Positions 1 through 35,448 of a stretch of DNA of 35,448 nucleotides are shown piece after piece. The position numbers and the translations under genes are program-made. Source of the stretch: an uncultured Bacilli bacterium (lineage in GTDB: Bacteria; Bacillota_I; Bacilli_A; RF39; UBA660); the NCBI GenBank assembly GCA_947627385.1, contig CANQVV010000006.1, forward strand, positions 1 to 35,448, read 5' to 3'. A model generated the notes under the pieces. It made no database searches. It was not told the origin of the DNA and worked only from the letters and a program-made list of their open reading frames with translations. Positions within the stretch are counted from its first letter, which is position 1, and every line of letters starts with the position of its first letter.

Positions 1-96
1 ATAGCCATTAATATGTTAAAAGACAACATACCATTAGAAACAATAATGAAATATACATCATTAAGTGAAAAAGAAATCTTAAAATTAAAAAAATAG
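1..96 (+). pseudogene. C-terminal end of an Rpn-family (PD-(D/E)XK) nuclease/putative transposase, cut by the window edge
   Basis: Frame from base 1 reads IAINMLKDNIPLETIMKYTSLSEKEILKLKK*, the Rpn-type C-terminal tail. Could be the end of an intact gene. Confidence 0.6.
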
Positions 97-178
97 TTAA
101 ATTGTTAACAATACTATGAAAATATAAAAAGGCCTATAAATTTAAATAATCCAAAAACGACATTTTTATATTGCTTTA

Positions 179-511
179 ACATTTATTAATATTGTTAGAT
201 GCTAATAAAGAAGAGATATTAGAGTTAAGTAAAAAGGATAAGATAATAAAGGAGTGTAGTGAAAAATGTATATGTTAAATAAAGATGGAGTATTAATAAA
301 TACTATAAGTTATGAAGAAGATCAAGAGAAGATACATAGATCAAGAGAAAGTCGAGCAAGAAAAGAAGGAGAAATTTCAGGTTTAGCCAAAGGAGAAAAT
401 AAAGCGGCCAAAAAAATAGCGAAGAAATTGTTACAAATGAATATGAAAATTGAAGATATATCTGAAATAACTTCACTATCTGAAAAAGAGATTTTAAAAT
501 TAAAAAAGTAG
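179..511 (+). pseudogene. 5'-truncated, frameshifted Rpn-family nuclease/putative transposase remnant
   Basis: LLDANKEEILELSKKDKIIKECSEK then, after an apparent 1-nt loss in the A-run at 262-266, MYMLNKDGVLINTISYEEDQEK...SLSEKEILKLKK*. N-terminal catalytic half absent. Confidence 0.65.
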
Positions 512-517
512 TTAAAT

Positions 518-550
518 AAAAGATAATTTGTAAACCATATTATCTTTTTT
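518..550 (+). terminator. intrinsic terminator
   Basis: aaaagataat (518-527) / attatctttt (539-548) followed by T-run. Confidence 0.7.
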
Positions 551-582
551 ATTAGCTATGTCAATATATCAGGTATTTATGG

Positions 583-611
583 TTGATTATAAAAAAAATA
601 TATTGTATAAT
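583..611 (+). promoter_or_regulatory. sigma-A-type promoter for the sortase operon
   Basis: TTGATT (583-588), 17 nt, TATAAT (606-611); SD aggaggag before ATG 633. Confidence 0.6.
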
Positions 612-632
612 TTTTTCTAGGAGGAGAAAGAT

Positions 633-1166
633 ATGAAAAAATTATTATATGTATTAATAATGATGTTGGGGTTGTTTATAGGTTTTAGAAATGTTGAAGC
701 AGGAACAAAAGATGATTTAAAAAAGAAATTGAATGAAACTTATGATATTAATGGAGAAAAATATACTATTCCAGAAAATATTAAGGTAACATTAAATAGA
801 TATCTTGATGAATATAAATTATCTTCAAAAGATATCGATTACATTTTAAGTAAAATTGATGTAGCAGTAAAAAAACTACATGATTCTGGAATTACGGATT
901 TAGAAAATTTAGATAAAAGTACTAAAAATGAATTAAAAGAAGTTGTCGAAGATGTATCTGCTAATACATCAGTAGAAGCTACTGTAAAAAATGGTAATAT
1001 TGTTATATATAAACCAGATAAAACAGGCGTATTTGCTGAAATAAGTAATCCTGTAAAACAAACTGATTTTGATTCAAATTATAATACAGTTATTGTAGGA
1101 ATTTCCGTTATAATTACATTAGTTGGAACTGCTTTAATATCTAAAAAAGTTAGAAATTGTGAATAA
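633..1166 (+). CDS. secreted, C-terminally membrane-anchored acidic protein; probable sortase substrate
   Basis: Signal peptide MKKLLYVLIMMLGLFIGFRNVEA; C-terminal hydrophobic segment and basic tail NTVIVGISVIITLVGTALISKKVRNCE; overlaps the sortase gene. Confidence 0.7.
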   Translation: MKKLLYVLIMMLGLFIGFRNVEAGTKDDLKKKLNETYDINGEKYTIPENIKVTLNRYLDEYKLSSKDIDYILSKIDVAVKKLHDSGITDLENLDKSTKNELKEVVEDVSANTSVEATVKNGNIVIYKPDKTGVFAEISNPVKQTDFDSNYNTVIVGISVIITLVGTALISKKVRNCE

Positions 1167-1785
1167 AAACATTATAAAAGAAATTTTTACCAGTGTAGGA
1201 ATTTCTTTTTTCTTTTTAGCAATATTTATACTAATAATTTATGGCGGATTTAATAAAAAGATTGAATATTATTCTTCTTTAATAAATACAGTAGCAGTAA
1301 ATGGTTATGATGATATAAATAAATTTGAATATGATTATGAGACTCAAAAAATAGTTAATTATCCTGATTATGGTAAAAAATATGGTAATTTAAAAATATC
1401 TAAAATAAATTTAAATCTTCCTATATATCATGGAGATTCTTTAAGTATTTTACGTAAAGGTGTAGGACATTATGCTGGATCTTATTTTCCAGGTGAAGGT
1501 GGCACAATTATTTTTGCTGCTCATAATACTGCTAATTTTTTTAGAAGAATTCAAGAACTTGAAGAAAATGATTTGATTTTAATAGAAACAGAATATGGTA
1601 CTTTTAAATATAAAGTAAATAATTATAAAGTTGTTAGTGAAAAAGATTTAGAGGCTTTTTCAATCCAAGATAAAAGAGAAATACTTATAATGTATACATG
1701 TTATCCAATTAATAGACAAGTTGTAGGAAGAAGAACTCAACGTTATGTTGTCTATGCTTATAGAATAAGTGATGAAGATGAATAA
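1159..1785 (+). CDS. class D-like sortase
   Basis: N-terminal TM; FAAHNT His motif; catalytic ILIMYTCYP; conserved Arg in RRTQRYVVYAYR. GTG start. Confidence 0.85.
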   Translation: MNKNIIKEIFTSVGISFFFLAIFILIIYGGFNKKIEYYSSLINTVAVNGYDDINKFEYDYETQKIVNYPDYGKKYGNLKISKINLNLPIYHGDSLSILRKGVGHYAGSYFPGEGGTIIFAAHNTANFFRRIQELEENDLILIETEYGTFKYKVNNYKVVSEKDLEAFSIQDKREILIMYTCYPINRQVVGRRTQRYVVYAYRISDEDE

Positions 1786-2587
1786 ATGGAAAATTATTTT
1801 AGATTATTTTTTAAAGTTTTTAACGGCTCTAATTTTAATTTTTTTAACGTTAATAATAATTTTTAAATTTACTATATTTAATAAAAATTATATAAAAAAT
1901 AATTTAAAAGAAAATAATTACTATGAAAAAGTTTATGATAGTATTAAAGAAAATATGGAAAATTATATAATTTCTTCCGGTTTTTCTGAAAATATACTAG
2001 ATAATATTTATACTAATAAAGATGTAGAAATAGCTATTAATAATTATATAGATATTATTTTTTCAAATAAAAAAGATAAAATTGATTTAAGTAAAATAGA
2101 GAATAAAATTAATAGTAATATTGATGAGTATATTAAAGATCAAGAAATTAAAATATTAGATAAAGATTCGATTACTTCCTTAGTAGATGATTTATTAAAA
2201 ATTTATACTAATGAAATAGAATTATATAATATGTTTGATAATTATATTAATTTATTTAGTAAATTACAAACTATATTAAATATAGCATTAATATGTTTAT
2301 TAATAATAACTATCATTTTAATTATTGTATTAATTAAATTAAAAATACAAAATCTAGGTATAATACCATTTACTAGTAGTTTAATGCTATTATATATAAG
2401 ATTTCTTATATATAATAATATAGATTATAAAAATATTTTAATAATTACTGATAATTTTTCTAACTGTTTAGTTCAAATTGTTACAAAAATTGTTGATTTA
2501 ATTTTAATTTGTGGTATTATATTAGGCGTTATGGGGTTAATAGCTATAATATTAGATTCTAGAAAAAAGAATAAAAAAAAGGAGTGA
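1778..2587 (+). CDS. hypothetical membrane protein
   Basis: N-terminal TM and C-terminal TM cluster; overlaps sortase end. Start could be 1769, 1772 or 1778. Confidence 0.6.
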   Translation: MNKWKIILDYFLKFLTALILIFLTLIIIFKFTIFNKNYIKNNLKENNYYEKVYDSIKENMENYIISSGFSENILDNIYTNKDVEIAINNYIDIIFSNKKDKIDLSKIENKINSNIDEYIKDQEIKILDKDSITSLVDDLLKIYTNEIELYNMFDNYINLFSKLQTILNIALICLLIITIILIIVLIKLKIQNLGIIPFTSSLMLLYIRFLIYNNIDYKNILIITDNFSNCLVQIVTKIVDLILICGIILGVMGLIAIILDSRKKNKKKE

Positions 2588-2591
2588 TTTT

Positions 2592-3968
2592 ATGGAAGAA
2601 ATTAATATTAATGATTTTTTTCAATATTTTAAAAAGAAAATATATATAATAGTTATTATATTAGCTGTTTTATTAGTGGCATTAAGTGTATATAATATAT
2701 TTTTTAAAGTACCTGTATATACTGCTAATACAACAATAATATTAGTAAAAAATGAAGAAAATCAAATTATTGATGGTACAACATCAAATACTATTAATCA
2801 AAGTGATTTAACTTTAAATCAAAATTTAGTTTCATCATATACTAAAATATTAAAGAGTCATTTAGTATTACAACAAGTAATTGATAAATTAAATTTACAT
2901 TATGAAGTTTCAGAACTTGAACAAGAAATTAATATAACATCAGTAGATGATACTGCTATATTAAATATTGCTATTACTGATGAAGATGCTGCTGATGCTA
3001 CTAATATAGCTAATACATTAGTTAAAGTATTTGAAAAGGAAGTTAGTAATATTTTTAATATAAACAATGTTACTGTTTTAGATGAAGCTGAACTTCCAGA
3101 GAATGTTTCTAATGATACTTTTGTAAGAGATGTTATATTAGTTATTTTAATATCTTGTTTTGGTGGTTTAGGTGTTATTTTTGTTATATATTATTTTGAT
3201 GATACATTAAGAAATGTAGAAGCAATTGAAGATGAAGTTGGACTACCATTAATTGCTAAAATCTATAAAAGTCCAGAAAATACAGATTTAGTTGTAGAAA
3301 AGAAACCAAAATCTGCAACTAGTGAAAGTATTAGAAATTTAAGAGCTAATTTACAATTTGCTTCGGTTGATAGTGCTTTAAAAGTTTTACTTATAACAAG
3401 TACAGTACCAAGTGAAGGTAAAAGTTTTGTTAGTGCTAATTTAGCTACATCTTTTGCCCAAGCTGGTAAAAAAGTATTATTAATAGATTGTGATTTAAGA
3501 AAAGGCCGTCAACATGAAATATTTAATATTATCAATAAAAAAGGTTTATCTAATCTATTAGTAGAAGATATAAAAAATTATGGTGATTTTATTCAAAAAA
3601 CAGAAATAAAAAAATTAGATGTTTTACCAAGAGGAGTAGTACCACCTAATCCAAGTGAACTATTAAGTTCTAAGAAAATTGAAAGTTTAATTACTAAACT
3701 TAGAAGTGTTTATGATATGGTTATCTTAGATGTAACTCCTAGTAATGGTTTATCTGATCCACTAATTTTATCCAAAGTTGCTGATGAGACATTAATTGTA
3801 ACATCACTAAATTATACAACTAAAAATGATTTAAAAACTGTTAAAAAAGAACTTGAAAATGTTAATGCTAATATAGCTGGATGTGTTGTTAATAATATTA
3901 AATTTAAAAAACATACATATGGCTATTATAGTTATGGTTATTATGGGAATGAAGAGGAAAAGAAATGA
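2592..3968 (+). CDS. Wzz-type chain-length determinant fused to BY-kinase (CpsC-CpsD fusion)
   Basis: Wzz N-terminus with two TMs; Walker A STVPSEGKSFVSANLA, Walker A' LLIDCDLRKGRQHE; Tyr-rich tail HTYGYYSYGYYGNEEEKK. Confidence 0.9.
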   Translation: MEEININDFFQYFKKKIYIIVIILAVLLVALSVYNIFFKVPVYTANTTIILVKNEENQIIDGTTSNTINQSDLTLNQNLVSSYTKILKSHLVLQQVIDKLNLHYEVSELEQEINITSVDDTAILNIAITDEDAADATNIANTLVKVFEKEVSNIFNINNVTVLDEAELPENVSNDTFVRDVILVILISCFGGLGVIFVIYYFDDTLRNVEAIEDEVGLPLIAKIYKSPENTDLVVEKKPKSATSESIRNLRANLQFASVDSALKVLLITSTVPSEGKSFVSANLATSFAQAGKKVLLIDCDLRKGRQHEIFNIINKKGLSNLLVEDIKNYGDFIQKTEIKKLDVLPRGVVPPNPSELLSSKKIESLITKLRSVYDMVILDVTPSNGLSDPLILSKVADETLIVTSLNYTTKNDLKTVKKELENVNANIAGCVVNNIKFKKHTYGYYSYGYYGNEEEKK

Positions 3969-4675
3969 TAGATATTCATTCCCATCTTCTTTATGGGGTA
4001 GATGATGGTGCTAAAACTATTGAAGAAAGTTTAACTATATTAAAAAATTTATCAGAAATAGGTTATAAAAAAATAATTTTAACACCGCATTATATTGATA
4101 ATACTAGATATAATAGTCCCAAAAGTGAAAATATAAAAAGATTAAATATTTTAAAAGATGAACTTAAAAAAAATAAAATAGATTTAGAAATTTATTTAGG
4201 TAATGAAATCTATATTGATGATAATATCGAAGAATTTTTAAAAAATAATTTAATTACTACTTTAAATGATTCTAATTATTTATTAATAGAACTTCCTATG
4301 AGTGGTGAATATGCTAATTATAAAGAAATATTAAATGATTTAATTAGAAAAGATTATAAGATTATTTTAGCTCATCCAGAAAGATATCTATCTTTTCAAA
4401 AAGATTTTCATAAAATAGAGGAATTAGAAGACTTAGGAGTATATTTTCAAAGTAATATGGAAAGTATATTAGGTAGGTATGGAAAAGGGGCTAAAAAGGC
4501 TTTTAAAAAGCTTTTAAAAGAACATAAAATTAATTATTTAGGTACTGATATTCATCATCATAAAGATGATTATCAAATATATTTAAAAGCTAAAAGTAAA
4601 ATTTTAAAATATATAAGTGAAGATGAATATCAAAAATTAGTTTCAGATAATGCTAGGAAAATAATTAACTCATAA
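3965..4675 (+). CDS. CpsB/YwqE-type PHP-family tyrosine-protein phosphatase
   Basis: MIDIHSHLLYGVDDGAKTIEES; ILTPHY; ILAHPERY; LGTDIHHH. Confidence 0.9.
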   Translation: MIDIHSHLLYGVDDGAKTIEESLTILKNLSEIGYKKIILTPHYIDNTRYNSPKSENIKRLNILKDELKKNKIDLEIYLGNEIYIDDNIEEFLKNNLITTLNDSNYLLIELPMSGEYANYKEILNDLIRKDYKIILAHPERYLSFQKDFHKIEELEDLGVYFQSNMESILGRYGKGAKKAFKKLLKEHKINYLGTDIHHHKDDYQIYLKAKSKILKYISEDEYQKLVSDNARKIINS

Positions 4676-4692
4676 AAAGGAGGCATTATATT

Positions 4693-6111
4693 TTGAAAAA
4701 AGTATTAAGTAAAATATTAGCTATATTATTTTTTATATTATATCTAATATCTCTTTTTATATTTAGTTATTATATATTTAAATTAAATGTTTTGCCTTTA
4801 AAATATTTAATAATTGGTTATATAGTGTATGCTATAATATCTATTATTATCCTTATTCTTTATATAAAAAAACATAAGATTATTAGTTATATATTAATTG
4901 TTATAGTATCAATAATAGTTTTATTATTATCTATATATTTTAAAAATACATATAATTTTTTAAAAAATGTTCAATCTTCTAAATATGCTACGATTACTTA
5001 TCAAGTTATAACTTTAAAAAGTAATAATTATAATAGAATAGAAGATTTAAATAATAAAAAAATAGCATATTTAGAAGATAATAAAGATGATATTAAAAAT
5101 GCTTTAAATCAAAAGATTAATTATGAAGAAATAACTTCTAATGAATTTGGTCAATTACAAAATAATTTATATAATAGTGAAATAGATGGTATATGTATTG
5201 AAGATAGTTATTTAAAATTAATTCGTGAAGAAGTAGAAGATTTTGATGAAAAAACGAAATCTATTTATAGTTTTGATTTAAAAATTAAAGTATCTAATAA
5301 TGTTAGTGATAATGTAGAGATAACCAAAGATCCTTTTATTGTTTATATTAGTGGTATTGATCAATATGGTAAAGTATCATCAGTAAGGGGTAGAAGTGAT
5401 GTTAATATTTTAGTCGTAATTAATCCAATTACGCATCATATATTACTTGTTAATACTCCAAGAGATTATTATGTCCAACTATATGGTACAACTGGTATTA
5501 GAGATAAACTTACACATGCTGGTATTTATGGTATTGATAAAAGTGTTAAAACTCTTGAACAATTTTATGATATAAATATTAATAATTATTTAAGAGTTAA
5601 TTTTGATACTGTTATTAAAGTAGTAGATGTAATAGGTGGTATAGATATTTATTCAGATAAATCTTTTATTCCCCATACTAATAAAAGTGTTAGTGTTAAA
5701 AAAGGATGGAATCATTTTGATGGAGATGCAGCCTTAGCTTATTCAAGGGAAAGATATACTTATATTAATGGTGATAATCATCGTGGTCAAAATCAACAAC
5801 AAGTAATAACAGCTATTATTAATAAAGTAAGTAAATCTAGTGTTTTAATTAGTAAATATAATGATATATTAAATACTTTAAATGGTTCATTTCAAACAGA
5901 TATTAAAACAGAAGATATAACGGCATTTATTAAATATCAACTAACGAGTATGCCAACATGGCAAATAGAAAGCATTCAAGTTACAGGTTTTGATAGTAGA
6001 AATTATACTTATAGTATGGGCAGTAATTGGTTACTTTATGTTATGGAACCTAATGAAAAAAGTGTCAATAATGCCAAAGAAAAAATTAATAATATTTTAA
6101 GTGAAAGATAA
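4693..6111 (+). CDS. LCP (LytR-CpsA-Psr) family protein
   Basis: TM helices; RGRSDVNILVVINP, LLVNTPRDYYV, YSRERYTYINGDNHRGQNQQQVI. TTG start with aggagg SD. Confidence 0.9.
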   Translation: MKKVLSKILAILFFILYLISLFIFSYYIFKLNVLPLKYLIIGYIVYAIISIIILILYIKKHKIISYILIVIVSIIVLLLSIYFKNTYNFLKNVQSSKYATITYQVITLKSNNYNRIEDLNNKKIAYLEDNKDDIKNALNQKINYEEITSNEFGQLQNNLYNSEIDGICIEDSYLKLIREEVEDFDEKTKSIYSFDLKIKVSNNVSDNVEITKDPFIVYISGIDQYGKVSSVRGRSDVNILVVINPITHHILLVNTPRDYYVQLYGTTGIRDKLTHAGIYGIDKSVKTLEQFYDININNYLRVNFDTVIKVVDVIGGIDIYSDKSFIPHTNKSVSVKKGWNHFDGDAALAYSRERYTYINGDNHRGQNQQQVITAIINKVSKSSVLISKYNDILNTLNGSFQTDIKTEDITAFIKYQLTSMPTWQIESIQVTGFDSRNYTYSMGSNWLLYVMEPNEKSVNNAKEKINNILSER

Positions 6112-6141
6112 TATATTTTTATAAAAAGGGGGATATGTATT

Positions 6142-6309
6142 ATGAAATCTTTAAATTTAGTGAATACAAATAACAAAAAAAGAAAGTTAAAAAATAAAAT
6201 TTATAATAAACTACAAGAAGCAGAGTTAGAAATGGTTAATACTTCTAAAAGGTATTCTAAAAAAGAAATTTTAGATAGTCTTAATCAAATCTTAAAAGAA
6301 AAGAATTAG
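6142..6309 (+). CDS. 55-aa small basic protein, antitoxin-like C-terminus
   Basis: MKSLNLVNTNNKKRKLKNKIYNKLQEAELEMVNTSKRYSKKEILDSLNQILKEKN; SD aaaggggg. Not in supplied ORF track. Confidence 0.5.
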   Translation: MKSLNLVNTNNKKRKLKNKIYNKLQEAELEMVNTSKRYSKKEILDSLNQILKEKN

Positions 6310-6345
6310 TTAAATGTAAATTATAACTAATTCTTTTCTTTTAAG
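6291..6345 (+). terminator. perfect 22-bp inverted repeat terminator overlapping the 55-aa ORF stop
   Basis: cttaaaagaaaagaattagtta (6291-6312) / taactaattcttttcttttaag (6324-6345). Confidence 0.75.
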
Positions 6346-6384
6346 ATAATAAGTTGTATGTTAAACTATTAATAAGTGGTATAT

Positions 6385-6876
6385 ATGAATAATAAAAAAA
6401 TAAAAATAATTGTATCTTATATATTTGTTATATTATGGATGGTTGTTATATTTATGTTTTCTAGTGCAAATGGAGAATTATCAAGTAGTAATAGTACTGG
6501 TTTAATAAATAGTACAATATCAGTAATAGATAATACTTTGGTTAGTATACATATTAAAGAAAAACCATTAACTAAATTAGAAAAATTAGAATTAATTGAG
6601 ACATTAAATGTACCTATTCGTAAACTTGCTCATTTTACAGAATATTTAATTTTATGTTTATTATGGATTAATGCTTTAAATAAAAGTAATGTTAAACATA
6701 AATATTTATTAGCTATATTATTTAGTATTATATATGCTATAAGTGATGAATATCATCAAACATTTATAAGTGGTCGAAGTGGTCAATTACTAGATGTATT
6801 AATAGATTCTGGTGGCGTAATAACAGGTAGTATTATTAATAAATTATTAAATAAAATAAGAAAAAAGTGTAGGTAA
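6385..6876 (+). CDS. VanZ family protein
   Basis: RKLAHFTEYLILCLL, SDEYHQTFISGRSGQLLDVLIDSGG; paralogous to 20341-20823. ATG at 6385 preferred over GTG at 6376. Confidence 0.8.
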   Translation: MNNKKIKIIVSYIFVILWMVVIFMFSSANGELSSSNSTGLINSTISVIDNTLVSIHIKEKPLTKLEKLELIETLNVPIRKLAHFTEYLILCLLWINALNKSNVKHKYLLAILFSIIYAISDEYHQTFISGRSGQLLDVLIDSGGVITGSIINKLLNKIRKKCR

Positions 6877-6894
6877 CTACATTTTTTTCTTATT
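6855..6894 (+). terminator. intrinsic terminator after VanZ
   Basis: aataagaaaaaagtgtag / ctacatttttttcttatt, loop gtaa. Confidence 0.75.
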
Positions 6895-6996
6895 TTAAAC
6901 CATAATAATAAAGAAAAAGTATTAATAATACTTTTTTCGACAAATTATTTATATACTTTAATATATAATAGTAAGCATTTATTCGAGGTGAATATT

Positions 6997-7131
6997 TTGA
7001 AAATTATTATTTATATTATATTAACATTAATATTACTATTTTTATTAACTTTTATGTATTGTGCATTAGTAATGGCTAGTAAATGTGATGAAGAAGATGA
7101 AAAAAAATTAATAAATAATATAATTGAATAA
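6997..7131 (+). CDS. 44-aa single-TM small protein with acidic tail
   Basis: MKIIIYIILTLILLFLLTFMYCALVMASKCDEEDEKKLINNIIE; TTG start, SD gaggtg. Confidence 0.45.
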   Translation: MKIIIYIILTLILLFLLTFMYCALVMASKCDEEDEKKLINNIIE

Positions 7132-7160
7132 TTATAAAAAATATTTAATTATATTATTTG

Positions 7161-7239
7161 TTTCCAAAACTTTGCACTTTTATGCACTTTTGGAAAAATA
7201 TTTCCAAAAGTTGACTTTAAATAAAAAATAATATATAAT
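7161..7239 (+). promoter_or_regulatory. promoter with upstream palindromic/tandem operator-like array
   Basis: TTGACT (7211-7216), 17 nt, TATAAT (7234-7239); tttccaaaa (7161, 7201), inverted ttttggaaa (7188), tandem tgcacttt. Confidence 0.65.
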
Positions 7240-7256
7240 TGTAATTGGTGATAGAA

Positions 7257-8456
7257 ATGATTCAAAGACCAGAATATATTGAAGAATTGAAAAGATGGAA
7301 AGACAAAGATGTAATTAAAGTTGTTACAGGCATAAGAAGATGTGGTAAATCAACTTTATTTGAGTTGTTTATTAATTATTTAAAAGATAATAAAATAAAG
7401 GATAATCAAATAATTCATATTAATTTAGAAGATGTTAATTTTAATTTTAAAGATTATAAAGATTTGTATGATTTTATAAATAATAAAATAGATAATGAAA
7501 AACAATATTATGTATTTTTAGATGAAGTACAAAATGTACCAAATTTTCAAAAAGCCGTAGATAGTTTATATATAAAGAAAAATGTTGATGTCTATATTAC
7601 AGGTTCAAATGCTTATTTATTATCTGGTGAACTTGCAACATTGTTATCAGGAAGATATATTGAAATAAAAATGTTGCCTTTATCTTTTAAAGAGTACATT
7701 ACGGCATTTGATGATAATAATTATCAACAATTATTTTTAAATTATATGAAAAATGGTGGTATGCCTGGTAACATAAGTATACTAAAAACTAATCCAAATG
7801 ATGTAGATAAATATTTAGATGGAATATTTTCAACAGTAGTATATAAAGATATAATTGCAAGAAATAATATAACAGATAAGATGTTGTTAGAAAGTATATT
7901 AAAGTTTATTTTTGATAGCATAGGTAGTTCTATATCTACCAAAAAAATAAGTGATACTTTAACAAGTAAAGGTATTTCTACTAGTAATCATACTGTTGAA
8001 AATTATATTGTATCTTTTTTAGAAAGTTATTTAATATATAAAGCGGAAAGATTTGATGTAAAAGGTAAAAATCTTTTAGCAAGAGATTATAAGTATTATG
8101 TAGTAGATACTGGATTAAGAAGTTTTTTACTTGGTAAAAAAGCAGATAGTGATATGGGACATATATTAGAAAATATAGTATATCTTGAACTGCTTAGAAG
8201 AGGTTATAAAGTATATGTAGGAAAAGTCGATGAATTAGAAATAGATTTTGTAGCTGAAAATAGAAATGGTTTAAAATATTATCAAGTTGCATTATCTGTT
8301 AGGGATAAAAATGTATTAGAAAGAGAATTAAAATCATTACAAAAAACAGGAGATTATTATCCTAAAATATTATTAACCTTAGATCTAGATTTAGAAGCTG
8401 ACTATGATGGAATAACTAAAATGAATGTAGTTGATTGGTTATTAAGTGAAGAATAA
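7257..8456 (+). CDS. AAA_14 ATPase with DUF4143
   Basis: VVTGIRRCGKSTLFE Walker A, YYVFLDEVQNV Walker B, ITGSNAYLLSGELATLLSGRYIEI; C-terminal EIDFVAEN nuclease-like segment. Confidence 0.9.
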   Translation: MIQRPEYIEELKRWKDKDVIKVVTGIRRCGKSTLFELFINYLKDNKIKDNQIIHINLEDVNFNFKDYKDLYDFINNKIDNEKQYYVFLDEVQNVPNFQKAVDSLYIKKNVDVYITGSNAYLLSGELATLLSGRYIEIKMLPLSFKEYITAFDDNNYQQLFLNYMKNGGMPGNISILKTNPNDVDKYLDGIFSTVVYKDIIARNNITDKMLLESILKFIFDSIGSSISTKKISDTLTSKGISTSNHTVENYIVSFLESYLIYKAERFDVKGKNLLARDYKYYVVDTGLRSFLLGKKADSDMGHILENIVYLELLRRGYKVYVGKVDELEIDFVAENRNGLKYYQVALSVRDKNVLERELKSLQKTGDYYPKILLTLDLDLEADYDGITKMNVVDWLLSEE

Positions 8457-8480
8457 GTTTACACTTAATAATCAATTTTT
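8434..8480 (+). terminator. intrinsic terminator
   Basis: attggttattaagtg (8434-8448) / cacttaataatcaat (8462-8476) then T-run. Confidence 0.7.
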
Positions 8481-8569
8481 ATTTTAAACCATAAATAATT
8501 GAATAATTATTAAATGTTGCAAAGAAACGCAAAAATATTAAAAAATAAGTAAAAAAGCAACAAAATAAA

Positions 8570-8598
8570 TTTACATGTATTTAAATAAATGATAAAAT
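8570..8598 (+). promoter_or_regulatory. promoter of the AbiEi/AbiEii pair
   Basis: TTTACA (8570-8575), 17 nt, TAAAAT (8593-8598). Confidence 0.5.
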
Positions 8599-8621
8599 TA
8601 ATATGAAGGAAAGTGGTAATA

Positions 8622-9215
8622 TTGACTAATGCCGAAAAAATTATTAAAATTGTAAATAAAAATAATGGATACATTACAACCAAACAAGTTAAGGAAGCAA
8701 ATATTAATACTATTGAATTAACAAGATTAGTTAAACAAAATAAATTAGAAAGAATTACCAGAGGGTTTTATGCAATTGCTAATTCTTTTTGTGATGATTA
8801 TTACAAATATCAATTAAAATCTAAAAATTGTGTTTTTTCTCATTCTACAACACTTTATTTTTATGATTTATCTGATAGAACACCACTTTATTTTGAAATG
8901 ACTGTTCCAATTGGTTATAATGGCAATTTAAGTAAAGATAAAAATGTTCAACTTCATTATGTAAAAAAAGAATTTTTGAATTTAGGCTTAACTACAATTA
9001 AATCTCCTTTTGGAATGGAACTTAGAACTTATGATTTAGAAAGAACTATTTGTGATATAGTTAAGTATAGAAATCATATGGATAAAGAAATTTTTACAAA
9101 GGCATTAAAAAGGTATGCTAAAAGAAAGGATAAAGATTTAATTAAATTAATGAAATATGCAAAAAAATTACGTATTGATAAAAAAGTTTATGAATATATG
9201 GAGGTGGTGTTATAA
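8622..9215 (+). CDS. AbiEi-family antitoxin/transcriptional regulator
   Basis: Winged helix NAEKIIKIVNKNNGYITTKQVKEANINTIELTRLVKQNKLERITRGFYAI; FSHSTTLYFYDLSDRTP. Start TTG 8622 or GTG 8613. Confidence 0.85.
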   Translation: MTNAEKIIKIVNKNNGYITTKQVKEANINTIELTRLVKQNKLERITRGFYAIANSFCDDYYKYQLKSKNCVFSHSTTLYFYDLSDRTPLYFEMTVPIGYNGNLSKDKNVQLHYVKKEFLNLGLTTIKSPFGMELRTYDLERTICDIVKYRNHMDKEIFTKALKRYAKRKDKDLIKLMKYAKKLRIDKKVYEYMEVVL

Positions 9216-10072
9216 ATAATTCTGATAAATTAAAAAATATTATATCTAAAAAGGCTCATGGTAATAGTGATATTTCTCAAAAATTCTATCAATTATTTTA
9301 TTTTGAAAGAATTTTAGAAAGGATATCTAAAAGTAATTATCGAGGACAAATAATATTAAAAGGTGGTTTATTACTTACTTCAATTATTGGAGATGATGAA
9401 AGAACTACTAAGGATATGGATGCAACTTTAAAGGGCATACCTCTTACAAAAAAAGATGTAGAGAAAGTATTTAATGAAATACTTAATATAAATATTAATG
9501 ATGGAGTATCATTTAAAATTATATCTATTAAAAATATTAGATTAGAAGATGAATATGGAGGATTTAGATTAAATGTTTTATCTATGTTAGATAATAATAA
9601 AACTTATATTACTATTGAATTAACAACAGGGGATGTTATTACTCCAAAAGAAATGAAATATAATTATAATTCTATTTTTGATAATAAAAAGATACCAATA
9701 ATGTCATATACACTTGAAACAATTTTAGCTGAAAAATTTCAAACTATTGTTACAAGAGGCTTATTAAATACAAGATTAAAAGATTTTTATGATATTTATA
9801 TATTAATTAATACAAAGATTAATGAATTAAGTAAAGATAACTTAATTCAAGCTGTAAAAAATACTTTTAAAAGAAGAGATACAGACATTGATATAGAACA
9901 ATTTAGAGAAGTTATCAATGATTTAAGCAATGATAATAATATAAACAATTTATGGAATGAATATGTTATAAAAAATCCATATGTAAAAGATATTAAATTT
10001 GAAGATACTATTAATGCATTAAAAATAATAATTGAAATATTAGAATCAAAATATAAATTAATGTGCAATTAG
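9212..10072 (+). CDS. AbiEii-family nucleotidyltransferase toxin; no canonical start codon upstream of the catalytic motif
   Basis: In-frame sequence upstream of the ORF-track ATG (9416): NNSDKLKNIISKKAHGNSDISQKFYQLFYFERILERISKSNYRGQIILKGGLLLTSIIGDDERTTKDMDATL. Start placed at ATA 9212, 6 nt after SD ggaggt. Confidence 0.75.
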   Translation: MNNSDKLKNIISKKAHGNSDISQKFYQLFYFERILERISKSNYRGQIILKGGLLLTSIIGDDERTTKDMDATLKGIPLTKKDVEKVFNEILNININDGVSFKIISIKNIRLEDEYGGFRLNVLSMLDNNKTYITIELTTGDVITPKEMKYNYNSIFDNKKIPIMSYTLETILAEKFQTIVTRGLLNTRLKDFYDIYILINTKINELSKDNLIQAVKNTFKRRDTDIDIEQFREVINDLSNDNNINNLWNEYVIKNPYVKDIKFEDTINALKIIIEILESKYKLMCN

Positions 10073-10108
10073 TGGCTAATAAGTATGAAAATAAAGGAGG
10101 CTTTATTA

Positions 10109-10582
10109 ATGAAATATGCAGTAAGTGATATATATGAAATTGCTAAATGGTTTTTACATACTGAACCAATGACGCATAAAAAATTACAAAAATTATTATA
10201 TTTTAGTTACGGAATATATTTAGCTCAAAATAATGATAATCCAGATAATTTAACTAATTTATTATTTAAAAATGACTTTGAAGCTTGGGTCCATGGACCG
10301 GTAAATCCACAAATTTATTCATTATATAAAAATAATGGCATAAATTTAATTTACCTTGAAAAAGTCGAAACTATTGATTTTGATAAAAATATTATGGATG
10401 CTTTAAATAAAACTATGGAAATCTATGGAAATTACAGTGCTGATGAGTTAGAAAATATTTCACATAATCAAAGTCCATGGATTAATGCAAGATGTGGATT
10501 ATCACCAATTGAAGCATCATCAAATTTATTATCTGATAAAGATATATATATAACTTTTAGAAATGTTTTAGCAAATGAGTAA
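10109..10582 (+). CDS. Panacea-domain (DUF4065, SocA-like) antitoxin-type protein
   Basis: YDIYEIAKWFLHTEPMTHKKLQKLLYFSYGIYLA...FKNDFEAWVHGPVNPQIY-type signature; SD aaaggaggc before ATG 10109. Confidence 0.85.
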   Translation: MKYAVSDIYEIAKWFLHTEPMTHKKLQKLLYFSYGIYLAQNNDNPDNLTNLLFKNDFEAWVHGPVNPQIYSLYKNNGINLIYLEKVETIDFDKNIMDALNKTMEIYGNYSADELENISHNQSPWINARCGLSPIEASSNLLSDKDIYITFRNVLANE

Positions 10583-10675
10583 TTTTAATACAGATAATGA
10601 TAAAATTTTCATTGCTTTAATGAATATGATAATGAAATAACTGAAATTATATTTTATATACTTTAATACAATAAT
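10575..10675 (+). pseudogene. short coupled downstream frame, possible remnant of the Panacea partner
   Basis: ATG 10575 overlaps the Panacea stop (ATGAGTAA); MSNFNTDNDKIF then, one frame over, CFNEYDNEITEIIFYIL*. Confidence 0.3.
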
Positions 10676-10808
10676 TATTTATTAAAAACAGCAATATTGA
10701 TTTTCTGATATTGTTTTTTTTAATGGAACAAAAATATTAAGTTAATTTATAATATTAATAGATTATAAATTAATTTGTTACCAATTTTTACAAAAGACTA
10801 TTGATTGC

Positions 10809-10837
10809 TTGACAAATGAGTAAATAGCCATTAAAAT
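10809..10837 (+). promoter_or_regulatory. promoter for the sugar-transferase operon
   Basis: TTGACA (10809-10814), 17 nt, TAAAAT (10832-10837). Confidence 0.65.
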
Positions 10838-10918
10838 ATGTATGGTATTAAATTAAATTACCTAATATAATTTAAAACTTATTAATTATTTCAGGGATTT
10901 AAAAAAGGGTGTTAAAGT

Positions 10919-11587
10919 ATGGAAGAAAGCATAGTGTTAGAAGATTCCACTACATGTAGTATTAAAAAGCATTATTTTTATTTGGCAATTAAAAGAATAT
11001 TTGATATTATTTGTGGATTGTTAGGAATAATTATTTTATTGCCAATATCTATTATTGTTAAAATTAGTTATATGCTAAATGGTGATTTTCATTCAATATT
11101 TTATAATCAAAAAAGAATAGGTAAGAATGGAAAAGTTTTTAAGTTATATAAATTTAGAACAATGGTAGTTAATGCTGATGATGTATTAAAAGAATTATTG
11201 AAAAAGAAAAAATATAAAAAAGAATGGGAATTAAATCAAAAATTGTCTAATGATCCTCGAATTACTAAAATAGGAAAAATATTAAGAAAAACGTCATTAG
11301 ATGAGTTACCACAATTCATTAATGTTTTATTTGGAGAAATGTCTTTAATAGGGCCAAGACCTCTTGTGCCAGGAGAATTAGATGCTCATAAAGGTAATCA
11401 TAAAATTTATGAAAGTGTGAGACCTGGTATTACTAGTTGGTGGGCATGTCATGGAAGATCTAATACTACTTATGAAGAAAGATTAAAATTAGAATATTAT
11501 TATATAAAAAATAAATCAATAAAATTAGATATTATATGTATATTTGATACAATAAAAATGGTTTTAATAGGCCGAGGGGCTAAATAG
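10919..11587 (+). CDS. initiating bacterial sugar transferase (polyprenyl-phosphate glycosyl-1-phosphate transferase)
   Basis: KRIFDIICGLLGIIILLP; YKFRTMVVNAD; LRKTSLDELPQFINVLFGEMSLIGPRPLVPGE; RPGITSWW. Confidence 0.95.
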   Translation: MEESIVLEDSTTCSIKKHYFYLAIKRIFDIICGLLGIIILLPISIIVKISYMLNGDFHSIFYNQKRIGKNGKVFKLYKFRTMVVNADDVLKELLKKKKYKKEWELNQKLSNDPRITKIGKILRKTSLDELPQFINVLFGEMSLIGPRPLVPGELDAHKGNHKIYESVRPGITSWWACHGRSNTTYEERLKLEYYYIKNKSIKLDIICIFDTIKMVLIGRGAK

Positions 11588-11596
11588 GAGGTAAGT

Positions 11597-12664
11597 ATGA
11601 AAAAAGTTGAAATTTCAGTAATTGTACCAGTTTATAATGTAGAAGATTTTATTGGTAAAGGTATCGAAAGTTTATTAAATCAAACATTTAAAAATATTGA
11701 AATTTATCTAGTTGATGATGGCTCATTAGATAACTCTGGAAAAATTTGCGATGAATATGCTAAAAAAGATAAAAGAATAAAGGTAATTCATAAGAAAAAT
11801 GGTGGTGCACCGGAAGCTAGAAATGTTGCAATTGATAAAGCAATTGGGAAATATTTATATTTTATGGATGCTGATGACTGGATAGAAAAAGATTATTTGG
11901 AAAAAATGTATACATTAGCTGAAAACAATAAGGCTGATCTTGTAGTAACAGGATTTTTAATGGAATATTATCAAAATGGCAAAGAGGTTATTTATACTAC
12001 CAAATGTGATGATTACATTTATAAAAATCAATTAGAATTTAGAAAAAATGCTTATAAATATTTTAATAATAGTTTTTTAAGTTTAGCTTGTAATAAATTA
12101 TTAAAAAGAGAAATTGTAATAAAAAATAATATAAGATTCCCAAATACTAAATGGGATGATCATCATTTTAATATGGAAGTTTTAATGGATGTTAATGTAG
12201 TTGTTATATCCTCTATGGCAAAATATCATTGGTATCGTTCACGTAAAGGTTCTGAAACAATGATAAATTATAGTGACCCAAAGATGTTTGAAAAAAGAAT
12301 TGAACATTATGAGCATGTATTAAAATTATATAAGCATTGGAATATTAAAGATGAAAAAAGTATTGATGGTATAAGTTGTTATTTTATTGGCCGTGTTTTT
12401 CAATGTGTACAAGAATTAGCTGATAATAAACAAATAAGTAATAAAGAAAAAAGAAAAAAAGTTAAAGAAATTTTAAATCATCCTTATGTTATTGATGCAT
12501 TGTCAAATGCTAAATCATTATCTTTAAAATTTAAAATTTTAACTATTCCTATGAAAATGAAAAGTGTCACTTTTTCTTTAATGTTTGGAAATATTATTAA
12601 TTTTATTCGTAAGCATTTCCCAGGATTTTTTATAAAAATTAAAGAAAAAGAAGTTCATGGTTAA
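11597..12664 (+). CDS. glycosyltransferase family 2
   Basis: ISVIVPVYNVEDFIGKGIESLLNQTFKNIEIYLVDDGSLDNSG; DADDW. Confidence 0.95.
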   Translation: MKKVEISVIVPVYNVEDFIGKGIESLLNQTFKNIEIYLVDDGSLDNSGKICDEYAKKDKRIKVIHKKNGGAPEARNVAIDKAIGKYLYFMDADDWIEKDYLEKMYTLAENNKADLVVTGFLMEYYQNGKEVIYTTKCDDYIYKNQLEFRKNAYKYFNNSFLSLACNKLLKREIVIKNNIRFPNTKWDDHHFNMEVLMDVNVVVISSMAKYHWYRSRKGSETMINYSDPKMFEKRIEHYEHVLKLYKHWNIKDEKSIDGISCYFIGRVFQCVQELADNKQISNKEKRKKVKEILNHPYVIDALSNAKSLSLKFKILTIPMKMKSVTFSLMFGNIINFIRKHFPGFFIKIKEKEVHG

Positions 12665-12678
12665 ATTGGTGATATAAT

Positions 12679-13941
12679 ATGAAAGTTAAAAATTTAATAA
12701 TAGGAGCTGGTATATCTGGTTTAACTTATGCTAATTATTGTGATAATTATTTAATAGTAGAAAAAGATAATACTCCTGGTGGATATTGTCGTACTATTGT
12801 AAAAGGAGAATATTTTTGGGATTATGCTGGGCATTTTTTCCATTTTAAAACTGATGAATTTAAAAAAAAGTTTATTGATAGTCTAGATGTCAGTGAATAT
12901 GTTTCAAAAAATAAAAAAACTTATATATATTATAAAAATAAATTAATTGATTATCCTTTCCAAATGAATATCCATCAACTTGAAAAAGAAGAATTTATTG
13001 ATTGTCTATATGATTTATTTAATAAAAAAGAACAAGAAAAATATGATAATTTTTTAGACATGTTATATGGTAAATTTGGTAAATCTATTGTAGAAAAATT
13101 TTTAAAACCATATAATGAAAAGCTGTATGCTTGTGATTTAACAAAACTTGATGTTGATGCGATGGGAAGATTTTTTCCATATGCCGATAAAGAAGCAATA
13201 ATTAACAATATGAAAACGAAAATAAATTCATCATATAATAATACTTTTTTATATCCAAAAAAAGGAGCACAAGTTATAATTGAAAAACTTTTAGAAGGAA
13301 TAGATAAAGATAAATTACTCTTTAATTCATCTGTTAAAGAAATAGATATAAAAAATAAAAGAGCTAAATTAGCTAATGGTGAAATTATAGATTATGAAAA
13401 TTTAATTAATACTATTCCTTTTAATCAATTTTTAAAATTATTAAATAATGAAAAATATACTGAATTAAGTAATAAATTAACGTATAATAAAATATTAGTT
13501 TTTAATTTGGGTTTTAATAAAAAATCATCTTATAATACAGAAAATTGGATTTATTATCCTGATAAGAATATTAATTTTTATCGTGCAGGGTTTTATGATA
13601 ATATATTAGATACTGATAAATTAAGTATGTATATTGAAATTGGTTATCCAAAAGATAAAGAAATTACTGAAAAAGAAATAAAAAAACAATTAGATTTAAC
13701 TCTAAAAAATTTACAAAAAGTTGGTATTATTGATAATACATTTAAATTAGTAGATTATATGAGTATTGTTATGGATCCAGCTTATATTCACATTGATAGT
13801 CGATATAATAAAATAGTTAAAGAAACTATGAATGAACTTCAAAAAGAAAATATATATAGTATAGGAAGATATGGTAGTTGGACATATTGTTCAATGGAAG
13901 ATTGCATGGTTGAGGCCAAGGAATTAGCTGAAAAAATATAA
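12679..13941 (+). CDS. NAD(P)/FAD-dependent oxidoreductase, protoporphyrinogen-oxidase-like
   Basis: NLIIGAGISGLTYANYCDNYLIVEKDNTPGGYCRT Rossmann/FAD motif. Confidence 0.85.
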   Translation: MKVKNLIIGAGISGLTYANYCDNYLIVEKDNTPGGYCRTIVKGEYFWDYAGHFFHFKTDEFKKKFIDSLDVSEYVSKNKKTYIYYKNKLIDYPFQMNIHQLEKEEFIDCLYDLFNKKEQEKYDNFLDMLYGKFGKSIVEKFLKPYNEKLYACDLTKLDVDAMGRFFPYADKEAIINNMKTKINSSYNNTFLYPKKGAQVIIEKLLEGIDKDKLLFNSSVKEIDIKNKRAKLANGEIIDYENLINTIPFNQFLKLLNNEKYTELSNKLTYNKILVFNLGFNKKSSYNTENWIYYPDKNINFYRAGFYDNILDTDKLSMYIEIGYPKDKEITEKEIKKQLDLTLKNLQKVGIIDNTFKLVDYMSIVMDPAYIHIDSRYNKIVKETMNELQKENIYSIGRYGSWTYCSMEDCMVEAKELAEKI

Positions 13942-13991
13942 AGGAAAAAGTAATTTTTAATGTTAAATTATTATTAATAGGAGGTAATAAA

Positions 13992-15884
13992 ATGGTAAAA
14001 AGCATAATTAAAAATATTATTTATAAGCTTTTTGCTAAAAACTACATAGATATAATAGATATAATTAAAGATTATGATTATATCTCTTTTGATGTGTTTG
14101 ATACTTTAATTAAAAGAAATATTTATAAACCTTCTAATATATTTGATATTATAGAACGAAAAACTAATATTATTAATTTTAAGGAAAAAAGAATAAAAGC
14201 AGAAAGTATTGCTAGAAATAAATCTAAATATGAAGAAATAACTTTAAAAGATATATATAATGAATTAGATATTGAAAATAAAAAAGATATATATAATTTA
14301 GAAATAGAAATGGAATTAAGTTTTTGCACTACAAATAAAAAGATGGCGGAAATATATAATTATTGTTTAGAAAATAATAAAAAAATATTTATAACATCTG
14401 ATATGTATTTACCAAAGGATGTAGTAGAAAAAATTTTAAAAAGCAATGGCTACACAAAATATGATAAATTATATTTGTCAAATGAATATAAATTAACTAA
14501 AAGTAGTGGCAACTTATTTAAAAAATTATTAGAGGAAGAAAAAATTTCTACTGATAAATTAGTTCATATTGGGGATACAATTAAATCAGATTATTTATCT
14601 TGTAAAAAATTAAATATAAAGTCTATTCTAATAAAAAGAAATATAAATAATACTTTATTTACTTCTAAAAAAAATAAAAATTTAGATTATAATATACTAT
14701 CTTCTTTTATAAATAATCATATTAATCCAGAATGGAATGAATATGAAAAATTTGGCTATGAAGTATTAGGACCAATTTTATATAGTTTTACTACTTGGTT
14801 ACATACTAAGATAAAAGAAGATAAAATAGATAAAATATATTTTTTAGCAAGAGATGCTAAATTAATTATGGATTCGTATATTCTTAAATATAAAGATAAA
14901 ATTCCTTTATATTATATATATACTTCAAGAAAAGCTTCTATATTATCTAATTTAATTAATATAAAAGATTATGATGATATTATAAATAGAACAAAATCAT
15001 TATATACGAAAGTTTCTACAATTAAAGATATGTTACATATTTTTGAAATTGATTTGCAACTTCCATATCAAAATAAAAATTTAAAAAATTTAACAAAAAA
15101 AGAAAAAGAAGATTTATTTAATAATATTAAAGTTATTTTAGAGGAAAAAGGTCAATTACAACATGAATATTTAAATAGATATTTAAAACAAAATAATTTT
15201 AATGGAAATATCGCTATTGCAGATATAGGTTGGAGTGGAACAATACAATATAATTTTCAAAAATATATAATTGATGAAAATACAAAATTATTTGGGTATT
15301 ATTATGGAATTTTTAATACATCACAAAATAAAGAATATGAAAAATTAAATAGAAAAGGTTTTTTATTTGATAAAAATAATATGGATTATCAATCAATTAT
15401 TAATTTAAATCTTGGTTTATTTGAATTGATGTTTTTATCAACAGATGCTTCTACAAAAGCATATCAGTTAAATAAAAATTTAGTAGAGCCATTATTTAGC
15501 AAAAAAACTAATATAGATAATAAATATTTAAAAAATATTATTGATTTGCAAGAATGTGCCAAAAAATATATAATCGATGTTGTTAATTGTCGTTCAACTG
15601 AAATGGACATATTGTCTAAAGAAACTTCGTTTATAAATTATTGTGATGTTACTTTAAAACCTAAACTTAAAACTATAAAAATGTTTAAAAACATTGAATT
15701 TCAAAATGTTTATACAAAAAAATTAATAGAACATAATTCATTTTTATATTATGTTTTTCATCCTCGTAAATTTTATAAAGATTTTGGCAATTCTACTTGT
15801 AAAATAATGTTTATGAAGGATGTTTTTAAAATACCATTACCATATTATAAAATATTAAAACAATTATATGTAAAAACTAGATAG
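13992..15884 (+). CDS. two-domain HAD-superfamily protein of capsule loci (COG5610-like)
   Basis: YISFDVFDTLIKRN; IFITSDMYLPKDVV; LVHIGDTIKSDYLS; second domain DKIYFLARDAKLIMDSY. Confidence 0.8.
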   Translation: MVKSIIKNIIYKLFAKNYIDIIDIIKDYDYISFDVFDTLIKRNIYKPSNIFDIIERKTNIINFKEKRIKAESIARNKSKYEEITLKDIYNELDIENKKDIYNLEIEMELSFCTTNKKMAEIYNYCLENNKKIFITSDMYLPKDVVEKILKSNGYTKYDKLYLSNEYKLTKSSGNLFKKLLEEEKISTDKLVHIGDTIKSDYLSCKKLNIKSILIKRNINNTLFTSKKNKNLDYNILSSFINNHINPEWNEYEKFGYEVLGPILYSFTTWLHTKIKEDKIDKIYFLARDAKLIMDSYILKYKDKIPLYYIYTSRKASILSNLINIKDYDDIINRTKSLYTKVSTIKDMLHIFEIDLQLPYQNKNLKNLTKKEKEDLFNNIKVILEEKGQLQHEYLNRYLKQNNFNGNIAIADIGWSGTIQYNFQKYIIDENTKLFGYYYGIFNTSQNKEYEKLNRKGFLFDKNNMDYQSIINLNLGLFELMFLSTDASTKAYQLNKNLVEPLFSKKTNIDNKYLKNIIDLQECAKKYIIDVVNCRSTEMDILSKETSFINYCDVTLKPKLKTIKMFKNIEFQNVYTKKLIEHNSFLYYVFHPRKFYKDFGNSTCKIMFMKDVFKIPLPYYKILKQLYVKTR

Positions 15885-15893
15885 GTGAATTAA

Positions 15894-16880
15894 ATGAAAA
15901 AAGAATTAATAAGTATTATAGTACCAATTTATAATGGTGAAAAATATTTAAAAAAATGTATTGCTAGTCTTCAAAAGCAAACATATAAAAATATTGAAAT
16001 TATATTAGTAGATGATGGTTCGACTGATAGTAGTTTAAAATTATGTAAAGAATATGCTAAAAAGGATAATAGAATAAAAGTTTTAAGTTCTAAAAATTAT
16101 GGTGTTAGTCATGCTAGAAATTATGGTATAAAAAATGCTACTAGTAATTATATAACATTTGTAGATGTTGACGATTTTATTTCAAAATATTATTGTGAAA
16201 TTTTATGGAATGGAATTAAAGATAATGATTTATCTGTTGGTGGTGCTGAAATAATTTATGACTTTAATCAAAATATCAATGAAGAGTTAAATTTTGATTG
16301 CAAATATTTTGATAAAGATGCAGCTTATTATAATTTAATTAGGAATAGTTCTTTTCAAGGATATGTATGGAATAAGCTCTATAAAAAAGAAATAATAGAA
16401 AAATTAGGAAGTAAACCTTTTAATGAATCAATTTTTTATTGTGAAGATACACTTTTTAATGCAAATTATCTAAAATTTTGTCAAAAAATTAGTTTTAATC
16501 CAACAATAATTTATTATTATTATCAAAATCCAAATAGTGTGACACATTTAATGAAATTTACCGAAAAACATTATTCAAATTTAGATTCAATGAAAAATCT
16601 TGTAAAAATATATAATGATAATTCAAAAATAAATTTATCATATATTTATGACTTTTATTTATATATTATTGCTTATTTAGAGTATTGTATATACAAATCA
16701 AAATTAAAAATTAAACTTAAAAATAGTGAAACTTATAATATGTTTAAATATGTTTTAAAAGATAATAAAGTAGGTATAAGTAGAAAATTAAAAATGATAC
16801 TAAGATACTATTTTCCTATTATAATTTTTAAAATTAAAAATTTAAAGATAAAAAGAGTAGGTGAATATGAAAAAGATTAA
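15894..16880 (+). CDS. glycosyltransferase family 2
   Basis: ISIIVPIYNGEKYLKKCIASLQKQTYKNIEIILVDDGSTDSSLKL. Confidence 0.95.
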   Translation: MKKELISIIVPIYNGEKYLKKCIASLQKQTYKNIEIILVDDGSTDSSLKLCKEYAKKDNRIKVLSSKNYGVSHARNYGIKNATSNYITFVDVDDFISKYYCEILWNGIKDNDLSVGGAEIIYDFNQNINEELNFDCKYFDKDAAYYNLIRNSSFQGYVWNKLYKKEIIEKLGSKPFNESIFYCEDTLFNANYLKFCQKISFNPTIIYYYYQNPNSVTHLMKFTEKHYSNLDSMKNLVKIYNDNSKINLSYIYDFYLYIIAYLEYCIYKSKLKIKLKNSETYNMFKYVLKDNKVGISRKLKMILRYYFPIIIFKIKNLKIKRVGEYEKD

Positions 16881-18003
16881 TAAAAATTTTATGTTTTATA
16901 TTGGCTATTTTTTATTACTATTTTCTAATATGTTTTCAGAAGTAATATTTATTAAAAGCTATTATCAAATTTTAAACTATATTGCCATAATAATTCTTTT
17001 AATATATTTTGTATATGATAGTTTTAATTCAAATTATTCGATAAAAACACTTTTATTTTTATCGTTTTGTACAGTCTTGTTTTTAGTAATTTTTTATAAT
17101 TCTAGAGATTTAAAAGTTTTTAAACTTCTAATGTTGATAATGTGTTTTAAAAATATAGATTTTGATGAATTTATTAAAAAAGATTTTAAATATAGAATAA
17201 TTTTTTTATTTATTGTAATTAGTTTGTACTTTATGAATTTTACTACTATTAATAATAGATTCCGTTTTGATGGAAAAGTAAGATATGCATTAGGATTTCC
17301 TCATCCAAATACATTAGGTATTAATATTTTAAGCTTATGTTTTGATTATGCTTATATTAATAGAAATCACTCAAAATTAAAATTAATAATTGTTACTATA
17401 TTATCTTTGCTTGCAAATATTATAATTACAGATAGTAGATCTTGTATTATTGTATTATTCATATTTTTATTCTATTTAATTTTATTTAGTAAATTTGTTA
17501 AAGTAGTATTAAATAATAAACTATTTAAAGTTTTTGCTAAATCTTTATTTTTAATCTTATTTATAATTTCTTTATATGTTGTTTCTAATTATAATAATGG
17601 TTTTAACTGGATTTATAAACTTAATGATATTTTTTCAGGTAGAATTTATTTAGCAAATCTATATTTGCAAAAATTTGGGATTTTTAATTTATTTGGAGTT
17701 AAATTATTTACTATATCCAGTACAAGTTCATATGCATTAGATAATGGATATATATACATGTTATTAAATTGTGGATTAATATATTCGATTTTAATTATTA
17801 TTCTTTATTATTTATCTATAAATAAATTATATAAAAATGAAAATTATATGTTGATAGTATATTTAATTTTATGGTCTATTTATTTATTAATGGAAAATAA
17901 TGCTTTTATTATTCCTTATAATCCATATACAATTCTCTTTGCGCTTCCTTTATTTAAAAATAAAAAAATATGTAATAATAGAAATGAGGTAACTAATGAA
18001 TAA
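16867..18003 (+). CDS. Wzy-like polysaccharide polymerase, multi-TM
   Basis: About 10 hydrophobic segments; FPHPNTLGINIL and SGRIYLANLYLQKFGIFNLFGVK; position between GT2 and LicD. Confidence 0.7.
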   Translation: MKKINKNFMFYIGYFLLLFSNMFSEVIFIKSYYQILNYIAIIILLIYFVYDSFNSNYSIKTLLFLSFCTVLFLVIFYNSRDLKVFKLLMLIMCFKNIDFDEFIKKDFKYRIIFLFIVISLYFMNFTTINNRFRFDGKVRYALGFPHPNTLGINILSLCFDYAYINRNHSKLKLIIVTILSLLANIIITDSRSCIIVLFIFLFYLILFSKFVKVVLNNKLFKVFAKSLFLILFIISLYVVSNYNNGFNWIYKLNDIFSGRIYLANLYLQKFGIFNLFGVKLFTISSTSSYALDNGYIYMLLNCGLIYSILIIILYYLSINKLYKNENYMLIVYLILWSIYLLMENNAFIIPYNPYTILFALPLFKNKKICNNRNEVTNE

Positions 18004-18829
18004 AAATTATTTAAAAAAACTTAAAAATGAACAATTAAAATTATTAGAGTATTTTGTGTCATTTTGTGATCAATATAACTTAAATTATGTTTTAATAGGT
18101 GGTACTCTTTTAGGAGCTGTAAGGCATAAAGGCTATATTCCGTGGGATGATGATATTGATATTGCGATGCCTAGAAAAGATTATGAAATGTTTTTAAAAT
18201 TATTTAAAGAAACTAATGATATAATTTTAGATTATAGTGTTACTAATTCTAAATATTGGCTTCCATTTGCAAAAATTAGAAATAATAAAACTGAATATAT
18301 TGAAAATTTACAGGAAAATTATAATGGTCCAAAAGGAATATGGATAGATATTTTTCCATTAGATGATGTTAAAAAAGAAAAAGGTGTTCTAGAATACATG
18401 CAATTTAGACTGGTTAGGTTTTTACGGCACGCAATTAGTTATAAAGTCAATATTAGAATATCAGAAAGTCATTTATATAGTAAAATATTGGCTACTTTAT
18501 TTTCTTTTTTGCCATATAGATTTTTAGTTTGGCTAAATAATAAGATAATGACATTAAATGATAACAAAAATTTAAAATACTGTGCTATGTTTGGTAGTAC
18601 ATATGGTTATAAAGCTCAAATATTTTTAAAGGAAAAAATTTTACCTGTCAAAAAAATGATATTTGAAGGAAAAATTTATAGTGTTCCTAATGACAGTGAT
18701 TATATTTTAACAAAAACCTATGGTTCTGATTATATGAAACTACCTCCAAAAGAAAAAAGAGTTACACATAATCCTATAAAAGTAAAATTTTCAGATGGCA
18801 AAGAAATGTATTTTAATGATAATAAATAA
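17996..18829 (+). CDS. LicD family phosphotransferase
   Basis: YVLIGGTLLGAVRHKGYIPWDDDIDIAMPRKDYE. Confidence 0.95.
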   Translation: MNKNYLKKLKNEQLKLLEYFVSFCDQYNLNYVLIGGTLLGAVRHKGYIPWDDDIDIAMPRKDYEMFLKLFKETNDIILDYSVTNSKYWLPFAKIRNNKTEYIENLQENYNGPKGIWIDIFPLDDVKKEKGVLEYMQFRLVRFLRHAISYKVNIRISESHLYSKILATLFSFLPYRFLVWLNNKIMTLNDNKNLKYCAMFGSTYGYKAQIFLKEKILPVKKMIFEGKIYSVPNDSDYILTKTYGSDYMKLPPKEKRVTHNPIKVKFSDGKEMYFNDNK

Positions 18830-18922
18830 TTTTTAATAAAAAATTCTTATTGAATTAGAAAGATGTATTTTTAATTTTCCTTTATAATATAATTGAAAAT
18901 TAAAAATTAAGGTAAAATAGAT

Positions 18923-20344
18923 ATGAATAGAAATAAAGAATTTATACAAAATACAATTGTATTATTTATGGGAAAATTTGCAACTCAATTTTCTACACTT
19001 TTATTATTGCCTTTATTTACAAGATATTTGCCATCTCAAAATTTTGGAACAATTGATTTATTTCAAACTTACATATTGCTTTTTGCTCCAATTCTAACAT
19101 TACGATTGGATAGTGCCATTTTTAGGTTTTTAGCAGATAAAAGAAAAAATAATAAAGAAATCAGTAAAATTATTACAAATATTTTCTTTATATTATTATG
19201 TACTATAATTCCTATTAGTGTAATTTGCATTGTTTTATTAATGCTATTAAAAATTAAATATTTTGGATATGTAATATTTAATTTAATAATTTTAATGGTT
19301 AGCAATAATATGATTCAAATATTCCGTGGATTAGGAATGAACAAGGATTATTCTATTGTAAGTATATTTACTGCAATTATTACTTTAACTACTAATTATA
19401 TTATGATTGTATTTTTAAAAGTTGGAGCAGAGAGTATTTTAATAGCATCTAGTATTGCCAATATTTTTAGTATATTTTATATTACATTAAGAATTAAGTT
19501 TTTTAAATTATTAGATTTTAAAAAAATAGATAAAAAATTTATAAAAGAAATATTACATTATTCTTTACCTATGATATCGAATTCCTTTTCTTGGTGGATT
19601 GTAAATGTTTCTGATAGAACTATAATTTCTATGTTGCTAGGAACGGCTTATAATGGTATTTACAGTATTTCTTGTAAATTTTCAAATGTTTTAAGTAGTA
19701 TTTATACTGTTTTTAATATGTCTTGGCAAGAATCAGCTGTTTTACATATTAAAGATAAAGATAAAGAAAAATATTTTACAGAAATGATAAATAAAATTTT
19801 TATTCTTTTTGCTTCTCTTTCTTTAGTAATTGTAACTATTTTACCATTTATTTTTAATGTTATAATTGGTTCAAAGTATATAACATCATATAATTATATT
19901 CCTGTTTTGTTATATGCAAATTCATGGGATGTTTTAGGAAACTTAACTGGTTGTATCTATATTTCGTTAAAAAAATCTAAAGAAGTAGCAAATACAACTT
20001 TAATAGCGGCCATTATTAATTTAATAGTTCATTTATTATTAATAAAATTCATTGGCTTATATGCTGCGTGTATATCTACGGTAATTTCATATATACTTTT
20101 AGCATTATACAGATATTATGATAGTAGAAAGTATATAAAATACAATTTAAATATGAAAAAAATATTAATTTATACTTTATTTTTTATAATGAGTAGTATT
20201 TCATATTTTATAAATAATTTATTTATTAATATTATTAATTTATTAATTATATTTATATATTTAATAATTGAAAATTGGTACATAATTATATATTTATATA
20301 ATTTAATTTTAAAAGTATTAAAAAAGAGTGGATGTAAACAATGA
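18923..20344 (+). CDS. Wzx-like polysaccharide flippase (MOP superfamily)
   Basis: NTIVLFMGKFATQFSTLLLLPLFTRYLPSQNFGTIDLFQTY; 12 or more TM segments. Confidence 0.9.
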   Translation: MNRNKEFIQNTIVLFMGKFATQFSTLLLLPLFTRYLPSQNFGTIDLFQTYILLFAPILTLRLDSAIFRFLADKRKNNKEISKIITNIFFILLCTIIPISVICIVLLMLLKIKYFGYVIFNLIILMVSNNMIQIFRGLGMNKDYSIVSIFTAIITLTTNYIMIVFLKVGAESILIASSIANIFSIFYITLRIKFFKLLDFKKIDKKFIKEILHYSLPMISNSFSWWIVNVSDRTIISMLLGTAYNGIYSISCKFSNVLSSIYTVFNMSWQESAVLHIKDKDKEKYFTEMINKIFILFASLSLVIVTILPFIFNVIIGSKYITSYNYIPVLLYANSWDVLGNLTGCIYISLKKSKEVANTTLIAAIINLIVHLLLIKFIGLYAACISTVISYILLALYRYYDSRKYIKYNLNMKKILIYTLFFIMSSISYFINNLFINIINLLIIFIYLIIENWYIIIYLYNLILKVLKKSGCKQ

Positions 20345-20823
20345 CTAACATAAAAAAAATAATATCTTATATTTTAGTAATATTATGGATGATTTTAATA
20401 TTTATATTTTCCAATATAGATAGTGATAATTCTAATAATACTAGTATGAATACAATTGATAAAATAATAGATAAAGTAGATGAAGCAACATATGATACAG
20501 GTATAAGAGATCATCATGTCAGTAATGATAAAAAATTATTATTAATAAATAATTTAAATATGCCTATTAGAAAATTAGCTCATTTTACAGAATATTTAAT
20601 ATTATGTCTATTATTAATAAATGCTTTAACTTTAAGTAATGTAAAGCATAAATATTTAGTTAGTATAATAATTTGTATATTATATGCTTTTACGGATGAA
20701 TACCATCAAACGTTTATAAATGGTAGAAATGGTCAAATATTTGATGTATTAATAGATTCAAGTGGTTCATTACTTGGTAATTGTATTTATTATTTAGGAA
20801 ATAAATTGTTTAATCGAAATTAA
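20341..20823 (+). CDS. VanZ family protein
   Basis: Overlaps Wzx by ATGA; RKLAHFTEYLILCLLLINAL...TDEYHQTFINGRNGQIFDVLIDSSGS. Confidence 0.85.
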   Translation: MTNIKKIISYILVILWMILIFIFSNIDSDNSNNTSMNTIDKIIDKVDEATYDTGIRDHHVSNDKKLLLINNLNMPIRKLAHFTEYLILCLLLINALTLSNVKHKYLVSIIICILYAFTDEYHQTFINGRNGQIFDVLIDSSGSLLGNCIYYLGNKLFNRN

Positions 20824-20946
20824 GAATTAAAAAATTTTTGAAGTCATTATTATTAGACTTTTTAATAGAAGTTTAGTACAATAAAAATATTAGTTTTCTT
20901 ATCTATTGTTCTAAATTAATATTTATCATTTAGAAAGGAGTTATTT

Positions 20947-22452
20947 ATGAGTAAGTTTATAAAAAAGAATGAAAAAATATTAACGATAGGATTAATAATT
21001 ATTGCAACAATAATAGCTTTATTAATTGGAATTAATACTAAAAGTTTGTGGGGTGATGAATGCCTAGTATATAAATTTATCAATTCTTCTAATGCAATAG
21101 AAGTGTTAAAAAAGGCACTAAATGCACCTGGTTCAGAGAAACAAATGCCATTATTTCTTCTTTTTGCTTGGCTATGGTCACGAATATTTGGACTTTCTGA
21201 AATAGCTATGAGATCTGTTAATATATTACCAGCATTTTTATATATGATTTATGGTTATAAAATTACCAAGGCAATTTGTAAGAAAAAGAAAGTATGGTTA
21301 GGAACTTTATTTTTTCTAGTTAATCCGATGTTTATTGCATATTTAAATGAAGCAAGACCTTATATAGCACTTCTTTCATTTGCTTTGGCAATAGTATATT
21401 ATTCTTTTTATGCAGATGATTTTAATAGTAAGAAGAATATAATTCTTATTCATTTATTTATGCTACTTGGTATATCTTTTCATTTATTATTTGTTTTCTC
21501 ATTTTGTATTTATGCTTGTGGTATTTTATATCATTGGCAAAAAAATGATCTTAAATTTAAGGAACATTTAAAAGTATTTTTAGTAGCTATTCTATTTTAT
21601 ATTTTGTTATTAGGATATATGGCTTTTACATTTTATTATTCATCATCATCAAGTATTGGCAATGCTTCTGGATCAGTTATTGCTAGTTTAATAGTTAGTA
21701 TATATTATATTTTTGGTTATGGAGGTCTTGGTTTATCAAGAAATGATTTAAGAAGTCCGAGTTTAAGTGATTTAACTCCTATTATGATTATTTTAATTTT
21801 AGCATTGACAATAGTTCTTATGCTCTTTGTAATAGCGCTAATTAAAAATATTGTTAAAAAGCCATTAAAAAATAGATCTTTTTGGGTATTATTAGCCGCT
21901 ATAATATTAATTGTATGTTTTTGTTTATTATCAATTGTATTTAATTATAGCTTCTGGGAAAGACATATTATTTCACTTTCAGCCATATTTATTGTTTTAA
22001 TTGTAGAATTGATTTCTGCATACAATATGAAATATTTAGCAGTTGCACTAATTATTCTTTTTTCTATTTCTTCAATGAATTTTCGCTTTAATTATTATTA
22101 TGGAAACGAAGATTATAAATCAATAATTGAAGATTTAAATAAAGATAATTATGTAATTATGGCTCAAGGTGTTGCGGAAGTTTTTGACTATTATGGAAAA
22201 CAATTTGTTAAAAGTGACGATTTTAATAACCCTAATACACAAATTATTAATATAAGTAATTATTCATTAGATGAAGTAAATGATTTAGTTAATAAATATG
22301 AAGATAAGTATGATGATATGAAGATTGCTATTGTATTAACTTCAAGACCAGTAAATGATAAATATCAATTATATCACGAAGTCGATTCGTTTAATTTGTC
22401 AAATGAAGATATTGTAGAATATCGTGGTTTAAAATGTTTTATCACTAAGTAA
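20947..22452 (+). CDS. GT-C/GT39-like membrane glycosyltransferase
   Basis: LWGDECLVYKFI acidic loop, MPLFLLFAWLWSRIFGLSEIAMRSVNILPAFLYM, NEARPYIALLSFALA; multi-TM. Confidence 0.8.
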   Translation: MSKFIKKNEKILTIGLIIIATIIALLIGINTKSLWGDECLVYKFINSSNAIEVLKKALNAPGSEKQMPLFLLFAWLWSRIFGLSEIAMRSVNILPAFLYMIYGYKITKAICKKKKVWLGTLFFLVNPMFIAYLNEARPYIALLSFALAIVYYSFYADDFNSKKNIILIHLFMLLGISFHLLFVFSFCIYACGILYHWQKNDLKFKEHLKVFLVAILFYILLLGYMAFTFYYSSSSSIGNASGSVIASLIVSIYYIFGYGGLGLSRNDLRSPSLSDLTPIMIILILALTIVLMLFVIALIKNIVKKPLKNRSFWVLLAAIILIVCFCLLSIVFNYSFWERHIISLSAIFIVLIVELISAYNMKYLAVALIILFSISSMNFRFNYYYGNEDYKSIIEDLNKDNYVIMAQGVAEVFDYYGKQFVKSDDFNNPNTQIINISNYSLDEVNDLVNKYEDKYDDMKIAIVLTSRPVNDKYQLYHEVDSFNLSNEDIVEYRGLKCFITK

Positions 22453-22454
22453 AA

Positions 22455-22666
22455 AAATTATATTAATAAATGCATTAAATTTAAGTAAAGTATAAATATA
22501 TAATTTAATATAATATTTTGCATAATCATTTGTTGGTGAATATCATCAAACATTTATAAATGGTATAACAGGTTAAATAGTAGATGTATTAATAGATTCA
22601 AGTGGTTCATTATTTGAAAGTGGTAATTATTATTTAGGAATTATGATAAAATTAAGAAAGCAATAA
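22455..22666 (+). pseudogene. decayed VanZ copy
   Basis: gaatatcatcaaacatttataaatggt and gatgtattaatagattcaagtggttcatta match 20697-20770 with in-frame stops and indels. Confidence 0.75.
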
Positions 22667-22742
22667 GTTTAATAATACAATAGCATATTTCAATTAATTT
22701 TTATTAATTTTTAAGATTATAATTTTAATTGCAATAATGTAA

Positions 22743-22771
22743 TTGATAATAAGGTTATTATATGTTAAAAT
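22743..22771 (+). promoter_or_regulatory. promoter for the LicC-like/NagD-like pair
   Basis: TTGATA (22743-22748), 17 nt, TAAAAT (22766-22771). Confidence 0.5.
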
Positions 22772-22817
22772 ATAAACATTGAAAAAAAGTTTGAGTTTAT
22801 GAAAGGAAGAAAATGGA

Positions 22818-23525
22818 ATGAAAGCTTTAATTTTAGCAGCAGGTTTTGGTTCGAGATTAGCACCGCTTACTGATGATAGACCAAAATCAATGGTAGCTGT
22901 AAATGGTAAACCAATTTTAAAAAAACAAATTGAAAATTTAATTAATAATGGAGTTACGGATATTACTATTGTAACAGGATATAAATCTGATATTATTGAA
23001 AATTTTATAATGTCAAATTATCCTAATATAAAAATAATTAAAAGTGAAGATTATGCTAATACTAATAATATGTATTCTGCTTATTTAGCACATAATATTA
23101 TGGAAAATGAAAATTTTATAATGATGAATGCTGATGTTTTCTTTGATGAATCTATAATAACAGAGCTAATAAAAGATGAATATAAAAATGCAATAGTTAC
23201 AGAAATTGGAAGTTTTAATGAAGAATCTATGAAAGTAATTGTAAAAGACAATAAAATTACTGCTATTTCAAAGCAAATACCAAAAGAAGATGCTTTTGGT
23301 AATTCAATAGATGTTTATAAATTTTCTCCAAAAGCAAGTGAAGCATTTTTTAAAAAATGTCATGAATACATAGATGAAAAAAAAGAATTGAAATTATGGA
23401 GCGAAGTAGCTTTGAATGATATTTTGTCTGAAGTAACTTTTGAACCATGTCCATTAAATGGGCGTTGGGTAGAAATAGATAATCATGATGATTTAAAATT
23501 AGCAACAGAATTATTTAAGGATTAG
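22818..23525 (+). CDS. LicC-like nucleotidyl (phosphocholine cytidylyl-type) transferase
   Basis: MKALILAAGFGSRLAPLTDDRPKSMVAVNGKPILKKQIENL; WVEIDNHDDL. Confidence 0.85.
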   Translation: MKALILAAGFGSRLAPLTDDRPKSMVAVNGKPILKKQIENLINNGVTDITIVTGYKSDIIENFIMSNYPNIKIIKSEDYANTNNMYSAYLAHNIMENENFIMMNADVFFDESIITELIKDEYKNAIVTEIGSFNEESMKVIVKDNKITAISKQIPKEDAFGNSIDVYKFSPKASEAFFKKCHEYIDEKKELKLWSEVALNDILSEVTFEPCPLNGRWVEIDNHDDLKLATELFKD

Positions 23526-23530
23526 TAATT

Positions 23531-24364
23531 ATGGAAAAATATTATTTAACAAATGAAGATTTAGTTAAATTAAAAGGCAAAAAATTATTTTTGTTTGATT
23601 TGGATGGTACAATATATAATGATGAGACACTATTTGATGGAGTACAAGAATTATTAAACAATATAAAAAATCATGATGGTAGATATATATTTCTAACAAA
23701 TAATTCTTCTAAATCTGTTGATAATTATGTTAATAAATTAGCAAAAATGGGTATAAAAACTATAAAAGATGATTTTTTTACTTCTACGCAAGCTACAATT
23801 TCTTATATAAAAAATCATTTTGACTATAAAAATAATTATATATATGTTGTGGGAACTGAAAGTTTAAAAAATGAATTACAAGAAAATAATTTACAAATTA
23901 CTGATAAAGTGGATGATAATATAACTATACTTTTAATCGGGTATGATACAGAATTAAATTATAAAAAATTGAAAGATGCTTCTTATTTATTAACAAAAGA
24001 TATATATTATATTGCAACTAATCCGGATATAGTTTGCCCAGTATCATTTGGATATGTACCAGATTGTGGTTCAATTTGTGATATGCTATATAATGCTAGT
24101 AAAAAGAGGCCAATTTATATTGGTAAGCCACGTCCAGAAATGATTTATGCTGTTATGGAAAAATATGGTTATACCAAAGAAGAAACAATTCTTGTAGGAG
24201 ATCGATTATATACTGATATTGCAGCAGGTAATAATGCAGATATTGATACAATTTGTGTATTGTCTGGTGAAAGTACAGTAGATGATTTAAAAACTACTAA
24301 ATTTAAACCAACATATGTATTAGATAATGTAGCAATTTTAAATGATCTTTTTCAAGAAAAATAA
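23531..24364 (+). CDS. HAD-IIA (NagD-like) phosphatase
   Basis: LFLFDLDGTIYNDETLFDGV; FLTNNSSKS; IYIGKPRPEMI; ILVGDRLYTDIAAGNNA. Confidence 0.9.
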   Translation: MEKYYLTNEDLVKLKGKKLFLFDLDGTIYNDETLFDGVQELLNNIKNHDGRYIFLTNNSSKSVDNYVNKLAKMGIKTIKDDFFTSTQATISYIKNHFDYKNNYIYVVGTESLKNELQENNLQITDKVDDNITILLIGYDTELNYKKLKDASYLLTKDIYYIATNPDIVCPVSFGYVPDCGSICDMLYNASKKRPIYIGKPRPEMIYAVMEKYGYTKEETILVGDRLYTDIAAGNNADIDTICVLSGESTVDDLKTTKFKPTYVLDNVAILNDLFQEK

Positions 24365-24390
24365 TAGAAATAAAAATATACATATAATCT

Positions 24391-24425
24391 AAAACATATT
24401 ATTCACGGTATAATATGTTTTTTTA
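24391..24425 (+). terminator. intrinsic terminator
   Basis: aaaacatatta (24391-24401) / taatatgtttt (24411-24421), T-run. Confidence 0.75.
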
Positions 24426-24580
24426 TAACTTTAAATAAAAATAATTAAAAAAAGATTATAAAAATATTAATGAATTAAATGTTGTTAAATCTTTTTTAGT
24501 ATATCGATTAGCAAATGATAAAATAATAAATTATAATTCAGATATTTATCAAAGATATAATAAAATAATTGCCAATTTAT

Positions 24581-24608
24581 AAGCATTGAAAAAATCAATG
24601 CTTTTTAA
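24581..24608 (+). terminator. intrinsic terminator
   Basis: aagcattga / tcaatgctt, loop aaaaa, T-run. Confidence 0.6.
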
Positions 24609-24642
24609 ATTATTAAATATTAGAAAAAATAATAATTTTTTC

Positions 24643-24671
24643 TTGAAGTGATATTTTATATATGCTATTAT
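24643..24671 (+). promoter_or_regulatory. promoter for the phosphodiester-glycosidase operon
   Basis: TTGAAG (24643-24648), 17 nt, TATTAT (24666-24671). Confidence 0.4.
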
Positions 24672-24711
24672 TTTGATAGATATTTCATAATAGTAGTAAG
24701 GATGGTAGTAA

Positions 24712-25752
24712 ATGAAAGTTTTAAAATATATTGGTAAGTTTTTTAGTTTTGTAGGAATATTTTTATTAGTTTTATTAGTTACCATATATTCAGCAGGATT
24801 AATATTTTGTTATGGCCCTAGTGAACATGCTCGTAATCTTTTTGTAACAACTCTTTTAGAGACGGGACAAATGAAATTTGTGGTTAAATTATTTATGAGC
24901 GATAAAAAAGTGCAAGCAATTGTTGATAGCAATTCTATGGCCAGTTTTGATGAAGAAATGGATAGTAGTTTAATAAATACCGAAGGTAATCTTGATAAAA
25001 ATGGTATTGAACTTGTTGAAATATCTGGAAGTACTTACTTTGCTAAAATGATTATTGTCAATGATCCAGCCAGAGTTAAATTAGCTACAATTTATGATGG
25101 CTCTTGGAAAACATATGGAGTGACACTTGATAAGCTTGTTAATGATGCTGATGCTTTTGCCGGTGTCAATGGTGGCTTATATTATTCTAATGGCAATGCC
25201 GGTGGTAAGCCAATGGGCTTAGTTGTAAGAGAAGGTAAAATAGAATACAATAGTCCCGCTGGTATTAGAGGAATGCATTTAGTAGGTTTTAATGAAGATA
25301 ATTTACTTAAAGTTATTGATTTAAGTGGTAAAAATGCCTCTGAGGTTGAAAAAGTTATTAAAGATGAAAAAATTAGAGATGCTGTTGCTTTTCAAGAAGA
25401 ATCAAGTGATGCTAATAACCATTTTGTAAAATTAATAATTAATGGAGAAGCCCGAGAATTTAATGGCTCTGGTAGTGGTGCCAACCCAAGAACTGCTATT
25501 GGTCAAAGAGCTGATGGAACTGTATTACTTTTAGTTACTGATGGACGGGGTGCGTCTGGCCATTTAGGAGCTACTGCTTCTGATTTAATTGAGATTATGC
25601 AAGAGTATGGGGCAGTCAATGCTGCTAATATCGATGGTGGATCATCTTCTTCAATGTATTACGATGGTAAATATGAAATGACTTCGGTTACTTTATATTA
25701 TTCTAATTCATCATGGCGTTTACCTACTGGCTTTGTAGTAGAAAAGAGGTAA
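24712..25752 (+). CDS. phosphodiester glycosidase family protein (NAGPA-like)
   Basis: FAGVNGGLYYSNGNAGGKPMGLVVREGKI; NPRTAIGQRADGTVLLLVTDGRG; AANIDGGSSSSMYYDG; N-terminal TM. Confidence 0.9.
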   Translation: MKVLKYIGKFFSFVGIFLLVLLVTIYSAGLIFCYGPSEHARNLFVTTLLETGQMKFVVKLFMSDKKVQAIVDSNSMASFDEEMDSSLINTEGNLDKNGIELVEISGSTYFAKMIIVNDPARVKLATIYDGSWKTYGVTLDKLVNDADAFAGVNGGLYYSNGNAGGKPMGLVVREGKIEYNSPAGIRGMHLVGFNEDNLLKVIDLSGKNASEVEKVIKDEKIRDAVAFQEESSDANNHFVKLIINGEAREFNGSGSGANPRTAIGQRADGTVLLLVTDGRGASGHLGATASDLIEIMQEYGAVNAANIDGGSSSSMYYDGKYEMTSVTLYYSNSSWRLPTGFVVEKR

Positions 25753-25754
25753 TT

Positions 25755-26894
25755 ATGGCAAAACTTAAAATAGTAAGAAAATGGCAAAGAAGTAGTTTAT
25801 ATAAAAAATCTTTAATATTATTTACAATATTGTTATGTATATTAAGTGGTATTTTATTATCTTATGTTTATAATAGTATGGTAATTTATGAACGTAATTT
25901 AGTAGATAATTATATAAAATATTTAGCTACTTCTGGTAAACTTACCGAAGATGTTAAAGATAATCTTTTTGAGATAAGTAAATATGAAAAAAGTAATGCT
26001 AAAATTAGCGATGGTTTAAAAAAATTATATCAAAGTGATAATTTAAAAATAAAGAAAAATTCTAAATTAAGTAAAGATGAAGTATTTGCTTATGATTTAT
26101 ATAATAATGATAAATTAATAAGTACAGTATCGATTAAAAGTACTAATTCTTATACTAGAATGGCCATTTTAAAAATAGATGAATGGAAAATAGTTGATTA
26201 TCAAAATTATTTTGATAAAGGAATTTATGCTTATGAAATAAAAGTACCTACTAATTATAAAGTATATGTTAATAATCAAGAACTAGATAATAGCTTGATT
26301 GTTAAAGAAGGTGACGTTGAAGGATTAGAACGTCTAACAGATTATATAGAAATAGAAAAAAGTAAAACTTATGAAGTAAATAATTTAGTTTATAAGCCTG
26401 AAATTAAGATAGTTGATGAAAATAATAAAGAAGTTACTTATCAAGAAGAAGATAATAAAATAATAGTAACTAAAAAATTTAAAAAGATTAATACCTTAGA
26501 TGAGGCTAAAAAAGAAATTAAAGATAACTTTGATATTTTAAAATTAGCAGAAAATTGGAGTTTATATTTAACTAATGATTTAAGCGGTGGTTTTTATAGT
26601 TTAACTCCTTATTTAATTAAAGATTCTTATTATTATAATCAAGCTTATAATTGGAGTAGAAATGTTGATCGAACTTTTGTCAGCAATCATCGTCTAAAAA
26701 ATCCGGTATTTACTAATGAAGAAATTAAAAATTTTATTATTTATAATGATAATGCATTTAGTTGTGAAGTGTATTTAGAAAAAAATATGGTCGTAAGTGG
26801 CCAAGATAAACAAGATATTATGCATGATAGATTATATTTTATTTATTATAATGATGGTTATAAACTTGTTAATATGGAAGCAATAACAAAGTAG
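25755..26894 (+). CDS. uncharacterised single-pass membrane protein
   Basis: MAKLKIVRKWQRSSLYKKSLILFTILLCILSGILLSYV then a long extracytoplasmic region; ATG 25755. Confidence 0.75.
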   Translation: MAKLKIVRKWQRSSLYKKSLILFTILLCILSGILLSYVYNSMVIYERNLVDNYIKYLATSGKLTEDVKDNLFEISKYEKSNAKISDGLKKLYQSDNLKIKKNSKLSKDEVFAYDLYNNDKLISTVSIKSTNSYTRMAILKIDEWKIVDYQNYFDKGIYAYEIKVPTNYKVYVNNQELDNSLIVKEGDVEGLERLTDYIEIEKSKTYEVNNLVYKPEIKIVDENNKEVTYQEEDNKIIVTKKFKKINTLDEAKKEIKDNFDILKLAENWSLYLTNDLSGGFYSLTPYLIKDSYYYNQAYNWSRNVDRTFVSNHRLKNPVFTNEEIKNFIIYNDNAFSCEVYLEKNMVVSGQDKQDIMHDRLYFIYYNDGYKLVNMEAITK

Positions 26895-26901
26895 GTGAAT
26901 A

Positions 26902-27942
26902 ATGGAAAATATATTTGTCGTAGTTCCCACTCTTGATCCTGATGAAGAGATTATGCAAAAATTTATTAGTGAACTACATAAAGAATTTAAACACATTTTA
27001 GTTATCAATGATGGTAGTAAAAATGTTTATGATAATTTTTTTAAAAAATTAAGTAAAGATGTTGATGTTATTTATCATCATAAAAATTTAGGTAAAGGTC
27101 GAGCTTTAAAAAATGCTTTTAACTATATATTAAATGAATATCCTGAGATTGAAGGTTGTATTACTTGTGATTGTGATGGTCAACATAGTGTAAAAGATAT
27201 AAAAAGATTAGGAAAAGAATTATTAAAATATCCACATGATTTAATTTTAGGAGTACGTGATTTTGATAAAGAAAATGTTCCTAATAAAAGTAAATTTGGT
27301 AATAAAATAACCCGTAATATTTTTAAAATATTTATTGGTTTAGATATTAGTGATACGCAAACCGGTTTAAGAGGATTGAGTAGAGGCTTGATGGAACATT
27401 TTTTAGATTTAGCTGGGGAAAGATATGAGTATGAAACTAATATGTTAATAGCTTGTAAAAATGATGACATCAAAATTAGAGAAGTAGAAATTGAAACTAT
27501 TTATTTAAATAGTAATGCTAATAGTCATTTTAATCCTTTAAAAGATTCAATCTTAATTTATAAATTATTTATGCGTTATTTTTTAGCATCTTTTAGTTCA
27601 TTTGTATTAGATATTATTTTATTTGTTGGTATTTTAGGTATTTTACGGATTAATACTAAAATTTTAGCTGCTACTATTTTAGCAAGAATAGTATCATCAA
27701 TATATAATTATATAATTAATTCTAATTTAATATTTAAAGATATGAGTATATCATCATTAATTAAATATTACTTTTTAGTAATTATTCAAATGTTTATATC
27801 TGGTTGTTCTGTAACTTATCTTTATAGTTTAATTAATTTACCAATTGTACTAATTAAAATAATTATAGATTCATTATTATGTATAATTAATTTAGTAATT
27901 CAAAGAGAATTCGTCTTTAAAGGTTCTAAAAATGAAGAATAA
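26902..27942 (+). CDS. polyprenyl-phosphate GT2 (DPM1-like) fused to GtrA domain
   Basis: IFVVVPTLDPDEEI...VINDGSKN...CDCDGQH...DTQTGLRGL; C-terminal four-TM GtrA region RYFLASFSSFVLDIILFVGIL...YNYIINSNLIFK. Confidence 0.9.
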   Translation: MENIFVVVPTLDPDEEIMQKFISELHKEFKHILVINDGSKNVYDNFFKKLSKDVDVIYHHKNLGKGRALKNAFNYILNEYPEIEGCITCDCDGQHSVKDIKRLGKELLKYPHDLILGVRDFDKENVPNKSKFGNKITRNIFKIFIGLDISDTQTGLRGLSRGLMEHFLDLAGERYEYETNMLIACKNDDIKIREVEIETIYLNSNANSHFNPLKDSILIYKLFMRYFLASFSSFVLDIILFVGILGILRINTKILAATILARIVSSIYNYIINSNLIFKDMSISSLIKYYFLVIIQMFISGCSVTYLYSLINLPIVLIKIIIDSLLCIINLVIQREFVFKGSKNEE

Positions 27943-28543
27943 AATAATTATAAATATAATTATAGATATTTTATTTATTGCTTTAACTTTATTAATAGCT
28001 TTTGATTATATTATTCCTTTTGATAATATGATATATAATTTAATTACCTTTAATATTAATTCTTATTTAACTACTATTTTTAAAGTTATTACTTTTTTGG
28101 GTAGTACGCCTTTTATGATTTTTTTAACCATTTTCTTATTTATAATATTTTTAATAAAAAGAAAAAATATTCAAGCTTATTTAGTAGCAGGAACTATAAT
28201 TTTATCAACTATTATTAATAATATTATTAAAATAATTATTAGACGTCCTCGTCCTAATGTTATAAAATTAGTCATTGAGAATAGTTATAGTTTTCCAAGT
28301 GGTCATACTATGGCTGCGGTTACTATGTATGGTTTATTGTTTTATTTAATTGGTAAAATGGCGATAAAGAAAAGTTTAAAAAATATTTTAAGAACATTCT
28401 TAGTTATATTACCAATTTTAATTGGCATAAGTCGGATTTATTTGGGAGCACATTTTGCTAGTGATGTAATCGGAGCTTATTTACTTTCAACTAGTATTTT
28501 ATTAGTAGTAACATATTTAGTTGATAAAAATAGACTCTTATAG
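27932..28543 (+). CDS. PAP2-family phosphatase
   Basis: KIIIRRPRP; YSFPSGHTMAAV; GISRIYLGAHFASDVIGAY. Confidence 0.9.
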   Translation: MKNKIIINIIIDILFIALTLLIAFDYIIPFDNMIYNLITFNINSYLTTIFKVITFLGSTPFMIFLTIFLFIIFLIKRKNIQAYLVAGTIILSTIINNIIKIIIRRPRPNVIKLVIENSYSFPSGHTMAAVTMYGLLFYLIGKMAIKKSLKNILRTFLVILPILIGISRIYLGAHFASDVIGAYLLSTSILLVVTYLVDKNRLL

Positions 28544-28580
28544 TAAAATATAAAGAGTAAAATAGAAATTGAGTGAAATT

Positions 28581-29453
28581 ATGAAGAAATTAAAATTATT
28601 TAGTTTATTATTTAGTATCTTATTTATTACTAATGCATGTAGTTTAAAAGAAAGTAGTTTAGATGATAATCCATCTATTTATACAACAGTTTATCCCGTT
28701 CAATATATTACAAATTATTTATATGGTGAAGATAGTACTATTGCTAGTATTTATCCCATTGGTGTAGATATTGATAATTATAGTTTAACCCAAAAACAAG
28801 TTGAAGAATATGCCCAAGGGGATTTATTTGTCTATGTTGGCTTAGGCAATGAAAAAGAAATAGCTAAATCATTTTTAAATGAAAATGATAATATTTTAAT
28901 AATTGATGCTGCCTATGGCTTAAATTATCATAATGATATTAGAGAATTATGGTTAGCTCCGAATAATTTCTTAATGTTAACTAAAAATATTAAAAATTCT
29001 TTAAAAGAATATTTAAATAATTCAATTAAAGAAGAAAATGTTGAAGAACGTTATAATGAATTATATGTATCAGTTTCATTAATTGATGCTGAACTGCGTA
29101 GTATTGCTAAGGAAGCCAAAGAAAATGGTAATAATACCTTAGTAGTATCATCAAATACATTTAAATATTTAGAAAATTATGGATTTACAATTATTTCCTT
29201 AGAGGAAATTGAAAAATCTGGTAGTGAAAATGCTTTAAATGATATTAAAAATAAATTTAAAAATTCTAAATATACGACAATAGTAAAACTTGTTTCAGAA
29301 AAAAATACTGAATTGATGCAAGAATTGGTTGATAAAGATAAAGCAACCGTTGTTACTATAAATGATGCTATAACCAAAGATGATAGTGTTGATGATTATG
29401 CCTCAATTCAATATGATAATATTTCTGTAATAAGAAATGTTTTAAGTAAATAA
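28581..29453 (+). CDS. ZnuA/adhesin-type metal-binding lipoprotein, degenerate metal site
   Basis: Lipobox FITNACSLKE; YPVQYITNYLYGEDSTIASIYPIGVDIDNYSLTQKQ family fold signature; canonical histidines missing. Confidence 0.8.
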   Translation: MKKLKLFSLLFSILFITNACSLKESSLDDNPSIYTTVYPVQYITNYLYGEDSTIASIYPIGVDIDNYSLTQKQVEEYAQGDLFVYVGLGNEKEIAKSFLNENDNILIIDAAYGLNYHNDIRELWLAPNNFLMLTKNIKNSLKEYLNNSIKEENVEERYNELYVSVSLIDAELRSIAKEAKENGNNTLVVSSNTFKYLENYGFTIISLEEIEKSGSENALNDIKNKFKNSKYTTIVKLVSEKNTELMQELVDKDKATVVTINDAITKDDSVDDYASIQYDNISVIRNVLSK

Positions 29454-29480
29454 ATACAATAAAATTTATTGTATTTTTTT
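29452..29480. terminator. bidirectional terminator between convergent genes
   Basis: aaatacaat / attgtattt with T-run on + and A-run on the other side. Confidence 0.6.
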
Positions 29481-29822
29481 TAAGCATTCATTAGCGGCAT
29501 TTAAATAACTTCTAGTAAGTAAGCCTGTTCCTAATTTAATACCACCAAAATATCTAATAACTACTATTAAAACATTATTTAAATTATTTTGAATAATTAA
29601 ATTATAAATAGGACTTCCTGCTGTATTACTAGGTTCTTTATCATCACTTTTTTTAACTAAATTATCTATTTTATAAGCATATGGAAAATGTTTAGCTTTT
29701 TTATGTTCTTTTTTTAAATTATTTAAAATTAATTCTATTTCATTTAAGCTATTTACTTCAAAGTAATAAGCAATAAACTTAGATTTTTTAACTTCTAAGG
29801 TATAGGTATTAATTAAATTCAT
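29466..29822 (-). CDS. IMPACT/YigZ family protein, N-terminal domain only
   Basis: KKSKFIAYYFEV; KHFPYAYKI; SDDKEPSNTAGSPIYNLI; VIRYFGGIKLGTGLLTRSY. Confidence 0.85.
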   Translation of the reverse strand: MNLINTYTLEVKKSKFIAYYFEVNSLNEIELILNNLKKEHKKAKHFPYAYKIDNLVKKSDDKEPSNTAGSPIYNLIIQNNLNNVLIVVIRYFGGIKLGTGLLTRSYLNAANECLKKIQ

Positions 29823-29898
29823 CAAAATCACCTAAATATATTTTATCATAGATATGTATTTATGATATAATTTAAATATACAAATAGGTTGTGATAAT

Positions 29899-31032
29899 AT
29901 GTTATATTTTGAAATACCTAATTTTATTATAAAAAGAATTTATATTGTAGAAGAAAATTGTAAATTAGTATATAAAAAATTAGTTGATAATAAATATGTT
30001 TCTTTAAATGAAGAAGAATTAAAGGAAGTAAAAAAATATTTGAATAGAAATAAGTCAAGTATATATTATACTGAAAAATTATCTTCAAGTGCAAAAGATA
30101 ATAATGAATTATCATTTATGGATAATTATTTGCACCAATTTTTAGCTTATTTAAATAAAACTATTCCGAATAATTGCCTTGATAATTTTTATACTAATTT
30201 ACAAACTTTAAAAATTAATTTAAATTTACAAGTTTTAGATGAACCAATTACTGATGAAGTGAAGGCAAATATTAATTCTAGTTATGATATAGAGAATAAT
30301 TCTATATTTATTGATCCTAATTCTATAAGACAATATCGATTAATTGCTCAAAAAACTTCTAATCCTGATGAATTTTTATGGTCAAATATTAGTCATGATT
30401 TAATTCATGAATTATTTCATATGGCCAGTAGTAAAAATTTTGGTAAAGGAGGATTTGTTTGTGGCTTTGACAGACAACCAGCTATTCATACCTATGAAGA
30501 AAATCGTGGCCTTACAGAAGGATTTACCGAAGTTTTAGCTTGTGCTTGTGTACCAAATGCTTTTGAATTTTCTTGTAATTATTTTATTGAAGAAATGCTT
30601 GTTAATCAACTCTTAATGACAGTTGGTGTTCAAGTAGTAATGGAGTCTTATTTTAATAATTTGGGTATTAAAACAATTGCAGAAAAATTATGTGAATTTG
30701 ACCATGACTTTGATGAAGCTTTATTTTTGTTTGAACTAATAGAAATAAATTTTAATTTAGATAAAAATTCTCCTAGTAATATTTTAGCAAGAATAGAGAT
30801 GAGACTTTTATATTATTTTGAAGCTAAAATTGACACAGATATTTTAAATAATGTTAAAAATGAAGATATAATAAAACAAATTGAAACATATAAAAGTTAT
30901 TTAGTAACTAGGGATATTTTGGAAGTTCGAAAAGAAAATACCCCAAAATATGATGGAATAGAAATAGTACTTGATAATTTTAGCCAATTTGAAAAAGATG
31001 TAAGAGAAAGATTAGAGAGTAGAAAAGTTTAA
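29899..31032 (+). CDS. uncharacterised protein with HExxH zincin-like motif
   Basis: ISHDLIHELFHMASSKNFGKGG; downstream ENRGLTEGFTEVLA. Confidence 0.7.
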   Translation: MLYFEIPNFIIKRIYIVEENCKLVYKKLVDNKYVSLNEEELKEVKKYLNRNKSSIYYTEKLSSSAKDNNELSFMDNYLHQFLAYLNKTIPNNCLDNFYTNLQTLKINLNLQVLDEPITDEVKANINSSYDIENNSIFIDPNSIRQYRLIAQKTSNPDEFLWSNISHDLIHELFHMASSKNFGKGGFVCGFDRQPAIHTYEENRGLTEGFTEVLACACVPNAFEFSCNYFIEEMLVNQLLMTVGVQVVMESYFNNLGIKTIAEKLCEFDHDFDEALFLFELIEINFNLDKNSPSNILARIEMRLLYYFEAKIDTDILNNVKNEDIIKQIETYKSYLVTRDILEVRKENTPKYDGIEIVLDNFSQFEKDVRERLESRKV

Positions 31033-31099
31033 AATATGATATAATTTAAAATGAAAAGGGAAAAAATATTATATAGGGATACTTAAAGTGGTGAGGCAT

Positions 31100-32893
31100 A
31101 TGTTAGAAGAAAAATTAAAATTAATACCCCATCTTCCTGGCAGTTATCAAATGCGTGATAAAGATGGAATAGTTATTTATGTAGGTAAAGCCAAAGATTT
31201 ATATAAAAGAGTAAATAGTTATTTTAAAGGAACGGTTACTGGTAAAACTAGAAAAATGGTTAGTGAAATAGTAGATTTTACTTATATTGTAACTAGTTCT
31301 GAAACTGAGGCTTTTATAACTGAAATTAATTTAATTAAAGAATATAATCCTAAATATAATATTTTACTTAAAGATGATAAAAGCTATCCTTATATAGAAT
31401 ATATATCAAAACCATATCCTAGGGTAAAAGTATCTAGATATTTAAATATTAAAAGAAGAGATAAAAAATTAATATTTGGTCCCTATCCTAATGCTTATGC
31501 CGCCAGAAGAATAGTTAAATTGATTAATCGCTTGTATCCTTTAAAAAAATGTGAAGGGATGCCTAAACAAGTGTGTTTATATTATCATATTGGTGAATGT
31601 CTTGGTTATTGTACTAAAAATGTTGATTCTGAGAAATTAAAAATTATGGAAGAGGAAATTTTAGGTTTCTTACGAGGTAATGATAAAATATTAAAAGATA
31701 AATTAATGGCTAAAATTCAAACTTATGCTGATACATTAAATTATGAAATGGCCAAAGAATTAACCGAAGAATTACAATATATTAATGTTGTGCTAGATCG
31801 CCAAAAAGTAGAATTACATGATTTTGTTAATCGAGATATTATTGGTACATATTTAGATAAAGGACATATAGGTATTAATATTTTATTTATCAGAAACAAT
31901 AAATTAATAGGTAGTCATAATGAACTTTTAACAATAAAAATAGATCCTGATGAAGAATTAAATTATTATATTATGAATTTTTATACTCGTCATGAAATAC
32001 CCAAAGAAATCTTAGTAGACAAAGTAATTTATAAAGATATATTAAGTGATTTAATTAAAGCTAATTTTGTTATTCCCGAAAAAGGAATGAAAAGAAAACT
32101 TTTAAATATGGCTATTACTAATGCTAAAATTTATTTAGAAAATGAAATTACTAGGGTAGAAAGAGAAGAGGAAAGAACTGTTGATGCTAATGAAAATTTA
32201 GCAAAATTATTAAATATTTCTAATTTAAGAAGAATAGATGCGTTTGATAATTCTAATCTTTTTGGTTCATTTTCTGTAAGTGGAATGGTTGTTTTTAAAG
32301 ATGGCGTACCTTATAAAAAAGATTATCGGAAATATAAAGTTAGTGTTGATAAAAATGATGATTATAATACGATGAAGGAAGTTATTTACAGAAGGTATTA
32401 TCGAGCTCTTTTAGAAAAAACTGAATTGCCAGATTTAATTATTGTTGATGGTGGTATTAATCAAATTAATGCTTGTTTAGATATTTTAAATAGTTTAAAT
32501 TTAGCAATTAAAGTAGTTGGTTTAAAGAAAAATGATAAACATCGAACCAATGAACTTATTGATGGTGATACTTATAGAGTTATCGAGTTAGATAAAGATA
32601 GTAATGTTTTTCATTATTTAACGCGTATTCAAGATGAAGTTCATAGATTTACTATTACTTATCATAAAACTTTAAGAAGTAAAGGTAGTATTAGTAGTAT
32701 TTTAGATAATATTGAAGGTATAGGTAATATTAGAAAAAAAGAATTAATTAAGAAATATGGCAATATCAATAATATTATGAATGCGAGTATTGAAGATTTA
32801 ACGAAAATTATACCTGAAAAAGTAGCAAAAGATTTAAAAAACTTTTTAGAAGCCAGAGAAAATGCTAAGAAAGAGGAAAGTAACAATGAATGA
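31100..32893 (+). CDS. uvrC: UvrABC system protein C
   Basis: GIY-YIG LIPHLPGSYQMRDKDGIVIYVGKAKDLYKRVNSYF; RNase H-like IDAFDNSNLFGSFSVSGMVVFKDG; C-terminal HhH IEGIGNIRKKELIKKYG. Confidence 0.97.
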   Translation: MLEEKLKLIPHLPGSYQMRDKDGIVIYVGKAKDLYKRVNSYFKGTVTGKTRKMVSEIVDFTYIVTSSETEAFITEINLIKEYNPKYNILLKDDKSYPYIEYISKPYPRVKVSRYLNIKRRDKKLIFGPYPNAYAARRIVKLINRLYPLKKCEGMPKQVCLYYHIGECLGYCTKNVDSEKLKIMEEEILGFLRGNDKILKDKLMAKIQTYADTLNYEMAKELTEELQYINVVLDRQKVELHDFVNRDIIGTYLDKGHIGINILFIRNNKLIGSHNELLTIKIDPDEELNYYIMNFYTRHEIPKEILVDKVIYKDILSDLIKANFVIPEKGMKRKLLNMAITNAKIYLENEITRVEREEERTVDANENLAKLLNISNLRRIDAFDNSNLFGSFSVSGMVVFKDGVPYKKDYRKYKVSVDKNDDYNTMKEVIYRRYYRALLEKTELPDLIIVDGGINQINACLDILNSLNLAIKVVGLKKNDKHRTNELIDGDTYRVIELDKDSNVFHYLTRIQDEVHRFTITYHKTLRSKGSISSILDNIEGIGNIRKKELIKKYGNINNIMNASIEDLTKIIPEKVAKDLKNFLEARENAKKEESNNE

Positions 32894-34043
32894 AGAAGCA
32901 GCCAAAAAAATTGAAGAAATAATTAAGCATTATAATATAAAGGGAAAATGTATTAATATTGAAGAAAATCATACCGGTAACATTAATAGTACTTATATAA
33001 TTACGATGGAAGATGATTTAGGTAATATAAAACATTATATTGTTCAAAGAATTAATACGAATGCTTTTAAAAGACCAGATTTGTTAATGCATAATATTGA
33101 AAGTATAACTAATCATTTAAGTAGAGAATTAAAAGCTTTAAATGATAATAAACATCAAGCCTTAGAGTTAGTTAAAACTATTGATGATGAAGTATATTGT
33201 TATATATTACAAGGAGATAATAGAGAATATTATCGTATATATAATTATATTGAAAACTCTAAATCTTATGATATTGTTAAAGATTGTGAAACTGCTTATA
33301 AAGTAGGACAAGCTTTTGGAAATTTTCAAATGTTGTTACGTGATTTTCCTATTAATTCTTTGGCCTTTACTATTCCGGATTTTCATAATACACCAAAAAG
33401 ATTTGCTCAATTGGAAGAAGATATTTTTAATGGCTTAAAAAAAAGAATTCCGGAAATAGGACAAGAATTTTATACAATATATTTAAATAAAAAACGTTAT
33501 GGCCAAATAATTAATGCATTAAATGAGGGAAGAATTCCTTGGCGGGTTACCCATAATGATACAAAGGTTAATAATGTTATGATCGATGCAACTACTGATG
33601 AATTTTTAGCTGTTATTGATTTAGATACTGTTATGCCAGGTAGTCTTCTTTATGATTATGGTGATGGTATTCGTTCAACGGCGGCTACGGCTTTTGAAAA
33701 TGAAACTGATTTAAGTAAAGTAGGATTGGATTTAGAATTATTTAAAGCATACACTGATGGCTTTTTAAGTGAAATGGCATCTTGTATAACCGAAGAAGAA
33801 GTAGCGTTAATGGGTGAGTCAATTCGAATAATTACTTTGGAACTTGCTATTAGATTTTTAGATGATTATATTGTTGGTGATATGTATTTTAAAGTTGATC
33901 CTAATAGGCCTCGGCATAATTTAGAAAGAGCCCAAAATCAATTAGCCTTAGCCCAAGATATTGCCAAAAAAATGCCAGATATTGAAAAATATATAAAAGA
34001 GTGTTATAAAAGATATAGAGGAAAAAGTAGAATTATTATTTAA
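32886..34043 (+). CDS. APH-fold phosphotransferase, N-acetylhexosamine 1-kinase-like
   Basis: WRVTHNDTKVNNVMID and AVIDLDTVMPGSLLYDYGDGIRS; ATG 32886 overlaps uvrC end. Confidence 0.85.
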   Translation: MNEEAAKKIEEIIKHYNIKGKCINIEENHTGNINSTYIITMEDDLGNIKHYIVQRINTNAFKRPDLLMHNIESITNHLSRELKALNDNKHQALELVKTIDDEVYCYILQGDNREYYRIYNYIENSKSYDIVKDCETAYKVGQAFGNFQMLLRDFPINSLAFTIPDFHNTPKRFAQLEEDIFNGLKKRIPEIGQEFYTIYLNKKRYGQIINALNEGRIPWRVTHNDTKVNNVMIDATTDEFLAVIDLDTVMPGSLLYDYGDGIRSTAATAFENETDLSKVGLDLELFKAYTDGFLSEMASCITEEEVALMGESIRIITLELAIRFLDDYIVGDMYFKVDPNRPRHNLERAQNQLALAQDIAKKMPDIEKYIKECYKRYRGKSRIII

Positions 34044-34064
34044 CTTACCTAAGGTAAGTTAAAT

Positions 34065-34138
34065 GCCAAATTAGTTTAGTGGTAAAACAAGGCACTCGTA
34101 ATGCTTAGCCGTGAGTTCGATTCTCACATTTGGCACCA
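34065..34138 (+). tRNA. tRNA-Thr (CGT anticodon), CCA encoded
   Basis: Acceptor GCCAAAT/ATTTGGC; D arm GTTT-AAAC; anticodon arm AGGCA-CTCGTAA-TGCTT; T arm GTGAG-TTCGATT-CTCAC. Confidence 0.95.
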
Positions 34139-34186
34139 GATTGATAGGAAACTCGAAAGATTCGAGTATAAATATAAAACAAATAT

Positions 34187-34213
34187 AAAACGACTTGTCA
34201 AAAAGTCGTTTTT
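34187..34213 (+). terminator. intrinsic terminator after tRNA-Thr
   Basis: aaaacgactt / aagtcgtttt, loop gtcaaa, T-run. Confidence 0.75.
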
Positions 34214-34223
34214 ATGTTATTAT
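34195..34223 (+). promoter_or_regulatory. promoter of the antisense RNA
   Basis: TTGTCA (34195-34200), 17 nt, TATTAT (34218-34223). Confidence 0.6.
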
Positions 34224-34229
34224 GAATAT

Positions 34230-34345
34230 GTCAAGGAAACTTGCATAAAATAAAAAAGGGAACATTCAGTTTTGCAAGTTGAATGTCTACCCAATTAATA
34301 TTGTTTAGACATTTAATTCATGTAAGAATTAAGTGTCATTTTTTT
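34230..34345 (+). ncRNA. putative type I antitoxin antisense RNA, about 115 nt
   Basis: Promoter above; terminator gacatttaattc (34308-34319) / gaattaagtgtc (34326-34337) + T7; convergent to and overlapping the toxin transcript. Confidence 0.55.
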
Positions 34346-34428
34346 ATAACTACTATCATAACGATAAGGAGAAATAAAATGATAGCAATGAGCTTTAGAA
34401 CTTTTATAACAAAAGTCTTAGTTTTCAT
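34336..34428 (-). CDS. 30-aa hydrophobic peptide, candidate type I toxin
   Basis: MKTKTFVIKVLKLIAIILFLLIVMIVVIKK*; SD gaggagg; not in the supplied ORF track. Confidence 0.65.
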   Translation of the reverse strand: MKTKTFVIKVLKLIAIILFLLIVMIVVIKK

Positions 34429-34493
34429 CTTTATCAAACCTCCTCTCTATAAGAGATTTGGTAGACACTCAACAACTAATATTCTCTACGAAA

Positions 34494-34522
34494 ATTATAT
34501 CAAACGATTGTTCTTTATACAA
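34494..34522 (-). promoter_or_regulatory. promoter of the 30-aa peptide transcript
   Basis: Minus strand TTGTAT (34522-34517), 17 nt, TATAAT (34499-34494). Confidence 0.6.
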
Positions 34523-34862
34523 TAGAATTTAAAAAAAATTATAATCACAATCAAAAAATAGATGAAGATGATTTAAATAAATTATTTAATATAATAGAAA
34601 AGACATTGCAATATACAAAAGATATTCATGTTTATGGATGTAGTAATTTAGAAATATCAATATTGAAGAATTAAACAATATTAATTTGAGATTAAAAAGT
34701 AACAGTTCTTGGATCACATTTATATTTTTTTCTAATTCAGTATAATTGGTTTAATTTCTAGTTTTTTCATTATAACTAGCTCCTTTCTTAATTCATTCAA
34801 TTTACGTCAACTCCTTATTCTTAATAAGAAGTTACCATTTTTTGTACAATATTAAAAGATAC

Positions 34863-34918
34863 TATAAAAATGTCGTTTTAAGTCCGTTTAATTTTGTAGG
34901 AAAACCTACATTTTTATA
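34863..34918. repeat. palindromic element B
   Basis: tataaaaatgt (34863-34873) / acatttttata (34908-34918), inner gtagg-aaaa-cctac (34896-34909). Confidence 0.6.
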
Positions 34919-35001
34919 TTGCCTTTAACAATTTTTTTGCAATTTTTTGCAAAAATTTTTCTAAAAAAAAGGAAATAGAGATAAAAAAGCGTAAATATAA
35001 A

Positions 35002-35271
35002 GTGAAAGGAGGGAAAAATATCACGCTTCAAGAAGAAAGGCCTATTCTAATGTATGATCGAATATTTAAAACTATAATAGGGAATCATAAAGATCCTAAA
35101 ATCTTAGAATATGTCTTAAAAGATATATTAGAAGAAGAAGTCCATATAAAGGAATTTGTGAATACTAATTTAAAGGTAAGGAATAAAAATGAAAGAGTAA
35201 AAGTAACAGATTTGATAGTAACAAGTAGTAAAGGAAAAGAAATATTAGTTGAAGTGATAGTGCTAATATAA
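35002..35271 (+). pseudogene. Rpn-family nuclease/putative transposase, N-terminal part only
   Basis: RPILMYDRIFKTIIGNHKDPKILEYVLKDILEEE...RVKVTDLIVTSSKGKEILVEV; reading frame ends inside palindrome C. Confidence 0.7.
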
Positions 35272-35330
35272 AAATGTAGGAAAAGACGAATATAAAAATG
35301 TCGAAAAACCTACAAAATTATATTAGCACT
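35259..35330. repeat. 72-bp palindromic (MITE-like) element C
   Basis: agtgctaatata (35259-35270) / tatattagcact (35319-35330); inner atgtagg / cctac and gac / gtc. Confidence 0.65.
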
Positions 35331-35448
35331 TTTAATATGGTCATTTATAATAGTTATGGATATAAAAATCCTAGAAAGACTCTTATAATAAAAACTAGAT
35401 AAGTCAAGTAATACAAAATTTGATAAAATTAATCTAGGAGGATGAAAT

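Follow-up and report, generated by a model that had tools for sequence, protein, structure and literature searches.

Type I toxins under LexA control are textbook knowledge from Escherichia coli, where tisB, dinQ and symE are the examples. These three E. coli genes are also the only ones for which SOS control is named in PMC6562991. The tisB/istR-1 and dinQ/agrB modules encode LexA-repressed, single-helix membrane toxins of 27–29 aa; the antitoxin RNA of tisB/istR-1 is not SOS-induced, and tisB has a sequestered Shine-Dalgarno (SD) sequence and needs a standby site (PMC8309996, PMC4147584). In the txpA/ratA, bsrG/SR4, bsrE/SR5 and yonT/SR6 modules of Bacillus subtilis, a convergent antisense RNA overlaps the 3′ end of the toxin mRNA and RNase III cleaves (PMC6562991), and the RNA I–RNA II pair of fst/par (Enterococcus faecalis pAD1) is likewise 3′-overlapping and encodes a short membrane peptide. 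In the aapA1/isoA1 module of Helicobacter pylori, a 30-aa toxin ending in two basic residues is encoded by an mRNA that rearranges its structure and is subject to antisense control and to RNase III (PMC8309996); an H. pylori toxin mRNA also forms metastable structures (PMC6733600). Two cationic C-terminal residues recur in AapA1, Fst, BsrG and LdrD (PMC8309996).

The locus described here shares likenesses with each of these systems. It lies beside a tRNA-Thr gene in the window, the whole 35,448-nt stretch of DNA that we analysed, and we consider it very probably an SOS-inducible type I toxin-antitoxin module (Table 1), for which we infer the toxicity of the peptide and the antitoxin action of the RNA. 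A preliminary description of this DNA had proposed a type I module, a claim supported by the conservation of both the peptide frame and the leader pairing in relatives. Beyond that description we found a LexA operator, a leader partner behind the stop codon, paralogues, and a systematic neighbourhood with tRNA genes.

Table 1. Features of the locus, in positions of the window
Feature	Position	Strand	Basis
tRNA-Thr (CGT), co-directional with the antisense RNA	34065..34138	plus	Rfam match
Terminator-like hairpin after tRNA-Thr, includes the antisense -35	34187..34212	plus	scan; comparable hairpins in other copies next to tRNAs
Antisense promoter TTGTCA-N17-TATTAT, no LexA box	34195..34223	plus	promoter scan; 83/111 copies with -35 17 nt from -10
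Antisense RNA 5′ hairpin ATGTCAAG-GAAA-CTTGCAT	34228..34246	plus	83.7% paired, little covariation
Antisense (putative antitoxin) RNA, about 115 nt, ends predicted	34230..34344	plus	covariance model R1 and pair counts
mRNA terminator, with leader-pairing arms at 34291-34281 (5′) and 34271-34258 (3′)	34258..34292	minus	own stem 88.1% paired
Antisense terminator stem, 12 bp then T7	34308..34337	plus	terminator scan; 94.8–95.0% paired on antisense strand vs 87.3% on mRNA strand
Post-stop site GACACTT, first alternative leader partner	34331..34337	minus	97.6% of cells paired
Putative toxin ORF, 30-aa membrane peptide MKTKTFVIKVLKLIAIILFLLIVMIVVIKK	34336..34428	minus	sequence, hydropathy, pN/pS
SD-sequestering hairpin CAAATCTCTT/AGGAGGTTTG, SD AGGAGG 34444-34439	34435..34460	minus	predicted fold
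mRNA leader, complementary to own mRNA 3′ end; GAGTGTC also complementary to post-stop site	34460..34486	minus	pair counts, folding
Toxin promoter TTGTAT-N17-TATAAT; -35 34522-34517, -10 34499-34494	34494..34522	minus	sequence; position and spacing kept in relatives
LexA operator GAACAATCGTTTG, one mismatch to RAACAWWTGTTYG, in toxin promoter spacer	34501..34513	minus	motif common to SOS genes

The minus-strand ORF was read correctly in the preliminary description, as was the SD before its ATG; an in-frame TTG 9 nt upstream is a possible alternative start, and the stop codon is a TGA at 34338-34336. The locus thus has the small hydrophobic peptide gene expected of a type I module, the product combining a basic N-terminus, a single hydrophobic segment (Kyte-Doolittle maximum 3.38 over 17 residues) and a KK end. 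Non-synonymous changes are depleted in the frame (pN/pS 0.40 over 354 pairs), which indicates, at the level of sequence comparison, that purifying selection acts on the peptide. Matches to the peptide (E ≤ 0.1) occur in 88 of the 196 genomes of the family, and the variants, mostly 25–32 aa long, are basic at the start, contain one hydrophobic segment and often end in KK, with drift among the hydrophobic residues. An SOS-induced, antisense-controlled peptide of this kind could be not a toxin but a small membrane regulator, for example one delaying division or modulating a membrane enzyme during DNA repair; it has no family match, and its near-universal presence, with many copies per genome (often eight or more, the scoring being capped at eight), points to a role that is tolerated and perhaps one of housekeeping. 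We nevertheless regard such a regulator as unlikely, since size, the very hydrophobic segment and the two terminal lysines fit known type I toxins, drift among hydrophobic residues is expected for a membrane-disturbing peptide, and the layers of repression described below (LexA, SD hairpin, leader closure and antisense RNA) suit a harmful product.

Both promoters of the preliminary description are in place, that of the antisense RNA being recovered by a promoter scan and having a TG before its -10. The toxin promoter is not listed by the scan because its -35 is weak (3/6). Promoter-like sites in the region are not enriched (5 vs 6.1 in shuffles) and terminator-like sites number 3 vs 0.1 expected. 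The case for the locus is built on comparison. The predicted toxin mRNA of about 236 nt runs on the minus strand from 34487 to 34252, and the convergent antisense unit overlaps its last ~100 nt, with full complementarity between the antisense RNA and the 3′ end of the mRNA. Opposite the toxin gene there is accordingly an antisense gene with its own promoter and terminator, a conserved unit with a covarying terminator and predicted transcription. The antisense terminator had been described correctly as to strand, place, 12 pairs and T7, but its stem, said to cover the stop codon, takes in two of the three bases; the terminator of the mRNA itself lies in the 3′ segment assigned to it. The 5′ hairpin of the antisense RNA is conserved in sequence, and the comparison no more than suggests its structure.

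The spacer of the toxin promoter is palindromic. The strict GAACNNNNGTTY was rejected as the SOS box, its matches lying mostly in coding DNA and missing lexA, and a strict GAACN4GTTY search was uninformative in the window's own genome. The promoter of lexA, a gene whose product was confirmed as LexA, contains AAACATTTGTTTG, and reading it led to a looser box that works. The exact RAACAWWTGTTYG occurs at five sites in this genome, namely lexA, ruvB, a DNA modification/repair radical-SAM gene (TIGR03916) and two toxin copies on contig 23, and with one mismatch at the toxin promoter of the window, a Y-family DNA polymerase gene, an ORF6N gene and other places too. In four other genera the exact motif occurs 27 times and its reversed control twice: it marks lexA in all four, recA in three, and Y-family polymerase (DNA polymerase IV) and ORF6N genes in two each, adjoins priA and xerD-like genes, and lies in two toxin modules. 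recA was not found in the window's own 71%-complete genome but is present with the box in relatives. Within the toxin copies, RAACNWWNGTTY is exact at the same position in 21 of 53 (0.1% in shuffles), and in a wider set RAACN4GTTY stands in 37 of 96 toxin promoters, where the background of these loci predicts 0.36. A LexA box is absent from all 111 antisense promoters examined.

Judged by the sites that it shares with SOS genes, the toxin promoter carries a putative LexA operator and the antisense promoter has none, the same division as in tisB/istR-1. Counterpoints to an SOS-controlled type I module include the one mismatch in the window box and the lack of the box in some copies. Another motif is found in 23 of the 96 toxin promoters, and others have neither this motif nor a LexA box. 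This second promoter class has TGTTCGCTTGTTT near the -35 in place of the LexA box (L034, L036, L037, L059, L062, L063, L065, L069, L083 and others); all 18 exact occurrences of TGTTCGCTTGTTT in the searched loci (about 0.5 Mb, both strands) lie in toxin promoters, so that another regulator may act on this class. Genes for LexA and RNase III are both present.

The leader segment GAGTGTCTACC (34470-34460) and its complement GGTAGACATTC (34291-34281) had been located correctly, yet the pairing extends beyond the 11 bp given at the time and joins the whole leader (34486-34460) to both arms of the mRNA terminator (34292-34258). It is present in the predicted minimum free energy fold of the mRNA (-64.1 kcal/mol). 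In an alignment of 53 diverged copies (A1), the 24 pairs between leader and terminator arms are formed in 87.4% of cells, with 76 double-change cells vs 25.7 ± 3.9 in shuffles, and pairing falls to 36–51% when the register is slid. Cognate leader and 3′-end duplexes average -32.9 kcal/mol vs -19.8 kcal/mol for non-cognate ones; the leader is predicted to pair with the 3′ end in 51 of the 53 copies, at a mean probability of 0.80 vs 0.12 for shuffled leaders. The leader pairing first seen in the window is kept in relatives and covaries, and the mRNA has the long-distance 5′-3′ pairing of hok/AapA-type toxins. Helix 2 (GAGTGTCTACC/GGTAGACATTC) is 95.5% paired when read as mRNA vs 84.9% on the other strand, and helix 1 (leader/mRNA terminator) is 80.2% paired. 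The antisense terminator was scored on the antisense as well as the mRNA strand, because a C-A mismatch in the mRNA is a G-U pair in the antisense RNA; this G-U asymmetry, in helix 2 and in the antisense terminator, shows on which RNA each helix is selected. Pairing of the leader with the post-stop site has 45 double-change cells vs 12.3 in shuffles, and pairing with the 5′ arm of the antisense terminator, to which 7 nt of the leader are complementary, reaches 96.2%, but the three partner sites resemble one another and share a history, so that these counts are no proof that every one of the three pairings is in use.

The SD and the start codon are predicted to be paired whether or not the 3′ end is there. 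The SD is unpaired with a mean probability of 0.16 over the 53 copies (0.16 with and 0.18 without the 3′ end), and the leader with 0.14 in the full mRNA vs 0.40 without its 3′ end. Simple 3′ trimming alone would consequently not free the SD, which leads us to favour a model in which the leader would serve as a ribosome standby site, as in tisB (PMC4147584). Covariation support for the SD hairpin (H7) is moderate, perhaps due to a shifting register of the partner. An SD within a 5′ hairpin is also a feature of fst/par.

How the antisense RNA and the leader divide the control of the toxin can be pictured in several ways within the SOS-inducible type I module. In aapA1/isoA1, the antisense IsoA1 is directed against the 5′ part of the transcript and so differs from the 3′-overlapping RNA of the window. 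One possibility that we find rather doubtful is a hok/AapA-like scheme, in which a stable pool of full-length mRNA is kept inert by 5′-3′ closure and activated by 3′ processing, the antisense RNA mainly recognising the processed form: the covarying 5′-3′ pairing does close the molecule, and the earlier-transcribed leader partner behind the stop codon resembles the metastable structures of H. pylori (PMC6733600), but it is the 3′ end, and not the 5′ region or start, that the antisense RNA complements, and the SD is predicted to stay paired without the 3′ end. A scheme of the TxpA/RatA kind, with the antisense RNA acting solely through a 3′ duplex destroyed by RNase III and the leader pairing just stabilising the mRNA, is plausible, if somewhat short of an even chance; convergent genes with overlap at the 3′ ends only, as in txpA/RatA (PMC6562991, PMC4147584), and the presence of an RNase III gene speak for it, whereas a leader that matches three partners, the antisense terminator arm (96.2%) among them, goes beyond what stability needs.

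The antisense RNA contains a near copy of the leader, because the leader repeats the 3′ end of its mRNA in inverted orientation, and it would compete with the leader for this 3′ end. It also covers both leader partners on the mRNA, and its binding might therefore have the effect of opening the leader instead of closing it. We tentatively suggest an RNA switch in which toxin output after SOS induction would be set by the winning partner among three, the post-stop site, the arms of the mRNA terminator and the arm of the antisense terminator; as part of the same speculative proposal, the module would have spread through the whole order by landing preferentially at the 3′ ends of tRNA genes.

For the type I module as a whole, LexA would hold transcription of the toxin low against constitutive synthesis of the antisense RNA, and leaky mRNA would be silenced twice, by its own folding and by the antisense RNA. 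The SD would be held in its hairpin, the leader would close on the post-stop site during emergence of the RNA and afterwards on both terminator arms, and the antisense RNA would hybridise with the 3′ end to form a duplex that RNase III could cut. Upon DNA damage LexA would be cleaved and mRNA would come to exceed antisense RNA; in a portion of the mRNA the leader would open, for example by 3′ trimming, ribosomes would use it as a standby site for loading, and the peptide would enter the membrane and slow or stop the cell.

The window's own genome (1.16 Mb, 71% complete) contains at least three intact copies of the module, the one in the window and two in tandem on contig 23, and within the genus all but two of the 38 genomes (36) have a DNA-level match. 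The covariance model R1, built on the antisense unit, has matches in 292 of 386 genomes of the order (about three quarters) and in 94 of its 118 genera, often with at least eight copies per genome. In a sample of the class, all matches but one fell within the family of the window genome. Searches of phage and plasmid collections gave no match to the peptide or the DNA, an exact-pattern scan of viral contigs found nothing, and a search of the open literature found no publication on these modules, which is not proof of absence.

Where enough flanking sequence was available, a co-directional tRNA gene lies within 250 nt upstream of the antisense unit in 39 of 102 copies (about 38%), usually with a gap of 30–70 nt and with many isotypes; one tRNA is in the opposite orientation. 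Chance adjacency would be about 1% by our own order-of-magnitude estimate from about 35 tRNAs per 1.2 Mb, and on this comparison the tRNA-Thr beside the locus appears to be no accident. The many intergenic copies, the strong preference for tRNA 3′ ends and the existence of decayed copies (L026) would also be expected of a non-functional intergenic repeat with hairpins conserved for spreading and an unexpressed peptide, but purifying selection on the frame, a conserved SD and start, regulated promoters and the strand-specific G-U asymmetry of the RNA helices make such a repeat highly improbable.

Several copies and neighbours deviate from the intact arrangement. The lone antisense/toxin match outside the family (L204, in G617 of another family of the class) reflects either transfer or a misbinned contig. 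On contig 54 of the window's own genome (L026:780-960) fragments of the peptide gene and the antisense promoter remain of a decayed toxin copy. The antisense unit on contig 31 (L025:838-969; R1 E about 3e-13) has its promoter, hairpins and terminator but no recognisable toxin ORF, and possibly encodes an orphan antitoxin RNA. A toxin copy directly 3′ of a tRNA-Thr in G072 (L058:1322-1590) keeps the antisense terminator and seemingly lacks the mRNA 3′ end and the antisense promoter, so that its antisense RNA might come only from read-through of the tRNA. On contig 23 the toxin copies alternate with a second family of small hydrophobic peptides, MKAKSLNKLLLVIILILLYIIYTLIEKGVVQIIIQG (L024:1812-1919, 2522-2629), which occurs three further times on contig 7 (L135:2022-2815) of the same genome; its leader TGGACGTCACC is complementary to its 3′ end GGTGACGT, and it is possibly another type I module. 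In the window itself, a short ORF at 35002-35271, which we tentatively take to resemble a truncated fragment of the PD-(D/E)XK transposase family, lies beside repeats of the motifs TGTAGGAAAA and ATAAAAATGTCG where the contig ends.

If the reading as an SOS-inducible type I module is right, a large order of uncultured Bacilli from the gut has, in most of its genomes, an abundant, multi-copy and unannotated toxin-antitoxin family that is tied to the DNA-damage response. LexA control of an unrelated peptide, in combination with a 3′-overlap architecture like that of B. subtilis, suggests convergent wiring of membrane peptides to the SOS response. The covarying RNA makes the mechanism directly testable, and the operator motif could be used to delineate the SOS regulon of these uncultured bacteria.

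Searches for relatives of the locus in existing collections had little yield. Pfam, PHROGs and PADLOC profiles returned nothing relevant for the peptide, NCBIfam only weak transmembrane look-alikes far below the cut-off, and a PDB sequence search no match; in Rfam the tRNA was the sole match at the gathering score, and no toxin-antitoxin RNA appeared at E values up to 10. Specifically, neither an Fst-type peptide (Pfam, NCBIfam) nor an fst antisense RNA (Rfam) matched at E ≤ 10, and no Pfam, NCBIfam or Rfam match connected the peptide or the RNA with TxpA/RatA or BsrG/SR4. Fst/par and tisB were also compared by their defining features, and the absence of these features here, together with the absence of matches in Pfam, NCBIfam, PHROGs, PADLOC and Rfam, places the module, as far as sequence can tell, in no known family.

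With tisB/istR-1 the locus shares a short single-helix membrane peptide with a putative LexA operator in its promoter, an antisense promoter without a LexA box, the counterpart of an antitoxin that is not SOS-induced, and an SD predicted to be sequestered. It differs in that IstR-1 is encoded divergently and pairs with the tisB 5′ UTR, whereas the two RNAs here are convergent and overlap at the 3′ end; the 5′ UTR of the window mRNA is short, and no sequence relationship to tisB or dinQ was found. The 3′-3′ overlapping convergent pair of TxpA/RatA and BsrG/SR4 is present, but the B. subtilis peptides are unrelated by profile searches and a covarying closure of the leader on both terminator arms is not defining there. 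The likeness to Fst/par proposed in the preliminary description fails in detail: par has the direct repeats DRa and DRb in RNA I and RNA II (PMC4147584), while in this locus a single mRNA has its leader and 3′ end as inverted repeats, only 7 nt of the leader being complementary to the antisense RNA, at the 5′ arm of its terminator; a par-like direct-repeat pairing was rejected on sequence grounds. The aapA1/isoA1 module resembles the locus in the length of the toxin and its two basic terminal residues but has no sequence relationship to it. We know of no SOS box for aapA1/isoA1. By analogy, the module would work like tisB in its control, like txpA/ratA in the arrangement of its genes and like hok/aapA in the 5′-3′ closure of its mRNA.
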